64,000 nucleotides of DNA from Thermoclostridium stercorarium subsp. stercorarium DSM 8532 (GTDB lineage Bacteria > Bacillota > Clostridia > DSM-8532), in the NCBI RefSeq assembly GCF_000331995.1, contig NC_020134.1, positions 434,001 through 498,000 on the forward strand. The letters run 5' to 3'. Positions 1-64,000 of this stretch are shown here, piece by piece; within the stretch, counting starts at the first letter, position 1, and every line of letters begins with the position of its first letter. The position numbers and the translations under genes were made by a program. The notes under the pieces are model-generated. The model was given only the letters and a program-made list of their open reading frames with translations, did not search any database and was not told where the DNA came from.

Positions 1-1
1 T

Positions 2-1240
2 ACAGAGAGCGGAGACATTGAAGATAGGTCAAAAGCAAACAATAGGTTGGCCCATGGTTTTGTTAAAAACCTTGTGGATGAAAAAATAGGATATCTGCTT
101 ACAAAGGATTATTCGCTGAAGTGCGACAATAAAGAATATATTGAGAAAGTTAAAAACGTCTTGGGTAAATATTTTCAATACACCCTTACCAGGCTCGGAT
201 ATGAAGCGTCGAATAAAGGCATAGCATGGTTACAAGTTTACATAAATGAGCAGGGCAAATTTGGAATGATGATAATTCCTGCTGAACAGTGCGTTCCACT
301 CTGGAAAGATAACACTCACACTGAACTTTATGGCATGATTAGATATTATGTGCAGACAGTTTATGAAGGCAAGGAAAAGAAGCAGATCACTCGCGTGGAA
401 TATTACACGGATAAAGAGGTTTATTTTTATGTTCTCGATAATGACCATCTTATCCCGGATATAGAGCAATATGAAGGAGGGCCCATACTACACTATAAAA
501 AAGGGGAAGAAGGCCGAAGTTGGGGGAAAGTGCCTTTTATTGCCTGGAAGAATAACCATCTTGAATATCCGGATGTTAAATTCATTAAATCGCTTGTGGA
601 CGCTTACGATAAGTCACGGAGTGAAATAGATAATTTCATTGAAGAAACAAAAAATCTTATCTATGTTTTAAAAGGCTATGGCGGAGAAAATTTATCTGAT
701 TTCATGAAAGACCTTAATTACTACCGGGCTATAAAAATAGATGATCCAGAGCATGGTGGAGTTGATACACTAACACCGAAAATAGATATTCAGGCAGCAA
801 AGGAACATTTCGAACAATTAAAGCGGGATATAAATGAGTTTGGCCAAGGTGTGCCCAAGGACCTTGACAAATATGGTAATTCTCCCAGTGGGACAGCATT
901 GAAGTTTTTATATAGTGGGCTGGATTTAAAATGCAATCACTTGGAAGTAGAATTTAGACAGTCATTTAATCAGCTTTTGTATTTTGTAAACAGATATCTC
1001 GCAGAAAACGGTCAGGGAAATTACGAGAATGAAAATGTAGAGCTAATTTTCAATAGAGATATACAGATTAATGAAACTGAAACTATCAATAATTGTGTTA
1101 ACAGTAAAGGCATTATTAGCGATGAGACTATCCTTGCAAATCATCCATGGGTGTCTGATGTAGAAGAAGAATTAAAGCAGATTGAGAAAGAAAGAAAATC
1201 AGAGGAACCGCCAATGTTTGAAGCAGGTGATGAAGGATGA
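2..1240 (+). CDS. Phage portal protein, SPP1 gp6-like (5' end cut by window)
   Basis: Portal proteins form the dodecameric ring at the capsid vertex through which DNA is packaged and ejected. The frame is open from base 2 and reads DIEDRSKANNR before the TTG at 47, a stretch typical of the early part of SPP1-type portals, so the true start lies to the left of the window. After it come the conserved AHGFVKNLVDEKIGYLL segment, a long mixed alpha/beta middle, and an acidic, Glu-rich C-terminus that ends just before the minor head gene. The gene is first in the visible part of a rightward late operon (portal, minor head, scaffold, capsid). The family call rests on this order and on the N-terminal motif. 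Confidence 0.88.
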   Translation, partial: TESGDIEDRSKANNRLAHGFVKNLVDEKIGYLLTKDYSLKCDNKEYIEKVKNVLGKYFQYTLTRLGYEASNKGIAWLQVYINEQGKFGMMIIPAEQCVPLWKDNTHTELYGMIRYYVQTVYEGKEKKQITRVEYYTDKEVYFYVLDNDHLIPDIEQYEGGPILHYKKGEEGRSWGKVPFIAWKNNHLEYPDVKFIKSLVDAYDKSRSEIDNFIEETKNLIYVLKGYGGENLSDFMKDLNYYRAIKIDDPEHGGVDTLTPKIDIQAAKEHFEQLKRDINEFGQGVPKDLDKYGNSPSGTALKFLYSGLDLKCNHLEVEFRQSFNQLLYFVNRYLAENGQGNYENENVELIFNRDIQINETETINNCVNSKGIISDETILANHPWVSDVEEELKQIEKERKSEEPPMFEAGDEG

Positions 1241-1248
1241 TGAAGTAG

Positions 1249-2589
1249 GTGATCTCATTGAGTAAAAACAATATGAAATACTGGGAAGAAAGACAGAAAC
1301 GAATTTATCTGGCTGGAGAGAAGAAAGTCAACGATTACTACAAAGAACTTAAAAAAGCATTCGAGCAAGCTAAAAAAGAAATTCATAGTGTAATTAATGA
1401 TTTCTACATACGGTATGCGAAAGAAAATAAAGTATCGTTTGCAGAAGCGCAAAGACGGCTTGAAAAAGCAGAAATAGGGGAACTGGAAGAATTTATAGCA
1501 AAGGTTAATCAACACATGGGTGAATATAACCTTGAACTTAACAATATGTCAATAAAGGCAAGGATAACCCGGTATCAGGCGCTTGAAAAGCAAATTGATG
1601 CAATACTCCAACGTTTGTATGCTATAGATTATCAATACAAGGGAGAAGAGACTTTAAAGGAAGTATATAAAGATTCATATTACAGGACATGGTTCAACAT
1701 TGACCAGTATAGGGGTTTTCACCAGGAATTTGCGCAAATAAATCCCAGAACTATAGATGAATTAATCAGGTACCCATTTAATGGCGCGGACTTTTCAAGC
1801 CGGATATGGAAGCAAAAGAACCATATGCTGCAACAGCTAACAGAGTCAATAACTACAATGTTGGTCCAGGGGCGAAATCCTCAAACCCTGGCAGAAGATT
1901 TTGCAAGAAAATTTAAAACAAAGGAATATGAGGCATACAGGCTGCTCCATACAGAGAGCAGCTTTATTATTGAGCAGGGGACCTTGGCGGCTTATAAAGA
2001 AGATGGCGTAAAGAAGTACCAGATTGTGGCCACATTGGATATGAGGACCTCGGATATATGCCGAAGTGAGGATGGCAAAATATATGATGTGGATGAGGCG
2101 ACAGTGGGAGTAAATTATCCTCCATATCATCCATTTTGTAGGACCACAACAGTGCCATATTATGAGGATGCTGAGGTAGGTACAAGGGTTGCGCGTGATC
2201 CGGTAACAGGTAGAAGTTATGAAGTTCCAGCAAATATGACATATGAACAGTGGTACGATTTTTATATTACTGGTGAAACAGAAAAAGAATTCAATGAAAA
2301 GATTGTGGGTTTAAAAACAAGCAATGGTATTGAGATAGTGGGCGCATCGAAACATGCAATTGAACAAGCAATTATGAGAAAAGTACCATTAGAAGGTATA
2401 AGAGATGCGTTGATGAACCCATTGAAAATTGGTAAAATAAAGGTAGATGACCAAGAAAGAAAGAGTCAAAGGTTTATCGGTTCGTACGCTACAGTTAATG
2501 TGAATCCGGAGACGGGGGTTATAGCTACCCTGTGGAGAACAGGAACTAGTACGAGAAGAAAGTTTGGAGTGAATAGGAATGGTGATTAA
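1249..2589 (+). CDS. MuF/SPP1 gp7-like minor head protein with C-terminal toxin-like (BECR-type) domain
   Basis: The first ~315 residues are a phage head morphogenesis (MuF/gp7) protein: a coiled, charged N-terminus, then a motif near residues 260-305 with TLDMRTSDICRSEDGK, a Gly-x-Asn-Pro-Pro stretch and HPFCRTTT. These minor head proteins sit next to the portal and can travel with the DNA. The last ~85 residues (about 360-446) are extra. They hold GASKHAIEQAIMRKVP, a Leu-x-x-Pro segment and a VNVNPETGVIATLW strand, the layout of barnase/EndoU/colicin/RelE-fold (BECR) domains found at the C-termini of phage MuF proteins. The nuclease assignment is inferred. The start may be GTG 1249 or TTG 1258; AGGTGAT at 1247-1253 suits the latter. 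The next small gene overlaps its end by 11 bases. Confidence 0.8.
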   Translation: MISLSKNNMKYWEERQKRIYLAGEKKVNDYYKELKKAFEQAKKEIHSVINDFYIRYAKENKVSFAEAQRRLEKAEIGELEEFIAKVNQHMGEYNLELNNMSIKARITRYQALEKQIDAILQRLYAIDYQYKGEETLKEVYKDSYYRTWFNIDQYRGFHQEFAQINPRTIDELIRYPFNGADFSSRIWKQKNHMLQQLTESITTMLVQGRNPQTLAEDFARKFKTKEYEAYRLLHTESSFIIEQGTLAAYKEDGVKKYQIVATLDMRTSDICRSEDGKIYDVDEATVGVNYPPYHPFCRTTTVPYYEDAEVGTRVARDPVTGRSYEVPANMTYEQWYDFYITGETEKEFNEKIVGLKTSNGIEIVGASKHAIEQAIMRKVPLEGIRDALMNPLKIGKIKVDDQERKSQRFIGSYATVNVNPETGVIATLWRTGTSTRRKFGVNRNGD

Positions 2590-2791
2590 ATTTAATGAAG
2601 AACAGTTGAAGATAATAAAAAAGCTTGGTTTAAATTATGATTTAATACAAGACCTTTCCGATGATGAATGCGCTGAATTAGAGGAAAAAGTCGGTGACTA
2701 TTATACGCTCCATTGTTTAGACGAAAATTATGAACCGAACGAAGAAGGAAGGATTTGTGAAAGCATCTTAGATTTATTGTCTGAACTGTAA
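2579..2791 (+). CDS. Small acidic protein, candidate immunity protein for the MuF toxin-like domain
   Basis: This is a 70-residue, strongly acidic protein (many Asp/Glu, two Cys) with a helical N-terminus, FNEEQLKIIKKLGLNYDL, and a DENYEPNEEGRICESILDLL tail. I do not recognise a named family with certainty, but small proteins of this type commonly follow phage minor head proteins with variable C-terminal domains. It overlaps the end of the minor head gene and is followed at once by a terminator. Overlap, acidity and size fit an immunity protein that binds the basic C-terminal domain of the upstream protein. That role is inference from gene arrangement. Confidence 0.6.
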   Translation: MVIKFNEEQLKIIKKLGLNYDLIQDLSDDECAELEEKVGDYYTLHCLDENYEPNEEGRICESILDLLSEL

Positions 2792-2828
2792 TACCGCCTA
2801 TCAGGAATTATGGTAGGTGGTATTTTTA
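2790..2828 (+). terminator. Rho-independent terminator after the head/toxin/immunity genes
   Basis: ATACCGCCTA (2791-2800) pairs with TAGGTGGTAT (2814-2823) across a 13-nt loop and runs into TTTTTA. It separates portal, minor head and small acidic gene from the genes that follow. Confidence 0.75.
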
Positions 2829-2904
2829 TACCTACTCATCGGTAAACATCTGGGAAACCAGGTGCTTTTATTATGCCTAAATAAGAACAAGGAGATGTAT
2901 ACAT

Positions 2905-3210
2905 ATGGAAAATCAGCATAGAAGCGAAGAGTGTATTCAGTACATCGCAGAAAAAACTAGAGTTGACAAAGAAACAGTTATTAAGGTTTTACTAGCAGAG
3001 GATGAGTATATAAGTTATATCCTTAAAGTATTATCGGGGAAAAGTGAGGTGAGAGAAGTGACATTAGAGCAGAAAGTAGAAGAGCTAGAAAAAAGAATGG
3101 TTGCTTTGGAGAAATGTATTCCAAAACAACCTTCCGCAGAAGAGATAGCGAACAAAATTAAGGAAATTCTTATAAAAGAGATTAGTTTAGCCGCGACTAT
3201 TACTTATTAA
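2905..3210 (+). CDS. Small coiled-coil phage protein of unknown function
   Basis: This 101-residue protein has no family I recognise. It starts at an ATG behind AAGGAG (2889-2894). Residues 1-45 look like a small helical domain (EECIQYIAEKTRVDKETVIKVLL). A coiled coil rich in Glu and Lys follows (LEQKVEELEKRMVALEK), then a second amphipathic helix. Its end overlaps the end of an oppositely oriented small gene (3200-3364). It lies between the terminator at 2790 and the scaffold gene, a spot used for accessory genes in this prophage. Confidence 0.5.
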   Translation: MENQHRSEECIQYIAEKTRVDKETVIKVLLAEDEYISYILKVLSGKSEVREVTLEQKVEELEKRMVALEKCIPKQPSAEEIANKIKEILIKEISLAATITY

Positions 3211-3364
3211 TGTTTAGTTTCTCGTATTCTTGCAAGGTAATTATCGCGGCTTGTACTGAAATTCGGGCAATTTCACGAGCTAATGAAGATTCAGATGGGT
3301 ATATTTTATTGATACGTTCTAGAACATTTTTTTCAAGAGTTTTAGCAGCATTTTCATTTAACAT
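3200..3364 (-). CDS. 54-residue protein on the opposite strand inside the late region
   Basis: The gene runs against the late operon. An ATG at 3364 follows GGGAGGTG at good spacing and opens a 54-codon frame rich in Ala, Glu and Ile. The protein begins MLNENAAKTLEKNVLERINK and ends EYEKLNINK; it is predicted helical and soluble. I do not recognise it. A plausible promoter (TGAACA, 17 nt, GATAAT) lies upstream on the same strand and overlaps the palindrome at 3405-3425. The plus-strand frame that covers the same bases has no ribosome-binding site and is low-complexity, so I prefer this strand. Confidence 0.5.
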   Translation of the reverse strand: MLNENAAKTLEKNVLERINKIYPSESSLAREIARISVQAAIITLQEYEKLNINK

Positions 3365-3404
3365 TGTTTACACCTCCCTTCAGGGAAATATTATCATAAC
3401 ATTG

Positions 3405-3425
3405 AGATATCCTGTTCAGATATCT
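3405..3425 (-). promoter_or_regulatory. Palindromic operator candidate over the promoter of the 54-residue gene
   Basis: AGATATC (3405-3411) and GATATCT (3419-3425) form a 7+7 inverted repeat with a 7-nt centre. It overlaps the -35 candidate of the leftward small gene, so it may bind a repressor. Confidence 0.4.
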
Positions 3426-3525
3426 TTTTTTTATTTCGCCTCTTTGGTATTTCGGGCGTTAACTGCAAAGACATCACCGGACACGACCGGGTTAAAAAGT
3501 GAAGATGAAAGGAGAGATGAGTATT

Positions 3526-4083
3526 ATGACAAAAGAACAATTAATGGAAATGGGATTATCAGAGGAACTAGCTGACAAGGTTTTGGCTGCTCATAAAGAA
3601 GAACTTAAGGGATATATTCCAAAGGCTCGTTTTGATGAGGTCAATAATGCCAAAAAAGACCTGGAAAATCAACTGAAAGATCGGGACAAACAACTTAAAG
3701 ACCTGCAGGAAAAAGTCAAAGGCAACGAAGAACTGGAGAAGACTATCAAGGAACTTCAGGAAGCAAATAAAAAAGCTGTATCTGATTATGAAGCTAAAAT
3801 CAGGAATATGGCCCTCGACAATGCTATTAAGTTGGCTTTAAAAGAACACAGAGTTAAATATGAGGACCTTTTAATAAGTAAATTTGACAAAAATAAACTC
3901 ACTTTAAAGGAAGACGGCACTGTTGAAGGATTAGATGAACAGCTTAAAACCTTGAGGGAAAACTATAAGGACCTTTTTGAGCAGCCTTTGAGTGGGCATA
4001 CCCCGAACAATGCCGGGGATAGTCCCACCGATGGAAAGATGCAGCAAATAGCAGAAACCATAAGGCAAAATCTTGGATTTTAA
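3526..4083 (+). CDS. Phage capsid scaffolding protein (GP20-like)
   Basis: Scaffolding proteins guide assembly of the capsid shell and leave or are cleaved before packaging. The protein has a short helical head (MTKEQLMEMGLSEELADKVL), a long Lys/Glu/Gln coiled coil over about residues 35-100, and a C-terminal capsid-binding region, the GP20-type layout. It lies directly before the major capsid gene. ATG 3526 is chosen because AAAGGAG at 3508-3514 is well spaced from it; earlier starts at 3499 and 3517 lie on or too near the site. Confidence 0.85.
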   Translation: MTKEQLMEMGLSEELADKVLAAHKEELKGYIPKARFDEVNNAKKDLENQLKDRDKQLKDLQEKVKGNEELEKTIKELQEANKKAVSDYEAKIRNMALDNAIKLALKEHRVKYEDLLISKFDKNKLTLKEDGTVEGLDEQLKTLRENYKDLFEQPLSGHTPNNAGDSPTDGKMQQIAETIRQNLGF

Positions 4084-4102
4084 GAAAGGAGAGTGTTAAA
4101 GT

Positions 4103-5026
4103 ATGCCTAATGTACTTGAATATGCAAAAATCTTTCAGCAGGAGCTTGACAAACAGGTAGTAGCCCAGGCTACATCCGGATGGATGGAAGATAATGCGGG
4201 CCTTGTAAAGTATAACGGTGGCAATGAGGTAAAAATCCCTGTTATTGAAATGGACGCTTTAGGGGATTACGACCGGGCTAATGGATTTGTAGAAGGTTCG
4301 GTAAACTTAACGTACGAGACAAAGATTATGACCATGGACAGGGGCAGAACCTTCATGCTTGACCGGATGGATGTAGACGAAACCAATTTCGTTGCGACTG
4401 CAGCTAACGTCATGGGAGAATTCCAGAGGACAAAGGTTATTCCTGAAATCGATGCTTACAGGTATTCCAGCATTGCAAGCCAAGCTATAGAGAAAGGCGC
4501 AGCAGTTGGTGGCTATACTCCTTCAGAATCTGACATACTCAAGAAACTGAAGGAAGATATCTATGCAATATATGATGTGGCCGGTGAAATTCCTCTGGTC
4601 ATTATCATGAACATGCAGGTTGCTGCAATACTGGAGAATTCCACAGAGTTAAGTAAAACGTTATCGGTTATTGATTTCACTCAGGGGGATATTAAAACCT
4701 CGGTGAGGGCTATTGATAACAACCCAATAATCAAAGTGCCTTCCGCACGAATGAAGACAAAATATGTATTCTATGATGGCAAAACCGCAGGCCAGGAAGC
4801 AGGTGGATTTACACCTGCTGAAGATGCTAAAAACATTAACTGGATCATATGCCCCAGAACCGCACCAATAGCGGTATCTAAAACCGACAATATAAGAATA
4901 TTCACACCCGAACAGAACCAGAAAGCTGATGCCTGGAAGATTGACTACAGGAAATACCATGACCTGTGGATAAAAGACAATCAGTTCAAGGCAATCCGTG
5001 TCAATATCAAAGAAGCCTTAGCTTAA
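4103..5026 (+). CDS. Major capsid protein
   Basis: This 307-residue protein follows the scaffold and has the pattern of HK97-fold capsid proteins of clostridial contractile-tail phages. It has an N-terminal arm (MPNVLEYAKIFQQELDKQV), a central segment with NEVKIPVIEMDALGDYDR and DRGRTFMLDRMDVDET, a helical EIDAYRYSSIA spine, and a C-terminal domain ending in HDLWIKDNQFKAI. A strong AAAGGAG site precedes the ATG. It should be the most abundant virion protein, and the terminator shortly downstream (5172-5204) would lower transcription of the connector genes relative to it. Confidence 0.88.
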   Translation: MPNVLEYAKIFQQELDKQVVAQATSGWMEDNAGLVKYNGGNEVKIPVIEMDALGDYDRANGFVEGSVNLTYETKIMTMDRGRTFMLDRMDVDETNFVATAANVMGEFQRTKVIPEIDAYRYSSIASQAIEKGAAVGGYTPSESDILKKLKEDIYAIYDVAGEIPLVIIMNMQVAAILENSTELSKTLSVIDFTQGDIKTSVRAIDNNPIIKVPSARMKTKYVFYDGKTAGQEAGGFTPAEDAKNINWIICPRTAPIAVSKTDNIRIFTPEQNQKADAWKIDYRKYHDLWIKDNQFKAIRVNIKEALA

Positions 5027-5039
5027 GGGGTGATATTCG

Positions 5040-5189
5040 GTGTATAAACTTGAAAAATTGAATGTAGTGAAAGTTGTAACAACGGAGCAGGAAAGGAAGA
5101 AACTCCTGTCCAAAGGTTTTAAAGAAGTGATCGATGAGCAAGAAAAAACAAATAGTCAGAAAAAGGATGAAAAGAAGGCTGCTAGATAG
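5040..5189 (+). CDS. 49-residue phage protein after the capsid gene
   Basis: A GTG at 5040 behind AAGGGGTGA opens a 50-codon frame. The protein begins MYKLEKLNVVKVVTTEQE, continues with a KLLSKGFKEV motif, and ends in a Lys-rich tail. Short proteins with this Glu-Arg-x-Lys-Leu-x-x-x-Gly-Phe pattern often lie between capsid and connector genes in Firmicutes phages; their role is not known to me. Its last codons form the left arm of the terminator at 5172-5204. Confidence 0.6.
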   Translation: MYKLEKLNVVKVVTTEQERKKLLSKGFKEVIDEQEKTNSQKKDEKKAAR

Positions 5190-5204
5190 CGGCCTTCTTC
5201 TTTT
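5172..5204 (+). terminator. Terminator between capsid and connector genes
   Basis: AAGAAGGCTGCT (5172-5183) pairs with AGCGGCCTTCTT (5188-5199, one G-U) across a 4-nt loop and is followed by CTTTT. It overlaps the end of the 49-residue gene and likely acts as a partial attenuator, because the next genes have no separate promoter that I can see. Confidence 0.7.
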
Positions 5205-5219
5205 AAAGGGTGTGATAGT

Positions 5220-5555
5220 ATGACGGTTGAGGAAATGGTTGCATTGGTAAAGGCTAATCTAAAAATCGAAGATGACAGCAGAGACTTAACTATTACCGAT
5301 GTTATTCAAGAGGTCCTCAACTTTTGCAACCTAATGGAACCACCTGCAGAGTTGGAACCATTTATACGCAGAAAGGTAAAAGCTATCATCGATTACGAGG
5401 CTGAAAACAGCAACACGGTGTTTGACGTTCAATCCATCAGAGAAGGTGATGTATCTATAACTTACAATACAAATGAAGTTTCAAGGGAGACGATTTATGG
5501 CCTATCCGATAAGGACAAGAAGGCGCTAATGCGATTCCGGAGGTTACGGAGATGA
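5220..5555 (+). CDS. Head-tail connector protein (gp6-like, DNA packaging)
   Basis: This 111-residue, mostly helical protein begins MTVEEMVALVKANLKIEDD and contains the short helices and YEAEN segment typical of gp6/gp15-like head-tail adaptors, which form a ring beneath the portal. It is first of a tight run of connector genes (stop/start overlaps at 5552-5555, 5884-5887 and 6362-6372). Family placement rests on size, fold pattern and position. Confidence 0.72.
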   Translation: MTVEEMVALVKANLKIEDDSRDLTITDVIQEVLNFCNLMEPPAELEPFIRRKVKAIIDYEAENSNTVFDVQSIREGDVSITYNTNEVSRETIYGLSDKDKKALMRFRRLRR

Positions 5556-5887
5556 GTGTACTGCAAAGGTTCTGGAAGGATCGGATGGATATATATCGTT
5601 GGGTTGAAGTTGTAGAAGGCGGTTTCACGAAGCAGAAGAAAGAGCTACTTTATAGAAACGTCAAATGCCATTACAGTAAAGGCCAACTGGTTAACACGGG
5701 AGAAGACAGTGTGCCCACATTGATAACTTCTCACACTTTGTTTTGCGGTCCAGATGTGGACCTTCAAGAAGGTGATGAGGTGGTCGTAACTCAGCGGAAC
5801 GGCAAGCAGGTGACACTGACCGTAGGTGAAGGCTTCCCATACAGCACTCACCAGGAGTTTTCCGTGAAACGAGAGGATACGGCATGA
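5552..5887 (+). CDS. Head-closure / head-tail joining protein
   Basis: This 111-residue protein is mainly beta, with WKDRMDIYRWVEV at the start and paired strands around EGDEVVVTQRNGKQVTLTVG. That pattern fits the YqbH/gp16-type head-closure (stopper) proteins. It overlaps both neighbours by 4 bases, so translation is probably coupled. Its place between the gp6-like adaptor and the gp10-like protein supports the call. Confidence 0.65.
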   Translation: MSVLQRFWKDRMDIYRWVEVVEGGFTKQKKELLYRNVKCHYSKGQLVNTGEDSVPTLITSHTLFCGPDVDLQEGDEVVVTQRNGKQVTLTVGEGFPYSTHQEFSVKREDTA

Positions 5888-6372
5888 GTAGCAACTACCG
5901 GAGGAACAAAGCGTTTATTGACAAGTACCGGAAAGAGCTGCGGGCCATGCTGGACGATATATCCGAGATTGATAAGAGGGTACTAAATAAAGCAGTCAAT
6001 CTTGGTGCTGCATGGGCTAGGAGAAATACTCCTGTAGGGAAATATAATGGCAATGTAGTAGAGTTTACCACAAGGGATGGTAAACACGTTAGATTTACTA
6101 TTGGAACACCAAGAGTAGGAGGATTCCTAAGAAAGAGTTGGCATGTTATGCCCACTAAAAAGACCTCACAAGGTATAGAAAAGGAATTGGTCAATTCGGC
6201 AGACTATGCAAGTTATGTGAATTACGGGCACAGAATTGTTCAAGGTGGAGTAACAAAGGGTTGGGTAAAAGGCAAGTTTATTTTGGAGAAAGCAGTTAAC
6301 AGAGTGGATAAAGCCTTGGTGCGATATTTTAGGGAAGAAGTGGAGAGGGTGAACAGGAAACATGATAAGTGA
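5884..6372 (+). CDS. HK97 gp10-like tail-completion protein
   Basis: The 162-residue protein has the gp10-family signature: a basic helical N-terminus, AWARRNTPVGKYNG, a FLRKSWHV motif, then ADYASYVNYGHRIV and a Trp/Gly-rich GWVKGKFILEKAV segment. These proteins join the head to the tail. The ATG overlaps the previous stop, and its own end overlaps the next gene by 11 bases. Confidence 0.8.
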   Translation: MSSNYRRNKAFIDKYRKELRAMLDDISEIDKRVLNKAVNLGAAWARRNTPVGKYNGNVVEFTTRDGKHVRFTIGTPRVGGFLRKSWHVMPTKKTSQGIEKELVNSADYASYVNYGHRIVQGGVTKGWVKGKFILEKAVNRVDKALVRYFREEVERVNRKHDK

Positions 6373-6766
6373 TATAAAACAGGCCATAGCACAAAAAATA
6401 TTGGAACTGTATCCTGAAGCTACTATCTACGATGAAGATATCCCTCAAAATTTCAAAACACCCTCTTTCTTGGTTACCGTAATTGAACAAAGTTATGGAA
6501 AAAGGTTAGCGGATAAGTATAACAGCACAGTTAGCTTTGACGTTGCTTATTTCAGCGATAAAAAGAAGAACGAGATAAAATCAGATTGCCAAGCAGTAAT
6601 GGTGAATCTGCTTCGGGCCTTTGACTTACTGGATACATTTAGGGCAAGGAACTTGCAGGCTAATATCACCGACAATGTGCTGCATATAACCTTTGATGTT
6701 AGTTATTCAGAGATGAAGATAGAGGAATTTACAAAAATGCAAAACAAACTACAAATACGAATATAA
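6362..6766 (+). CDS. Tail terminator protein (YqbJ-like)
   Basis: This 134-residue alpha/beta protein begins MISDIKQAIAQKILELYPE, followed by IYDEDIPQNFKTPSFLV, the pattern of tail-terminator proteins of PBSX/skin-type elements. Such proteins cap the tail tube and sheath before joining the head. It directly precedes the sheath gene, as expected. Confidence 0.7.
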   Translation: MISDIKQAIAQKILELYPEATIYDEDIPQNFKTPSFLVTVIEQSYGKRLADKYNSTVSFDVAYFSDKKKNEIKSDCQAVMVNLLRAFDLLDTFRARNLQANITDNVLHITFDVSYSEMKIEEFTKMQNKLQIRI

Positions 6767-6778
6767 AGGAGTGATAAT

Positions 6779-7819
6779 ATGGGTGGAACTTGGACTAGTC
6801 AAAACAAAATATTGCCTGGTGCTTATATCAATTTTTTGACAAATGCCCCTCTTTCCATAACTCCAGGAGATAGGGGCATTGTCGTTTTGTTGCAGGAAAT
6901 GAGTGTAGGCAATGCAGGGGAGATATACAGGATAACTGCAACAGATCAAAGCGAATATCCGGAAGGAGCAACTGATGATGACAAATTACTAGTAAATGAG
7001 GCCCTTAAAGGCGCCCAGACGGTGCTTATATATAATCTTGGACAAGACCATACAAGTGTTACCGAAGCATTAGAAAAGCTAAGAACAGAGAAATTTAATA
7101 CACTGTGCTATCCGTATGATGGGGCGGAATATGAATCAAGGAAGCAAGAGATTGCTACTTGGGTTAAGGCTATGCGTGATGACGAAGGAATGAAGATACA
7201 AGCAGTATTAGCGAATTATGATGGGGATTATGAAGGAATAATTAACGTGACACAAGGTGTTAAACTGATAGATGGGACTGAGCTAACTCCTGCACAAACC
7301 ACCGCATGGGTGGCTGGTGTTACTGCTGGAGCCAATATCAATCAATCCAACACTGGTAAGAAATACGTTGGCGCTGTTGATGTGATACCAAGGATGACGA
7401 AATCGGAGATGGAAGAAGCGATAAAGGCTGGGAGGTTTATATTCAAAGTGGATTCGGCTCAAAATGTGACTGCTGTTTACGACATAAACTCCTTAACCAG
7501 CATTACTCCAGAGAAAGGAAAAGCGTTTACGAAGAACAGAGTTATTCGCACCCTTGACGGCATCAACAATGACATCGTTGAAATATTTGAGAGCAACTAT
7601 GTTGGTAAAGTAAACAATAATGAAGATGGTAGGTCCTTATTGCGAGCTACGTTGATTGAGTACTTCAATGAGCTCCAGAGGTTGAATGCTATACAGAACT
7701 TTACCCCTGAGGATATAACCGTATCTCCTGGGAATGATCCTGATGCAGTAGTCATTGACTGTTATATCCAGCCAGTAGACAGCGTTGAGAAGATCTACAT
7801 TACCATTAATTTGTCTTAA
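6779..7819 (+). CDS. Contractile tail sheath protein (XkdK-like)
   Basis: The 346-residue protein belongs to the XkdK sheath family. It starts GGTWTSQNKILPGAYINF and has the early GDRGIVVLL strand, an inserted alpha/beta domain, and a C-terminal domain with RSLLRATLIEYFNELQRL and a VTVSPGND-like turn. Its presence makes the tail contractile (myovirus or PBSX-like). AAAGGAG precedes the ATG. The length is usual for short sheath proteins of PBSX-like elements. Confidence 0.88.
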   Translation: MGGTWTSQNKILPGAYINFLTNAPLSITPGDRGIVVLLQEMSVGNAGEIYRITATDQSEYPEGATDDDKLLVNEALKGAQTVLIYNLGQDHTSVTEALEKLRTEKFNTLCYPYDGAEYESRKQEIATWVKAMRDDEGMKIQAVLANYDGDYEGIINVTQGVKLIDGTELTPAQTTAWVAGVTAGANINQSNTGKKYVGAVDVIPRMTKSEMEEAIKAGRFIFKVDSAQNVTAVYDINSLTSITPEKGKAFTKNRVIRTLDGINNDIVEIFESNYVGKVNNNEDGRSLLRATLIEYFNELQRLNAIQNFTPEDITVSPGNDPDAVVIDCYIQPVDSVEKIYITINLS

Positions 7820-7834
7820 TGGAGGGATTGATAT

Positions 7835-8311
7835 ATGGCTGAGAATTATGTTAGGCTATCGGATACTATTTCTTCCCATGAGGGGAAGGCTTATATCACC
7901 ATAAATGGCCAAAACAGAGAACTATTTGAAATATCGGCTTTGACTGCCCAGATCGACCTGATTGTTCAAGAGCGCAGAATGCTGGGCCATAGGATGACCC
8001 AGCACAAGGTTGTCGGAGCAACAGGTACAGGGTCCATGACAATGTATTTCATGAACAGCCAGATGCTGAACCAGGCCATCCAGTATTTGCGGACCGGCAA
8101 CTACAGGGGTCTGAAAATCCAGGTAAAAAACGAAGATCCGCAATCAACGGTCGGCAGGCAGGAAGTTGTGCTGTTGAACGTGATTCTGGCAACCATTCCG
8201 GTGACAACACTGGACGATCAGTCTGATGACCCGATAACCTTTGATACTGACTTTACATTTGACGATATCGAGATTCTCGAAAGCTTTAAACTGCCGGAAA
8301 ATTACCGATAA
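7835..8311 (+). CDS. Tail tube protein (XkdM-like)
   Basis: The 158-residue protein follows the sheath and has the XkdM pattern: RLSDTISSHEGKAYITINGQ at the start, a LGHRMTQHKVVGATGTGSMT hairpin, and a C-terminal DPITFDTDFTFDDIE strand pair. It forms the inner tube of the contractile tail. GGAGG lies before the ATG. The accessory insertion at 8321-8788 separates it from the tail chaperone gene. Confidence 0.85.
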   Translation: MAENYVRLSDTISSHEGKAYITINGQNRELFEISALTAQIDLIVQERRMLGHRMTQHKVVGATGTGSMTMYFMNSQMLNQAIQYLRTGNYRGLKIQVKNEDPQSTVGRQEVVLLNVILATIPVTTLDDQSDDPITFDTDFTFDDIEILESFKLPENYR

Positions 8312-8320
8312 ATAACTTCT

Positions 8321-8380
8321 CCCCCTTGTAAACATATTTAATATAAATTAGAATAAAAAAGGAATATATTTACAAGGGGG
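8321..8380 (+). promoter_or_regulatory. Promoter nested in a hairpin that hides the ribosome-binding site
   Basis: An inverted repeat pairs 8321-8338 with 8363-8380 (17 of 18 positions; CCCCCTTGTAAA with TTTACAAGGGGG). The right arm contains the AAGGGGG ribosome-binding site of the gene at 8388. A good promoter lies within it: TTGTAA (8326-8331), 17 nt, TAGAAT (8349-8354). RNA started here would begin near 8361 and lack the left arm, leaving the site free. RNA reading through from the late operon would fold and block it. The mechanism is inferred from the layout, which resembles phage T4 gene e. Confidence 0.65.
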
Positions 8381-8387
8381 ATTTAGC

Positions 8388-8732
8388 ATGGTCAATAGCG
8401 TAATAGCTGGAGACTATAAAGGGCTTGGGATTGGATGCGCAGCAGGAAAAGCATTTATAACAACGTCTATCCTAAAGCCGTTATACCTTGATAAAAGTAC
8501 TGTTGAATCATACGAAATAATAACTGAAGAACATAGAAAAAGTGTATCTAGTGGTGTTGCGCGCGGCCTTATAGGAGGAGCTTTATTGGGACCTGTTGGA
8601 ATGTTGGCAGGTGGCTTAAGCGCTAAAAACAAAGGAACGTACCAAATTGCGATACAATTTAAGGATGGCAAGAAAAGTCTCATAGAGGTTAACGATAAAG
8701 TATACAAGGCTATAATTGCAACATTGTTTTAA
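8388..8732 (+). CDS. Small Gly-rich accessory (moron-type) protein in the tail operon
   Basis: This 114-residue protein is not a tail component I recognise. Its middle is a Gly/Ala-rich hydrophobic stretch (ARGLIGGALLGPVGMLAGGL), flanked by a beta-type N-terminus and a C-terminal segment, TYQIAIQFKDGKKSLIEV, that looks like a small domain found in short Firmicutes proteins of unknown role. It has its own promoter and terminator, which fits a lysogenic conversion gene rather than a structural one. The Gly-rich helix might associate with a membrane. Confidence 0.6.
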   Translation: MVNSVIAGDYKGLGIGCAAGKAFITTSILKPLYLDKSTVESYEIITEEHRKSVSSGVARGLIGGALLGPVGMLAGGLSAKNKGTYQIAIQFKDGKKSLIEVNDKVYKAIIATLF

Positions 8733-8756
8733 TTAATAATAGATTATGGAGTTTAT

Positions 8757-8788
8757 GCACCTGCTTTAATGTAGGTGCTATTTTTATT
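8757..8788 (+). terminator. Terminator of the accessory gene
   Basis: GCACCTGC (8757-8764) pairs with GTAGGTGC (8771-8778) across TTTAAT and is followed by TATTTTTATT. It closes the self-contained unit 8321-8788. Confidence 0.75.
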
Positions 8789-8815
8789 GAAAAAATATTT
8801 ATTGGGAGGGATATT

Positions 8816-9217
8816 ATGAGTAGTTTAAAAGCATTTTTAAATCCTATTAAAGTTGAAAATAAGGAAGTAATCGTTTCTAATAGGTTTCAGGAGGATGGTA
8901 AGCCTGTTCCTTTTATAATTAGGCCGATTACTCAGAAAGAAAACGAACAGTTGATAAAAAAGTACACAAAAAAAGATAAAAAAGGCAATGAAACTTTTGA
9001 CAGAACCGGATATATTCACGAATTAACAGCTGCTGCAGTTGTGTTCCCGGATTTAAAAAATGCGGAGCTGCAGAAAGCTTATGGCGTGTTAGGAGAAGTT
9101 GAGCTTCTGAAGACAATGCTGTTAGCTGGTGAGTTTGCGGAATTGGCTCAGGCGGTTCAGGAACTGTCAGGGCTGGATGAGGACATAAACGACCTCATTG
9201 AGGAAGCAAAAAACTGA
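8816..9217 (+). CDS. Tail assembly chaperone, short form (XkdN/gpG-like)
   Basis: The 133-residue protein begins MSSLKAFLNPIKVENKEVIV and has RPITQKENEQLIKKYTKK, as in XkdN-type chaperones. It coats the tape measure protein during tail assembly. It stops at TGA 9215, directly after the slippery heptamer A AAA AAC at 9208-9214, so a fraction of ribosomes should shift to make the longer form. GGGAGGG precedes the ATG. Confidence 0.83.
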   Translation: MSSLKAFLNPIKVENKEVIVSNRFQEDGKPVPFIIRPITQKENEQLIKKYTKKDKKGNETFDRTGYIHELTAAAVVFPDLKNAELQKAYGVLGEVELLKTMLLAGEFAELAQAVQELSGLDEDINDLIEEAKN

Positions 9218-9435
9218 TAAAGCAGGGCGATCCGGAGTTTAATCTGGCTCACTTCGCCCTGCAAAAGCTTCATATTTTGCCTTCTACCCTGGCAGAAATG
9301 AGCGATAGGGAGAAGGCATTTGTTTATGGCAGCATCCAGCTTCGGATAGAAGATGAAAAAAGGGAAGCTGCCAAAATAAAAGCCGCCCGTAGCAAAGGCC
9401 GGAGAGGAGGCCGGAGAGGAGGCCGAAGAAGATAA
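8816..9435 (+). CDS. Tail assembly chaperone, long form made by -1 frameshift (gpGT-like)
   Basis: If ribosomes slip back one base on A AAA AAC (join 8816-9214 with 9214-9435), the product gains 73 residues. The extension reads LIKQGDPEFNLAHFALQKL, then a helical region with MSDREKAFVYGSIQLRIEDE, and a basic tail of Arg-Arg-Gly-Gly repeats. Such extensions bind the tail tube while the shared N-terminus binds the tape measure. The extended frame ends in TAATG, sharing a base with the tape measure start. Without this shift, bases 9218-9434 would be an unexplained open frame with no start site. Confidence 0.8.
9208..9262 (+). other. Programmed -1 ribosomal frameshift signal
   Basis: The heptamer A AAA AAC is at 9208-9214, in the correct phase. 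After a 7-nt spacer comes a perfect 9-bp stem, GCAGGGCGA (9222-9230) with TCGCCCTGC (9254-9262). Heptamer, spacer and stem match the known tail-chaperone frameshift design. Confidence 0.82.
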
Positions 9436-11303
9436 TGGCTACTTTAAAGGCAATGTTTAAATTGTTTGATGGGTATTCAAAAACTATTCAAGTAATAAAC
9501 AAAAAAACCGACGAAGCAACAAATAAAATTTTAAATGCAAGTGGAGCAACCGACAAATTTAACAAAAAACTTGAAAATATGGGGGCGAGCGCAAATAAGG
9601 CGGGTAATGGATTAGGGAAATTGGTTAAAACATTTATAAGTCTTGCAGCAGTAAAGAAAGGAATAGAAATCATTGATAATTTTACAAATACTGCTGCAAG
9701 GCTTAATCTCATTAATGACGGCCTTCAGGATCAGGTTGAGCTTCAAAATAAAATATTTGCAGCCGCTAAACGCTCCCGCGGTGCGTATACTGCAATGGCT
9801 GATGCAGTAGCGAAAATGGGGTTGCTTGCAAAAGATGCATTTACCTCAAATGATGAATTAATAGCGTTTACTGAACTGGTTCAGAAATCCTTTAAATTAG
9901 GTGGTGCAAGCCCAAGTGAACAATCTTCTGCGTTACTGCAGCTTACCCAGGCTATGGCAGCCGGAAGGCTTCAGGGTGACGAATTCCGGTCCATTATGGA
10001 GAACGCTCCAATGATAGCCGACGCCATTGCAAAATATATGGGCAAGCCAAAAGGTGAGTTAAAAGAGTTGGCAGCAGAAGGTTTAATTACTGCAGATATC
10101 ATCAAAAATGCCATGTTTGATTCAGCTGATGATATCAACACTATGTTTAAAGACTTGCCCCGAACATTCGGAGATATCTGGACTGATATTAAAAATGGTG
10201 CTTTACAGGCTTTTACTCCTGTAATGCAGAATATTAATGCATTGATTAACAGTCCGGGATTTACACAATTAATTGACAGCTTAATTAAAGGTTTTAATAT
10301 TGTTGCATTTGCTGTCAATATTGTAATTGACACTATCAGAGAGATAGGCGAGATGATTTCTATTTTCTGGCCAATTATAGAGCCAATCCTTGTCGCGATA
10401 ACCGCGGCATTAACGCTATGGGGCGTTACACAGATACCTATGCTTATTACAAAACTTTGGCTTATGGTTCAGCCTATTTTGGCTCAAGCAGCAGCGTGGC
10501 TTGCGGTTAATTGGCCTATATTACTTATTGGCGCAGCTATAGGATTATTACTCTATGCAATGATAAAATTCGGGGATACAGTAGCGGAAGTTATAGGCTG
10601 GATTGGAGGTTTATTCGGTGGCCTTTTTGCTTTTCTGTATAATAGCCTGGCTTATCTGGTAAATCCGTGGATAAGCTTTGCGGAATTTTTAGCGAATGTG
10701 TTTAATAATCCTGTTTATAGTATAAAAAAATTATTTGTGGACTTGGCCACAAATGTTTTAAATCTTGTACAGTCGATAGCATCTGCAATAGATAAGGTTC
10801 TCGGCACTAGTATGGCAGATAGCCTGCAGCGGTTAAAGGACAGCATGCAGGATTGGCTGGGCGAAAAACCTGAAAATTATAAAGAGTTTACAAGAATGCA
10901 GATGATGGATATTACGGCCGGCGTAAATTTCGGATATGACATCGGTAAAAGGGTTGGTTCATGGGCTGTAGAAGGCGTACAGAATTTATTCGGAAAGATC
11001 GGAACACTGTTTTCAGGTGTTGACTCAGGACTTGATTCATATATGGTTAATGGCGCATTACCTGTGACGGGTATAAATGGCAGTAAAGTTGAAGTTGATA
11101 TGGCTGAAGAAGATCTGCAGTATTTAAGAGACATTGCACAGCGTGAATATATAAACAAATTTACCACTGCTACCCTGGCGCCTAATATACAAATAACCTT
11201 TGGCGATGTGCATCAGGAAGCAGACGCGGATAAAGTAGCTGGCCGTATAAGAAAGATACTACAGGAAGAAATCGCTATGGCTGCAGAGGGGGTCTATTCA
11301 TAA
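9435..11303 (+). CDS. Tail tape measure protein
   Basis: At 622 residues this is the longest prophage gene here, and its length should set tail length. The N-terminal ~250 residues are the conserved tape measure domain (AARLNLINDGLQDQVELQNK, MADAVAKMGLLAKDAF, LQGDEFRSIMENAPMIADAI). Residues about 290-420 hold several hydrophobic segments that can insert in the host membrane during ejection. I see no lysozyme or peptidase domain; the LysM protein follows as a separate gene. It is short for the family and so predicts a short tail. Confidence 0.88.
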   Translation: MATLKAMFKLFDGYSKTIQVINKKTDEATNKILNASGATDKFNKKLENMGASANKAGNGLGKLVKTFISLAAVKKGIEIIDNFTNTAARLNLINDGLQDQVELQNKIFAAAKRSRGAYTAMADAVAKMGLLAKDAFTSNDELIAFTELVQKSFKLGGASPSEQSSALLQLTQAMAAGRLQGDEFRSIMENAPMIADAIAKYMGKPKGELKELAAEGLITADIIKNAMFDSADDINTMFKDLPRTFGDIWTDIKNGALQAFTPVMQNINALINSPGFTQLIDSLIKGFNIVAFAVNIVIDTIREIGEMISIFWPIIEPILVAITAALTLWGVTQIPMLITKLWLMVQPILAQAAAWLAVNWPILLIGAAIGLLLYAMIKFGDTVAEVIGWIGGLFGGLFAFLYNSLAYLVNPWISFAEFLANVFNNPVYSIKKLFVDLATNVLNLVQSIASAIDKVLGTSMADSLQRLKDSMQDWLGEKPENYKEFTRMQMMDITAGVNFGYDIGKRVGSWAVEGVQNLFGKIGTLFSGVDSGLDSYMVNGALPVTGINGSKVEVDMAEEDLQYLRDIAQREYINKFTTATLAPNIQITFGDVHQEADADKVAGRIRKILQEEIAMAAEGVYS

Positions 11304-12001
11304 TGAGCTATGCGGTGTTTTTCGATAAAGACAACGCAACATATAGGCTTCCGGTAAATCCAGAAGAGATAGAAATATCAAGTACTCAAGACATAGAAAA
11401 ATATGAGATACTCAAGCTTGGTCAGATAGCAATCCCAACGTACATGGAACTAAAAGAATACAGCTTTGAAGCAGAATTCCCTCATAGACCCCTGCACTAT
11501 GTTGAAACTTCAGGCGATTATCGGGGCCCTGATTTCTACTTGCGACTTTTTGAGCAGTGGAGGCAGGCAAAAGCACCTGTAAGATTTATAGCCTCTAATG
11601 GTATCGGCGATGATATAAACACTCTTGTTCTGATCGAGGAACTGACGGTTATTGAGAGAGCCGGGGAAGAAGGCGATAAATATGTTAGCTTCCAGCTGCT
11701 TGAGTACCGGGAGTTTGGTAAGAAATCTGTTGTAGTAATAACGGATGAATCCACACCAACAGCATCGCCAACTGCAGTAACAAAAAAAGAGGAACCTGCC
11801 CCCTCGGTAAATCCCAAGAGCACCGGAACTCATATTGTTCAGCCTGGTGATACCCTTTGGGCAATTGCAAAAAAATACTATGGCAACGGGAATCTATATA
11901 CTAAGATAGTAAACGCAAACAAAGACAAGATTAAAAATCCTAACCTCATCTATCCTGGTCAACAGTTGGTGATTCAGCATGAATATGGAATTTTTGGTTG
12001 A
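11303..12001 (+). CDS. LysM-containing baseplate/hub protein (XkdP-like)
   Basis: Residues 1-150 form the phage-specific domain (SYAVFFDKDNATYRLPVNPEEIEISS...). A Pro/Thr/Ser/Lys linker follows, then a C-terminal LysM domain at about 175-227 (HIVQPGDTLWAIAKKYYGNG, IYPGQQLVIQ). LysM binds peptidoglycan and would hold the baseplate on the wall during ejection. Start and stop overlap both neighbours, as in PBSX, where this gene lies between tape measure and XkdQ. Confidence 0.85.
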   Translation: MSYAVFFDKDNATYRLPVNPEEIEISSTQDIEKYEILKLGQIAIPTYMELKEYSFEAEFPHRPLHYVETSGDYRGPDFYLRLFEQWRQAKAPVRFIASNGIGDDINTLVLIEELTVIERAGEEGDKYVSFQLLEYREFGKKSVVVITDESTPTASPTAVTKKEEPAPSVNPKSTGTHIVQPGDTLWAIAKKYYGNGNLYTKIVNANKDKIKNPNLIYPGQQLVIQHEYGIFG

Positions 12002-12923
12002 AGTGAATGGTCAAATATATGAGATAAGCGAGCTTGTCAAGTCCGTATCATACACAGATAAGTTGAATGACGGATGTAGCAAGCTCGAATTTTCTTATAT
12101 TGATGATGATTTGCGAATCCAAAACGGCAGCGTGGTGCGATTCCGTTATGACGAAGCAAACATCTTCTATGGCTACGTCTTTAAGCATGACCAGAACAAG
12201 CAGAAAGAAATAACTGTAACGGCTTATGACCAGCTAAGGTATTGCAAAGCGAAGGACACCATCGTCGTAAAGAATGACACCATTGATAGCCTTGTGCGAA
12301 AGATGTGCAATTACTTCAACCTCAAAGTAGGCACACTCGCCAGCACTGGCTACAAATTGCCTACTAGTGTCCAGGATGACAAGACCTGGCTGGATATAAT
12401 TTATACCGCCATAAGCGACACACTGATGAATACAGGAAAATGGTACTGCCTGCGTGATGAGTTCGGCAGTATAGCAGTCCGGGACCTGGAAGAGCTGCAG
12501 CTTGACCTTGTGCTTGGCGATGAGAGCCTGGTTTATGATTTTGAGTATGAGAAGTCCATCGACGATAATTTCTATAACCAAATCAAGATAGTTTCCGACA
12601 ATGAGGCCACAGGTAAGCGCGATGTCTATATCACTCGGGACAGCGGTTCAATTGCTAAATATGGCCTTTTGCAATATTTTGAAGTACTGGACAAGAATTA
12701 TAACCCAGCACAGGCAAAAGCCAAAGCTGATGCACTCTTACGACTTTATAATCGAGAAGTCGAAACCTTGGAATTATCTTGTCTGGGTGACGTAAGAGTG
12801 AGGGCGGGAAACAGCTTTTTCGGCCAAATAGAGGATATTAACCTGAACAGGCGGTTGATAGTGAGATCCGTGACCCACAAGTTTATCCCGGTCCACACCA
12901 TGAGCTTGGAGGTGATGCTGTGA
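11979..12923 (+). CDS. Baseplate hub protein (XkdQ-like)
   Basis: The 314-residue protein matches XkdQ/gp27-type hub proteins: MNMEFLVEVNGQIYEISELV, KLEFSYIDDDLRIQNGSVVRF, and a central VRKMCNYFNLKVGTLAS segment, with a beta-rich C-terminus ending VTHKFIPVHTMSLEV. It overlaps the LysM gene by 23 bases and the next gene by 4. It joins the tube to the baseplate. Confidence 0.8.
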   Translation: MNMEFLVEVNGQIYEISELVKSVSYTDKLNDGCSKLEFSYIDDDLRIQNGSVVRFRYDEANIFYGYVFKHDQNKQKEITVTAYDQLRYCKAKDTIVVKNDTIDSLVRKMCNYFNLKVGTLASTGYKLPTSVQDDKTWLDIIYTAISDTLMNTGKWYCLRDEFGSIAVRDLEELQLDLVLGDESLVYDFEYEKSIDDNFYNQIKIVSDNEATGKRDVYITRDSGSIAKYGLLQYFEVLDKNYNPAQAKAKADALLRLYNREVETLELSCLGDVRVRAGNSFFGQIEDINLNRRLIVRSVTHKFIPVHTMSLEVML

Positions 12924-13234
12924 TAAACGAAATAAAAACTATAATTCAGAACTATCTCAATAATGCGAAATTAAGTTGCCTTATGGTGGGAACGGTAAGC
13001 GATGAGGGCATAAAAGTAAGCGATAAGCTAACAATTCCAAATGAATTAATCCGGGGTAATTTAAAAGAATTCGTAAAACCCGGAGATAAAGTAAGGCTTA
13101 TTCGCAACCATGGTGGGCAGGAGTTCTTTATAATTGAGATTATTGGCCGGCCTTTAATTACTATGGGAACAACAATCATATTGTCCAAGGACGGACAAAC
13201 CTATGAGTATAAAGTAGAGGATGTGAAATTATGA
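12920..13234 (+). CDS. Baseplate protein, DUF2577 (XkdR-like)
   Basis: The 104-residue protein is a small OB-like DUF2577 domain with KVSDKLTIPNELIRGNLKEF and KPGDKVRLIRNHGGQEFFII. In PBSX its counterpart XkdR lies between XkdQ and XkdS, the same order as here. It is likely the hub-tip or spike-adaptor component. It overlaps neighbours at both ends by 4 bases. Confidence 0.8.
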   Translation: MINEIKTIIQNYLNNAKLSCLMVGTVSDEGIKVSDKLTIPNELIRGNLKEFVKPGDKVRLIRNHGGQEFFIIEIIGRPLITMGTTIILSKDGQTYEYKVEDVKL

Positions 13235-13626
13235 TACCCAATGCATCCATTGATGTTGAAATTTCTTCTGAGGGAACGCTTGAAACAAGCAGGACATACA
13301 AATTATACAGTGATAAAATACAAGGATATACTGATGGTCTTGAAGCTGTTAAGCAGGCCATATATAAAGTTTTGAATACTGAACGTTATGAATACCCAAT
13401 ATATAGCTTTAATTATGGTATTGAACTTGAAAATTTGATTGGTAAAGATCGGACATATGTCCAGGTTGAACTCAAGCGCCGGATTAGCGAATGCTTATTG
13501 CGGGATGAGCGAATAACCAGCGTGGATAATTTCAGGTTTGAAGGTTCCGGCGATATGATAAAGTGCACTTTTGATGTTCACACCATATACGGGAATCTGA
13601 CAATTTCCCGGGAGGTGAATATTTGA
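13231..13626 (+). CDS. Baseplate wedge protein, DUF2634 (XkdS, gp25-like)
   Basis: The 131-residue protein is of the DUF2634/gp25-like family. It has RTYKLYSDKIQGYTDGLEAV near the start, a YEYPIYSFNYGIELENLIG motif and VELKRRISECLL. gp25-like proteins start sheath polymerisation at the baseplate. It lies between DUF2577 and baseplate J, as in PBSX. Confidence 0.83.
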   Translation: MIPNASIDVEISSEGTLETSRTYKLYSDKIQGYTDGLEAVKQAIYKVLNTERYEYPIYSFNYGIELENLIGKDRTYVQVELKRRISECLLRDERITSVDNFRFEGSGDMIKCTFDVHTIYGNLTISREVNI

Positions 13627-14645
13627 TGTGGGAAAACATGACCTATGAAAATATACTGAACGATATGTTAAGCAGGGTGCCTTCAAACGTTGATAAACGA
13701 GAGGGCTCAATTATTTATGACGCCCTGGCACCTGTGGCTTTCAAACTGGCAGAAATGTATTTCCAGTTGCAGAATTTTCTCGATCTTGTGTCTGGCGATA
13801 CGGCAGTTGGTGAATATCTTGACAGGGTTGTGGCTGACTACGGTATTACGCGCAAGCCAGCAACAAAGGCTGTGAGAAAAATAGTAACTTCAGGTCCAGT
13901 GGATATTGGAACTCGATGGGGGATTGAAGGTACAACATATGTCATAACCGAAAAGATTTCGGACACTGAATACAAAGCTGAATGTGAGCAGTACGGTAGT
14001 ATAGGAAACCATTATAGTGGACAGCTCGATAACATTGATAATATATCAGGTGTAACAGCAGTTCTGGCCGACATAATTGTGTCCGGTGAGGATGAAGAGA
14101 CAGACGATAATCTCAGGGCAAGGTTTTTCAGCCAGGTACGTTCCGCATCAACCAGCGGCAACATATATGATTACAAGAAATGGGCGCTTGAGGTTCCTGG
14201 TTGTGGTGGTGCAAAAGTATTCCCTCTCTGGAACGGTCCGGGGACAGTAAAAGTGCTGGTTGTGGATGAAAACATGGAGATAGATCCGGATCTGCCTGCT
14301 ACTGTATATGATCACATCGAAGCAGTTCGCCCGATAGGAGCATCTGTAACAGTGGAAAGCCCGCAAGAAAAGGTAATAAATATAAGTGCAGATGTGTACC
14401 TGGATGGGAGCGACACGCTTGAGAATGTACAGGTAAAGTTTGCAGCTCTGATTGCTGAATATCTTAAAAGCTTAACATTTGAAGTATATACAGTTAGTTA
14501 TGCCAAGATTGGAAGCCTGCTGTTATCGGTTCCTGGTGTTGCTGACTATAGCAACCTGTTGGTGAACGGCGGCAATGAGAATATTGCGATAGGCGAAGAA
14601 GAGATGCCTATCTTGGGAACCGTAACACTTACAGAGGTGTTGTAA
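13626..14645 (+). CDS. Baseplate J-like wedge protein (XkdT)
   Basis: The protein has the baseplate J pattern: MTYENILNDMLSRVPSNVDKREGSIIYDALAP at its N-terminus (split by normal wedge features), SGEDEETDDNLRARFFSQVR, and EAVRPIGASVTVESPQEKV towards the end. It builds the wedges that open during contraction. ATG 13626 follows GGGAGGTG at 13610-13617; a TTG lies one codon earlier. A decayed homologue of its RPIGASVTV segment occurs at 23785-23950. Confidence 0.87.
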   Translation: MWENMTYENILNDMLSRVPSNVDKREGSIIYDALAPVAFKLAEMYFQLQNFLDLVSGDTAVGEYLDRVVADYGITRKPATKAVRKIVTSGPVDIGTRWGIEGTTYVITEKISDTEYKAECEQYGSIGNHYSGQLDNIDNISGVTAVLADIIVSGEDEETDDNLRARFFSQVRSASTSGNIYDYKKWALEVPGCGGAKVFPLWNGPGTVKVLVVDENMEIDPDLPATVYDHIEAVRPIGASVTVESPQEKVINISADVYLDGSDTLENVQVKFAALIAEYLKSLTFEVYTVSYAKIGSLLLSVPGVADYSNLLVNGGNENIAIGEEEMPILGTVTLTEVL

Positions 14646-14646
14646 C

Positions 14647-15183
14647 ATGGATTTAATGGAGTTGCTACCGAATTATTACCGCGGCAATGTAACAATGGAA
14701 AAACTTCAAAGCATCCTTTCCAAGAAAATACAAGCACTGGCCAATGATCTGAACGAAACCATTGACCAGTGCTTTATTAATACCGCTACCACTCTTTTGT
14801 CCCGCTATGAGAAGATCTATGGTCTGCAAGTGGATGTGAGCAAATCACATGAATTCAGGAGGGAGCGTATCAGGGCAAAAATCAGAGGCGTTGGAACAGT
14901 AACAAAAGAGATGCTGAAAGCTGTGGCCCGGTCTTATAGCAACGGAGAGGTTGAAGTAATTGAGGATTCGGCAAATTACCGGTTTATTATCAAGTTTGTA
15001 GGTACATTGGGTATTCCGGCGAATATGGCCGATTTGATTCTGACAATTGAAGAAATCAAGCCTGCTCATCTGGCGTATACCTTCGAATATACATACAGGA
15101 CATATGGGGAACTTGCTGTTTATACCCATGAACAGCTAAGCGCTTATACGCATGCAGTATTGAGGGAAGGAGAGATGAATTGA
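14647..15183 (+). CDS. Tail protein, DUF2313/YmfQ-like (XkdU)
   Basis: The 178-residue protein starts MDLMELLPNYYRGNVTMEKLQ and carries HEFRRERIRAKIRGVGTVTKEML and a C-terminal PAHLAYTFEYTYRTYGEL segment, the XkdU/YmfQ pattern. It links the baseplate wedge to the tail fibre. The gene begins one base after the baseplate J stop and abuts the fibre gene. Confidence 0.83.
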   Translation: MDLMELLPNYYRGNVTMEKLQSILSKKIQALANDLNETIDQCFINTATTLLSRYEKIYGLQVDVSKSHEFRRERIRAKIRGVGTVTKEMLKAVARSYSNGEVEVIEDSANYRFIIKFVGTLGIPANMADLILTIEEIKPAHLAYTFEYTYRTYGELAVYTHEQLSAYTHAVLREGEMN

Positions 15184-16526
15184 TGCCTAATTATACTGAA
15201 AACTACAATCTTAAAAAGCCATTGCCTAACGAGTACTATAATGTCCAGGACCAAAATGACAACATGGACATCATAGATTCGGAGTTAAAAAAACTTGACC
15301 GAAAGGTTGAGAACATTGAAGTACCCGTGACTTCGGTAAATGGAAAAACGGGAGATGTCGAGCTGACCGCCGACGACGTAGGCGCAGAAACCCCAGCCGG
15401 TGCCCAAGCCAAGGCTGAGGCTGCAGCGGCCGCAGCCGTCATAGCGCATGACACTGCGGAGAAACATATAGGCTACGCTGTTGCCAACGGCACCAATTCA
15501 TACAGTGTGACCATCCCGGGCATAACCCAGCTCGCAGAGGGTATGAGTTTCAAAATAAAATTTGCCAATGCCAACACCGGTGCCTGCACCTTGAACATCA
15601 ATAACCTGGGAGCAAAGAACATTGTCAAAGGTAACGGAAACGCTCTGTCCAGTGGGAACATCAAAGCCGGTCAGATTTGCCATCTGGTTTACAACGGCTC
15701 AAATTTTCAGTTATTGGGTGAAGGGGGGGAGTACGGTACAGCACAGCCCCAACATGTGCTTGAAGGATATACGATTGGTACTGAAGAAGGAATAAAAGAA
15801 GGTACAATGGTTAATCAAGGTGCAAAAATAATTACACCAAGTACGGTCAATCAGGCTATTCCGGCAGGGTATCATAATGGACAGGGTTATGTAAAAGGCG
15901 ATTCAAATCTAATAGCTTCTAATATCAAAAAAGGGGTAACTATTTTTGGACTTTCAGGCACATTTACCAGTGACGCTACCGCTGCGGCTTCTGACATTTT
16001 ATCTGGTAAAACAGCGTATGTAAATGGTAATAAAGTGACGGGGACAATGGTAAACCGTGGTGCAGTTATCTTAACGCCGGGCACAACTAATCAGGCTATT
16101 CCGGCAGGGTATCATAATGGACAGGGTTATGTAAAAGGCGATCCAAATCTAATAGCTTCTAATATCAAAAAAGGGGTAAGTATTTTTGGAGTTACTGGCA
16201 CTTTGGAATATTCTCAAACTGCTTCTGGCTCTATTACAATTGAGCCTGATGTTACATATACTACAGTCAGTTTATCTTTTACTCCTAAACTTGTGTATGG
16301 TTTTGAAAAAACAGAGCGACACCTATTTATTTATTCAAGCACAAAAAGTTTGTTTTGGGCGGAAAATTCCTATGGAGAATACCTTTATGGAATTGAATTC
16401 CTGTTATCTGATAATGATATGCGTTTCTATCCCTATTCTAATATAATTACAAATGGATTTCATATAATTTTAAGCGCTTATAGTTTGTCTAAACCACATA
16501 TAGTGGAATGGTTTGCAGTAGGATAA
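15183..16526 (+). CDS. Tail fibre / receptor-binding protein with repeated modules
   Basis: The N-terminus (MPNYTENYNLKKPLPNEYYN...) is the usual baseplate-attachment part of clostridial fibres, followed by a VTSVNGKTGDVELTADDVGA trimerisation-type motif and an Ala-rich stretch. Residues about 195-345 hold two near-identical modules (QAIPAGYHNGQGYVKGD, SNIKKGVTIFGLSGT) linked by an SDILSGKTAYVNG unit. The unique C-terminal ~90 residues, rich in Tyr/Phe/Ser, are the likely receptor-binding tip. ATG 15183 is favoured over the TTG one codon earlier, with AAGGAG upstream. Confidence 0.83.
   Translation: MPNYTENYNLKKPLPNEYYNVQDQNDNMDIIDSELKKLDRKVENIEVPVTSVNGKTGDVELTADDVGAETPAGAQAKAEAAAAAAVIAHDTAEKHIGYAVANGTNSYSVTIPGITQLAEGMSFKIKFANANTGACTLNINNLGAKNIVKGNGNALSSGNIKAGQICHLVYNGSNFQLLGEGGEYGTAQPQHVLEGYTIGTEEGIKEGTMVNQGAKIITPSTVNQAIPAGYHNGQGYVKGDSNLIASNIKKGVTIFGLSGTFTSDATAAASDILSGKTAYVNGNKVTGTMVNRGAVILTPGTTNQAIPAGYHNGQGYVKGDPNLIASNIKKGVSIFGVTGTLEYSQTASGSITIEPDVTYTTVSLSFTPKLVYGFEKTERHLFIYSSTKSLFWAENSYGEYLYGIEFLLSDNDMRFYPYSNIITNGFHIILSAYSLSKPHIVEWFAVG
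15849..15950 (+). repeat. Tail-fibre direct repeat, copy 1
   Basis: About 100 bases here recur at 16089-16190, exactly 240 bases later, with only two mismatches (15903 T/C, 15940 C/G). They encode the QAIPAGYHNGQGYVKGD...NIKKG module. Such close DNA identity inside a gene points to recent duplication or gene conversion. Confidence 0.85.
16089..16190 (+). repeat. Tail-fibre direct repeat, copy 2
   Basis: Second copy of the repeat at 15849-15950. Unequal recombination between the two would add or delete one 80-residue module without shifting the frame, because the 240-base spacing is a multiple of three. Confidence 0.85.
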
Positions 16527-16551
16527 ATATTTACGAAGTGGAGGTATTTTT

Positions 16552-16959
16552 ATGGTAGGACGTAAAATTTATTATGAATTAGCAACAGGTGATGTTATTC
16601 TTATAACACCTGAAAAGCATAGTGAAAATGCTATTAATACAACAAAAGAGCAAGATTTTCAGATGTATGATGTTCTTGCCGCGCGCAATCCTGATACTGT
16701 AGGAGTTATTCAGCTTGAATATGGACAGTATCAAGCCGAATTTCAGTCTGCAAGAAGTGTAAAAGTTGATATAGAAACTGGTCAATTATTATTTGAGTAT
16801 CCTAAATATGAACCGTCATTGAGCGAACAGGTTAAAACATTACAAAAAGAAAATCAAACTCTAAAACAGGAAAATGCACAATTACATGAAGAAATAGGAA
16901 ACCTAAAGGCGATTAACGCCGATCTGACATACCAACTCATGGTTAAAGGGGTGATCTAA
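16552..16959 (+). CDS. Phage protein with C-terminal coiled coil, after the tail fibre
   Basis: The 135-residue protein has an N-terminal beta-rich domain (GRKIYYELATGDVILITPEK) and a coiled coil from about residue 88 (LSEQVKTLQKENQTLKQENA). Proteins like this commonly lie between fibre and XkdX genes in Firmicutes phages and are assumed to be fibre-associated or assembly factors; the role is not known to me. GGAGG precedes the ATG, and the stop overlaps the XkdX start (TAATG). Confidence 0.65.
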   Translation: MVGRKIYYELATGDVILITPEKHSENAINTTKEQDFQMYDVLAARNPDTVGVIQLEYGQYQAEFQSARSVKVDIETGQLLFEYPKYEPSLSEQVKTLQKENQTLKQENAQLHEEIGNLKAINADLTYQLMVKGVI

Positions 16960-17096
16960 TGAATTGGTTTAATATAATAAAATGGTTTTATGAAGGCAAA
17001 CTTTGGACAAAAGAACAAGTTGCAGATGCAGTGCGATGCGGGAAAATTTCTAATAAAGAATACAAAGAAGTTACAGGCGAAGAATACATAGAATAA
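16959..17096 (+). CDS. XkdX family protein
   Basis: This 45-residue protein, MNWFNIIKWFYEGKLWTKEQ then VADAVRCGKISNKEYKEVTG, has the W-F-x-x-I-K-x-x-Y-x-x-G and I-T/S-x-x-E/D-Y-x-x-I-T-G pattern of the XkdX family. Its function is not established. It overlaps the preceding stop and is followed by the terminator at 17148. Confidence 0.85.
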   Translation: MNWFNIIKWFYEGKLWTKEQVADAVRCGKISNKEYKEVTGEEYIE

Positions 17097-17147
17097 TCGT
17101 TAGGAGCCCGTGATATAAAAAGAAGGCTTTTTTTATTGCGTAAATTC

Positions 17148-17172
17148 AGGACAGGTTATGCCTGTCCTTTTA
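17148..17172 (+). terminator. Terminator between tail and lysis genes
   Basis: AGGACAGG (17148-17155) pairs with CCTGTCCT (17161-17168) across TTATG, followed by TTTATT. Confidence 0.75.
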
Positions 17173-17197
17173 TTATATCAAAGAAAGAGGTGTTTAT

Positions 17198-17428
17198 ATG
17201 CCAGGTGCAGAGATAGCGCAATACGGCATCGGTTTTTTTGCCATAGCAGGACTTTTGTATGTCATAACAAAGTTTTTAGACAAACGGAAAGATATGGAAC
17301 TTACGGAAGTAATTGAGAATAATACAAAAGCTGTGGAAAAGGTGATTTCGGTACTTCAGGCTATTCAGCTGTCGCTCACACGTCAGGAAGCCAAAATTGA
17401 TGAACTGCTGGATAGGGCAAGGAGGTGA
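17198..17428 (+). CDS. Holin-like protein (BhlA/UviB type)
   Basis: The 76-residue protein has one N-terminal membrane helix (IGFFAIAGLLYVITKFL) and a basic, helical, cytoplasmic-type tail ending in DELLDRARR, as in BhlA/UviB holin-like proteins. It immediately precedes the endolysin and shares the GTGA overlap with it. A second, different holin-like gene lies after the endolysin. Confidence 0.75.
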   Translation: MPGAEIAQYGIGFFAIAGLLYVITKFLDKRKDMELTEVIENNTKAVEKVISVLQAIQLSLTRQEAKIDELLDRARR

Positions 17429-18093
17429 GTATTACGAATTACATAGTGGACCACATACCCAAAACAACGCCTTACAACCGTCGCCCCGGATATTCCATGA
17501 CGCCGGAATATATCACAATACATTCTACCGGCAATCCGACCAGTACGGCAAGGAACGAACGCGCATGGTTAACTAACCCGAATAACAATGTCACGGCCAG
17601 CTGGCATATTGTAGTGGACGAAAAAGAGGCAATTGAAGCCATACCTCTAAACGAGGTCGCATGGCATGCCGGGGACGGGGGGAACGGGACGGGAAACAGA
17701 AAAAGCATTGGTATTGAAATATGCGAAAGCGGAGACAGGCAAAAGACTTTGCAGAATGCTGCGGAACTGGTTGCAAAGCTTCTGAAAGAACGCGGTTGGG
17801 GAGTGGATAGGCTGCGCCGGCATTATGACTGGAGCGGTAAAATATGCCCTCGGATTTTCTACGATAACGGCAAGTGGACAGGTTGGGAACAGTTTAAGGA
17901 AGCTGTTCAAAAGGAACTTTTCGGAGGTGATAACATGACACAGGATAAAAATCAGCCTTCCGACTGGGCAAAGGAAGCGTGGGAATGGGCTAAAAAGGAA
18001 GGTATTACAGACGGAACGGATCCGCAGAGAGTTGCCACACGTGAAGAAGTCATAACCATGCTTTACCGGTATTATAAGAAGGTTTCCAAATAA
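17425..18093 (+). CDS. Endolysin: N-acetylmuramoyl-L-alanine amidase (Amidase_2) with SLH-like C-terminus
   Basis: Residues about 20-150 form a zinc amidase of the Amidase_2/PGRP type, which cuts the bond between muramic acid and the peptide stem. The first zinc His is in YITIHSTGN, the segment continues with ASWHIVVDEKEAIEAIPLNEVAWHAGDG, and the last ligands lie in RHYDWSGKICPR. Residues 171-222 (QPSDWAKEAWEWAKKEGITDG...TREEVITMLYRYYKK) resemble a single SLH/wall-binding motif. The GTG at 17425 lies within the GGAGG site; an ATT at 17431 would be better spaced. A strong internal start at 17935 may yield the binding domain alone. Confidence 0.88.
   Translation: MSITNYIVDHIPKTTPYNRRPGYSMTPEYITIHSTGNPTSTARNERAWLTNPNNNVTASWHIVVDEKEAIEAIPLNEVAWHAGDGGNGTGNRKSIGIEICESGDRQKTLQNAAELVAKLLKERGWGVDRLRRHYDWSGKICPRIFYDNGKWTGWEQFKEAVQKELFGGDNMTQDKNQPSDWAKEAWEWAKKEGITDGTDPQRVATREEVITMLYRYYKKVSK
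17923..17937 (+). promoter_or_regulatory. Internal ribosome-binding site and in-frame ATG in the endolysin gene
   Basis: GGAGGTGAT (17923-17931) lies 7 nt (counted from GGAGG) before ATG 17935, in the endolysin frame. It would produce a separate 52-residue protein made only of the SLH-like domain, as known for some dual-start endolysins of Gram-positive phages. Confidence 0.6.
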
Positions 18094-18265
18094 TGTGATA
18101 TTGGTTATATTGCTTAATGCTGTCTTTACAGCAGCAGGACTGTTTATTGCCACCGGACCAAACGGATCCAATGGCTTTGATGATAGGGCAGGGTTCATCT
18201 TCACGACAGCTGAAAGGTCCTTGGCTTGAAAAAAGAAAAATGAGAGTGAAAAGGAGTTGAAAGGG

Positions 18266-18469
18266 ATGAGCATTCTCAAGCAAAAACTTACAAGCAGAAA
18301 GTTTTGGGTAGCCGTGGCAAGTGCGGCTTTTATTATTTTGTCCGAGGGACTTGGTCTAAACGTGGACAGCGACTTATATTGGAAAATCGTTTCCCTTGCG
18401 CTTAGCTATATCTTCGGCGAGGCGGCAGTAGACATTGCAAGAGTGATAAATAAAACCGAGGGGCAGTGA
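18266..18469 (+). CDS. Small phage holin
   Basis: The 67-residue protein begins MSILKQKLTSRKFWVAVASA and has two hydrophobic segments (WVAVASAAFIILSEGLGL and WKIVSLALSYIFGEAAVDIA), the two-helix form of small Firmicutes phage holins. ATG 18266 follows AAGGAG at 18251-18256. It is the last lysis gene, ending inside the stem of the terminator. The 170 bases between the endolysin and this gene hold no convincing frame. Confidence 0.78.
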   Translation: MSILKQKLTSRKFWVAVASAAFIILSEGLGLNVDSDLYWKIVSLALSYIFGEAAVDIARVINKTEGQ

Positions 18470-18486
18470 GCCCCTCTTTTTTGTTT
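18458..18486 (+). terminator. Terminator of the late/lysis operon
   Basis: GAGGGGC (18458-18464) pairs with GCCCCTC (18470-18476) across AGTGA and is followed by a run of six T. Confidence 0.88.
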
Positions 18487-18492
18487 TTAGGC

Positions 18493-18513
18493 AATTTGCA
18501 TATTTCGCAAATT
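18493..18513 (+). promoter_or_regulatory. Operator candidate A upstream of the XRE/ImmA gene
   Basis: AATTTGC-N7-GCAAATT is a perfect 7+7 palindrome. Its core TTTGC-N7-GCAAA recurs with the same surroundings at 20385-20401, on the other side of the regulator/PIN pair. Confidence 0.5.
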
Positions 18514-18538
18514 ACTTATGATGCGAAACAATATTAAG

Positions 18539-18590
18539 TGTTAAAAATTTTTAACATTCTATTGAATAGAAACATTAAATTTTGTACAAT
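18539..18590 (+). promoter_or_regulatory. Promoter of the XRE/ImmA gene with overlapping palindromes
   Basis: TTGAAT (18562-18567), 17 nt, TACAAT (18585-18590) form a good sigma-A promoter. GTTAAAAATTTTTAAC (18539-18554) is a perfect palindrome, and TTCTATTGAATAGAA overlaps the -35 box, so autoregulation is likely. Confidence 0.55.
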
Positions 18591-18616
18591 ATATATTACA
18601 GAAGGGAGGGAATAAG

Positions 18617-19783
18617 ATGGATAATGTGGCCAAAATTATTGGGTCTAATATTAGACATTTAATAGAACAAAACAATGTGCCCATTAGTGATATTGCCCAA
18701 AAGATTGGTGTTACTAGACAAACTATGTCAAAATATTTGAACGGAGAGAGCATTATAGATAGCGAAAAGTTGTTTATTATTGCCAATTACTTTGGTAAAC
18801 CAATCACTTATTTTTTAGAAAAAGAACATGATGAGGAACTTTCTTTTATGTTTAGGGCACATAATCCATCAGCTAATATCTCTATGGATGAAATAAATAG
18901 AATTCAATCGAGAATGGAAAAAGTTTATGAAGCTTATAGACTTGCTGGAGAGAAAATGTTCTATATTCCAGAACAGTATAATTTGGAATTTGAATTGGAG
19001 CGCCGTGATATTCCGGAAGATATTGAAAAAATTATTGAACGTATTGCAAACGAACAAAGGGATATTTTGGATGTCGGAGAGTCCGTTGGCAAAGACCTGA
19101 TAAAATGTTTTGAAGCAAAGGGCATAAATATTATTTTTGAGAAGATGAACAACCCAAAACTATGGGGGATATCAGCTTTTCATCCTAAAAAGGGCTGCTT
19201 CATTTTTGTTAATGATGACGAGGATATATCAGAAGAACGTAAAATATTTAGCATGGTGCATGAATATGCTCATCTAATTTTTCACAGAGATCAATACAAA
19301 AAGTCGCAGGATTCTCTGCAATATTCAGATTTTAGAAGCGAGATAACTGAAAAGATAGCAAACTTATTTGCGGGTTATTTCCTTATTCCGAGAGATTGCT
19401 TAAAAAGGCATGAACATTTATTAAAAAACGGAATTACGTTTGGAGATTTACTATTCATAAAAAGAGAATTACAAGTAAGTCTTCAGGCTCTTATTTATGC
19501 TCTAAGAAATTATGGTTATATTAGTGAAGAGACTCAAAAAAAAGTAATGGAGAAATTATATAAGTATGGGTATGGAACCAAAGAGCCCAGAGGTATGAGT
19601 TATATTCCAAAGAATGAAAAATTTTTTGCTATAGTGAGATCGCTGTATTTTAAAGAAATTATAGGGGAAAGTAAAGTGGCAGAATTGTTAAATTTAAAAG
19701 TAAAAGAGGCAAGAAAAAAAATAAAGGAATGGATGGAAAATGAATGGTTTGGAAATGAGGAGCAAGTTCAAGCGCTTATATAA
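18617..19783 (+). CDS. XRE-family regulator fused to an ImmA/IrrE-type metallopeptidase
   Basis: The 388-residue protein has an N-terminal helix-turn-helix (residues ~5-65, SDIAQKIGVTRQTMSKYLNG) and a central M78/ImmA-type peptidase domain. The zinc motif HEYAH lies at about 217-221 in SMVHEYAHLIFHRD, and the third ligand is probably the Glu in EKIANLFAGYFLIPRD. In known prophages and ICEs, ImmA-type proteases cleave the repressor to trigger induction; fused XRE-peptidases also serve as antitoxins. The C-terminal ~100 residues look like a second helical DNA-binding or regulatory part. It overlaps the split PIN gene, so both are probably one unit. GGGAGGG precedes the ATG. Confidence 0.85.
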   Translation: MDNVAKIIGSNIRHLIEQNNVPISDIAQKIGVTRQTMSKYLNGESIIDSEKLFIIANYFGKPITYFLEKEHDEELSFMFRAHNPSANISMDEINRIQSRMEKVYEAYRLAGEKMFYIPEQYNLEFELERRDIPEDIEKIIERIANEQRDILDVGESVGKDLIKCFEAKGINIIFEKMNNPKLWGISAFHPKKGCFIFVNDDEDISEERKIFSMVHEYAHLIFHRDQYKKSQDSLQYSDFRSEITEKIANLFAGYFLIPRDCLKRHEHLLKNGITFGDLLFIKRELQVSLQALIYALRNYGYISEETQKKVMEKLYKYGYGTKEPRGMSYIPKNEKFFAIVRSLYFKEIIGESKVAELLNLKVKEARKKIKEWMENEWFGNEEQVQALI

Positions 19784-20308
19784 AAAACGCGTAATCATTG
19801 ACACATGCACAATTACTGACTTGATTGAATTAAATGCCACGTACTTGCCCCTAGAATTTTTTCAGAAGTTTATGTTTCAACAAATATTTTTATTGAGGAA
19901 TTGGACAAGCAGCAAGCAGATGAACTTAAAAAATTAGGCTATAAGAGTTTAAACTTAGAAACAAATAGAGGATATGCTTTGTTTATTCAGCTAGAAAAAG
20001 AATATCCGAGTTTATCCATACCTGATAAAATTGTAATATCCATTGCATATGAGAAAGAATTAGTTTGCTGTACAAACGATGCAAATGCGCGGAAAGCATG
20101 TTCAGAAATAGGAGTTGAGTATGCAGGTACTTTAGGAATTTTATGCTGTGCTTTTGAGCATGAAATCATAGACAAAAACACTCTTTCGAATTTATTATCT
20201 ACATACGAGAATGAATGTAGTGCTTTTATAACATCGGACATTATTCAACCAATTCGTAAAGTATACGGCATTCCTGATAATATTTGTATACATAGTGATG
20301 TGGTATGA
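19755..20308 (+). pseudogene. PIN-domain protein split by a frameshift (toxin-like partner of the XRE/ImmA protein)
   Basis: The first part (from ATG 19740 or 19755) reads KKRVIIDTCTITDLIELNATYLPLEF, with the first PIN acidic residue in IIDTC. Continuation is in the -1 frame: FSEVYVSTNIFIEELDKQQA, then SIPDKIVISIAYEKELVCC and TNDANARKACSEIGVEYAG, holding the other PIN acidic residues. The switch must occur at the T6 tract 19857-19862; one extra T would restore the gene. So it is either a recent pseudogene or read by slippage. PIN domains are RNases, and XRE-peptidase/PIN pairs look like toxin-antitoxin modules. The overlap with the upstream gene supports that reading. Confidence 0.7.
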
Positions 20309-20348
20309 ATACGTACATAATGAATGTCCTAAAGAAAGCGATAGCCAC

Positions 20349-20373
20349 CCGAGCGGTTAGCCGCTCTTTTTTG
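20349..20373 (+). terminator. Terminator after the XRE/PIN pair
   Basis: GAGCGG (20351-20356) pairs with CCGCTC (20361-20366) across TTAG, followed by six T. Confidence 0.82.
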
Positions 20374-20408
20374 TTTGCAAACATTTTGCTAACGTAGCAA
20401 ACAAAAAA
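20367..20408 (+). promoter_or_regulatory. Operator candidate B, copy of the XRE upstream site
   Basis: TTTGC-N7-GCAAA at 20385-20401 lies in a block that aligns without gaps to 18477-18527: CTCTTTTTTGTTT before it and ATGATG-x-GAAA after it at the same distances. The block also forms a 12-bp inverted repeat, TTTTTTGTTTGC (20367-20378) with GCAAACAAAAAA (20397-20408). Confidence 0.5.
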
Positions 20409-20463
20409 TGATGTGAAAAGGCAGCATAGTTTAAAAAATAGATGTCCAAAAAGCCAATAAAAT

Positions 20464-20510
20464 AGGGCTCTGTATTATTTGGTATTAACCGCTAGTAAAT
20501 ACAGAACCCA
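20464..20510. repeat. Inverted repeat beside the attachment site
   Basis: GGGCTCTGTATT (20465-20476) and AATACAGAACCC (20498-20509) pair at 11 of 12 positions. The right arm ends two bases before the tRNA homology. It may be an integrase arm or excision-factor site, or a terminator-like fold; I cannot tell which. Confidence 0.45.
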
Positions 20511-20556
20511 ACTTGTAATCAGCAGGTCGGGGGTTCGAGTCCGCCCACCAGCTCCA
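20511..20556 (+). other. attR: 3' 46 bases of a tRNA-Thr(TGT) gene, including CCA
   Basis: The sequence runs from the anticodon loop (ACTTGTAATCAG, anticodon TGT) through variable loop and T-arm (GGTTCGAGTCCGCC) to the acceptor CACCAGC, discriminator T and CCA. The 5' half is absent: upstream bases are phage-like. This is what remains when a phage integrates in the 3' part of a tRNA gene. The T-stem reads GGGGG against CCGCC, giving a G-G mismatch that a functional tRNA (GGCGG) would not have, so the fragment has drifted or came from the phage. The intact tRNA should be at the other prophage end, left of the window. Confidence 0.82.
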
Positions 20557-20558
20557 GG

Positions 20559-20600
20559 CAAAACCCGCTAAAACATTGAGTTTAGCGGGTTTTGTGTTTT
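20559..20600 (+). terminator. Terminator of the former tRNA-Thr transcription unit
   Basis: AAAACCCGCTAAA (20560-20572) pairs perfectly with TTTAGCGGGTTTT (20581-20593) across 8 nt. Being nearly symmetrical, it may work in both directions and also end the leftward methylase transcript. Confidence 0.82.
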
Positions 20601-20644
20601 TCGGAACAATTTTGTTTTTTTTAATTTCATAACATAATAAAGAC

Positions 20645-21520
20645 TTAACCTGGAATTTTTTTTGCTTCAACAATTCCTTCTATCGGGGGAATTTCAAGGT
20701 TGGATATCAAAATTTCTTCTTGGTTCCTTTTACTTGTGTGTACTGAATAATCGAAATATATACTACGTATAGCTATGTTTTTTTTCGAATACAGCTTTTC
20801 GATAAAATCATGTTTATCGTAGCTAATTAACCAGTTGAAAGGTTGTTTCAGAATATATTCAGAGAGTATTATATGTTCATCATCTTCATAATAATAACGA
20901 TAGAGCTTTTTTCCCTGTTTATAATATGGAGGATCTAAGTAAACAAAACTAAGCCCTTTATATGTTTTAGGAACCTTAGCTTTCATAAAATCTATGGCAT
21001 CCAAATTATATACTTCAACATTTTCTTTCATTTGAGAAATTTCATTTATTAGTTTAATTATTTTTTCTTTATTAAATCTGCAATCTATTTTATATTTTGA
21101 TTTTTGCTTAGTGCCACCTAACATATTAGCATTTAAAATTCCCGAAAAGTTTGTTCGGTTTAAAAAAAGGCAAGCAAAACCCATCTCTACAACAGATTTA
21201 TCATGGATAAAATTTGGATTTCTATATTTTGACATTTCGTACCATTTTTCAAGAGTAATTGGTGTAGAATAAATTAAATCACATAATTCTTTAGTTTTAA
21301 AGAAAACGGAGTACCAAAAACTATATACTAATGGATCTTTCTCATTAATTATTATTCTTTTTACTACTCTATCTGCAAGTAAATTTATAGATACAGAGGC
21401 ACCACCGGCATATACCTCATAAAAATCACAACCAGTAAGGCCTTCAGAAATGATTAATCTCTTTATGTATTCTATTAGTTTACTCTTACCCCCAGGATAT
21501 CTCAGCGGTGATTTAATCAT
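20645..21520 (-). CDS. DNA adenine methyltransferase, D12 (Dam) family
   Basis: This 291-residue enzyme transfers a methyl group from S-adenosylmethionine to adenine N6. The D12-family order is clear: SPLRYPGGKSKL at residues 4-15 (AdoMet-binding motif), FYEVYAGGASVS at ~33-44, LNRTNFSGI at 120-128, and the catalytic DPPY at 196-199 in FVYLDPPYYKQGK. It is ~10% longer than E. coli Dam and has no fused restriction domain. It lies 72 bases downstream of, and on the same strand as, an OLD-like ATPase, with no visible terminator between, so the two may be one operon. The target sequence cannot be told from the sequence. AT-rich codon use differs from nearby core genes and suggests transfer. Confidence 0.87.
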   Translation of the reverse strand: MIKSPLRYPGGKSKLIEYIKRLIISEGLTGCDFYEVYAGGASVSINLLADRVVKRIIINEKDPLVYSFWYSVFFKTKELCDLIYSTPITLEKWYEMSKYRNPNFIHDKSVVEMGFACLFLNRTNFSGILNANMLGGTKQKSKYKIDCRFNKEKIIKLINEISQMKENVEVYNLDAIDFMKAKVPKTYKGLSFVYLDPPYYKQGKKLYRYYYEDDEHIILSEYILKQPFNWLISYDKHDFIEKLYSKKNIAIRSIYFDYSVHTSKRNQEEILISNLEIPPIEGIVEAKKIPG

Positions 21521-21592
21521 AGAGATAATCTCCCTAACTATTTTTTTATATTATATCAATTAATCAATGATATGGCCAGAATTTTTATTGGC

Positions 21593-23161
21593 TTATTTAA
21601 TCCTCGGAAGACCGTTCGCCTTACAAACAATATTGTAGCAACGTTTAAATTTGTGAAGGAAGTCATCTAATTCCTTACTGTGCTGATTAGCCCATTCTTC
21701 AAATACGTTTAATGTTTCAAATTTTTCTAAATTATCATTAAACCACTTTTTGTATCTTTTCCTTGGTTCATCATCATTATATAATCTACGATTTTCAGGG
21801 CCATATTCTCTAATGTTTCTTATTGTAAAACCTATTTCGTGATTTAATATTGGTGACTTAGGTGGCAAATTCAAAAGGAAATTATATATCATTTCCTCTA
21901 TAGACCTGTTTCCTGGTAATTTTATAACATTTTTAAAATCAGGATCAATTTCTGAATCCTTTACATCACTATCCAAAACAATAATAACCTTAGAGAAATA
22001 TTTAGGATCTTCTCTTCTATATTTAAGTAATTGAGTATAAGAATTATCAACTTCGATAAAATTAATTCTATTAATAGCTGGGAAATCCTTAAAAGTTAAA
22101 GCTTTTTTTAGAAACCAAATTGCTTCAGCATCTTCCGTATAAACAGATATTTTTTCGTTATTATCAAATAAACTCGTTATTTGCATATCGTTATAAATCA
22201 CATCCCAATGTGGATTTGTTATAACTTCTAATTCTATATTTGCTGTAGTTAAATATATGATATTAACGTTTGTCCTATACTCACTGTTACTTTCTATACG
22301 ACTATATATGTATGATAATAAACTTAAACTATGCGTAGTGAATATGATTTGAATATCTAGTTCTCTAGACATCTCAAATAATAAATCAAACAATTTATTC
22401 TGAGCACTGGGATGTAGTGTAGCATCTACTTCATCAATTAATAACAATCCACCAGGCCATGGAGTAAGAGAAGATTTTAATCTTTTAAATGATAAAACAG
22501 CTGTTAGAATTTGACCCAAGTTATCTTGACCGGCCGAATTGCATAAATAATCATACTTATCTGTGTTTACGCAAAAAAAACGTTTTTTTGTTGCTTCGAC
22601 ATCTACATTAATAAAGGATTCAATATTATCATTTAAATTTAAAATATTACAATATTTTGTAATATACCAATTTTTTTCGTCATCATTTTTAAAAGTTATT
22701 TCTTTTTTTTGTTTTATGCCTTCAGATTCTCCCAAGGGATAGAGCCTACTTAAGCCTAAATATAGAGAAGGAATTTCATATTTACGTTCATTTATCATTT
22801 TATTACTATCATAACTGAAACGAGTTGATATAATTCTAAATCTGTTACCTTTTTGCCAAGTACTGCGGTATTTCATAAATGAGTTCTCAATAACTGGTTC
22901 AAAAAATAAAGAAGCCCAATATCCTTTATACCTGTCTTTATCAGGAGATGCTTTAAAAATTTCAGAAAATTCAGTTCTGAAATATTTGTGTAATATAGGT
23001 TTACCATCTTTAGCTTTTAACTCGCAAGAATGACCAAATAATCCGAGAAGTGTAGATTTGCCTGTAGCATTATGACCTGAAATGACAGTTATACGCTTTC
23101 CAAGCTCAAAAGTTTGATCTTTAAAGCACCTAAAATTATGTATAATAACTCTTTTTAACAT
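21593..23161 (-). CDS. OLD-like AAA/ABC ATPase with a C-terminal TOPRIM-type region
   Basis: This ~522-residue protein starts MLKRVIIHNFRCFKDQTFEL; Walker A is GHNATGKST at 29-37, an ABC-signature-like SAGQDN at ~209-214, Walker B LLLIDEVD at ~239-246 and a switch His in TTHS at ~275-278. After ~335 the pattern changes: VYTEDAEA (Glu near 343) and IIVLDSDVKD (Asp-Ser-Asp near 397-399) fit the acidic residues of a TOPRIM nuclease, as in OLD-family and PARIS-type defence proteins. I infer a DNA- or RNA-cutting, ATP-controlled defence enzyme. ATG 23161 is preferred over GTG 23173 because the conserved MLKRVIIHNF starts there. The neighbouring Dam methylase may protect host DNA or be independent. 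Confidence 0.78.
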   Translation of the reverse strand: MLKRVIIHNFRCFKDQTFELGKRITVISGHNATGKSTLLGLFGHSCELKAKDGKPILHKYFRTEFSEIFKASPDKDRYKGYWASLFFEPVIENSFMKYRSTWQKGNRFRIISTRFSYDSNKMINERKYEIPSLYLGLSRLYPLGESEGIKQKKEITFKNDDEKNWYITKYCNILNLNDNIESFINVDVEATKKRFFCVNTDKYDYLCNSAGQDNLGQILTAVLSFKRLKSSLTPWPGGLLLIDEVDATLHPSAQNKLFDLLFEMSRELDIQIIFTTHSLSLLSYIYSRIESNSEYRTNVNIIYLTTANIELEVITNPHWDVIYNDMQITSLFDNNEKISVYTEDAEAIWFLKKALTFKDFPAINRINFIEVDNSYTQLLKYRREDPKYFSKVIIVLDSDVKDSEIDPDFKNVIKLPGNRSIEEMIYNFLLNLPPKSPILNHEIGFTIRNIREYGPENRRLYNDDEPRKRYKKWFNDNLEKFETLNVFEEWANQHSKELDDFLHKFKRCYNIVCKANGLPRIK

Positions 23162-23365
23162 TTTTATCACCACAAAAACCAGAATTAATATATTTTTTTC
23201 TTTTTATTATCTGAGTAAATTTTTTAAATCTTTTGTAAAATATATCGGCTTTTCCAAGCTTATATTTATTATAAGTAGATTATTCTGTTTTTCATAGCTG
23301 AGTAGTTATAAATTGTTTTATTTAGTTTTTATTTCTGATTTATTTAAACTCTACCAATTATATTG

Positions 23366-23431
23366 TATAATGCGAAACGCATAAGGATGTCTCTTAGGCC
23401 GATGAGTCCTATGGATTATAGTCGCATTATA
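23366..23431 (+). ncRNA. Structured RNA candidate (66-nt nested hairpin)
   Basis: TATAATGCGA (23366-23375) pairs perfectly with TCGCATTATA (23422-23431). Inside, CATAAGGA pairs with TCCTATG (one bulge) and CTC with GAG around a TTAGGCCGAT loop. A weak promoter (TTTAAA, 17 nt, TATAAT) overlaps the left arm, and a terminator follows at 23475. If RNA starts at that promoter the left arm would be lost; if transcribed from further left, the full hairpin forms. I cannot match it to a known RNA family. Confidence 0.4.
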
Positions 23432-23474
23432 ACTCATAACTGGGACCTCCCTTTACATAGATTTTTTATTTTTC

Positions 23475-23496
23475 CCCGGCTTAGTGCTGGGCTTTT
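23475..23496 (+). terminator. Terminator downstream of the structured RNA candidate
   Basis: CCCGGC (23475-23480) pairs with GCTGGG (23486-23491, one G-U) across TTAGT and is followed by CTTTT. No rightward protein gene precedes it, which supports a short non-coding transcript from about 23370 to 23496. Confidence 0.55.
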
Positions 23497-23642
23497 ATCC
23501 CGATACTACTCAATGGAGATTAAGCAAGATATAATTTGATGCCATAATATCTCGCAAAGCTTCGCTTAATGGGTACTTAATGGGTACACGCGATTTTCGT
23601 AGAACTTATAATTCAGTATTATTGCGCCTTATAAAAGAATTA

Positions 23643-23693
23643 ACCTCATCCATGGTAAGGATGAGGTCATCGGTTCGATTCCGATTGGGGGCT
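23643..23693 (+). other. 3' fragment of a tRNA-Thr(GGT) gene (second integration scar)
   Basis: CCTCATCC-ATGGTAA-GGATGAGG is an anticodon arm (anticodon GGT), followed by AGGTC, a perfect T-arm (ATCGG TTCGATT CCGAT) and acceptor strand TGGGGGC plus T, with no encoded CCA. No D-arm or 5' acceptor strand lies upstream. This is a phage-type attachment remnant, separate from the TGT fragment 3 kb to the left. Confidence 0.75.
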
Positions 23694-23703
23694 TAAAATT
23701 GAA

Positions 23704-23748
23704 AGCCTTCAAATGCTTAGAAAAGGAGCGTTTGAAGGATTTTTTATG
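23704..23748 (+). terminator. Terminator after the tRNA-Thr(GGT) fragment
   Basis: CCTTCAAATGCT (23705-23716) pairs with AGCGTTTGAAGG (23727-23738), with a wobble, and ends in TTTTTT. It would be the original terminator of the tRNA gene. Confidence 0.65.
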
Positions 23749-23784
23749 CTCTTCTTCAATGAAAATTTATTCTGATTTTTTCGG

Positions 23785-23950
23785 TCATTTTCGGGTAATT
23801 TCTTTTCTGCCTTTCGCCCTTTCTGCTGTCACCGTTGCGCCGATTGGCTGGTTTTCTTCAATATGTGCAGCACAATTTTGAAGTATAGTCTCATCCACTG
23901 GATCGTGGTCATTACCGACAATAAGCACCATAGTTCCGGCAAAAAACGTT
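23785..23950 (-). pseudogene. Fragment of a baseplate J-like phage gene
   Basis: Read leftward from about 23950 to the stop at 23785, the frame gives GTMVLIVGNDHDPVDETILQ, then NCAAHIEENQPIGATVTAER and AKGRKEITRK. This aligns with the segment GTVKVLVVDENMEIDP...YDHIEAVRPIGASVTVESPQ of the intact baseplate J protein at 13626-14645. It has no start and no flanking tail genes, so it is debris from another prophage lying on the opposite strand. A 17-codon frame (24001-24051, MRTSKNALSKKENETT) with a strong GGAGG site lies just beyond and is probably the truncated start of another gene. Confidence 0.7.
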
Positions 23951-24157
23951 TTAACTTCGCCTGAATATCTGCTGTGTTCTTACAGTCCTGCATTAACAAG
24001 CTAGGTAGTTTCGTTTTCTTTTTTACTAAGGGCGTTTTTCGATGTTCTCATGATATAACCTCCATTCTTTTATAAGGAGATTATTCATATACACGGATTA
24101 TAATTCAGCCTCGATTCTCAACAAGGCTATAACTATTATTATTGCACTATTCTACTA

Positions 24158-24364
24158 CTATAATAGGTTGCCATACATGCCCAACCTCTTTGCTATTTCC
24201 GTTACTGTATACTTTTCTTTTAGGTACAACTCTATGGCGTATCTTTCTCTTTCATTTAGGTGTTTGTTTTTTCTTGTTTCTGTGTTATTATTTATATATA
24301 ACTCATGGTACTCCTTTGCTAATGTTTTTCTTTGGTTATTAAACATTTTACAATGGATTACCAT
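24158..24364 (-). pseudogene. N-terminal fragment of an IS30-type transposase
   Basis: The 68-residue frame contains KHLNERERYAIELYLKEKYT and VTEIAKRLGM, the N-terminal helix-turn-helix of IS30-family transposases (KHLTxEERxxIExxLxxGxSxxxIAKxLGR). The frame stops right after GMYGNLL, and no catalytic domain follows, so it is a remnant. It marks repeated insertion and decay beside the tRNA scar. Confidence 0.6.
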
Positions 24365-24657
24365 GAGTTTTCTATATATTACGGCATTTTATTTTACAAC
24401 TTCCCAATTTTGACTTATAGGTTGCCTCATTCTTATTTGAAAAAGTAAAATCCAACCTTCTTGAACGCTATGGAATAATTTTTTAAAAAATTATAATTAA
24501 ATTATTAAAAAGGTTATAATGTTTTTATAGACACCTTTTGAGTGAGTAAGCATCCGTCTGGATTTCTATAACAAATACTAATTAGCATGCGAGGTATAAA
24601 AGGAATGGATTACCGACGACTTGAAGAATATTTCAATTCATTGGATAGGTCATTTTT

Positions 24658-26538
24658 GGTTCTTTCCAGAGTTAGTTGATTTAATATAAAAGTATGGTAT
24701 AATGAAAAAGTATTAAACAAAAGAAAAGAGGTAATTTTATGGATGAGTTTATTAAGCAGTTAGATCAAAATCTAGACTACATTTGTCATGAAATAATTAA
24801 TGGCAGATGCTATATAACAGTAGCTTCCAACCGTAAAGAAGTAATATGTCCATTCTGCGGTTGGCCATCATCCAAAACACATTCCACATATAGCAGAACC
24901 TTTCAGGATCTTCCAATACAAGGTAATAAGGTATTTATTATTATGCGTAATAGAAAGATGTTTTGTAATAATCCTGACTGTAATCATACTACTTTTGCAG
25001 AAAGATTTGATTTCATTTCCGATAAGGCGAAGAAAACACAACGCCTTGAGGATGAAATTGTACGCCTGTCATTAAATTGCAGTTCTGTTGCGGCGTCTAA
25101 AACTCTGAGGGAGAATGTTGCGGATGTTGGTAAAAGTACTATCTGCAACCTCTTAAAAAAAAGAAATACCTGTTGTTGATAAGGAGAATGTAATAGCTGT
25201 CTGCATTGATGATTTCGCCATTAGGAAACGTGAAAGCTATGGAACAATTATGGTGGATATCTCCAAACGTCAAATAATTGATATGATTAACTCAAGAGAT
25301 TATGAAACTGTCTGCAAGTGGCTAAAAACATACCCAAATCTTCATGTGGTATCGAGAGACGGGTCTGTCACCTATAATAATGCAATTGCAGATGCACATC
25401 CGGGGGCTTTACAAATAAGTGATCGTTTTCACTTACTGAAGAATCTGACCTCATATGGGAAGGAGTATCTAAAAAAGAAGCTAAAGCCACAAATCTTAAT
25501 ACAAGCGGTTAGTCAGGAAACTTCCAATGAAGGAACAGGAACAATTAAACAGGCAGATGAAAATAGAAAACTTACATTAAAAGAGAAATATGAGCGGATA
25601 GAACAACTTCTAGCAGCAGGAAAGTGCAAAACAGCAATCTGCCAAAGCATAAATATGGATATACGGGCTTATGATAGGCTGATGTCAATGACGCCCGAAG
25701 AAAGAGAATCTTCATTTCAAACAAAGATGATGACCGTGCACGAAGAGAAAGTGAAACAAAAAATGGAACGTGTGAATGAAGTGCGTGAGTTAAAGAAAAT
25801 AGGTTGTAGCAATCATGAGATATCCAGACGTACTGGACTTAATAGATCAACAATTCGGAGATATCTTGATGAAAACTTTAATCCAGTCCATGCTTCCTAT
25901 GGCAAAAAGAAAAACGGGAAACTAACACCATACATAAAAGAAATTGATGAATGTCTTGAGAAAGGGATTATGGGTTCTGAGATTGAAAAAAAGATACGTG
26001 GGATGGGATATGATGGTTCATCATCAACTGTGCGGCAGTACATAACAGATTGGAAAAGGTGTAGAAAATTATATTACGATAGAAGTAGAGAAGGTGGAAG
26101 AAAAACGGAAACAATTGAAAGAAAAAATATTTTTAAGCTATTATACCACCCAATAGAGAATGTGAAGTCAATCAGCCGGGAACAATTTGAAAGGATATGC
26201 AATGAATATCCTTGTTTTGAAAAGATACATAGTATAATATGGGAATTTAAAGGACTTCTCACTGGTAAAAATGTTGACGCACTCGATAAATGGATGGAGA
26301 AAGCAAAAAAGCTAGGTATACCGGAAATAGACAGTTTTATATGTGGACTTGAACGGGATTTGGATGCCGTGAGGAATGCGATAAAATATGAATATAGCAA
26401 TGGGCTTGTAGAAGGGAGTATTAATAAACTGAAGGTAATAAAACGAGTTATGTATGGGCGATGCAGTTTTGAAACATTAAGAACCAAAACTCTCCGGCTT
26501 GAAAAAATGCGATTGCTCAACTAACTCTGGAAAGAACC
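24658..26538 (+). mobile_element. ISL3-family insertion sequence, copy 1 (1881 bp)
   Basis: The ends are perfect 22-bp inverted repeats beginning GGTTCTTTCCAGAGTTAG (24658-24679 and 26517-26538). The 8-base target duplication TCATTTTT flanks it at 24650-24657 and 26539-26546. Eight-base duplication, end sequence and transposase all fit ISL3. It lies within pcm. Confidence 0.95.
24739..26524 (+). CDS. ISL3 transposase, in two frames across an A8 tract
   Basis: The first frame (24739-25179) holds the N-terminal zinc-binding region (CPFCGW...CNNPDCNH) of ISL3 transposases. After NLLKK it leaves the frame and stops at 25179. The continuation, in the +1 frame, reads KKEIPVVDKENVIAVCIDDFAIRKRES (split here by the catalytic Asp pair) and carries on to 26524 through the DDE domain, with ISDRFHLLKNL and a C-terminal NGLVEGSINKLK, whose Glu completes the triad. 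The shift point is the A8 run 25156-25163; seven A would give one frame. Both copies in this window carry the same A8, so ribosomal or RNA-polymerase slippage may be needed to make full transposase. Confidence 0.85.
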
Positions 26539-27205
26539 TCATTTTTCGTCGATGATGACATGAAAAAATATGCCCATCTGGACGAACCTCTGCCTATTGG
26601 CTTTGGCCAGACAATATCTCAGCCCAGTCTTGTGCTGGAAATGACGAGGCTCCTGTCGCCGGAAAAGGACGGAAAAGTTTTGGAGATCGGGACGGGTTCG
26701 GGGTTTCAGACGGCTATTCTTGCAAAAATGTCAGCCGAAGTTTTTACCGTTGAAAGAATTCCTGAATTAATGGAAAAAGCAAGAGAGCGACTGGAAACAT
26801 TAAATTTTACGAATGTCCGTTATAAAGTCGGGGACGGAAGCCTTGGGTGGCCGGAATACGCTCCTTATGACAGAATTATGGTGACAGCTGCGGCGTGCGC
26901 ATTGCCGGACGAATTGGTGGAACAATTGGCAAACGGTGGCAGGATGGTTATTCCAATAGGCCCGCCGGATTTGCAGGAACTTAAGCTGATTACGAAAACC
27001 GGAAACGGTGATATCCGCATTACAACGGTGGAGTTTGTCAGGTTTGTAGAACTTAAAGGAAAGTATGGATGGAAATAACATGTTTTTACTGATAAGAGTT
27101 GGGGGAATGGTAATTTTTTAAGGTGAAACAGAAAGATAAGTAAAAGTTTATTCAGCGATTTTGCAATCACATTGGAAACAACAAAGGCCGGAGGTATGAA
27201 CAAAT

Positions 27206-27775
27206 ATGACAAGAATATATTTCGTGCGGCACGCACAACCTGATGAATCATGGAAAGATGACAGGACAAGACCGTTAACCCGTACCGGAATGGAGGATTG
27301 CAAGAAAGTTACCGAGCTTCTTATCAAAATACCAATTGATTATTTTTATTCCAGTCCATACAAAAGAAGCGTGGATACAATTAAGGAATGTGCAGACACT
27401 CTTAATATGCCCGTTTATACCGATGAAAGATTTCGTGAACGGCAGGCGGGAGAAAACGGTTATCATATAGATATGGTTAAAAAAAGATGGGCAAATTTTG
27501 ACTTCTGCGAAAAGGGCGGGGAGTCGCTAAGAAGCGTGCAAAAACGCAATATCGAGGCTCTGAACGAGCTATTGATGAAACATAGGGATAAGACTATTGT
27601 AATAGGAACACATGGAACGGCGTTAAGTGCGATTCTGAACTTTTACAATCCGGATTTCAATTTCAATGATTTTAAAAGAATTTGGCACTGGATGCCATAT
27701 ATTATACGGGTCGATTTTGAAGGTACCGCCTTAGTCAATAAAGAAGAACTGTTAATGATTGAATGCGGATATTAA
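27206..27775 (+). CDS. Histidine phosphatase family protein (phosphoglycerate mutase-like)
   Basis: The 189-residue protein has the family start YFVRHAQPDESWKDDRTRPL, with catalytic His in RHA (most members have RHG), LTRTGMEDCKKV, then SSPYKRSVDTIKEC with the second phosphate-binding Arg, and VIGTHGTALSAIL with the second catalytic His. It acts on a phosphate ester I cannot name; members include cobalamin phosphatase and small-metabolite phosphatases. GGAGG lies before the ATG. It stands alone between pcm and the GH36 promoter. Confidence 0.85.
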   Translation: MTRIYFVRHAQPDESWKDDRTRPLTRTGMEDCKKVTELLIKIPIDYFYSSPYKRSVDTIKECADTLNMPVYTDERFRERQAGENGYHIDMVKKRWANFDFCEKGGESLRSVQKRNIEALNELLMKHRDKTIVIGTHGTALSAILNFYNPDFNFNDFKRIWHWMPYIIRVDFEGTALVNKEELLMIECGY

Positions 27776-28095
27776 CGGTAATGGCGCGGGCGCAATTAAC
27801 GGAGATTCTCCGCAAAAGCGCTTCTGCGTTTTACGGTGACCGTTTGGTCCGGCATGTTCAATTTTCTGAATACAGGTCAATTATATTCCGGTGGGGAAAA
27901 ACGGGAATGATGAAAATTTGAGAGTCAGATAAGAAATGCCGTTTTGGACGAAAACGCCAATTGGCTCTGTTTTTGTTGACTGTCAAATATGGGAAAGTTA
28001 TAATTTAATTGTTATTTTATCGGTAAAGTAACCTGTCTCTGAATATTTACGGCTCAATTCTCTTTACAAATATGTGTTAGGAAAAGGGGATCTTT
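27776..28095 (+). promoter_or_regulatory. Intergenic region with a strong promoter for the alpha-galactosidase gene
   Basis: No gene is seen here. TTGACT (27976-27981), 17 nt, TATAAT (27999-28004) is a near-consensus sigma-A promoter. Just before it, CGTTTT-GGAC-GAAAACG (about 27942-27958) forms a small palindrome that could be an operator. GAAAAGGGGATC precedes the GH36 start. Confidence 0.65.
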
Positions 28096-30294
28096 ATGGG
28101 AATTAAATTTTTTGAGGATCGGAAATATTTCAAGCTGGATGCCCGGGACACTTCTTACATAATAGCCATTGTGGACGACGAAAAATTTTTAGGGCATGTA
28201 TATTTCGGGAAAAGAATTCCCGATGAACCTTTGGATATTGAATCACTTTTACGCATTAATGAATACCCTTATGTCCCGTCTAAAAACAACAGGGAAAGAA
28301 TGTCTTTCCATGATTCCTTTCCGACCGAATATTCCACTCACGGGCTGGGCGATTTCAGAGAATCCTGTCTTGTTGTAAAGGACAGTAACGGAAATTCGGT
28401 ATGCGGTATAACATACTGTTCTTATAAAATTTACAAAGGGAAACCGACATTAAAGGGGTTGCCTGCGACATTTGGGGACGAAAATTCATGCACCACCCTT
28501 GAAATCATATGCAGTGATAAGGTACTGAACCTTGAAGTAACGCTGATTTATACCGTTTTCGAGAATTTGGATGTTATAACAAGAAGTGTGAGAATAAAAA
28601 ATAATTCCGACAATGATGTCACACTGGAAAAAGCATTGTCTGCATGCGTGGATTTCGACGGAATTGACTATGACATAATCTCCCTGAACGGATCATGGGC
28701 CAGAGAGAGAAGAATTCAGAGGGTTCCTGTAAGTTTCGGCAAAAGGTCTGTGGAATCAATCAGGGGAATATCAAGCCATCAAAGCAACCCCTTTATTGCA
28801 CTCGTGGATAAAAACGCAAATGAGGATTACGGCAATGTATACGGCTTTAACTTTGTGTATTCGGGAAATTTCATAGCCGTTGTGGAAGGTTGCCAGTTTG
28901 AGACAACCCGCGTCGTAATGGGTATTCACCCTGCCAATTTTGAATGGACACTGGCACCGGGGGAAGAGTTCATAGCTCCGGAAGTGGTTATGGTATATTC
29001 CGATTCGGGAATAGGAAAAATGACAAGAACCTTCCATGACTTGTACAGAAACCATCTTATACGCGGAAAATACAGGGACAGAAAAAGGCCTGTGCTTATC
29101 AATAGCTGGGAAGCCACATATTTTGACTTTGACACAGAAAAACTGTTATCGATAGCCAGAGAAGCCGCAAAGCTTGGAATTGAAATGCTGGTTATGGATG
29201 ACGGTTGGTTTGGCAACCGGAACGACGACAACAGTTCTTTGGGCGACTGGTATGTTAACGAGAAAAAAATCAAAGGCGGCTTAAAATATTTGGTTGACGA
29301 AGTGAACAAACTCGGGCTTGAGTTTGGCATATGGTTTGAGCCCGAAATGATATCCCCTGATTCAGATCTTTACCGGGCGCATCCCGACTGGTGCATTCAT
29401 GTTCCAAACCGTACACCTGTACTTTGCAGAAACCAGTACGTTTTGGATCTTACAAACGACGAAGTGGTGGAATATGTATATTCAAGGCTGAGGGATATTC
29501 TTTCCTCAGCAAACATTACCTATGTCAAATGGGATATGAACCGACAGTTGAGTGACGTGGGAAGCAGTTTTATGCCAAAGGAAAAACAGGGAGAAATAAT
29601 GCACAGATATGTGCTGGCGGTATATAAATTATTGGACAGGCTTACAACCGAATTCCCGCATATACTCATCGAAGGCTGCGCGGGCGGTGGAGGAAGGTTT
29701 GATCCCGGAATACTGTACTACTGTCCGCAAATTTGGTGTTCCGACAATACGGATGCCATTGAACGCCTTGCAATACAGCACGGTACGGCAATGGTGTATC
29801 CGCTTTCAACAATAGGCGCCCATGTGAGCGATTGCCCGAACCATATCGTTGGAAGGACCACGCCTTTCGAAACAAGAGGATATGTGGCTCTTGCAGGAAC
29901 GTTTGGATACGAGCTGGACGTGACAAGGATTTCGGAAGATGATAGAAAGCTTATACCAGAGCAGATAGAAATGTATCATAAGTATAATGATCTTATCAGA
30001 ACAGGAGACTATTACCGTATAGCCAATTACGGAGACAACCATCTGTATGACTGCTGGTCGGTTGTGGCGAAAGATAAGTCCGAAGTATTGGTTACATATA
30101 TACAGGTATTACAAAGGCCAAATTCACGGAGCAGAAGAATTAAGCTTAAAGGTCTTGACGAAAATGCGCTTTACAGGGATACAGAAACAAACCGCTTATA
30201 CAGCGGCAGCGCACTGATGTACGCTGGTTTGAACATTACAGGGCTGCATGGGGATTTTAAAGGCAAACTCATACATCTGGTGAAAGAAAAGTAG
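28096..30294 (+). CDS. Alpha-galactosidase, glycoside hydrolase family 36
   Basis: The 732-residue enzyme removes alpha-1,6-galactose from raffinose-type sugars and galactomannan fragments with retention. The GH36 layout is clear: an N-terminal beta-sandwich (1-~325), a TIM barrel from ~335 (NSWEATYFDF, MLVMDDGWFG at ~365-373, SLGDWYVNEKKI, FGIWFEPEMIS), nucleophile Asp480 in YVKWDMNR and acid/base Asp550 in CSDNTDAIERL, then a C-terminal beta domain. The 70-residue gap between the two Asp matches known family members. No signal peptide, so it acts inside the cell on imported oligosaccharides. The importer at 43886-47390 is a possible supplier, though not adjacent. Confidence 0.93.
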   Translation: MGIKFFEDRKYFKLDARDTSYIIAIVDDEKFLGHVYFGKRIPDEPLDIESLLRINEYPYVPSKNNRERMSFHDSFPTEYSTHGLGDFRESCLVVKDSNGNSVCGITYCSYKIYKGKPTLKGLPATFGDENSCTTLEIICSDKVLNLEVTLIYTVFENLDVITRSVRIKNNSDNDVTLEKALSACVDFDGIDYDIISLNGSWARERRIQRVPVSFGKRSVESIRGISSHQSNPFIALVDKNANEDYGNVYGFNFVYSGNFIAVVEGCQFETTRVVMGIHPANFEWTLAPGEEFIAPEVVMVYSDSGIGKMTRTFHDLYRNHLIRGKYRDRKRPVLINSWEATYFDFDTEKLLSIAREAAKLGIEMLVMDDGWFGNRNDDNSSLGDWYVNEKKIKGGLKYLVDEVNKLGLEFGIWFEPEMISPDSDLYRAHPDWCIHVPNRTPVLCRNQYVLDLTNDEVVEYVYSRLRDILSSANITYVKWDMNRQLSDVGSSFMPKEKQGEIMHRYVLAVYKLLDRLTTEFPHILIEGCAGGGGRFDPGILYYCPQIWCSDNTDAIERLAIQHGTAMVYPLSTIGAHVSDCPNHIVGRTTPFETRGYVALAGTFGYELDVTRISEDDRKLIPEQIEMYHKYNDLIRTGDYYRIANYGDNHLYDCWSVVAKDKSEVLVTYIQVLQRPNSRSRRIKLKGLDENALYRDTETNRLYSGSALMYAGLNITGLHGDFKGKLIHLVKEK

Positions 30295-30314
30295 AAAAGA
30301 AACAGGATAACGCG

Positions 30315-30350
30315 TCCGCGGAAGAGGAAGCATGCTTCCTCTTCCGCGGA
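30315..30350. terminator. Perfect 36-base palindrome after the alpha-galactosidase gene
   Basis: The bases 30315-30350 read the same on both strands (arm TCCGCGGAAGAGGAAGCA). It could fold to a very stable stem. No T-run follows on the plus strand, so it is either a factor-assisted terminator or an RNA 3' end stabiliser. Confidence 0.6.
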
Positions 30351-30739
30351 TATACATTGAACCTAAAGTGTGAGATCTGAAAATCTAATCTTGCTCATCC
30401 AAACAGAAATGGCCGCATTGGCGGTTAACATCATTATCAGTAAAACCATAGGCAGCAAATCATATGGAAGGATACCTGCAAAAGGGAATAATACTCAGGA
30501 ACTTTGTAAAATAATTGAGCCAAACGGTTAAATCCTTAAGCTCTAATTACAGTATTTTATGCAGTTTACTGATTGTTTGTTTTATTCCCATTCCGTAAAA
30601 TCAAAACTCTTCTTTTATCCCATATTTTTCAAATTCCGGAGAACTTTGCCGGAGAATATAGCGATTGAGATTAACTTCAAATTTGTTATAATTTAAGTAA
30701 ACCAACGGATTATATCCGCTGCTTTGAAGGAGTGCTTCT
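30351..30739. other. Intergenic region with hsdM promoter and traces of decayed leftward genes
   Basis: TTGAGA (30665-30670), 16 nt, TATAAT (30687-30692) is a good promoter for hsdM, followed by GAAGGAG. On the minus strand, 30362-30470 encodes FAGILPYDLLPMVLLIMMLT then ANAAISVWMSKIRF, like the last helix of an ABC-2 permease. Bases 30601-30690 encode NRYILRQSSPEFEKYGIKEEF-type sequence ending in a stop. Neither has a start; both may be gene remnants (low confidence). Confidence 0.4.
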
Positions 30740-32209
30740 ATGATAACCGGGGAAATCAAGAATAAAATCGACAAAATTTGGACTGACATTTGGGCAGGTG
30801 GTATTACCAATCCGTTAACGGTCATAGAACAATTGACTTATTTGATGTTTATCCGATCCCTTGATGAAAAAGAACTGGAAATAGAACAGTTTGAAGCTGT
30901 TAGCGGGGAAAAGATGAGAAAGATTTTTCCGCAGGATGAAGAAGGGCAATCCATGCGCTGGAGCAGGTTTAAAACCATGGATTCCCGCAAGATGTATGAT
31001 ATAGTCAGTAATAAAGTATTTCCGTTTATTAAAAACCTTAACGGCGACAGTGAATCAGCTTTTTCCAGATACATGCAGGATGCCATGTTTCTTATTCCAA
31101 CGCCGCAATTACTGCAAAAAATTGTAACAGGTTTGGATGAGCTTTATGAACATGATTTAAAAGATCGCGATATGCAAGGCGATGTTTATGAATATATGTT
31201 GAGCAAATTATCTACAGCAGGTCAAAATGGCCAGTTCAGGACTCCGAAACATATAAGGGACATGATGGTACAACTCGTTGATCCTAAGCCGGATGAGAAA
31301 ATATGTGACCCTGCCTGCGGTACGGCTGGCTTTCTTGTTTCAGCGGCCGAGTATATAAGGGATAAATACGGGGCTGAAATGACGGGTGAACAATGGGAAA
31401 GATTTTCCGGAGATATGTTTACTGGTTTTGACATAGACAGAACCATGTTGCGGATTTCTGCAATGAACTTAATGCTCCATTCGATCACGCAACCTAATAT
31501 TAATTATGTTGACAGTGTTTCAAAACAAAATACGATTTCGGCGCAATATGACGTAATACTCGCGAATCCGCCTTTTACCGGTACAATCGATGCCGAAAGT
31601 ATAAATGATGACTTAAAAGCTGTGTGCGATACTAAGAAAACCGAGCTTTTGTTTGTTGCGCTTTTTTTACGTATGCTACGCAAGGGTGGACGATGCGCGT
31701 GCATTGTCCCTGAGGGTGTTCTGTTCGGTACCACAAGAGCGCATAAAGCCTTACGTAAAGAACTGGTGGAAAATCACCATTTACGCGCCGTTATATCCAT
31801 GCCCAGCGGCGTTTTCAAGCCTTATTCGGGCGTGAGTACCGCCGTATTGGTGTTCACAAAGACCGGCGCGGGTGGCACAGATAAAGTCTGGTTCTATGAC
31901 ATGAAAGCTGACGGCTATTCCCTTGATGACAGGCGTTTACCCGTTGAGGATAATGATATACCGGACATAATTTCACGTTTTCATAATCTTGAGGGAGAAG
32001 TTGATCGCAAGCCCACCGATCAAAGTTTTTTTGTTGACAAAGCTGAAATTGTTTTGAACGATTATGATTTGTCAATAAACCGTTATAAAGAGACTGTATA
32101 CGAAAAGGTTGTGTATGATCCCCCAATAGTAATCTTGGATCGATTGGAAAAATTAAACCAGGATATAACTAAGAAAATGGAAGAGCTAAGGGGGATTATT
32201 GGTGAATAA
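30740..32209 (+). CDS. hsdM: Type I restriction-modification, methyltransferase subunit HsdM
   Basis: The 489-residue protein is the modification subunit that makes N6-methyladenine together with HsdS. The helical HsdM_N domain covers ~1-140. The N6-MTase domain follows, with FRTPKHIRDMMVQLVDPKPD, the AdoMet motif ICDPACGTAGFLVSAAEY at ~192-209, and the catalytic ANPPF at ~277-281. GAAGGAG precedes the ATG and the end overlaps hsdS. The operon order M-S-R gives a complete system. The MTase type (gamma class) follows from the motif order. Confidence 0.94.
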   Translation: MITGEIKNKIDKIWTDIWAGGITNPLTVIEQLTYLMFIRSLDEKELEIEQFEAVSGEKMRKIFPQDEEGQSMRWSRFKTMDSRKMYDIVSNKVFPFIKNLNGDSESAFSRYMQDAMFLIPTPQLLQKIVTGLDELYEHDLKDRDMQGDVYEYMLSKLSTAGQNGQFRTPKHIRDMMVQLVDPKPDEKICDPACGTAGFLVSAAEYIRDKYGAEMTGEQWERFSGDMFTGFDIDRTMLRISAMNLMLHSITQPNINYVDSVSKQNTISAQYDVILANPPFTGTIDAESINDDLKAVCDTKKTELLFVALFLRMLRKGGRCACIVPEGVLFGTTRAHKALRKELVENHHLRAVISMPSGVFKPYSGVSTAVLVFTKTGAGGTDKVWFYDMKADGYSLDDRRLPVEDNDIPDIISRFHNLEGEVDRKPTDQSFFVDKAEIVLNDYDLSINRYKETVYEKVVYDPPIVILDRLEKLNQDITKKMEELRGIIGE

Positions 32210-33392
32210 ATGGAAAAAAGTTAATCTTGGAGATTATATAATGCAAGTACGAGGGGTTTCTTATAAAGCCAAAGATGTTAGTAATACCGAAAAGGAAGGT
32301 TATGTTGCCATTTTACGAGCTAATAATATTCAAGACGATGGATTGAATTTGAGTGACTTAATTTACGTTGAAAAAAGCAAGGTAACTAATCAGCAATTTA
32401 TTAAAGCTGGAGACATTTTAATCTGTGCTTCAAGCGGAAGTAAACATCTCGTGGGAAAAGCTGCGCAGGCAAAGAAAGATCTGAACATGTCATTTGGAGC
32501 TTTTTGTAAAGTAGTGAGAACTGATAAATTGTATACTCCATATTTAGGATATTTTTTTAAAAGCCAGTATTACCGTAGAAAAATTTCTGATTTATCCGCA
32601 GGAGCAAATATCAACAATATAAGAAATGAACATTTAGATCAATTACAAATTCCTTTGCCTCCCATAGAAATTCAAAGACAGATAGCTAAAAAGTTAGATA
32701 TTGTGTCTGATGTGCTCAGTTTGCGTAAAAAACAACTAACGGAATTGGATAATCTGACAAAGGCCGTTTTTTATGATATGTTTGGTGATCCAGTTAAAAA
32801 TAATAAAGGTTGGAAAATGGTGCAATTATCTGATTGCTGTCATGTTAACCCCAAAAAATCAGAGATTGATTATTTTACAGATGATTTAGAAGTATCATTT
32901 ATTTCTATGGCTGATGTTTCAGTAAACGGAGAAATTGACACAAGCGATATAAGAAAATATAAAGACGTCAAAAAGGGCTTTACATATTTTTATGAAAACG
33001 ACGTGTTATTTGCAAAAATTACTCCTTGCATGGAAAATGGCAAAGGAGCTATAGCCAGAGGTTTAAAAAATAACATTGGTTTTGGTTCTACGGAATTTCA
33101 CGTGTTGAGACCTAAAGAAGGAATTTCAAATAGTGAATGGTTATATCATTTGACAATATTACCCATATTTAGAAAAACTGCTGAGAAAAACATGAAAGGA
33201 AGTGCAGGTCAAAAAAGAGTTCCGGCTTCATTTTTTGACAAGTTTTTAGTACCGCTTCCACCGATTGAATTACAGAATAAGTTTGCTGACATTATTAAAC
33301 CAATCAACGAACAAAAGTTGCTTGTCAGAAAAGCAATCGAAGAAACACAGCTGCTTTTCGACAGCCTGATGAACCAATATTTTAGCGAGTAG
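32202..33392 (+). CDS. hsdS: Type I restriction-modification, specificity subunit HsdS
   Basis: HsdS sets the DNA target of the M2S and R2M2S complexes. The ~396-residue protein has two target recognition domains: one at ~5-165 (NKWKKVNLGDYIMQVRGVSY ... LPPIEIQRQIAKKLDIVSDV) and one at ~200-370 (GWKMVQLSDCCHVNPKKSEI ... LPPIELQNKFADII), each followed by a conserved helix spacer. The target cannot be read off the sequence. GTG 32202 fits the GGGGG site at 32190-32194; a TTG one codon earlier is possible. The start overlaps hsdM by 8 bases. Its AT-rich codon use, unlike the flanking genes, suggests replacement by recombination, common for hsdS. Confidence 0.93.
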   Translation: MNKWKKVNLGDYIMQVRGVSYKAKDVSNTEKEGYVAILRANNIQDDGLNLSDLIYVEKSKVTNQQFIKAGDILICASSGSKHLVGKAAQAKKDLNMSFGAFCKVVRTDKLYTPYLGYFFKSQYYRRKISDLSAGANINNIRNEHLDQLQIPLPPIEIQRQIAKKLDIVSDVLSLRKKQLTELDNLTKAVFYDMFGDPVKNNKGWKMVQLSDCCHVNPKKSEIDYFTDDLEVSFISMADVSVNGEIDTSDIRKYKDVKKGFTYFYENDVLFAKITPCMENGKGAIARGLKNNIGFGSTEFHVLRPKEGISNSEWLYHLTILPIFRKTAEKNMKGSAGQKRVPASFFDKFLVPLPPIELQNKFADIIKPINEQKLLVRKAIEETQLLFDSLMNQYFSE

Positions 33393-33408
33393 AAACGGGG
33401 TGAAGAAT

Positions 33409-36400
33409 ATGCCTGCAAATTTTGAATTTTTAAAGGATAAGGCAGAATATAAATTATTTTCCCAGGCCTGTATTGAAGCTGAACGGGTGCTTGCCACGTC
33501 TCCGGCGATGGCCGCCATCGGTTGCCGTAAGGCTTTGGAGCTTGCGGTAAAATGGGTATATTCTGCTGATAATACCATGAAAATGCCATATAAAGACAAT
33601 TTGCAGGCATTAATTCATGAGCCTACTTTTAGATCTGCCGTAGCCACACAGACTTGGGAAAAACTCCGCTACATAATTAAACTGGGCAACCTTGCCGTTC
33701 ATACTGAAAAATCTGTCAGCAGGGACGAAGCTGTTTTGGCATTGTCTGCTCTTTTTGAGTTTGTTCAATGGATAGATTATTGCTATGGTACCGATTATAA
33801 AGAGCGCAGCTTTAATGAAAGAAATGTACCTGATGAAAAAGTTAGCCTTAACGAAGCCAAGATCAGGGAAATGAACAGCCTGATTGAACAAAAAGAGTCC
33901 GAAATTGAGGCTTTGCGCGCCAAAGTGGCTGAAATGAGCGCAAAGCTTACAGCCCAGAGAACCATAAACAAAGAAGAAAGGCATTTTAAACCCGTTGAAA
34001 TTACAGAATTTCTTACCCGCAAGAAGTATATCGACGTGGAACTTAAAAACCTTGGCTGGGTTTTCGGCGACGATGTCCAGGAAGAAGTAGAGCTCACCGG
34101 TATGCCGAATCCCCGGGGTATAGGTTATGCCGATTATGTCCTTTACGGAAAGGACGGGTTGCCTCTTGCTGTTATCGAAGCAAAGCGAACATCGAAAGAT
34201 CCGAAGCTGGGAACTCAGCAAGCGAAACTCTATGCTGACTGTCTGGAAAGGATGACAGGCAGAAGACCAATTATTTTCACTACGAACGGCTTTGAAACAT
34301 ATATCTGGGACGATGTAACCTCTCCCCAGCGCAAGGTAAGCGGCATATTTTCAAAGGCTGACCTTGAAAAGCTAATAAATCGCCGTAAAGAAAGAAAACC
34401 TCTGAGGGAAATTCCCATAGACGATAAAATAACGGACCGTTATTATCAAAAAGAGGCTATCCGTGCGGTTTGCGACAATATCGAGAAAGGACAGAGAAAA
34501 TTTTTGCTGGTAATGGCTACAGGAACCGGAAAAACCAGAACAGCAGCCAGTTTGACCGATGTTTTGTCTCGAGGAGGATATGTGACGAATGTTTTGTTCC
34601 TCGCAGACAGGGTCGCTCTGGTTAACCAAGCTATAGATGCCTTTAAAAACCATCTTCCGGATATGTCCTTGTGTAATTTTCTCGATAACAAGGATGACAG
34701 GAACGCACGTATTGTGTTTTCAACTTATCCTACCATGCTTAATGCCATTGATACGGGAAAAAACGAGGCAGGGCAGTGTTTGTTCTCTCCTGCCCATTTT
34801 GACTTAATTATTATCGATGAGGCTCACAGAAGCATATTTAGAAAATATCGCGTTATATTTGAGTATTTTGATGCTTTACTGGTTGGTTTAACGGCAACGC
34901 CAAGAAACGAAATTGACCGTAACACTTATGATTTTTTTGAACTGGAAAGAGGTGTTCCTACTTATGCGTACGAGTATGAAACGGCGGTAAATGTTGATCA
35001 TGTTCTGGTTCCGTATCGCAATATAGAGACTAAACTTAAATTTCTTGAGAAAGGTATTGTGTATGATGAACTGTCCGATGAAGATAAAGAACGGTATGAA
35101 GAGGATTTCACCGATGAAGACGGTGGAATGCCTGATTTTATTCCTCCGTCGGAACTGAACGATATCATATTCAACCAATCGACTGTGGATACGGTTCTTG
35201 AAGATCTTATGACAAAGGGAATTAAAGTGGCAGGCGGAGACAGGCTGGGGAAAACCATTATATTTGCGCAAAACAAAGACCATGCTCAGTTTATCGTTGA
35301 CAGATTTAATGCGCTGTATCCGCAGTATAAAGGCAACTTTGCAAAACGCGTTGTCTGTGATGATTATTATGCTGAAACTATTATCAGGGATTTCAAAGAT
35401 CCTGATAAAGAACCACACATAGCCGTTTCGGTTGATATGCTGGATACAGGTATTGATGTACCGGAAGTTGTTAATTTGGTGTTCTTCAAACGTGTCCGTT
35501 CCAAGGTAAAATTCTGGCAGATGATTGGACGCGGAACAAGGTTGTGCAAGGATTTGTTCGGACCGGGCCAGGACAAGCAATACTTTTTAATATTTGATTA
35601 TCTCAGTAATTTTGAGTTTTTCAGGACTCATAAGGACGGTATTGAAAGCGGCGAAACTCCAAGCATTACCGAAGCAATTTTCGCCAAAAGGGTACGCTTG
35701 ATTTATAAGCTTCAGGAGTCGGCTTTCATGGGTGAGGAGTATCATAAACTTAGAAATTCGCTCATAGAGACGGTGGTAGCCCAGATAAACGCCTTAAATA
35801 CCGAATTGGTGTCGGTAAAATTGCAGCTGCAGTATGTGGAGAAATATAAAACACCGGAGGCCTTTGTATATCTGTCGGATACGGACAAATATAATCTGAT
35901 TAATTATTTGGCGCCTCTTGTTTATATGGATGACGCCGATGAATTTGCCAAACGGTTTGATAACCTGATGTACGGTCTTATGCTTTCCATAACCGAAAGC
36001 AAGGGAAAATTAAAAAGGGGTAGACAGCAGCTCGTGTCGATTTGCCAAAGCCTCCTGAAAAGATCGACCATTCCTCAGGTAAAGAATAAAATTGAGTTTA
36101 TTAATACCATTATTTCTGAGGATTTTTGGAAGTCGCCGGATATATTGCAGCTTGAAAAAATACGTCTTGAGCTTCGTGATTTGATAAAATTTATCGCTGA
36201 CGATGAGAACGGCAGAAGAGTGATATACACCAATCTTCAGGATGAAGTTATATCGGTAAAAGAGGGGGAAGACATTGGACCGGGATTTGATTTTGAGGAT
36301 TATAAGCTTAAAGTGAACCGTTATATTGAAGAAAATAAAAATCATATAGCCATATATAAACTTAGAAATAATATTCCTCTTACCAAAAGTGATTATGAAG

Positions 36401-36759
36401 AACTGGAGAAAATTCTGATAGGTGAGCTTGGAACGGAGGAGGATTACAGAAGGAAATTCAACGATACCCCCTTTGGCTTGCTTGTCAGGAAAATAGCAAA
36501 ACTGGATCGTCAGGCGGCATTCAGTGCCTTTAGTGAATTTATAAATGATCAGTCCCTGAGTCAGGAACAAATTGTGTTTGTCAGGAAAGTTATCGATTAT
36601 ATTGTCAAGAACGGCTACATTGAGGATATATCGGATTTGATGAAACCGCCGTTTGATAAACCCCACAGTTTTGTTAAGTTATTTGACAGCACAAGGCAGA
36701 AAAAAATTATAGAGACAGTTAAAAAAATAAAAGAAAACGCAATCAAGGTAATCGGTTAA
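33409..36759 (+). CDS. hsdR: Type I restriction endonuclease HsdR with an extra N-terminal DUF4145-like domain
   Basis: The ~1116-residue motor and nuclease subunit. Residues 1-~145 (NFEFLKDKAEYKLFSQACIE...AAIGCRKALELAVKWVY...LAVHTEKSVSRDEAVLAL) look like a DUF4145 domain, followed by a coiled coil (~155-190). The HSDR_N nuclease comes next: YADYVLYGKDGLPLAVIEAKR holds the D...ExK catalytic triad. Then a superfamily 2 translocase: Walker A MATGTGKTRTA, DEAH box IIIDEAHRS, VGLTATPRNEI, and motif VI QMIGRGTRLCKD. The C-terminal ~300 residues bind the M2S core. ATG 33409 follows GGGGTGA; a GTG three codons earlier is less likely. A terminator follows at 36806. Confidence 0.92.
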   Translation: MPANFEFLKDKAEYKLFSQACIEAERVLATSPAMAAIGCRKALELAVKWVYSADNTMKMPYKDNLQALIHEPTFRSAVATQTWEKLRYIIKLGNLAVHTEKSVSRDEAVLALSALFEFVQWIDYCYGTDYKERSFNERNVPDEKVSLNEAKIREMNSLIEQKESEIEALRAKVAEMSAKLTAQRTINKEERHFKPVEITEFLTRKKYIDVELKNLGWVFGDDVQEEVELTGMPNPRGIGYADYVLYGKDGLPLAVIEAKRTSKDPKLGTQQAKLYADCLERMTGRRPIIFTTNGFETYIWDDVTSPQRKVSGIFSKADLEKLINRRKERKPLREIPIDDKITDRYYQKEAIRAVCDNIEKGQRKFLLVMATGTGKTRTAASLTDVLSRGGYVTNVLFLADRVALVNQAIDAFKNHLPDMSLCNFLDNKDDRNARIVFSTYPTMLNAIDTGKNEAGQCLFSPAHFDLIIIDEAHRSIFRKYRVIFEYFDALLVGLTATPRNEIDRNTYDFFELERGVPTYAYEYETAVNVDHVLVPYRNIETKLKFLEKGIVYDELSDEDKERYEEDFTDEDGGMPDFIPPSELNDIIFNQSTVDTVLEDLMTKGIKVAGGDRLGKTIIFAQNKDHAQFIVDRFNALYPQYKGNFAKRVVCDDYYAETIIRDFKDPDKEPHIAVSVDMLDTGIDVPEVVNLVFFKRVRSKVKFWQMIGRGTRLCKDLFGPGQDKQYFLIFDYLSNFEFFRTHKDGIESGETPSITEAIFAKRVRLIYKLQESAFMGEEYHKLRNSLIETVVAQINALNTELVSVKLQLQYVEKYKTPEAFVYLSDTDKYNLINYLAPLVYMDDADEFAKRFDNLMYGLMLSITESKGKLKRGRQQLVSICQSLLKRSTIPQVKNKIEFINTIISEDFWKSPDILQLEKIRLELRDLIKFIADDENGRRVIYTNLQDEVISVKEGEDIGPGFDFEDYKLKVNRYIEENKNHIAIYKLRNNIPLTKSDYEELEKILIGELGTEEDYRRKFNDTPFGLLVRKIAKLDRQAAFSAFSEFINDQSLSQEQIVFVRKVIDYIVKNGYIEDISDLMKPPFDKPHSFVKLFDSTRQKKIIETVKKIKENAIKVIG

Positions 36760-36805
36760 AAGTAGATGAAAAATAGACGGAAAGACACATTTTACTTTTA
36801 CGACT

Positions 36806-36840
36806 AAAAGCCGGGATCATATTACCCTACTCCGGCTTTT
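36806..36840 (+). terminator. Terminator of the hsd operon
   Basis: AAAAGCCGG (36806-36814) pairs with CCGGCTTTT (36832-36840) across a 17-nt loop, ending in a T tract. Confidence 0.7.
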
Positions 36841-36932
36841 CCAGTTGTATTTGTTATTATCTCAGAAATGACATTTTAATTGCTTAAACTATGGCTTATT
36901 TATGTAAACATAACCGCCGATAATAATGATGG

Positions 36933-38327
36933 TTGCATAACCGGCTTATGAAAACTCAAGACGGAATAAGGTTGACTGATATGTTTTCAAAAAAAGAAAT
37001 GATAAAACTTATGATACCGTTAGTTCTCGAACAGATACTGAACGCGACTGTGGGAATGGCTGATACGCTTATGGTGTCTGCGGTTGGTGAAAGTGCGATA
37101 TCCGGAGTTTCACTGGTGGATAATATCAACACACTTCTGTATACACTGTTCTCAGCGCTTTGTAACGGAGGAGCGATTATCACGGCGCATTTTATAGGAA
37201 GCCACAGGGAGGAAGACGCGAGAAATTCGGCTGCAAACCTTATTTTTTCTTCGGGAGTTGTGGCTTTTATATTAGGTATTGTGGCTCTTGCTGGCAATAA
37301 GTTTTTTATTTCATTGTTTTACGGCAGTATTGAACAAAACGTAATGCATTACGCGCGTATTTATTTCTTTTTTTCGGCCTTTGCGTATGTTTTTATCGCG
37401 CTGTACAATTCCTGCTCGTCTTTGTTCAGGGTTATGGGCATAACCAGGGTGTCACTCCTGGCTTCGGTTATGGCAAATATCATTAATATTTGTGGAAACG
37501 CGCTGTTTTTGTTTGTATTTAACTGGGGTGTGGTGGGAATTGCACTGGCAACGCTTATAGCAAAAGCTTCTTCGGCAATGTTTATGGTTTCTGTTTTGAC
37601 CAAACAGGACAGAATAGTTTATTTGGATTTGAAAAAAATATTCCGGCCGAGCTGGGGTATGATAAAGCAAATAATGAGCATAGGCATTCCTAACGGTATT
37701 GAAAGCAGCCTGTTTCAGATTGGCAAGGTACTGGTGTCGGGTATAACTGCCATGCTCGGCACTACGGCAGTCGCAGCCAACGCGGTGGCCGGTACCATTA
37801 CGAATTTTGCAATAATACCGGGAACCGCGGTGAGCCTTGCAATTACGACAGTGGTCGGGCAGATTGCGGGTGCAGGCGACAACAAACTGGCGGTGAAGAA
37901 GGCGCGTACATTGCTTTTATGGAGCTATCTGTGTATGGGTATTACCTGTATGCTGCTGTTTGCTTTGTGCCCTTATATTGTTTCATTGTATAACCTGGAA
38001 GAAGTTACGAAGGATTTGGCATTGGAAATCATAAAATTTTTCAGTATTGTTTGCCTGTTGCTTTGGTCGCCCAGTTTTATAATCCCCAGCGCCCTGCGCG
38101 CCGTTAAGGAAGTAAAGTATACAATGGTTGTTTCAATTGCGTCTATGTGGATTTGGCGGATTTTACTGGCGTATGTGTTCGCCATTCACATGGATATCGG
38201 GATTCTGGGCGTTTGGATGGCGATGGGGGTTGACTGGCTTTGCAGAAGCATCTGCTTTTATATCCGGTTCTTTCACGGGAAATGGCAGAACAGGCCGGTA
38301 CTGGAACCGGAGCGGGAAAACGTCTGA
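36933..38327 (+). CDS. MATE family multidrug/toxin efflux transporter
   Basis: The ~460-residue protein has twelve predicted membrane segments in two six-helix halves, with the MATE pattern: SKKEMIKLMIPLVLEQILNA at the N-terminus, GMADTLMVSAVGESAISGVS, and in the second half MSIGIPNGIESSLFQIGKVL and a FSIVCLLLWSPSFIIPSALR segment. It exports cationic compounds using a Na+ or H+ gradient. The start may be TTG 36933 or ATG 36948; neither has a strong ribosome-binding site. It converges on the histidine kinase gene, with 16 bases between stops. Confidence 0.9.
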   Translation: MHNRLMKTQDGIRLTDMFSKKEMIKLMIPLVLEQILNATVGMADTLMVSAVGESAISGVSLVDNINTLLYTLFSALCNGGAIITAHFIGSHREEDARNSAANLIFSSGVVAFILGIVALAGNKFFISLFYGSIEQNVMHYARIYFFFSAFAYVFIALYNSCSSLFRVMGITRVSLLASVMANIINICGNALFLFVFNWGVVGIALATLIAKASSAMFMVSVLTKQDRIVYLDLKKIFRPSWGMIKQIMSIGIPNGIESSLFQIGKVLVSGITAMLGTTAVAANAVAGTITNFAIIPGTAVSLAITTVVGQIAGAGDNKLAVKKARTLLLWSYLCMGITCMLLFALCPYIVSLYNLEEVTKDLALEIIKFFSIVCLLLWSPSFIIPSALRAVKEVKYTMVVSIASMWIWRILLAYVFAIHMDIGILGVWMAMGVDWLCRSICFYIRFFHGKWQNRPVLEPERENV

Positions 38328-38343
38328 ACTGCCAACAATGCTC

Positions 38344-40185
38344 TTAGTATATGACGCTTTTATTTTGAAAGTGTTCTGTTTTTTCAGGCATATTTCCGGT
38401 TTTATTCAACGGAAGTTTTATCCTTACTGTTGTGCCTTCGTTGTACTTGCTTATGTATTCCAGGCCGTACGCGTCACCATAGATAAGCTTAATTCTTTCC
38501 ACAACGTTTTTAATTCCATAGCCGCTTTTGCTGTCCAGTATCTGCCCGTAATTTATTTTTTCAATGATATTTTCGGGTATGCCTTTTCCGTTGTCCTGTA
38601 CAGACAGTATAATGTTGTCCCCCTCGATACTGCCCGAAATTCTTATTATTCCCGTGCCTTCGTCTTTTTCCATAATTCCGTGTATTATGGAATTTTCCAC
38701 AATGGGTTGCAGGATTATTTTAGGTAAGAGTATATCCATAAATTCATCAGGCACGTTTATTTCAAATTTGATTTTATTCCTGAACCTCATGTTCTGAATG
38801 GAAACATAGGCCGAAACGTGTTCCAGTTCTTCACGCAGCGTAATGAAATCTTCACCTTTGCTTAAATTTGTCCTGTAAAATTTTGTAAGGGAATGAATGA
38901 CTTCGTCGATTTCACATACCTTGTTCTTTTTTGACAGGCGATTGATAAGCTCAAGGGTATTGTAAAGGAAATGCGGATTTATCTGGGCCTGCAATACCTT
39001 TAGTTCCGCAGCTTTAAGCCTTTGTCCCGACTGATACTGTTCTTCCATGAGAAGTTTTATTTTTGAGATCATGTAATTATAGTCAAGAATGAGTTCGCCG
39101 ATTTCATCATTACCTCCGGTGTTCATCAAAGGTTCCAGAACGCCCTGCTGTACTTTGTGCATCTGGTTTTTCAGCGTTTGAATACGCTTTGTCATAAAGT
39201 GGGCGATGGAAAAGGCAAGCAGGTAAGCAATCAGGCTTATGATCAGCATCATGAGTAAAAGCTGGTTCATTGTGTTTTTGATTTTGTCGGTAACAAGTTT
39301 TTCGGGAATTACGGTAATCATTTTCCAGTCAGTATTGTGAATAAGTTTTGCCCTGAACCTGATTTTTTCATTGTTTAAAATCACCCACTCAAACCCGGAA
39401 TCGTTATCATCGGCTGAAGCTATTATATCATGGGGAATATGGTATCTTAACACAAGCTCATTGTCCGAGGCGGCGACAATTTCACCAAGGGAGTTTTCCA
39501 GATAGGTCAGCCCGCCTTCTATGGTATTGGCATTGTCAATAACCTGCTCAAAGTCTTTTTTATTAAAATCAATTCTAAGAACGCCGAGTTTTTCCTTGTA
39601 ATTTACGGTATTAAGGATAAAACGCGCAATTGACAGCACCTCAGGATCGTTGTTTTCATCCTGAAGCAGCTGCGAGGGAATATACGCCAGTGTAAAGGTA
39701 TAATCATGCATCCGGTTATACCATTCGGTGTCAATGATTTCGTCAAAACTGAAAAGGTTAACGTTTTCAGTGGAATAAACAAGCCCTGACGGGACGTATA
39801 ACCGTACCTTTTCAATATCCTCCTTATCCTCAAAGGATTTGAGGTATTTGGTCAAAAACATCATGTCTTCAATCTGATCAGAGACAGGATAGTCATTAAT
39901 GTTTTTCTTAAGAATCTCGGAAATCGATTGTTCATTGTAGATGACATCGGCAACTCTGATAATGTGATTTAACTTGTTGGAAAGAAAGTCAAAGGTTTGA
40001 TCAAAGCTTCTTTCTGCAGAATAATTGGTATTGGACATTATGATGCCCGATATTTCCATGTTGAATAGCCAGTAAAAAGTTACAAACGGGACAAGAATAA
40101 GCAGGATATAGGACAACAATAGCTTTTGTTTGAGTTTTAAGCTGAAAAAGAAATTCAGAAAACCGGGCGTATGGAGCTTAGTCAT
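38344..40185 (-). CDS. YesM-type sensor histidine kinase
   Basis: The 613-residue membrane kinase has an N-terminal helix (~20-42, LLLSYILLILVPFVTFYWLF), an extracellular sensor of ~265 residues, a second helix (~305-330), a HAMP domain, then the His_kinase region QINPHFLYNTLELINRL with the phospho-His near residue 405, and a HATPase with IVENSIIHGIMEK and VQDNGKGIPE. Its 3' end is close to the MATE gene. It overlaps the response-regulator gene by 4 bases (ATGA), so they are made together. YesM/YesN pairs usually sense extracellular sugars and switch on nearby importer genes, here 43886-47390. Confidence 0.9.
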   Translation of the reverse strand: MTKLHTPGFLNFFFSLKLKQKLLLSYILLILVPFVTFYWLFNMEISGIIMSNTNYSAERSFDQTFDFLSNKLNHIIRVADVIYNEQSISEILKKNINDYPVSDQIEDMMFLTKYLKSFEDKEDIEKVRLYVPSGLVYSTENVNLFSFDEIIDTEWYNRMHDYTFTLAYIPSQLLQDENNDPEVLSIARFILNTVNYKEKLGVLRIDFNKKDFEQVIDNANTIEGGLTYLENSLGEIVAASDNELVLRYHIPHDIIASADDNDSGFEWVILNNEKIRFRAKLIHNTDWKMITVIPEKLVTDKIKNTMNQLLLMMLIISLIAYLLAFSIAHFMTKRIQTLKNQMHKVQQGVLEPLMNTGGNDEIGELILDYNYMISKIKLLMEEQYQSGQRLKAAELKVLQAQINPHFLYNTLELINRLSKKNKVCEIDEVIHSLTKFYRTNLSKGEDFITLREELEHVSAYVSIQNMRFRNKIKFEINVPDEFMDILLPKIILQPIVENSIIHGIMEKDEGTGIIRISGSIEGDNIILSVQDNGKGIPENIIEKINYGQILDSKSGYGIKNVVERIKLIYGDAYGLEYISKYNEGTTVRIKLPLNKTGNMPEKTEHFQNKSVIY

Positions 40186-41771
40186 AGTTTCATCCTGACC
40201 TTTTCCCTATATTCCGACGGATTATATCCGGTATACTTTTTAAAAATTTTGGCAAAATAATTCCCGTCGCTGTATCCGACTGATTTTGCTATACTGTCTA
40301 TTTTGACGCCGGGATCCATTAACAGCTCTTTGGCTTTTTCCATACGAACTTCGGTTATATACCGGTTTACGGTTTTCCCGGTTTTTTCCTTAAAAAAGGC
40401 GCACAGGTAGCCGACAGACATGAAGTTTGCCTCGCTTATCTGAGCCAGGGATAGACGGGGATTTGCATAATTAAGCCTGATATAATTTTTTATTTTTGCC
40501 ACGGCGTCATGGCTCTGCATTTGTTCAGCAATGCGATGAAAGTACAGGTTTATTTTGTCTATAAGGAAACTTTCCAGTCCGGTCAGTGTTTTTATGTTTG
40601 AAATCATATACCAATAAAAATCCTGATTTTTGTCAAGACTTACCTGTTCCTTAAGGGAAAAGGTCTCGAGGATTACCAGAAAGCGGTGGTAGATATTCTT
40701 CACATTATTTATAAGAGTCTGGTCATGCTGTCTTATTTCGGCGGTCAGTTGTTTTATTGTGTCTATTGCGCCGTCCCTGTCCCTATGGGCAAGGTGCTGC
40801 TGGAACCTGTCCACAAGCTCTTCATCCAGTGAATACTCAGGTTTTTTACCTTCGGTGTAAAAGGTATATTTCAATTCATCATGAAAGAAAAATTTCTGCA
40901 ATGCAAGAACCGACATATTGTAAGATTTGAACACGTTTTTAAACCCGATTACCGGTAATCCTGCGGAGATACTTGCGCGGGCATTTGGGATATTGGCTTC
41001 AAAATGTTCGGAAAGGCTTTTAACAATACTATGTAATTTCGAGTACGGGATTTCACCATTGCTGTACAGATGAAACAGAATATGGCCGGAATCCTTTGTC
41101 CCTATAATGGCCTGTGCATTATTTGACTGCAGTATGTTATTGATTATATTAATTGCCGAGGCATGGACAAAACTCTGATCCAGATGATTGTCGCTCCGGT
41201 ATGTAAATTCAATCAGTACGGTTATGAAATGGGTTTCGTCCGAAAAGTACATCTGTAGTATATCCATATTCTTTTTCACGGCTTCAATGTTAAGATTTGG
41301 CCTTGTGAGCTGAAGGGCCAGCTCGTTTTTTATTATGGGAATGCTGTTTTCATATTTGTTTTTAATGGAATTGGAATACCGGTTTCTTTCCTCTTCTTCC
41401 TTTATCTGGCTTACTGCCTTCTTTATTGACGACAGGAGCTCGTCGTAAACTATGGGTTTTTCGACATAACTGATTGCGTTCAGATAAATGGCAGATTTTA
41501 AGTATTCCTTGTCGGAATAACCGCTTAAAAATATAATCCTGCATTTGGGATTCAGTTCACGAAGTTTGTAGGCAAGCGTGATGCCGTCCATTCTCGGCAT
41601 TCTGACGTCGGTTATAATAATATCGGGATTGAAGGTGGATGAAATCTCAAGAGCTTCAATGCCGTCGTCGGCTCCCTTTACTTCATCTATTCCCAGGGCT
41701 TTCCACGGGTAATCCTCCAGAATGCCCTCCTTCGTATAGGGTTCGTCATCAACGACGAGTAATTTTATCAT
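40182..41771 (-). CDS. YesN-type response regulator with AraC output domain
   Basis: The 529-residue regulator has a receiver domain (LLVVDDEPYTKEG; phospho-Asp55 in IIITDVRMPRMDG; Lys in SYVEKPIVYDELL), a long linker typical of YesN, and a C-terminal AraC domain with two helix-turn-helices (LSLAQISEANFMSVGYLCAF and IDSIAKSVGYSDGNYFAKIF, then KKYTGYNPSEYREKV). It partners the overlapping kinase. Its start is 68 bases from the left end of ISL3 copy 2, so the divergent promoter region toward the ABC importer has been pushed 1.9 kb away. Confidence 0.92.
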   Translation of the reverse strand: MIKLLVVDDEPYTKEGILEDYPWKALGIDEVKGADDGIEALEISSTFNPDIIITDVRMPRMDGITLAYKLRELNPKCRIIFLSGYSDKEYLKSAIYLNAISYVEKPIVYDELLSSIKKAVSQIKEEEERNRYSNSIKNKYENSIPIIKNELALQLTRPNLNIEAVKKNMDILQMYFSDETHFITVLIEFTYRSDNHLDQSFVHASAINIINNILQSNNAQAIIGTKDSGHILFHLYSNGEIPYSKLHSIVKSLSEHFEANIPNARASISAGLPVIGFKNVFKSYNMSVLALQKFFFHDELKYTFYTEGKKPEYSLDEELVDRFQQHLAHRDRDGAIDTIKQLTAEIRQHDQTLINNVKNIYHRFLVILETFSLKEQVSLDKNQDFYWYMISNIKTLTGLESFLIDKINLYFHRIAEQMQSHDAVAKIKNYIRLNYANPRLSLAQISEANFMSVGYLCAFFKEKTGKTVNRYITEVRMEKAKELLMDPGVKIDSIAKSVGYSDGNYFAKIFKKYTGYNPSEYREKVRMKL

Positions 41772-41838
41772 TCTTCCACCCGCCAGCGATTAAATTCCGA
41801 CTGAGTTTATAAATATTGTACTTTACACGAAAAAATAA

Positions 41839-43719
41839 GGTTCTTTCCAGAGTTAGTTGATTTAATATAAAAGTATGGTATAATGAAAAAGTATTAAACA
41901 AAAGAAAAGAGGTAATTTTATGGATGAGTTTATTAAGCAGTTAGATCAAAATCTAGACTACATTTGTCATGAAATAATTAATGGCAGATGCTATATAACA
42001 GTAGCTTCCAACCGTAAAGAAGTAATATGTCCATTCTGCGGTTGGCCATCATCCAAAACACATTCCACATATAGCAGAACCTTTCAGGATCTTCCAATAC
42101 AAGGTAATAAGGTATTTATTATTATGCGTAATAGAAAGATGTTTTGTAATAATCCTGACTGTAATCATACTACTTTTGCAGAAAGATTTGATTTCATTTC
42201 CGATAAGGCGAAGAAAACACAACGCCTTGAGGATGAAATTGTACGCCTGTCATTAAATTGCAGTTCTGTTGCGGCGTCTAAAACTCTGAGGGAGAATGTT
42301 GCGGATGTTGGTAAAAGTACTATCTGCAACCTCTTAAAAAAAAGAAATACCTGTTGTTGATAAGGAGAATGTAATAGCTGTCTGCATTGATGATTTCGCC
42401 ATTAGGAAACGTGAAAGCTATGGAACAATTATGGTGGATATCTCCAAACGTCAAATAATTGATATGATTAACTCAAGAGATTATGAAACTGTCTGCAAGT
42501 GGCTAAAAACATACCCAAATCTTCATGTGGTATCGAGAGACGGGTCTGTCACCTATAATAATGCAATTGCAGATGCACATCCGGGGGCTTTACAAATAAG
42601 TGATCGTTTTCACTTACTGAAGAATCTGACCTCATATGGGAAGGAGTATCTAAAAAAGAAGCTAAAGCCACAAATCTTAATACAAGCGGTTAGTCAGGAA
42701 ACTTCCAATGAAGGAACAGGAACAATTAAACAGGCAGATGAAAATAGAAAACTTACATTAAAAGAGAAATATGAGCGGATAGAACAACTTCTAGCAGCAG
42801 GAAAGTGCAAAACAGCAATCTGCCAAAGCATAAATATGGATATACGGGCTTATGATAGGCTGATGTCAATGACGCCCGAAGAAAGAGAATCTTCATTTCA
42901 AACAAAGATGATGACCGTGCACGAAGAGAAAGTGAAACAAAAAATGGAACGTGTGAATGAAGTGCGTGAGTTAAAGAAAATAGGTTGTAGCAATCATGAG
43001 ATATCCAGACGTACTGGACTTAATAGATCAACAATTCGGAGATATCTTGATGAAAACTTTAATCCAGTCCATGCTTCCTATGGCAAAAAGAAAAACGGGA
43101 AACTAACACCATACATAAAAGAAATTGATGAATGTCTTGAGAAAGGGATTATGGGTTCTGAGATTGAAAAAAAGATACGTGGGATGGGATATGATGGTTC
43201 ATCATCAACTGTGCGGCAGTACATAACAGATTGGAAAAGGTGTAGAAAATTATATTACGATAGAAGTAGAGAAGGTGGAAGAAAAACGGAAACAATTGAA
43301 AGAAAAAATATTTTTAAGCTATTATACCACCCAATAGAGAATGTGAAGTCAATCAGCCGGGAACAATTTGAAAGGATATGCAATGAATATCCTTGTTTTG
43401 AAAAGATACATAGTATAATATGGGAATTTAAAGGACTTCTCACTGGTAAAAATGTTGACGCACTCGATAAATGGATGGAGAAAGCAAAAAAGCTAGGTAT
43501 ACCGGAAATAGACAGTTTTATATGTGGACTTGAACGGGATTTGGATGCCGTGAGGAATGCGATAAAATATGAATATAGCAATGGGCTTGTAGAAGGGAGT
43601 ATTAATAAACTGAAGGTAATAAAACGAGTTATGTATGGGCGATGCAGTTTTGAAACATTAAGAACCAAAACTCTCCGGCTTGAAAAAATGCGATTGCTCA
43701 ACTAACTCTGGAAAGAACC
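41839..43719 (+). mobile_element. ISL3-family insertion sequence, copy 2 (1881 bp)
   Basis: Same length, ends and encoded proteins as copy 1 at 24658; I see no base difference. The flanks contain AAAAAATA at 41830-41837 and 43720-43727, a likely 8-base target duplication, but an extra A (41838) lies between it and the left end. The element separates the YesM/YesN genes from the ABC importer genes. Confidence 0.93.
41920..43705 (+). CDS. ISL3 transposase, copy 2, in two frames across an A8 tract
   Basis: Identical to the transposase of copy 1: zinc-binding N-terminal frame 41920-42360 and DDE catalytic frame to 43705, joined at the A8 run 42337-42344. The identical shift in both copies argues against an isolated inactivating mutation in one copy, unless both come from one recent donor supplied with transposase in trans. 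Confidence 0.85.
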
Positions 43720-43885
43720 AAAAAATATATCAAGTCGCCCAGTTTTATAAGAACCATCCATTAAAATACTACCCATAAATCTTAATATTTTTCTGATGTG
43801 ACTATGTTATTATAAAACTGAAGAAGATATTGCCAAAATACCGGAAATATGGCACCGAATTGGTTTAACATCCGGGGAGGACGCT

Positions 43886-44800
43886 ATGAAAGCTGTTATA
43901 AAAGAAATTAAAAAGAAGAAAATATTGTTTCTCATGCTGATGCCCGCATTCATACATGTTTTTATTTTCAGTTACCTTCCTATGGCGGGGGCGATTCTCG
44001 CGTTCAAACGTTTTCAATACAATTTGGGTATTTTTAAAAGCCCATGGGCGGGTTTCAGCAATTTCAGGTTTTTCTTCATTTCGGGAGATGCTTTCCGAGT
44101 GACCGTAAATACATTGATGTACAATCTTATATTTATAACAGTGAACAATTTTCTGGAAATATCCTTTGCCATTATATTGAGTGAGCTGTCAGGGAGGATT
44201 TTTAAGAAAATAACCCAGTCTGTCATGTTTTTGCCGTATTTTATATCGTGGGTTATTGCCGGGGTTATTGTATACAATTTCTTTAATTATGAGTTCGGGG
44301 TTTTCAACGGAATCAGGCGCGCATTGGGACTGGAGCCGGTGGATGTGTATAACAGCGCAAACTGGTGGAGGGTGCTGCTGGTCTTTTTCTCGGCATGGAA
44401 GAACGTCGGGTATGGTACCATCATTTATCTGTCGGCAATTATGGGTATTGAACAGGAAATGTTTGACGCGGCGGAAATCGACGGGGCCAACCTGTACCAG
44501 AGGATAAGGCACATAATGCTGCCGTCGCTGGTTCCGACGATGGTGATGCTATTGCTGCTTGCGGTAAGCAATATTTTCAGGGGGGATTTCGGACTTTTCT
44601 ATCAGCTTGTGGGGACAAACCCGCTGGTTTATGATGCCACTGACATAATCGACACGTATGTATTCCGCAGCCTTATGACGTCCAGTGACATAGGCATGGC
44701 TGCCGCGGCAGGGCTGTACCAGTCGGTAATGTGTTTTATAACAATCCTTGTAGTGAATAAAATCGTCAAATCGGTTCACAGTGACTATGCACTGTTTTAA
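43886..44800 (+). CDS. Carbohydrate ABC transporter permease (LplB-type)
   Basis: The 304-residue protein has six predicted membrane helices and the permease motif EMFDAAEIDGANLYQRIRHI near residues 193-212, which docks the ATPase. The N-terminus (KKKILFLMLMPAFIHVFIFS) and GFSNFRFFF are typical of LplB/YteP permeases. GGGGAGG precedes the ATG. It is followed by a partner permease and a lipoprotein receptor. No ATPase is encoded, so a shared MsmX-type ATPase elsewhere is expected. Confidence 0.92.
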   Translation: MKAVIKEIKKKKILFLMLMPAFIHVFIFSYLPMAGAILAFKRFQYNLGIFKSPWAGFSNFRFFFISGDAFRVTVNTLMYNLIFITVNNFLEISFAIILSELSGRIFKKITQSVMFLPYFISWVIAGVIVYNFFNYEFGVFNGIRRALGLEPVDVYNSANWWRVLLVFFSAWKNVGYGTIIYLSAIMGIEQEMFDAAEIDGANLYQRIRHIMLPSLVPTMVMLLLLAVSNIFRGDFGLFYQLVGTNPLVYDATDIIDTYVFRSLMTSSDIGMAAAAGLYQSVMCFITILVVNKIVKSVHSDYALF

Positions 44801-44832
44801 TTGAAAAACTTAAGGATGGGGATGCGATAAAA

Positions 44833-45723
44833 TTGAGCAGAAGAAAAAAGACACTGGATGTTATATCTTTCAATATAATCGGATATGTAATGCTGACTTT
44901 GTTTTCCGTTGTCTGCATACTGCCGTTCTGGATGATAATAGTGGGTTCCATCACAAGCGAGCGCTATATAACGGCCCATGGTTACAGTCTTATACCCGTT
45001 GAATTTTCCACCGAAAGTTTCAGGTATATTATGAACGATGCCAAAGGAATACTCAGGGCTTATGGGGTTACTACGTTAGTTACCGTCGTGGGAACGTTTT
45101 TCGGCGTTTTCATAAATGCAATGGCAGCCTACGTCCTGCACAGAAAAGACTTCAAATTCAGAAATTTCTTTTCATTTTATTTCTTCTTCACCACACTGTT
45201 TTCGGGCGGGTTGGTGCCGTGGTACATTTTGTGCGTTAAATACCTGCATTTTAAAGACAAGCTTTATGCGCTGATATTGCCTGGGTTGGTTTCTGTATGG
45301 AACATGCTGATTATCAAAGGTTTTCTGGGCAGTATCCCCGATGCTGTGACGGAATCGGCTTATATTGACGGGGCGAATGATTTCAGAATTTTTATTCAGA
45401 TTATACTTCCGCTGTCCACTCCCGTAATTGCCACAATATCACTGTTTACTGCGCTGAATTACTGGAATGACTGGTACAACAGCATGTTGTTTATTAACAA
45501 CGAGAAACTTTACATGCTGCAGTTTTACCTGTATAAGCTGATTGGAAGCGCACAGGGGCTTTTGATAGCCGCCGACAAGGCCGGAGTGGTAATAGACAGG
45601 CCTCCGATCCAGTCCACAAAAATGGCGATGACTTTGATTGTTATCGGTCCGATTATATTCCTCTATCCCTTTGTGCAGAAGTATTTTGTCAAAGGTATAA
45701 CCATAGGGGCGGTAAAAGGCTGA
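44833..45723 (+). CDS. Carbohydrate ABC transporter permease (LplC/YtcP-type)
   Basis: The 296-residue partner permease has six helices and the motif DAVTESAYIDGANDFRIFIQ near residues 170-190. Its N-terminus (RRKKTLDVISFNIIGYVMLT) and C-terminus (QKYFVKGITIGAVKG) match LplC/YtcP. The start appears to be TTG 44833, preceded by AAGGATGGGG. It lies 32 bases after the LplB-type gene. Confidence 0.92.
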   Translation: MSRRKKTLDVISFNIIGYVMLTLFSVVCILPFWMIIVGSITSERYITAHGYSLIPVEFSTESFRYIMNDAKGILRAYGVTTLVTVVGTFFGVFINAMAAYVLHRKDFKFRNFFSFYFFFTTLFSGGLVPWYILCVKYLHFKDKLYALILPGLVSVWNMLIIKGFLGSIPDAVTESAYIDGANDFRIFIQIILPLSTPVIATISLFTALNYWNDWYNSMLFINNEKLYMLQFYLYKLIGSAQGLLIAADKAGVVIDRPPIQSTKMAMTLIVIGPIIFLYPFVQKYFVKGITIGAVKG

Positions 45724-45788
45724 TTTGGTTTTGGCCTTTTTACTTGTTTGTAGCCTATTGTAAAAATAAATCAAAGGGGGAAGAAATA

Positions 45789-47390
45789 ATGCGAAAAAAA
45801 TTCAAAACCGTTTCATCTGTTATTTTGGCGCTTTTAATGGTTGCGACGCTTTTTGCAGGCTGCGGGCAGAAAAATGCTTCGACTTCTGGCGGTCAGACGC
45901 AGCCTAAGACTGAAACGGGAAACGCTTCGGAGACAAAAAAGGAATATAACGGGATTGACATCTCAAAGCCTGTAAACCTTGTTATGCTGTTTGTAGGAGA
46001 CAAGGTAGCGGATCAGGATTTGGTCTATGAAGAGGTTAACAAACTGGCCAAGGAAGATCTGAACTGCACGGTTACGGTAAAAAACCTCTCATGGGCGGAC
46101 TATCAGCAGCAATATCCGCTTGTTCTGGCATCAGGCGAGCAACTGGACCTGGTTTATGCGGCTGAGTGGCTCGGGTATTTTGATCATGCCAGAAAAGGAG
46201 CATTCCATGAAATTACGATGGACGACATCAAGAAATACATGCCGATTACCTACGAAGAACAGGATCCGGTAACTTTTGAACAGGCAATGGTGGACGGAAA
46301 GCTTTATATGATTCCCAACTACCAGTTTGAGTACAACGTTTACAGACTTATAGGCGTAAGGATGGACCTTGCCAAAAAGTACGGCATTACCGAAATTAAG
46401 ACATTTGAAGACCTTGAAAGATTCTGTGAGGCCATTGCCGAGAATGAGAAGGAAATGTTTGCAATAGCTCATGAAGGCAGCGGCGGAAATGACAACTTTG
46501 CGGTTTTCTACAGACAACCTAATCAGATTCATCTGGTGGGGGGTGGCACAACCCTTTTCGGTATTAAATATGTTAACGGAGAATTTGATTACGATAATCT
46601 GTTCAACGTATACTTCACTCCTGAGTTTGCTGAATATGCAAAAATGATGAGACGGTGGGCCGAAAAAGGGTTTTGGTCCAAGAACGCCGCTTCGGGCCAG
46701 GGCAAAATCAATGATTTGTTTGTTGCCGGGAAGAGTGCCGTGGATATATGGCATATCGGCGGTGTTGCCCAGGACATAGAGAAGGCTCAGCTTGAGCATC
46801 CCGACTGGGAAATGGAGATTATAGACCTGACGCCTGAGTCATTTAAGACGGTATCAAAATTTACAAACAACGGTGTTGCGGTGTCAATCAATACCGTCGA
46901 TTTCGGACGTTCGCTGATGCTGCTTGAAAAATTCAAAAATGATCAGAGATATTTTGATTTGACCTGTGTAGGTATTGAAGGGAAGCACTGGATTGACATC
47001 GGCCCGAATAAATTCAGACCAGGACCTGATGCGAATAATTTCCCGATTTACGGTACGTCAATGTGGGGCTGGATTAGCGAGAAATTCCGCCGTGTTTCCG
47101 AAACAGAGCCCAAGCAGCTGAGGGAATATATCAATTCGTGGATACCCGATGTTGTATATCCGATAACCGACAATTTCATTTTCGACGATACCAACGTTAA
47201 GAGCGAGTATGCGGCGGTATCCAACGTGGTTAAAACCTATGCCACAATATTTGATCTGGGTATGGCTGAGGATATTGAGAAAACCATTGAAGAGATGAAG
47301 GATAAACTGAATAAGGCAGGATACGAAAAGGTCGAAGCCGAATTCAGGAGACAGTACGAAGATTTTATCAAAGCCAATCTTAATAAGTAG
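45789..47390 (+). CDS. Extracellular solute-binding lipoprotein of the LplA/YtcQ type
   Basis: The 533-residue lipoprotein has a signal peptide and lipobox LFAGC near residue 24, then a Thr/Ser/Gln-rich linker and a large type-B binding fold. The long form (>500 residues), with DLVMLFVGDKVADQDLVYEE-like N-lobe sequence and Trp-rich central region, matches LplA/YtcQ receptors paired with LplB/LplC. It likely captures oligosaccharides such as pectin- or hemicellulose-derived sugars; the ligand is not predictable. ATG 45789 follows AAAGGGGG; a long upstream extension lacks a signal peptide. A terminator follows at 47434. Confidence 0.9.
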   Translation: MRKKFKTVSSVILALLMVATLFAGCGQKNASTSGGQTQPKTETGNASETKKEYNGIDISKPVNLVMLFVGDKVADQDLVYEEVNKLAKEDLNCTVTVKNLSWADYQQQYPLVLASGEQLDLVYAAEWLGYFDHARKGAFHEITMDDIKKYMPITYEEQDPVTFEQAMVDGKLYMIPNYQFEYNVYRLIGVRMDLAKKYGITEIKTFEDLERFCEAIAENEKEMFAIAHEGSGGNDNFAVFYRQPNQIHLVGGGTTLFGIKYVNGEFDYDNLFNVYFTPEFAEYAKMMRRWAEKGFWSKNAASGQGKINDLFVAGKSAVDIWHIGGVAQDIEKAQLEHPDWEMEIIDLTPESFKTVSKFTNNGVAVSINTVDFGRSLMLLEKFKNDQRYFDLTCVGIEGKHWIDIGPNKFRPGPDANNFPIYGTSMWGWISEKFRRVSETEPKQLREYINSWIPDVVYPITDNFIFDDTNVKSEYAAVSNVVKTYATIFDLGMAEDIEKTIEEMKDKLNKAGYEKVEAEFRRQYEDFIKANLNK

Positions 47391-47433
47391 AACAAAGTTA
47401 AATCAAATAAATTAACATATAGCATTGGTTGAA

Positions 47434-47467
47434 GGGGCTATTTAATATATAATAGCCTCTTTTTTTG
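47434..47467 (+). terminator. Terminator of the ABC importer operon
   Basis: GGGGCTATT (47434-47442) pairs with AATAGCCTC (47451-47459) and is followed by eight T. Confidence 0.83.
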
Positions 47468-47797
47468 TCATTTCTCGTCGATTGCCATCATTGCCTTTTC
47501 CACACTCAAACCAGACCCGCTTTTTTTATATACTTGTATGCCACATAATAATACCCTGAAGATTTAACTGATTTTCAAATACTGACAAGCCATATACCAT
47601 GTCTTTATTTTCTTTTTATCAGCTTTTACAAATTTAATAAACTCGCAGCAATTTTCAGATTTATGAATTTGAATCTTTCTTCAAAAATCTCATAATTGGG
47701 TAATACAATATTTTCAAATAACCCTTCAACTTTCTTTAATCCGGAAGGTAGTAACTATCTATTTTTCAAAATACACAATATACAATACCTATTATCT
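47468..47797 (-). pseudogene. Intergenic stretch with a decayed leftward gene
   Basis: On the minus strand, about 47745 to 47564, two frames together resemble one short protein: VEGLFENIVLPNYEIFEERFKF in one, then CEFIKFVKADKKKIKTWYMA-CQYLKIS in the next, ending at 47564. A single shift near 47650 would join them. There is no start or ribosome-binding site. I do not recognise the family. The rest of the stretch (47468-47563) holds nothing I can support. Confidence 0.35.
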
Positions 47798-48271
47798 TCA
47801 CCTGATCAGCTTTTTGTAACTTTCCATGAGTTCTATAAACTTTGCGCTGTCACCGCCTGCATCGGGGTGATATTTTTTCGCAAGCTCACGGAACCTTTTC
47901 TTAATGGCGTTTATGTCGGCGTCATAGGGGAGTCCGAAGTGACTGAGAATTTCGGGATCATACATGCTGTTGCTGATAATGCCGTTTTCTTTGTAGTAAG
48001 TGTAATATACGTTAAAAAAGAATTCGCTGATGACTTCTTTCAGTTCATCCCTGTTCATTGAGACAAGTTCGCTTAGGGAATATTTTGAACGGCCTCTGTA
48101 AGCTTCGTTCAGATCGAAGAAATCGTCCCAGACAAGCTTCACATTTTTCATCTTTTCTGAAAACTCTTTATCTGCAAAGGCTGAATTGCCAAATCTTATT
48201 TTAATTTCAACCTTTTTCAGCTTCCTTAATTTGCGTTTGATTTCTTCACGGGTATGGCAGTTGCCCGGCAT
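47798..48271 (-). CDS. Protein with a C-terminal J domain
   Basis: The 157-residue protein ends in a J domain at ~105-157: ILSHFGLPYDADINAIKKRF, then ELAKKYHPDAGGDSAKFIEL with the HPD motif that stimulates DnaK-type ATPase. The N-terminal ~100 residues are basic and helical (EEIKRKLRKLKKVEIKIRFG) and have no known domain; the zinc and Gly/Phe regions of DnaJ are absent. A C-terminal J domain is the reverse of DnaJ and is seen in small co-chaperones. It stands alone. Confidence 0.82.
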   Translation of the reverse strand: MPGNCHTREEIKRKLRKLKKVEIKIRFGNSAFADKEFSEKMKNVKLVWDDFFDLNEAYRGRSKYSLSELVSMNRDELKEVISEFFFNVYYTYYKENGIISNSMYDPEILSHFGLPYDADINAIKKRFRELAKKYHPDAGGDSAKFIELMESYKKLIR

Positions 48272-48383
48272 TTATTTCACCCCTGTTAACTTTGCAGGCT
48301 GCTGTTTATGGTTTCTATTATAAGAAAAGTTGTATGCAGCAGGCAAGAAAATTATGTTATAAACATTGGTATCATAAATAAAT

Positions 48384-48413
48384 TAAACCCCTCCTGTAAT
48401 TGCAACAGGAGGA
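48384..48413 (-). terminator. Terminator of the split SLH protein gene
   Basis: CCTCCTGT (48390-48397) pairs with ACAGGAGG (48405-48412) across 7 nt; on the minus strand it is followed by GGTTTAATTT. It lies just past the stop at 48439. Confidence 0.65.
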
Positions 48414-48438
48414 GTTTACAATGTTTTTATACATGGAC

Positions 48439-50543
48439 TTATTCAGTATAAAACTTATATTTTATATCTTGATTATTTGAAATTATTTCATATGTTATTC
48501 CGTCGTCAAAAATAAACATTCGTTTTTTAATCCGCCCTATCCTCACTTTGCCCGGTTCCACAGCCGTTTTTACCTTTTGGGACCAGCCGAACTCTATTCC
48601 AAGTCCGCTTTTGAGCGTATACCTTGTGTCTATTTTTCCGTCAACCTTTCTTATTTCTGAAAAATTCTTTATAACAAAGTCAAAGGCTTCCTCATTACTG
48701 TCGAAAATAAAATCGCCATCCGGCTCTACTACAAATGTTTTTGAATATTCGCTTGCGGGTCTGAACTGATCAGGAGTGGGTCTGTAATATCCCGCTATAT
48801 TGTTGTTGCCGTCAAGCAGTATGATTGCCAAAGACTGCTTTTCTATCGTATCTCCCAGTTCGTACCCGTAAGAAATAACTGTACTGAAGTCATAAATTGG
48901 GTAGTTCGGCGTACTGAGGAATTTGTAAAGGAAATAGTCATCGGGCATGTCCGCAGGCGCATCAACAATCGCAAAACGGCTTATGTTTTTGTCAAGTGCC
49001 TGCATTCTTACAATTTCGTTGATTATCTCAATTTTATACGGGTCGCCTTCATATACAAAATGGAATATTCCTTTGAGATCTATCACAGGTATTGATTTTT
49101 GTTTTCTATATTCATTCATGTATTCTTTTGCCGCACTTGAAACCGATTTGTTCATGCTTTCCGCTTCGTTTTCATTTACTCTGTAATATCCGAGAGGGTT
49201 ATTGTTCTCGTCCAGTAGGTATACAATAAGATCTTTTTTGTTAAAATGCCCGGTATATATTCCGGGGTCAAAAAACGAGCCATCACAGTTGTAAATTTTT
49301 TCAGAATAAAAATACTTTGCCATTTCTCCTACGTTTATTATGTCCAATTCCTCCACGGTCGGGTACCTGTCTGCATAGGCATTGATTATAAATATCTTTT
49401 TAAACTGCCTGCTTTTTTCGGGGAGTTTTGCCCTGTCAAAATGTATAAGCCCTTTTTCGTAGATACTTATGCCTGATGTAATCTGTTCGAGATATTCAGG
49501 TTCTGTGACTTCTTTAAATTCCAGGTATAGAGTGGTGTTATTATGTACTTTGTCTGTAATCACTGCGTAGCCTAAAATTTTCCTGTCCTTGCTTATAACA
49601 ATGACCGTAGCGGGATCACTGTTGTAAATTGCCCATTTGTTAGTTGTGGAGTCCCCTCCACATTGGGCCTGTAATATTCTGTGGTGTCGTTTTCCGCAGC
49701 CCTTTGCGCGATTAACATCGTTGTATTGTTAAAATAAGGCCCGCCTCCGGTTTCCACCATGTTAAAATCTTTCATTTTTTCGGGAAGGGTATTCCTGTCG
49801 ACGGTTATTCTGAATATTTTAAAGCCGTTTTTGATTTCTTCCATATCCGACAGAATTACTTTTGTAAGTTTTGGCTTGGCGGCTATTTTGTCAAGCAGTT
49901 TTATTTCTTTGGCAGTGTCATAGCTGATTACATTTTCCTGCATGAGTTTTTCCGCAAGGGTGATATTGCTGTTTTTTATCCACGCGGTAAGGGCGTTGTA
50001 TGATATTGCAACCATATCGTCTCTTAAAAATGTTTTTTCTGACAACTGTTTTTCATACGCTTCATCTATTATGTCCAGGAATTTGGCTTTTTCAACAGCT
50101 TTGTCCCAGACAAAATCCCCGTCTTTGTCACTGTATCCCAGTGCCCTTAAAACAAAAGTGGCAAAACTGTTTGCGTCTATTTGGCTGTAAGGATCAAAAA
50201 GGTTGTTGCCAACTCCTTTAGTCAGATTGTTATGATACAAAAAACCAACGTACGGATTCAGCCATTCAGGAACATCGGTAAACGGGTGATTGTAATTTGC
50301 TTCTTTCGCCTCCTTTTCTTTCCCCAGCAGCCTGACCAGCATTACGCTTCCCTCAGCCCGTGTGGGAGCCCTGTCCAGCTCAAAGCCGTCGGTACCGCCT
50401 AATAGAAGACCAAGCCTGTTCAGCGCCTCAGCTTCGACCTGATGGTATGTTTGTCCGGTCTGCCGGGCCATGGACGGGAATGAGACGGTTGAAAAGAGAA
50501 TAAAAAGAAAAAGGATTAAAGCTGTTGATACCGGCTTTTTCAT
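48439..50543 (-). pseudogene. Secreted SLH-domain protein split by a frameshift
   Basis: The first part, from ATG 50543 behind AGGAGG, has a signal peptide (MKKPVSTALILFLFILFSTV), then SLH-type repeats (ALNRLGLLLGGTDGFELDRA, FTDVPEWLNPYVGFLYHNNL...DANSFATFVLRALGY) and a domain with LPEKMKDFNMVETGGGPYF. It leaves frame and stops at 49593. A -1 change at the G4 tract 49653-49656 continues as GDSTTNKWAIYNSDPATVIV, then SKDRKILGYAVITDKVHNNT, in the frame that ends at 48439. That second part repeats the 'LPEK..F' module and the DENNNPLGYYR/DGNNNIAGYYR motif. Intact, it would be ~700 residues and wall-attached. Confidence 0.8.
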
Positions 50544-51176
50544 GAACAAAACCTCCTTTGTTATTGTTTGTTATTAATTCTGGTCCCGCTTAATTTGAGC
50601 GCGTTTTAAAAGAACAGTCTGAGTGAGCAGGATGCCTGCATCAGGCGTCCCTCCAATCTATATCATTACATAAAAAGGTATTTTATGTAAAGTATTTTTG
50701 AATATAAAGTCAGGGAATTGACGGAAATTATAATTCTTTTTAGGGCAAATCAGGCAAATGTGCTATAATAAAAAGCTGTGGTCGCCGATGAAATAACAAA
50801 AACAGATCCGAATTTATAGCAATAAATCCAATTTTATCAATTAATTTTTTTATTATTTTGAGAATTTCATTCACTTTGTCAATTTTATTTTGATGAATTT
50901 GCATAAAAACTATCTAATAATACTATTGTTTTACGCGGCGAATATATATATAATTTGTAGATAGTGTGTTAAAATGATTGAACCATGTCGAATACTGTTT
51001 TTTACTGCAGAATACACAAAAGAATAAATAGGGGGGGGATATAAACGACAAGTTCAGGCTAAATTATGAATGGCTAAGTAGACATACAAGGTTATTTTTT
51101 GCTTTGTTTCCTTCATTGGTGTGAATATGGGACATGAATTCAAAATCTATTAACTTTAGAAAGGTGACGTAGACAT
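50544..51176. other. Long intergenic region between the SLH gene and uxuA
   Basis: No gene is convincing here. The leftward SLH gene has an AGGAGG site at 50551-50556 and an upstream hairpin, GGATGCCTG/CAGGCGTCC (about 50629-50649). A G8 tract (51031-51038) is followed by an open stretch, INDKFRLNYEWLSRHTRLFF, that stops at 51123 and has no normal start codon; it may be the truncated N-terminus of a lost sensor gene. AAAGGTGA at 51159-51166 is the uxuA ribosome-binding site. Confidence 0.45.
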
Positions 51177-52265
51177 ATGAAGATGACCTTTAGATGGTAT
51201 GGCAGTAAACATGACAAAGTAACGCTGAAACAGATCAGACAGATTCCCGGACTTATAGGGGTAATTTCAACACTGTATGATATCCCTGCGGGGGAAGTGT
51301 GGCCTGTGGAAAGAATTCGCGCTTTAAAGGATGAAATAGAAAGCGCAGGGCTCACACTTGAAGGTATTGAAAGTGTAAATGTTCATGAAGATATCAAGCT
51401 TGGGACGCCTGAGGCCGAAAAGTACATTGAAAACTATAAGCAGACTCTCAGGAACCTTGCAGAATGCGGCGTAAAGCTGGTTTGCTACAACTTTATGCCG
51501 GTCTTCGACTGGACCCGCACAGATCTCGCGAAAATTCTCGAAGACGGGTCAAATACCCTGTCATATGACGAAGATGTAATCAGGAAGATTGATCCTGCAA
51601 AAATGTTTGAAGAAGTAAACAATAATTCCAACGGTTATGTTCTGCCGGGCTGGGAACCCGAGCGCTTGGGCGAAATCAAAAGACTTCTTGAATTGTACAG
51701 CGACATGACCGAAGAAAAGCTCTGGAAGAATCTTGAGAATTTTCTGAAAGAAGTAATACCCGTTGCTGAAGAATGTGACATCAAGATGGCTATTCATCCC
51801 GACGATCCGCCGTGGTCTGTATTCGGTCTGCCAAGACTTATTACTTCAAAGGAAAACCTGGAAAGGTTCATTAATCTTGTCGACAGCCCGTACAACGGGT
51901 TAACCATATGCACCGGTTCCCTCGGAGTGGATCCCAACAACAATATACCTGAGATTATCCGGTATTTCGGCTCGAAGGGAAGAATCCACTTTGCCCATGT
52001 GAGAAATGTAAAAATACATGAGCCTCGCAAATTCGACGAGGTTGCCCATAAGTCGGAATACGGTTCGCTGGACATGTTTGAAATTATGAAGGCTTTCTAT
52101 GATGTCAAGTTTGAAGGGCCTATTCGTCCGGACCACGGCAGAATGATTTGGGACGAGGAAGGACGTCCTGGATACGGTTTGTACGACCGGGCACTGGGAG
52201 CCGTATATCTGAACGGTTTATGGGAAGCAATTTCAAAAATGGACAAACTCAATAATAAAAACTGA
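51177..52265 (+). CDS. uxuA: Mannonate dehydratase
   Basis: The 362-residue enzyme dehydrates D-mannonate to 2-keto-3-deoxygluconate in glucuronate breakdown, useful after digestion of glucuronoxylan. It is the xylose-isomerase-like TIM barrel form: MKMTFRWYGSKHDKVTLKQI, GLIGVISTLYDIPAGEVWP, CGVKLVCYNFMPVFDWTRTD, AIHPDDPPWSVFGLPRLI with metal and substrate ligands, and a C-terminal RPDHGRMIWDEEGRPGYG. Full length. AAAGGTGA precedes the ATG. No other uronate genes adjoin it in this window. Confidence 0.94.
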   Translation: MKMTFRWYGSKHDKVTLKQIRQIPGLIGVISTLYDIPAGEVWPVERIRALKDEIESAGLTLEGIESVNVHEDIKLGTPEAEKYIENYKQTLRNLAECGVKLVCYNFMPVFDWTRTDLAKILEDGSNTLSYDEDVIRKIDPAKMFEEVNNNSNGYVLPGWEPERLGEIKRLLELYSDMTEEKLWKNLENFLKEVIPVAEECDIKMAIHPDDPPWSVFGLPRLITSKENLERFINLVDSPYNGLTICTGSLGVDPNNNIPEIIRYFGSKGRIHFAHVRNVKIHEPRKFDEVAHKSEYGSLDMFEIMKAFYDVKFEGPIRPDHGRMIWDEEGRPGYGLYDRALGAVYLNGLWEAISKMDKLNNKN

Positions 52266-52287
52266 CGGCTATCTGAGCTGTTATTGA

Positions 52288-52316
52288 TTGACAAACAAAT
52301 TAAAATCTTCTATACT
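52288..52316 (+). promoter_or_regulatory. Promoter of the DUF2207/radical SAM operon
   Basis: TTGACA (52288-52293), 17 nt, TATACT (52311-52316): nearly perfect sigma-A boxes. It would start RNA near 52323, giving a leader of ~80 bases before the ATG at 52406, suggesting strong vegetative expression. Confidence 0.75.
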
Positions 52317-52405
52317 TATACCAGCAGATACGAGGATGGCGGTTCTGGAGTAACTCAGCGGTTATCTGCGAGTATATGCGGTTCCTGTGAATTAAAAGGA
52401 GATAT

Positions 52406-54136
52406 ATGAACCGGAATAAAATGAAATATATTTTTGGTTGGTTGATATTAGTAGCCATACTAATTCAACCAACCAATATTTATGCATCTGAAATTGCCAG
52501 TCTTGGATTTGTTGAAACCGATGTCATCCTGTTCCCCGACGGTAAAGCCATCGTTTCATACACAGTGAGGTATAATCTTAACCCGGGCAAAACGATGCTT
52601 GCTTTCACAGTGGAGGGATTCGGGAGGCTTAATCCTGTCTTTGATGAAGAATATTCCTGTGTTATAACTGATGACAACATATCTCATGAAATTGACATCA
52701 TTAACCTTGGCGACGGAAAATATGATATTGTCAATTCCGGTAATCAGCGCCTTGGCGGCGAATACCTGACGTATAAATTCAGGTTTGCCGCAGATATGGC
52801 CGAAGCAGGGTATCTGGAAAGGACAACATCGGAAGAAGGGAAGAAGCTTGTTGTCTTTAACTGGGCGCCTTTCCAGTGGGATGAGCCGATGGAACATTAT
52901 ACGGTCACTGTAAACTATCCTCTGGAATATGAAAACAAGGATGCTTCAAGGGAGGAAATAGAGAGTTTTCTCCTGGAGAATGATTTTGCAACCGAAAAGT
53001 GGATGAACGAAGAGTATCTGATTGATTACCGGGTGGTTGAGTTGGACTCTGTAAGAAGGGTCCAGGTTCTGCTCCATAAAGAAAATCCAAAGGCGGGATA
53101 CCATTTCAGGATTCAGCAGTATATATCGGAAAATGTATTTAATGAAATTCCCGGCGGCAGTGCTTCTTTTGACGGGAAAATAACCGAGAAAGAAAAGGAT
53201 TTGCCTGTAGTTCCGTGGTTCCCGGGTGAAGACGGGTATGCACGGTACCGCGAACACACGGACAGAACGGCTTTAATATCAGTTTTGGGGCTTTTGTTTT
53301 TTATTACGCTGTTGGCAATCGGCAAAAAGCATCGATCAATGGTTAAAGCTCATGAGACGATGGACCAGGTGCAATGGGCAAGGACCGACTGGGAGCCGCC
53401 TGAAATTGAAATAGCATCTTTCAGGAAAGACGGGCATGTTGCCGACAATTTGGATGAATATGAGGCCGCCTTTTTTATGGGTGTACCGTATAAAACCATT
53501 CTTGCGGCCATTCTGGCAAAACTTGTGGCGAAAGGGTATCTTGAGGAAATTTCCGCCGATCCTCCTAAAGTACGAAGGATTGAAGGCAAACCCCTGTCGG
53601 AACTGAACAAGTATGAGCGAATGGTGTATGACGCCGCGGAAGACGGAGAGTTTAGCGCTCATGAGATTGATAAAATACTGCAGCTGCTTGTTAGCAATGT
53701 TAAAGAAAAAACTTACGACTGCGATCTTGACGCCACAAGAAAATATTATCAAAAAAAGCTTTCCGACAGTATTCTCGAAGATATTCCCGATTTCGGCGAA
53801 GAAGAGGGACGGTTTCAGCGAGAAGGCCATTTTGATAGGGAATATTATTATACCGATAACTGGATTTGCTGGTATTTTTACCACAATCATATGTATCACT
53901 CCGACTACAGAAAACGTTGCAAACGTTATGAGACATATATTCCTGTAAATAACGACAGTGTGGCATTCAGTTCATCTTTGAATTCAGCGGGCGGGCGCTT
54001 TGCCTGCCATTCGGCCTGCCATGACGCCTGTCATTCGGCTTGCCATTCGGCGTGCCATTCAGCCTGTCACTCCGCATGCCATTCTGCATGCCATTCCGCT
54101 TGCCACTCTGCATGCGTGAGCGGAGGTGCAAGATGA
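52406..54136 (+). CDS. DUF2207 membrane protein with a C-terminal Ala-Cys-His-Ser repeat tail (probable radical SAM substrate)
   Basis: The 576-residue protein has a signal peptide (~1-28), a DUF2207 extracellular beta domain (~30-260), one membrane helix (~288-306, TALISVLGLLFFITLLAIG), a cytoplasmic region with two conserved helical parts (AAFFMGVPYKTILAAILAKL, GKPLSELNKYERMVYDAAED), and a tail at 533-572 of ten four-residue units: eight ACHS, one ACHD and a final ACVS, ending GGAR. With one helix the tail is cytoplasmic, where the radical SAM enzyme encoded by the next, overlapping gene could reach it. Repeated Ala-Cys-x-x tails beside radical SAM/SPASM genes are known from the ACGX system; this is a His-containing form. 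GGAG precedes the ATG. Confidence 0.82.
   Translation: MNRNKMKYIFGWLILVAILIQPTNIYASEIASLGFVETDVILFPDGKAIVSYTVRYNLNPGKTMLAFTVEGFGRLNPVFDEEYSCVITDDNISHEIDIINLGDGKYDIVNSGNQRLGGEYLTYKFRFAADMAEAGYLERTTSEEGKKLVVFNWAPFQWDEPMEHYTVTVNYPLEYENKDASREEIESFLLENDFATEKWMNEEYLIDYRVVELDSVRRVQVLLHKENPKAGYHFRIQQYISENVFNEIPGGSASFDGKITEKEKDLPVVPWFPGEDGYARYREHTDRTALISVLGLLFFITLLAIGKKHRSMVKAHETMDQVQWARTDWEPPEIEIASFRKDGHVADNLDEYEAAFFMGVPYKTILAAILAKLVAKGYLEEISADPPKVRRIEGKPLSELNKYERMVYDAAEDGEFSAHEIDKILQLLVSNVKEKTYDCDLDATRKYYQKKLSDSILEDIPDFGEEEGRFQREGHFDREYYYTDNWICWYFYHNHMYHSDYRKRCKRYETYIPVNNDSVAFSSSLNSAGGRFACHSACHDACHSACHSACHSACHSACHSACHSACHSACVSGGAR
54002..54121 (+). repeat. Ten tandem 12-base units coding for Ala-Cys-His-Ser
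   Basis: The units vary at synonymous sites (GCC/GCT/GCG/GCA; TGC/TGT; CAT/CAC; TCG/TCA/TCC/TCT) yet keep the residues nearly constant. This pattern implies selection on the peptide rather than recent copying of DNA. Confidence 0.9.
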
Positions 54137-55461
54137 AGCATAAACTGTCATGGGTTGACGACTTTATAAACAGTATAAAACCCTATGTATACATGCGCCT
54201 TAAAGACAATGTACTCATCCGCATGCCGAACGAGGCATTTAAGTTAAACCCTTCAGGGGCGAGAATTGTAAAACATATTTTGGACGGGGGTTCAGTTCAG
54301 GATTTTATCAGAGCCAGGTCCGATTTTCCGGAAACCGAATCACAACTGGAGAGGTTTTTTATAGACTTTTCGCGTATATGGAACGGCGAAGTATGCGAGA
54401 ATTATAAAACCGATGCCATAAGGAAAACTGAATTCAGAATCGGGTATATTGAGCTTCCGGTCCTTTCAGAAGTGGCGTTGACCTACAGATGTAACATTAA
54501 GTGCGAGTTCTGTTACGGGGACTGCACCCGGACTGAAAGGCAGAAACAGCTTGATACGGCCGGATTTAAGAAAATACTGGACATAATAAGGTATGAAGCC
54601 GAAGTTCCAAGCGTTTCGTTTACAGGCGGAGAGCCGACAACATATGGGGATTTGCCCGAACTTATAAAATACGCGTCAAAACGGAACGGAATGAGGGTTA
54701 ACCTAATTACGAACGCAACTCTTATAACTCCAAAAAAAGCAAAGGAATTTGCCCGTGCGGGGCTTTCGTCGGCGCAGGTTAGCATAGAATCGGCCTATGC
54801 ATATGAACACGATGCAATAACAGGGGTTCCCGGTTCCCATGCCGCATCGGTGGCGGGATTTAAAGCTTTGAAAGAAGCAGGGATCCTTGTGCATCCCCAT
54901 GTGACAATCTGTAAAATTAATAAAGATAGGCTGGTGGATTATCCCAAGTTCTGTAAAGAAATCGGGGCCGAAAGATTTTCGGCAAACCTTGTGATACCTG
55001 CAGGTCGCGGCGTAAATGAGAAGCTGACGGTAACATACAGCGAAGTCGGCGGTATCGTCAGAGAACTTAAAGCCCGGGCTTTAAAGCTTGGAATTCAGTT
55101 TATGTGGTATTCCCCCACTCCGATATGCCTGTTTAATCCATTGGCGGAAGGCTTCGGAAACAGGGAATGCAGTGCCTGTGAGGGGCTGCTTTCGGTTGAC
55201 CCGAAAGGAAACCTTCTTCCTTGTTCAAGCTGGTCTGAACCTGTTGGCAACCTTTTAGACGAAGGATTTGAGACGGTATGGAATAACAGGCGCTGCAAAT
55301 GGATACGTGCAAAGGAAGCAGCACCTCAGGAATGCAGAAAATGCAGGCATTTCACGGCCTGTCAGGGAGCCTGCCCGCTGTATTTTAAAGCCCATGGCCA
55401 TAATGAACTTGTTCCTCAGTGGAAAACAATGGGGATTATTAAGGAAGGATGTCCGGTATGA
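54133..55461 (+). CDS. Radical SAM/SPASM peptide-modifying enzyme with N-terminal PqqD-like region
   Basis: The 442-residue enzyme has an N-terminal PqqD-like region (~18-65, YVYMRLKDNVLIRMPNEAFK...ARIVKHILDGGS) that may bind the substrate peptide. The radical SAM core has the CxxxCxxC cluster Cys120-Cys124-Cys127 (YRCNIKCEFC), SFTGGEPTTYGDLPEL for AdoMet, and a SPASM domain with RECSACEG, DPKGNLLPCSSW, and CRKCRHFTACQGACPLYF, ending GCPV, enough Cys for two further Fe-S clusters. Enzymes of this type crosslink or oxidise residues in peptides. ATG 54133 overlaps the stop of the repeat-tail gene (ATGA), with GGAGG upstream, so the two are translationally coupled. Confidence 0.9.
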   Translation: MKHKLSWVDDFINSIKPYVYMRLKDNVLIRMPNEAFKLNPSGARIVKHILDGGSVQDFIRARSDFPETESQLERFFIDFSRIWNGEVCENYKTDAIRKTEFRIGYIELPVLSEVALTYRCNIKCEFCYGDCTRTERQKQLDTAGFKKILDIIRYEAEVPSVSFTGGEPTTYGDLPELIKYASKRNGMRVNLITNATLITPKKAKEFARAGLSSAQVSIESAYAYEHDAITGVPGSHAASVAGFKALKEAGILVHPHVTICKINKDRLVDYPKFCKEIGAERFSANLVIPAGRGVNEKLTVTYSEVGGIVRELKARALKLGIQFMWYSPTPICLFNPLAEGFGNRECSACEGLLSVDPKGNLLPCSSWSEPVGNLLDEGFETVWNNRRCKWIRAKEAAPQECRKCRHFTACQGACPLYFKAHGHNELVPQWKTMGIIKEGCPV

Positions 55462-56456
55462 ACGGCATGCTGCGCCTGCCTGGCTTTCCTCCGCCTGAAA
55501 AACAGAATATTGTCCGGTTTCACGTATTGAGAAGCCTTTCCTATCCTGCAAGAATAATACTGTTTCTTGTATTTTTGCTGGCGGGTTTCGCAGTTCAGTT
55601 TTTTACATTACGGGTGTGGCCCGGAGCTTTGTTTTTGATTTTCGCGTCTGCCATTGTACTTGTCCGCGGCTATGACAGCCGTGTAGAAGTTAAGTCTGAT
55701 CCGGATGCCGGGTGGACTCATGTGGGTATGGACAAATTAAACCGGATTAAGGAACTGGACAGAAAAGCCGCAGAATGGGACAGGGACATTCTTGATATCA
55801 GCAATTTGGCCGGGTTTTTCACGTTTTTGGTTACGTTGTCGGTTCTGGTGATTGTGTATTTATCAACAAGAGACAGTTACTTTTACCGCGAAACGGGGGT
55901 TATTTTTGTAAGCGATGCGATAATACTGATTGTTCCGATGTGGTTTACCGGAATACGCAGAATACCGAAACAGGGGAACTTACTGATTAAGGTGGATATT
56001 ATAAAGCAGATGGAAGCATATTTCCGGCTTGTAAAAAAAGACGGGGAAAATTTTGTCCCGCTGCTTATGCTGGCAAAGGACAAAACCGGCAAAAGCATTC
56101 CGACCGACTGCAAATTCGCGGTTACGTTTGACAATATGCCCGACGGTTTTTACGGCATCCAGGCACAGGTTAATATTAATCTGGTGCAGGGGACAGGTTA
56201 TCCGTATTTTTATTGTGTAATTGTGGCGAAACCAGGTTTCGGACTGGATCGTCATGCAAGGGAAATCGTTGCCCCGAAGGGCATTACAATAGATTATAAC
56301 GAAAATAGTAATGCCGAGGTTATTGTTATACGGCAGACTACGACGAAAACGTCAGGTTACCATACGAAAATAAACGACTGTAAGAAAATTCTTGCCGAAA
56401 CGCTTGCCGAAACAAGAAAAATCCTTTCATCCACGCAAAAGGTAATCAAGCAATAA
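55458..56456 (+). CDS. Membrane protein, third gene of the radical SAM operon
   Basis: The ~332-residue protein has four predicted helices: paired ones at ~25-60 (IILFLVFLLAGFAVQFFTLR, FLIFASAIVLV) and ~110-160 (GFFTFLVTLSVLVIVYLS, IILIVPMWFTGI). A soluble C-terminal domain of ~160 residues follows (KVDIIKQMEAYFRLVKKDGE...DNMPDGFYGIQAQVNINLVQ). I recognise no named family. Its ATG overlaps the radical SAM stop (ATGA at 55458), with AAGGAAGG upstream. It could be an assembly or export partner of the modified protein; that is inference from the operon. An open stretch in another frame continues to about 56560. Confidence 0.7.
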   Translation: MNGMLRLPGFPPPEKQNIVRFHVLRSLSYPARIILFLVFLLAGFAVQFFTLRVWPGALFLIFASAIVLVRGYDSRVEVKSDPDAGWTHVGMDKLNRIKELDRKAAEWDRDILDISNLAGFFTFLVTLSVLVIVYLSTRDSYFYRETGVIFVSDAIILIVPMWFTGIRRIPKQGNLLIKVDIIKQMEAYFRLVKKDGENFVPLLMLAKDKTGKSIPTDCKFAVTFDNMPDGFYGIQAQVNINLVQGTGYPYFYCVIVAKPGFGLDRHAREIVAPKGITIDYNENSNAEVIVIRQTTTKTSGYHTKINDCKKILAETLAETRKILSSTQKVIKQ

Positions 56457-56605
56457 CAAAACCGGCAGTTCTAATTGAAATAGACCCCGGTACGGCTTCT
56501 GATTCGTCAGACGTTCCTCAAGATATGGAAGATGTATTTATCAGTAACAGTAAACAATAATTCATTAGAATGATTATGACTAAGATAAAAGAAAACCCCC
56601 GATTG

Positions 56606-56634
56606 TTGTTTTATATTTTAAAAGCGGATATAAT
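56606..56634 (+). promoter_or_regulatory. Promoter of the macro-domain gene
   Basis: TTGTTT (56606-56611), 17 nt, TATAAT (56629-56634). The leader to the ATG at 56721 is about 80 bases. Confidence 0.6.
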
Positions 56635-56720
56635 TAATGCATGAATGTGGAGGAGTGCGGCCTCAAAATCACGGGCAGCCCGTAACGGGAAAGACCTGTC
56701 AATTAAAGGGTGGGAGTATT

Positions 56721-57242
56721 ATGAAGCGCTTGGAAATAATACTCGGCGATATTACGAAGGTAGAAACAGACGCCATTGTTAATGCGGCGAACAAAACGCT
56801 GCTCGGCGGCGGAGGGGTGGACGGTGCAATCCACAAGGCGGCAGGCCCTGAGCTTCTTGAGGAATGCCGCAGGTTAAACGGCTGTGAAACGGGTGAGGCC
56901 AAACTGACAAAAGGTTACAGACTTCCTGCGAAATATGTGATTCACACGGTAGGCCCGGTATGGCGCGGCGGAGACCATGGCGAAGACGGTTTGCTTGCGG
57001 CCTGCTACAGAAACTCACTCCGCCTGGCGGTGGAATATGGTATAAAGACCATCGCTTTTCCGTCGATAAGCACCGGAGCATACCGTTTTCCTGTCAGACG
57101 CGCCGCCCGAATTGCCATTTCGGAGATATTGAAATTCCTGAATGAAGACAAAAGTATTGAGAAAGTTTTAATGGTGTGTTTTGACAATGAGGCCTTTAAG
57201 GCCTATGAGGAAGCTTTAAGGGAAATGACTTCAAAAGCCTGA
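56721..57242 (+). CDS. Macro-domain protein (ADP-ribose / O-acetyl-ADP-ribose hydrolase type)
   Basis: The 173-residue protein is a single macro domain of the YmdB/MacroD type: [39 protein letters not shown] with the catalytic-loop Asn/Gly/Asp, [22 protein letters not shown], and [15 protein letters not shown]. Such proteins bind ADP-ribose and hydrolyse O-acetyl-ADP-ribose or remove ADP-ribose from proteins. ATG 56721 follows AAAGGGTGGGAG; the longer frame upstream has no conserved sequence. It has its own promoter. Confidence 0.93.
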
Positions 57243-57428
57243 AAATGTGCTTTTTTTACAGGCCCAAAAGTGATAATGGGGCCATTTTATGAACGGGAGC
57301 ACAATACCCCCTCCTCCGTCTGATATATTAATAATGTCATGTTTTTATTAAGTCTGTTTTGATAAGGGAATCACAGGGGGAACGGTTACCGGAATGGCGG
57401 AAGGGAGGGGGACGAAAACAGTGTTTAG

Positions 57429-58451
57429 TCAGGTTTTGTCTTTATTCGGCGGCATTACACTTTCTTTATATACGATCTCTCCCTGAACAATTCTCACCCC
57501 GGGCTTTATTTTCACGTGGTTTATCCTGTCCAGAAGAATGCTGATGCTTTTTTTAACCATTTCACGTACATTCACGTCATAAGTGGTTATGCCTATATCG
57601 CTTAAACCTGGATACAAATAATTGTCAAAACCTACAACCGAAATGTCTTCAGGCACTCTGTAATTAAGCTTCCTTAAATGTTTGATAAGTAAGCTTGCCG
57701 TGAGATCGCAGTTACATACAAATGCAGTGGGCATTTTTTCGGGAAGTTTAAACTCAAAGCTCAAAACGTCGCCAGTTGCCCAGTCCCGATCGTCCAGAAT
57801 CCATTCCTTGCGTATTTCCTGACCATGTTCCATCATTGATTTGCAGTATCCGAGATAACGATCGGTTATGCTTCCTGTATAAAGCAGCGTGCCTACATAA
57901 GCAATATCGGTGTGCCCCATGCGGAACAGGTAATTTGTAAGCATATAGGTTCCGTAAAAACCGTCTGAAATTACCGAGTCACAGTTGCTGAAATCGTCAA
58001 AAAAATCCAGGCACACCATGGGCAGCGAACTTTCTTCACGTATTGTTTTTATATAACCGTTTTTCGGACGTCCGAGCAGAATGATTCCGTCCACTTTATT
58101 TTCTTGGATGAGTTTGGGAAGTTCATGTTTTTCTTCGTCTTCGGGTTCAATAACCTCCAGCATTGTAAAGCATTTTTCCTTCACTGCGACCGTGGCCAGT
58201 TCCTGATACATATACCAGTAAAAGGAATTACGTATTTCAAAATACCTGCCAGGTACTATTACTCCAATGTTTTTGCTGGAATTATTCCTTTTTGACGAAG
58301 GCTGTCTGTAGCCCATCTGGTCGGCAAGCCGTCTGATTTTTTCCCTGAGCTCCTCGCTCACGCCTTTTTGACCCGAAAGGGCCTTTGACACAGTTACATT
58401 GCTTACATTGAGTACCTTAGCGATATCCGACAATGTTACCCTTTTTGCCAT
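57429..58451 (-). CDS. LacI-family transcriptional regulator
   Basis: The 340-residue repressor has an N-terminal LacI helix-turn-helix (VTLSDIAKVLNVSNVTVSKA, hinge LADQMGYRQPS) and a periplasmic-binding-like sensor (IGVIVPGRYFEIRNSFYWYM, DGIILLGRPKNGYIKT, DISVVGFDNYLYPGLSDIGI). It is 125 bases downstream of an ABC importer on the same strand, which it likely controls. The AT-rich region 58452-58576 before it holds its promoter but no operator I can define. Confidence 0.92.
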   Translation of the reverse strand: MAKRVTLSDIAKVLNVSNVTVSKALSGQKGVSEELREKIRRLADQMGYRQPSSKRNNSSKNIGVIVPGRYFEIRNSFYWYMYQELATVAVKEKCFTMLEVIEPEDEEKHELPKLIQENKVDGIILLGRPKNGYIKTIREESSLPMVCLDFFDDFSNCDSVISDGFYGTYMLTNYLFRMGHTDIAYVGTLLYTGSITDRYLGYCKSMMEHGQEIRKEWILDDRDWATGDVLSFEFKLPEKMPTAFVCNCDLTASLLIKHLRKLNYRVPEDISVVGFDNYLYPGLSDIGITTYDVNVREMVKKSISILLDRINHVKIKPGVRIVQGEIVYKESVMPPNKDKT

Positions 58452-58576
58452 TGCGTTAACCTCAGCCTGTATATTTTTTAAGTAAAATTAACATTATTTT
58501 AATTTATTTTAACCATTGTGTTTTAATTTTTCAACACTTTCAGCAGCTTTCATAAAAAGTTAACAGGTTTTTTGGC

Positions 58577-59404
58577 TTATGCCTTAACGGCACCTGTCAG
58601 GCTGTGGAAAATTTGTTTCTGGAGGAACAGGAAAACAACTATAATCGGAATAATTCCCAGCAGAATTGCCGCTGCAACGATTTCGAACGGCGTTGCGGTG
58701 TTTCCGTAAAACTTGTGCAATGCTACGGTGAATGTCTGGACGTTTTTTCTCAAATACAGATTAGGGATATAGAAGTCGTTATAATATCCAATCCCGTTGA
58801 TAATCAAAAGGGTTGTGCATGCGGGTTTCATAAGGGGCAGGATGATGCTGCGGTAAATCATGAAATAACTTGCGCCGTCTATTAACGCCGATTCATCCAG
58901 CTCTTTCGGTATCGCGTCCAGCTGATTGAACATAATATAAATTCCTACGATGTTTACTCCCGAATACAGGAGTATTACACTGGGCATTTTATTTACAAGA
59001 CCCATTCTGTAAATAATCTGGAATACCACCGTCTGGGTTGTTACAACGGGTATAAACATTGTCATGGTAAAGAGGACGGAGATAATTTTTTTTCCCTTGA
59101 ATTCAAACCTGTGTAGCACATATGATACCATGGTAGTTAAAATAAGCTGAACGGACAGGGAAATGACAAGGATAACGGCGGTATTAAACAAGGCCCTGCC
59201 AAGTTTCCCCACCCTTATTGCATAACCAAAATTATAAAAGTTAAACCAGTTTTGCGGGGGTGTTAGGACACTTGTGGACGAATACTCGACACCGGTTTTG
59301 AAAGCCATAAAAATGAGCGGAATTATGGGCACGATTACAAAAATGCAGGCGGCTGTAAGAAAAACATAGCGAAATATCCTGTAAAGTTTGCTTTCCCTGA
59401 TCAT
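58577..59404 (-). CDS. Carbohydrate ABC transporter permease (MalG-type)
   Basis: The 275-residue protein has six helices and the ATPase-docking motif ELDESALIDGASYFMIYRSI near residues 170-190. It ends in QKQIFHSLTGAVKA, typical of MalG-like permeases. It starts at the base where the MalF-type gene ends, so the pair is translationally coupled. It imports an unknown oligosaccharide with the receptor at 60357. Confidence 0.92.
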   Translation of the reverse strand: MIRESKLYRIFRYVFLTAACIFVIVPIIPLIFMAFKTGVEYSSTSVLTPPQNWFNFYNFGYAIRVGKLGRALFNTAVILVISLSVQLILTTMVSYVLHRFEFKGKKIISVLFTMTMFIPVVTTQTVVFQIIYRMGLVNKMPSVILLYSGVNIVGIYIMFNQLDAIPKELDESALIDGASYFMIYRSIILPLMKPACTTLLIINGIGYYNDFYIPNLYLRKNVQTFTVALHKFYGNTATPFEIVAAAILLGIIPIIVVFLFLQKQIFHSLTGAVKA

Positions 59405-60270
59405 TAATAAATACTTCCCCTCCTTGCTAAAAGCCTTTGAAGGCTTACGGCTATGACAACAACGACAAATACTACGATTGACAGCGCGGCGGCAAAACCG
59501 ACCCTGTTTTCGGCAAAGGCGCTCTGCTGAATCTGAATGACCGGCGTGGCGGTTCCGTTCGCACCGTTCAGCATAATGTAAGGAATCTCAAATACCTGAA
59601 TTGACCCGGAGATACTCAGCAAAATGTTTATAAACAGTATATGGAGAACCGAAGGTACCGAAATATAACGTATTTCCTGCAGTTTCGTACAGCCGTCTAT
59701 TGCCGCTGCTTCATATAATTCATGGGGAATGGCCTGAAGCCCGCCGAAGAACATGAGAAAATTCAACCCGTAGTATCTCCAGATGCTGATGGACGCAATG
59801 GCCGGGTTGACAAGGCGCAGGTTGTGCAGCCATTGCTGAGCCAGTTTTCCAAGCCCCACTGCTCTTAATATCGAATTAAGCGTTCCGTTATTGTTGAAAT
59901 AAATGATAAATATTGTGGAAATGATTACGCCGTTCAGTAAATACGGAACAATTAAGACTCCTTTGAAAAAATTGATACCCCTGAATTTTCCGTTTACAAA
60001 CACCGCGAGAATGAAGGCGAACACTAACTGGGGTATGGCAACAACCATATACCAGAGACAGTTCCTGAATAATTTTAGGTACTGAGGATCGGTGAATATT
60101 CTCTCGTAATTTCTGAAGCCCACCCATTTTGGAGGGTTCACGCCGTTATAGTTGGTAAAACTGAGATAAATGTTGGTGATAATCGGAATATAAGAAAAAA
60201 TCAGCAGGTGCAGAACCGGAATTACCAAAAACGTAAAGATAAACAGTCTGGTACCCTTTGTTTTGACCAT
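59404..60270 (-). CDS. Carbohydrate ABC transporter permease (MalF-type)
   Basis: The 288-residue protein has six helices and the motif ELYEAAAIDGCTKLQEIRYI near residues 184-203. The N-terminus (LFIFTFLVIPVLHLLIFSYI) is typical. It lies 87 bases from the solute-binding protein gene, with a strong hairpin between. No ATPase gene is present, as in the first importer. Confidence 0.92.
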   Translation of the reverse strand: MVKTKGTRLFIFTFLVIPVLHLLIFSYIPIITNIYLSFTNYNGVNPPKWVGFRNYERIFTDPQYLKLFRNCLWYMVVAIPQLVFAFILAVFVNGKFRGINFFKGVLIVPYLLNGVIISTIFIIYFNNNGTLNSILRAVGLGKLAQQWLHNLRLVNPAIASISIWRYYGLNFLMFFGGLQAIPHELYEAAAIDGCTKLQEIRYISVPSVLHILFINILLSISGSIQVFEIPYIMLNGANGTATPVIQIQQSAFAENRVGFAAALSIVVFVVVVIAVSLQRLLARRGSIY

Positions 60271-60311
60271 TTTCCTTCCTCTCCTGATTTGTCGGTTTCC
60301 AAAAATTTAAC

Positions 60312-60343
60312 GTAAATGCCTCTTCACGGGAAGAGGCATTTAC
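60312..60343 (-). terminator. Intra-operon hairpin between receptor and permease genes
   Basis: GTAAATGCCTCTTC (60312-60325) and GAAGAGGCATTTAC (60330-60343) form a perfect 14-bp stem with a 4-nt loop. No long T-run follows, so it more likely protects the 3' end of the receptor mRNA and limits permease expression, as in malE-malF, than stops transcription fully. Confidence 0.65.
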
Positions 60344-60356
60344 TGACATGCCGGCA

Positions 60357-61784
60357 TCAGTCTTTCCATTCAACGCCCAGTTCGTTCTTGTATCTTGCAT
60401 AAAGCTGGTTCAGCGTTTCAGCCTGTTTGTAGTATTCACTCCAGTCGTCGGGCTTGGTTATATCAAGGGCGTCAAACAGTAATCCGACGTATTTGTAGTC
60501 TGCATACAACCCGGCTTCCTCAAGGACTTTCTGGTTGTTTAACGCGTTTTCGTCGTTGGGGGGCTGAAGTATAACCTTGCATTCTCCTTTTTCAACCATT
60601 TCGTCGATTATTGCATACAGTTCGGGCACTATTGGTTTCACACCCTTTTTATTGGCAATGAACCCGCTGTCGGCAATAAACTGGGAGTCGTTGGCAATGT
60701 ATTCAATAAACATCCTGGCTGCTTCCTTATTCTTTGAGAATTTGCTTATTGCCCAGTTATCGGCCGGAGCCGCAAGCACATACCTTCCCGCGCCGAAATC
60801 TGGGGCAGGGGCGAATTTGATTATTGAAGGATCCTTTCCTTTGGGAACGCGGCCCTGTATCTGAGGAACAACCCATGAGCCAAACAGCATCATCGCAGCC
60901 CTGCCGTAAGCCACGCTGTCCATCGCAGCACCGAAGTCGGGAAATACTTCAGGTTCAAAGAAACCTTTTGCCTTCCATTCGGTATACATTTTAATTGTCT
61001 TTCCAAAAGGGGACGTATCGGAGAAGGGGTTTTCGGTCTTCAGACATTCTGCAAACACCGTCGGGTTACCCGAAACATAAATTGCAAAATCCTGAACCGT
61101 CGCAAGAGGCCAGTTTTCAACCCTGTGCAGTACTATGGGGATTATGCCCATTGCCTTGATCTTTTCGCACATCTCGTTGAATTTTTCCAGCGTGGCGGGT
61201 ATTTCATTGTAGCCGGCCGCTTTTATCACTTCTTCGTTGTAAACAACGGCCTGGTTATATGCCCTTCCGGGCATGATGCTGTAAATATACCCGTCCACAT
61301 TAGGCATGGCTTTGGCATATTCTCCGTATAGCTCTATGCCTTCCTCAAGGGTGCAGTAAGGTTCGGCGTAAGCTTTCCATTCTTCCAGGCTCCAGTTAGG
61401 ACAGGTATATACGTCCACATAGTCGTCCTGAACCTGGAAATACGGCCTTAGTTCTTCTTCGTTTGTCACCACGTTCAGTTCCACATTGATTCCCGTTTCC
61501 TTTGTAAATCTTTCGGCAAGATGCTTCAGAATGGCAGTACTCTCGTCGCGATATGTATTTCCCTGATCATCCTTTTTTTCTTCGCCGAGAACTCTTTGCC
61601 CCATGTGGGTGAAAACCCTTATGGTTGTTCCGCGGAGAGATTCGGAATCTGTTGTATTATTTTTTGTATTTGTATTTGTTCCTGACCGGGATGTGTTTGT
61701 GTCGCCCGTGCTGCAGCCTGCTAACGAAAAGGTCATGAGAATTGCGGTTATAAAGGCCAGCAGTTTTCTCAATTTTGTTTTCAT
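60357..61784 (-). CDS. Extracellular solute-binding lipoprotein for sugars
   Basis: The 475-residue lipoprotein has signal peptide MKTKLRKLLAFITAILMTFS and lipobox SLAGC, with lipid at Cys24. A Ser/Thr/Asn linker follows, then a type 1 (MalE-like) binding fold (TTIRVFTHMGQRVLGEEKKD, AERFTKETGINVELNVVTNE, YGRAAMMLFGSWVVPQI). It precedes the two permease genes on the same strand. The AT-rich 5' region (61785-62092) also holds the divergent AraC gene's promoter. Confidence 0.93.
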   Translation of the reverse strand: MKTKLRKLLAFITAILMTFSLAGCSTGDTNTSRSGTNTNTKNNTTDSESLRGTTIRVFTHMGQRVLGEEKKDDQGNTYRDESTAILKHLAERFTKETGINVELNVVTNEEELRPYFQVQDDYVDVYTCPNWSLEEWKAYAEPYCTLEEGIELYGEYAKAMPNVDGYIYSIMPGRAYNQAVVYNEEVIKAAGYNEIPATLEKFNEMCEKIKAMGIIPIVLHRVENWPLATVQDFAIYVSGNPTVFAECLKTENPFSDTSPFGKTIKMYTEWKAKGFFEPEVFPDFGAAMDSVAYGRAAMMLFGSWVVPQIQGRVPKGKDPSIIKFAPAPDFGAGRYVLAAPADNWAISKFSKNKEAARMFIEYIANDSQFIADSGFIANKKGVKPIVPELYAIIDEMVEKGECKVILQPPNDENALNNQKVLEEAGLYADYKYVGLLFDALDITKPDDWSEYYKQAETLNQLYARYKNELGVEWKD

Positions 61785-62092
61785 TCTTTTACCTCCTTGT
61801 TTTTTACTTTAAAATTAGCTTAATTTTAATTATATTTAAACAGTAAAATTATTCATCGTTATTTCTTGCTGTTTATATTCAATTATTGATTATTTTGTTA
61901 ATAATGTATTAATATTAAAATAAATTCAGAACAGGAACTGTGAATTATTTTATATAAATACAGGCGAAAGTTAAAATTTTCAATATATTAATCTTAAAAA
62001 ATACAAAATGTTAACTTGATATAACTTCTATATTAATGCTAAAATAGATTAAAATAGAATTGTTTTCAATGCTGGTATTTGGAGGTACAGAA
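61785..62092. promoter_or_regulatory. Divergent regulatory region between the sugar receptor and AraC genes
   Basis: No gene is present. The region is very AT-rich with many TTAA-type short palindromes (for example TTAATATTAA near 61909-61918) that could serve LacI or AraC binding. AGGAGG-type sites lie at both ends (leftward before 61784, rightward GGAGG at 62081-62085). Confidence 0.5.
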
Positions 62093-63016
62093 ATGAGCTT
62101 TCAAAAAGCTTTGTTCAATGCTCTGAATACCAACCCTCTGCTGAAGAAATCAATTTTCGGAAGAAAAAATCTCATTTCAGTTACCGTTCCTGCGAAAATT
62201 GCTGAAAATCTTGCCTATGTTCAGGCCTATGGAAATATCTCCGCCACATACCCGTATTATTATGAAATAACCCAACTGGACTCATTCTGTTTAATCTGCA
62301 CCCACGACGGAGAGGGGCTGCTGAAAGTCAGCTGCGGCGAATATATAATGAAAAAGAATACAATAGCTTTTATAGACTGCGGTCTCAGGCACAGGGTGGA
62401 AATAAGGAAGTCTCCGTGGAATTACAAAATACTTTTCATTTCAGGACCACCTGTCCGGTTTTTTTACAACAGCCTTGTGCATGACGGCGGGAATCTGCAA
62501 TGTTTTCTTCCCGGCTCGTCAATTCCCGATAAAATTGAGCGTTTGTATGATTTTTTGTTTGCTTCGCCTGATGAGCCGATTATCCATTCCAAATTCATCA
62601 GTGACATTCTCTTTGAAATGCTTCTGGAAAAAAACCGTATGCATGACGAAAATTCGGCCGTAGCCGACTGTATATATAAAATAAAGCATGATTTTGACTG
62701 CAGGTATACGGAAAACATTACACTGGAATATCTCGAGCGGAAATACCATATCAGCAGATACCACATCTGCAGGGAATTTATTAAACGGTTTCACATCTCC
62801 CCGATAAAATATCTTAATCACAGAAAGATAGAAGCCGCAAAAGAGGCACTTCTGAACACCGATAAAAAAATTGTAGAGATTGGGAGGATGGTCGGATTTG
62901 AAAATCCAAACAATTTTATAAGGAACTTCAAAAAGTGCACTGGAATTACACCGCTGGAATATCGAAGGCAATTTTTCTGTGAAAATACGGAATTGGAACC
63001 GGAAGGAGAGAGTTAA
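62093..63016 (+). CDS. AraC-family transcriptional regulator
   Basis: The ~307-residue regulator has an N-terminal cupin-like sugar-sensing part (FCLICTHDGEGLLKVSCGEY, NTIAFIDCGLRHRVEIRKSP) and a C-terminal AraC domain with two helix-turn-helices (LEYLERKYHISRYHICREFI; IVEIGRMVGFENPNNFIRNF, then KKCTGITPLEYRRQF). ATG 62093 follows GGAGG; an earlier in-frame ATG lacks one. It is divergent from the sugar importer at 58577-61784 and probably activates it. Confidence 0.92.
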   Translation: MSFQKALFNALNTNPLLKKSIFGRKNLISVTVPAKIAENLAYVQAYGNISATYPYYYEITQLDSFCLICTHDGEGLLKVSCGEYIMKKNTIAFIDCGLRHRVEIRKSPWNYKILFISGPPVRFFYNSLVHDGGNLQCFLPGSSIPDKIERLYDFLFASPDEPIIHSKFISDILFEMLLEKNRMHDENSAVADCIYKIKHDFDCRYTENITLEYLERKYHISRYHICREFIKRFHISPIKYLNHRKIEAAKEALLNTDKKIVEIGRMVGFENPNNFIRNFKKCTGITPLEYRRQFFCENTELEPEGES

Positions 63017-63048
63017 AGAAATAAAACGGTTGAAAAGCAGTGGACACA

Positions 63049-63080
63049 AAAAAGGGCGGGAATTTCTTCCCGCCCTTTTT
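63049..63080. terminator. Bidirectional terminator between AraC and SLH genes
   Basis: AAAAAGGGCGGGAA (63049-63062) pairs with TTCCCGCCCTTTTT (63067-63080), loop TTTC, with T-runs on both strands. It serves the two converging genes. Confidence 0.9.
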
Positions 63081-64000
63081 AGAAAATGTCAAGGAGTTTC
63101 ATAAGACGTTTTACCACCGCTACAGCTTCTGCTCTCGTTGCATAACTTTTCGGCCTGAAAGTTTTATCGGGCATTCCGTTCATCAGTCCGAGGGCATCGG
63201 CAACAGTAACGGATTTTCTTGCCCATTCCGAAGCTGTATCCATATCTTTGAACCTTATTTCCTGTGTGGTTATAATTTTGTCCACGCTCTTACCACTGTA
63301 GTAACTGTAGGCGCGTACTATGATCGCGGCCATTTCTTCCCTTGTGATCATGCTGTCCGGCAGGTAATAGCCGTTTGCGTCGCCCCGGACAATTCCGGCA
63401 GCGTTGGCACGCAGCACCGCATCGGCAAACCACTGGTCTTTTATGTCGATGAACCGATTTTCCACAGCCTGCCTGGGAATATTCAGCGCCCTTACAATCA
63501 ATGCGGCAAATTCCGCCCTTGTAATGTTCACGTCAGGGCTGAACTTATTGTCGCCGGTACCATTAGTTACATGCCTTGCGGCCATGATTTCAATGTCTTC
63601 TTTGGCCCAGTGGTTCTGTATGTCGCTGAAGGTCTTTGTGGATTCCATCGCCTGGAATTTGGAAAAATGAGGTGTTGAAAATGTTATCGTCCTGTCATTG
63701 TTTACTTTTCCGCCCATGAATTCCCAGCTGGCGTCTTCTTCGCTTATGCAGTAAACACCGGTTTTATCGGGATTTTTTACAAGTACCAGGGGTAATGTGA
63801 CCGACACGGGTTTTTCAAATGCAGAAACGGTATTACCGTCCACTGCCAGCCGGAAATCGTATACCAGCGAAGCGGCTACTGTTCCGGCGGGTTTTAAATC
63901 GTCAGGCACTTCTATAAAGTAATTTACTTTAAGTACAGCATTTTCAGCCTTTTCCGGAATGTTTACCGTTCCGGGCGGGAATTTGAGTGTCCCGTTGTTC
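63079..64000 (-). CDS. SLH-domain surface protein, C-terminal part (5' end beyond window)
   Basis: The frame is open to the window edge at 64000 and has no start there. The last ~190 residues hold three SLH repeats: FSDIQNHWAKEDIEIMAARH...TRAEFAALIVRAL, FIDIKDQWFADAVLRANAAG...TREEMAAIIVRAY, and FKDMDTASEWARKSVTVADA...TRAEAVAVVKRLM. They anchor the protein to secondary wall polymers. The visible upstream part (PGTVNIPEKAENAVLKVNYF, YDFRLAVDGNTVSAFEKPVS) is beta-rich, as in large clostridial surface proteins with a domain before the SLH region. Its enzymatic or binding part lies outside the window. Confidence 0.9.
   Translation of the reverse strand, partial: NNGTLKFPPGTVNIPEKAENAVLKVNYFIEVPDDLKPAGTVAASLVYDFRLAVDGNTVSAFEKPVSVTLPLVLVKNPDKTGVYCISEEDASWEFMGGKVNNDRTITFSTPHFSKFQAMESTKTFSDIQNHWAKEDIEIMAARHVTNGTGDNKFSPDVNITRAEFAALIVRALNIPRQAVENRFIDIKDQWFADAVLRANAAGIVRGDANGYYLPDSMITREEMAAIIVRAYSYYSGKSVDKIITTQEIRFKDMDTASEWARKSVTVADALGLMNGMPDKTFRPKSYATRAEAVAVVKRLMKLLDIF

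Follow-up and report, generated by a model that had tools for sequence, protein, structure and literature searches.

The target peptide of the rSAM_ACGX system (TIGR04340) carries Ala-Cys-Gly-X repeats. A similar layout is found in Thermoclostridium stercorarium subsp. stercorarium DSM 8532, within the 64,000-nucleotide stretch of DNA analysed here (the window; NC_020134.1, positions 434,001 to 498,000), where a SPASM enzyme (orf2) is paired with a four-residue Ala-Cys-x-x repeat. However the window repeat has His rather than Gly in third position, it belongs to a 576-aa membrane protein (orf1), and an additional gene (orf3) is present. Since orf2 reaches only 32.7 bits on the ACGX enzyme model (cut-off 400), the two systems resemble each other in layout alone. 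The resemblance to this system proposed in the first-pass annotation thus stands for the arrangement but not for kinship, and membership in the ACGX family is ruled out by this score together with the third residue (His/Val). No genome of the host's order exceeds the TIGR04340 cut-off (0 of 33).

The putative radical SAM targets of family TIGR04117 (Syntroph_Cxxx) also have a Cys at every fourth residue. However this model spans 98 positions without a membrane protein, and the window tail scores 11.5 bits against a cut-off of 50. The best value in the class is 31.5 bits, obtained by a tail of the window type (type A below), and none of its 382 genomes passes the cut-off. Membership in these Cys-Xaa-Xaa-Xaa repeat targets is thus ruled out by scores below 50 bits. 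The earlier suggestion of an undescribed variant holds in the sense that both curated models tested (TIGR04340 and TIGR04117) stay far under their cut-offs. A literature search, with most subscription journals outside its reach, found no description of the cassette. The three-gene set appears undescribed and represents a new variant, borne by a protein, of the SPASM/Cys-repeat theme.

The sactipeptide maturases SkfB and AlbA and the ranthipeptide maturases CteB and PapB combine a radical SAM core and SPASM or Twitch clusters, as orf2 does, with an RRE-like N-terminus, which for orf2 is predicted. In contrast to these RiPP systems, the putative substrate lies at the C-terminal end of a 576-aa membrane protein and not on a short separate precursor with a leader, and no peptidase or exporter gene recurs within about 6 kb. 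Protein-borne SPASM modifications are illustrated by QhpD/QHNDH and anSME/sulfatase (sections of PMC8326336). There, as proposed here, a SPASM-type enzyme acts on a larger protein that retains the modification, whereas the membrane protein of this cassette has a C-terminal run of 9-10 near-identical units. As for DUF2207, loss of SMU.243 in Streptococcus mutans lowers acid and oxidative stress tolerance (excerpts of PMC10457818). Window orf1 has in common with such proteins an N-terminal domain outside and a C-terminal part inside ending in a low-complexity tail. Another DUF2207 gene adjoins a 5-thiohistidine gene, and the authors conclude in the sections consulted that its product is unlinked to that chemistry (PMC12631010).

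The elements of the locus are as follows (window positions).

52288..52316 (+): sigma-70-type promoter, TTGACA-17-TATACT, 11/12 consensus matches
52406..54136 (+): orf1, 576 aa, DUF2207-like membrane protein with repeat tail, putative substrate
52430..52486 (+): orf1 residues 9-27, signal peptide or first membrane segment by hydropathy, present in 14/16 homologues
53267..53323 (+): orf1 residues 288-306, membrane segment followed by a positive cluster
53924..54001 (+): orf1 residues 507-532, linker [YF]ExSxPVNPDxVxF, candidate recognition (leader-like) segment
54002..54121 (+): orf1 residues 533-572, ten ACHx units, ACHS ACHD (ACHS)7 ACVS, then GGAR
54122..54126 (+): GGAGG, Shine-Dalgarno-like site for orf2, within the codons of the terminal Gly-Gly of the tail
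54133..55461 (+): orf2, 442 aa, radical SAM/SPASM enzyme, putative tail maturase
54133..54432 (+): orf2 residues 1-100, predicted RRE/PqqD-like N-terminal domain, sequence match sub-threshold
54490..54513 (+): orf2 residues 120-127, CNIKCEFC, radical SAM cluster motif CxxxCxxC
55168..55374 (+): orf2 residues 346-414, SPASM set C346, C349-x9-G-x4-C364, C401-x2-C404-x5-C410-x3-C414
55458..56456 (+): orf3, 332 aa, accessory membrane protein, C-terminal domain probably cytosolic

Both gene pairs, orf1/orf2 and orf2/orf3, overlap as annotated earlier, in each case by the 4 bases ATGA. Exact promoter boxes with the 17-base spacing occur within 250 bases 5' of orf1 in 9 of the 27 named loci tested, while sigma-70-type sites show no excess across the region (9 found, 7.9 expected from shuffles). 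No known RNA element was matched in Rfam at the gathering score between positions 48000 and 58500, and the leader fold has a z of -1.28. At the orf1/orf2 junction, GGAGGTGCA codes for the GGA of GGAR, and the same letters supply GGAGG 6 bases ahead of the orf2 ATG; GGAGGTGC precedes the orf2 start in 14/14 loci. The terminal Gly codons of type A are kept partly because GGAGG serves there in the initiation of orf2 translation. An open frame running back across the tail 5' of the orf2 start was rejected as coding, being a by-product of the stop-free repeat.

The ten Ala-Cys-x-Ser/Asp units reported in the first-pass annotation are indeed present at residues 533-572, with His as third residue in 9/10 and Val in the last. 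They bring together ten Cys and nine His within 40 residues and are underlain at the DNA level by a 12-base tandem repeat. Across 34 loci, a script counted 10 units in 25 tails and 9 in the other 9. There is hardly any variation in the final five units and the ending (ACHS three times, ACH[SG], ACVS, GG). Exceptions concern the first units: Trp replaces the first Cys in L073, the first Ala is changed to Val in L051 and L052, and the second unit of L060 is irregular, with six residues. The tail is nearly unchanged over Bacillota, Fermentibacteria, CSSED10-310 and Armatimonadota, where the enzymes are down to 45% identical. In its last 8 units, compared over 32 loci, 0.92 of the synonymous sites differ against 0.06 of the non-synonymous sites. 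Synonymous sites are thus saturated, and third-base identity is not lower between different units (0.386) than for the same unit in two species (0.392). Conservation of the amino acids over phyla with saturated third bases implies an old array under selection for its protein sequence. The tail is under selection, as proposed from the single sequence.

Window orf1 scores 16.9 bits on DUF2207 (PF09972), below the gathering score of 24.4, so the DUF2207 label given earlier is sub-threshold for this protein; of the aligned homologues, 9/16 match the model at E<=0.1 (best 1.2e-7). The membrane protein model TIGR04222 gives 23.3 bits, under its cut-off of 43, and matches 3/16 members at E<=0.1. The second membrane segment is present in 16/16 homologues and its C-flank is net positive in all of them. 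This positive cluster places the C-terminal part in the cytosol; the tail is therefore predicted to be cytosolic, in agreement with the topology first proposed. The linker preceding the tail, a putative leader, is recognizable in most of the 16 aligned rows and hardly or not at all in L033, L047 and L060.

The product of orf2 is a radical SAM/SPASM superfamily member by its sequence matches, with PF04055 (85.9 bits) and PF13186 (37.3 bits) both above the gathering score. The three Cys of CxxxCxxC are invariant in enzyme alignments A1 and A2, and the SPASM Cys are nearly invariant in A2, where row L056 is a fragment lacking that part. The PqqD-like N-terminus announced earlier is not significant by sequence, since PF05402 gives 14.8 bits (cut-off 23.4) and matches 2/13 members at E<=0.1 (best 0.019). 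A domain of this kind would be a winged-helix fold of three strands and three helices, and for residues 19-83 the predicted secondary structure is three strands followed by three helices (E19-22, E27-30, E34-38, H40-50, H55-61, H68-83). With VIA-align over the whole chain, N-terminus included, the orf2 model aligns with SkfB at Z 25.0 (rmsd 5.7, 333 aligned, model residues 17-415), the top Z though tied with viperin-like rows, and with SuiB (5v1t) at Z 23.7 (rmsd 5.3, 360 aligned, model residues 7-423). The sactionine synthase SkfB also ranks first in a profile search of solved structures, and the RRE-bearing SuiB in Foldseek. Among NCBIfam models the highest scores are those of heme b synthase (133.6 bits) and NirJ2 (130.3 bits), with cut-offs of 500. 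As these heme-pathway SPASM models score best, a non-peptide substrate is conceivable. Carriage on plasmids or phages was rejected, as no match to orf2 at E<=1e-40 was found in two collections of plasmids and phages.

The orf3 protein of the window matches no Pfam or NCBIfam model. Its predicted structure (pLDDT 82) retrieves nothing at E<=0.001 with Foldseek. The best VIA-align entry, 1yb3 (Z 7.4, rmsd 4.7, 125 aligned), is weak and within the chance range, as are several YbjN-family and type III secretion chaperone entries (Z 5-7).

The three genes are distributed in an all-or-none fashion, occurring together in the same 14 of the 33 genomes of the host's order. A set of 35 enzyme-linked type-A loci comprises the window, 31 named loci and L073, L076 and L078; the tail table has 34 rows, the decayed L078 being left out. 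These loci are distinct by the sequence ahead of each tail and, for 25 of them, also by script. The counts include loci with frame-broken genes in draft contigs (L037, L041, L045, L056, L062) and loci cut by contig ends (L036, L045, L056). Alignments A3 and A4 contain the window and a selected 15 of the 31 named loci, A2 has 13 rows and the tree 30. Named genomes were scanned with two short enzyme patterns, so more divergent family enzymes, tailed or tailless, may be missed. In all 31 loci fetched by these enzyme-only patterns, from four phylum-level groups, the enzyme gene comes directly after the tail gene and ahead of orf3. Moreover, an in-frame tail of 9-10 units accompanies the enzyme in 34 of the 35 distinct loci, which bears out the enzyme-tail partnership proposed earlier. 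An enzyme without an Ala-Cys repeat, named beforehand as evidence against that partnership, was found solely in the decayed L078, where the second SPASM half of the enzyme and the cytosolic domain of orf1 have been lost and the tail is no longer in frame. The orf1, orf2 and orf3 families recur in 32/32 loci, examined up to 6 kb on each side (less in several loci). A conserved wider cluster is ruled out, no other family being present in more than 4/32 loci, and no peptidase, exporter or transporter family recurs within this distance.

The nearest related SPASM clades adjoin membrane proteins with different Cys tails in 13/14 loci. This recurrence of the design with other Cys tails was absent from the first-pass annotation. 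The fourteenth locus, L120, has unread bases in its partner gene and was for this reason excluded from type C; a crude Cys count gives 14/14 for types B and C, but the L120 match is an unrelated frame. L117 is counted as type C and was left out of A6 and of the tree. In the 30-row tree, one well-supported enzyme branch corresponds to each of the tail types A, B and C, and the presence of different Cys tails beside related clades indicates that tail type follows enzyme clade. The type-B partner shares the cytosolic domain of orf1 (hhalign probability 97.8%, E 8.6e-13). Type B, C and D tails contain little or no His. Ordinary DUF2207 frames of the class were read where loci were available, that is 30 of 35 matches (L151 is cut by a contig end). 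None of the 30 has a Cys-rich tail, the last 60 residues containing no more than 2 Cys, and 21 have a Gly-rich stretch there, in two cases not at the very end. Of these 30 loci, 20 were drawn with wider flanks, and no enzyme matching the A2/A6 profiles was found up to 5 kb on each side (0/20). Two cassette loci did match in the same test.

Taken together, the locus probably corresponds to a self-contained membrane-protein maturation cassette in which the enzyme modifies an attached cytosolic tail. The tail is very likely the substrate of orf2. According to this model, orf1 would be exported and cross the membrane once, or twice if the N-terminal signal is uncleaved, leaving the DUF2207-like domain outside and the conserved domain with its ten-unit ACHx tail in the cytosol. 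The enzyme would dock on orf1 via its RRE-like N-terminal domain, probably at linker 507-532, and modify the tail units one by one with SAM radicals and its SPASM auxiliary clusters. The most likely product would be a series of Cys thioether crosslinks, approximately one per unit, a chemistry to which we assign an even chance. The modified tail would probably stay attached to orf1, where it may form a stiff, redox- or metal-active cytosolic module. The orf3 protein might be a membrane partner binding or presenting the modified tail.

Alternatively, the tail might stay unmodified and serve as an array of Cys/His ligands (for Zn, Cu, Ni or Fe-S) with a metal-binding or redox role, while the enzyme has some other target, for instance orf3 or a small molecule. 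The density of Cys and His would suit such a role, and a ligand array would tolerate the loss of the first Cys in the in-frame L073 tail. This reading is nevertheless unlikely: 34/35 enzyme loci retain an in-frame tail, and the nearly His-free tails of related enzymes indicate that Cys arrays, and not His ligands, go with the enzymes. Ligand sites would also be expected to tolerate Ala and Ser changes, yet these residues are kept. The scarcity of His in type B, C and D tails also weighs against a tetrapyrrole enzyme related to AhbD/NirJ whose partner tail would bind heme or one of its precursors at the membrane. The heme b synthase and NirJ2 scores and the repeated, overlapping C-x3-C-H (CxxxCH) of the tail point in that direction, but both scores are far under 500 bits and the tail is predicted to be cytosolic, whereas c-type heme attachment takes place outside the membrane. 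We regard this possibility as very improbable.

A conventional peptide natural product, in which the modified tail would be released by cleavage and leave the cell in cyclised form, would have a parallel in TvgA/TvgB, where a repeat-core precursor is modified by a SPASM enzyme (sections of PMC9062424). However the lack of a recurrent peptidase or transporter family within about 6 kb in the 32 loci (less in several) and the nature of the 'precursor' make it improbable, the latter being a membrane protein of 576 aa with a cytosolic domain that is kept in type B too. The 12-base tandem repeat might also reflect chance or recent expansion without selected function. This is ruled out for practical purposes by residues kept over several phyla with saturated synonymous sites, and by same-unit third-base identity that is not higher than between units.

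Beyond the maturation cassette itself, a broader and rather doubtful proposal is that permanent cytosolic tails of membrane sensor-like proteins are substrates of radical SAM enzymes. A DUF2207-like or similar membrane scaffold would thereby acquire an array of identical radical-made crosslinks, through four or more tail chemistries that each have a SPASM enzyme group of their own. In type A the strictly kept Cys-His pairs might be linked from Cys sulfur to the His ring or to a neighbour, generating a redox or metal module. We know of no described precedent for such a crosslink made by a radical SAM enzyme.

DUF2207 proteins are widespread, and with the enzyme-coupled version the function of the tail can be tested directly, by co-expression and mass spectrometry. 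With up to ten near-identical reaction sites, the repeat is also useful for working out the chemistry. Should the enzyme act on the tail, this cassette, kept from Bacillota to Armatimonadota, would carry radical SAM maturation beyond small secreted peptides and the modification of proteins at single sites, to the repeated modification of the inner tail of a membrane protein.

The cassette comprises orf1 (a DUF2207-like membrane protein of 576 aa), orf2 (a radical SAM/SPASM enzyme of 442 aa) and orf3 (an accessory membrane protein of 332 aa). The three genes are co-directional and lie among the following features:

49593-50549, minus strand: SLH-like protein (sub-threshold), neighbour
51177-52265, plus strand: mannonate dehydratase UxuA, neighbour
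52288-52316: good match to a sigma-70-type promoter, upstream of the three genes
52406-54136: orf1, same direction as orf2 and orf3
54133-55461: orf2, overlapping orf1 by ATGA
55458-56456: orf3, overlapping orf2 by ATGA
56637-57242, plus strand: macro-domain protein, neighbour

The C-terminal sequence of orf1 is ACHS ACHD (ACHS)7 ACVS GGAR. The ATGA overlap of orf1 and orf2 and the overlapping third membrane-protein gene, both noticed in the first-pass annotation, recur outside the window. Among 31 named loci, with starts picked by script, the 4-base overlap occurs at junction 1 in 23 and at junction 2 in 19; 17 loci have it at both junctions. Elsewhere the genes overlap differently, are separated by as much as a few hundred bases, or are frame-broken in draft sequence.

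The three genes occur together or not at all within the order. There, orf2 finds a strong match in 14/33 genomes (722-1040 bits; next best 103 bits). Both orf3 and orf1 without its tail are present in the same 14 and absent at E<=0.001 from the other 19. Across the class the enzyme scores at least 707 bits in 16/391 genomes (next match 144 bits), and in the phylum sample at least 769 bits in 4/398 (next 254 bits). Two short enzyme patterns, which carry no information on the tail, were run against named genomes and hit 31 loci in Acetivibrio, Thermoclostridium, Herbivorax, other Bacillota, Fermentibacteria, CSSED10-310 and a single member of the Armatimonadota (enzyme identity 45%). All 31 carry a tailed orf1 upstream and orf3 downstream, some partial in draft contigs; an enzyme without an Ala-Cys repeat protein, the objection raised at first pass, was not found among them. 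Only the orf1, orf2 and orf3 families occur at 32/32 cassette loci, the next family reaching 4/32, and no peptidase or exporter recurs beside these 32 cassettes in flanks of up to 6 kb, shorter at several loci. UxuA and the macro-domain gene were excluded from the system because they are found at just 3/32 loci. A second SPASM-like frame (L057:1267-2376, E 9.5e-23 to orf2) lies about 2 kb upstream of the cassette on a Fermentibacteria contig.

The tails of 34 loci (the 31 named loci, the window and two further loci) were compared. By script, 25 tails have ten units and 9 have nine; L060 was scored as nine but has an extra ACHS ahead of an irregular six-residue unit. Position 4 is variable (Ser, Asp, Asn, Thr, Ala, Gly), chiefly in N-terminal units, and the final unit is ACVS in 34/34. 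Over the last eight units (496 pairs), 0.92 of synonymous sites differ versus 0.06 of non-synonymous sites, and third-base likeness is 0.392 for the same unit across two species versus 0.386 for different units. Because synonymous sites are saturated and third-base likeness is no higher for the same unit than for different units, the ACHx array is old and its peptide, as proposed at first pass, is under selection. The terminal Gly-Gly may be kept for translation, since its codons contain the GGAGG ahead of the orf2 start. In the L073 tail, unit 1 is AWHS in place of ACHS and the rest is regular, so this tail may do without its first Cys. A 35th locus (L078, on the single contig of genome G298) carries a decayed cassette: the enzyme runs in frame from its first SPASM half directly into orf3, the second half being gone, and orf1 is shortened, with its cytosolic domain lost and its tail out of frame. 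Decay hits the putative substrate part and the enzyme part together.

The DUF2207 match is sub-threshold in the window orf1 and reaches E<=0.1 in 9/16 homologues. Hydrophobic segments at residues 9-27 (14/16 homologues) and 288-306, the latter followed by positive residues (16/16), predict that residues 307-576 are cytosolic. This agrees with the first-pass topology and is consistent with that described for DUF2207 proteins in PMC10457818. A pre-tail linker, [YF]ExSxPVNPDxVxF, can be traced from Thermoclostridium to CSSED10-310 (barely in L033, L047 and L060), which suggests a candidate recognition segment for the enzyme. Ordinary DUF2207 proteins of the class carry no Cys-rich tail (0/30 frames, one cut short), and no enzyme matching the A2 (type A, 13 rows) or A6 enzyme profiles lies in the flanks of up to 5 kb on each side of their genes (0/20 loci); both cassette loci used as positive controls gave one.

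In orf2, the radical SAM motif is C120xxxC124xxC127 and the SPASM set is C346, C349-x9-G-x4-C364 and C401-x2-C404-x5-C410-x3-C414, with an extra conserved linker Cys, C332. The predicted model (pLDDT 75) begins with an RRE-type order of secondary structure, three strands followed by three helices. SPASM domains usually have one last Cys after the CX2CX5CX3C motif; none is conserved there in the orf2 alignment. AlbA likewise has just seven cysteines for two clusters, which prompted the proposal that its substrate binds at an open site (PMC6231123). SkfB ranks first in a solved-structure profile search and in VIA-align of the model (Z 25.0, rmsd 5.7, 333 aligned), where viperin-like structures (Z 24.1) tie with it and SuiB (Z 23.7) follows; Foldseek places SuiB first. 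Since SkfB forms a Cys thioether and has an RRE (PMC6231123), thioether chemistry would rank first by family. However, the highest curated-model scores, though far under cut-off, go to heme-pathway SPASM enzymes, which counts against this ranking.

Enzymes at 14 further loci, the next closest at 214-254 bits, form two clades. In type B (L115, L116, L123, L126) the gene directly upstream encodes a membrane protein ending in CACACACACA[SG][SG]GGCT; the first three also have a similar third gene after the enzyme, its start resembling a signal peptide. In type C (L113, L114, L117, L118, L119, L121, L122, L124, L125) a membrane-protein gene lies directly downstream, with the tail GGGGFGGRxxGCxCVSCACACVSCACACACAGGxGAGC (cut before its end in L117). 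The partner gene of the 14th locus, L120, contains unread bases. The type-B protein and orf1 have a common cytosolic domain (97.8%, E 8.6e-13), and the type-A and related enzyme profiles align along A2 columns 27-420 (E 3.2e-70). An enzyme tree of 30 rows sets types A, B and C each on one side of a branch (support 98/98, 100/99 and 100/97); outgroup placement is unsure owing to long branches, outgroup row L079 falling beside type C. Type C is a sister system. Three type-B/C partner proteins matched no NCBIfam family at E<=0.1, their three enzymes matched none over cut-off among the best 25 matches, and one type-C partner (L122) exceeded no cut-off in Pfam or NCBIfam. A fourth tail form, CACACACAGGGRAGC, occurs on signal-peptide proteins beside SPASM enzymes at L079:533-1480 and L081:2384-3391; the L081 enzyme is weaker still, and in both the second SPASM Cys set looks incomplete. 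A cruder control (six Cys in 24 residues, any frame) was positive at 4/19 weaker SPASM loci, including these two, at 6/17 of the weakest, three with SCIFF-like peptides, and at 2/30 DUF2207 loci, in unrelated short frames.

The likeness to the ACGX system noted at first pass holds for layout, which also resembles the CXXX-repeat theme, but not for family membership: the curated ACGX and CXXX-repeat models both fail. Unlike in those themes, the putative substrate here is a membrane protein, a third gene is present, His occurs in nearly every unit and sister clades carry parallel Cys tails. No published description of the cassette was found in the open-access literature searched. Elsewhere in the window genome, two adjacent SPASM-like frames lie at G000:C1:213179-216457, one of which scores 84.9 bits, under cut-off, with the ACGX enzyme model.

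On the best-supported account, orf2 modifies the cytosolic tail of its putative substrate, orf1, and would work on one unit after another. The modified tail would remain on orf1, because no peptidase or exporter recurs with the cassette. The fold matches of the probably cytosolic domain of orf3 are weak and include several YbjN and secretion-chaperone folds, so its binding to the tail is only a guess. Since orf1 resembles DUF2207 proteins such as SMU.243, whose loss is reported to lower acid and oxidative stress tolerance (PMC10457818), a first guess is that the modified tail may serve in envelope or redox stress.
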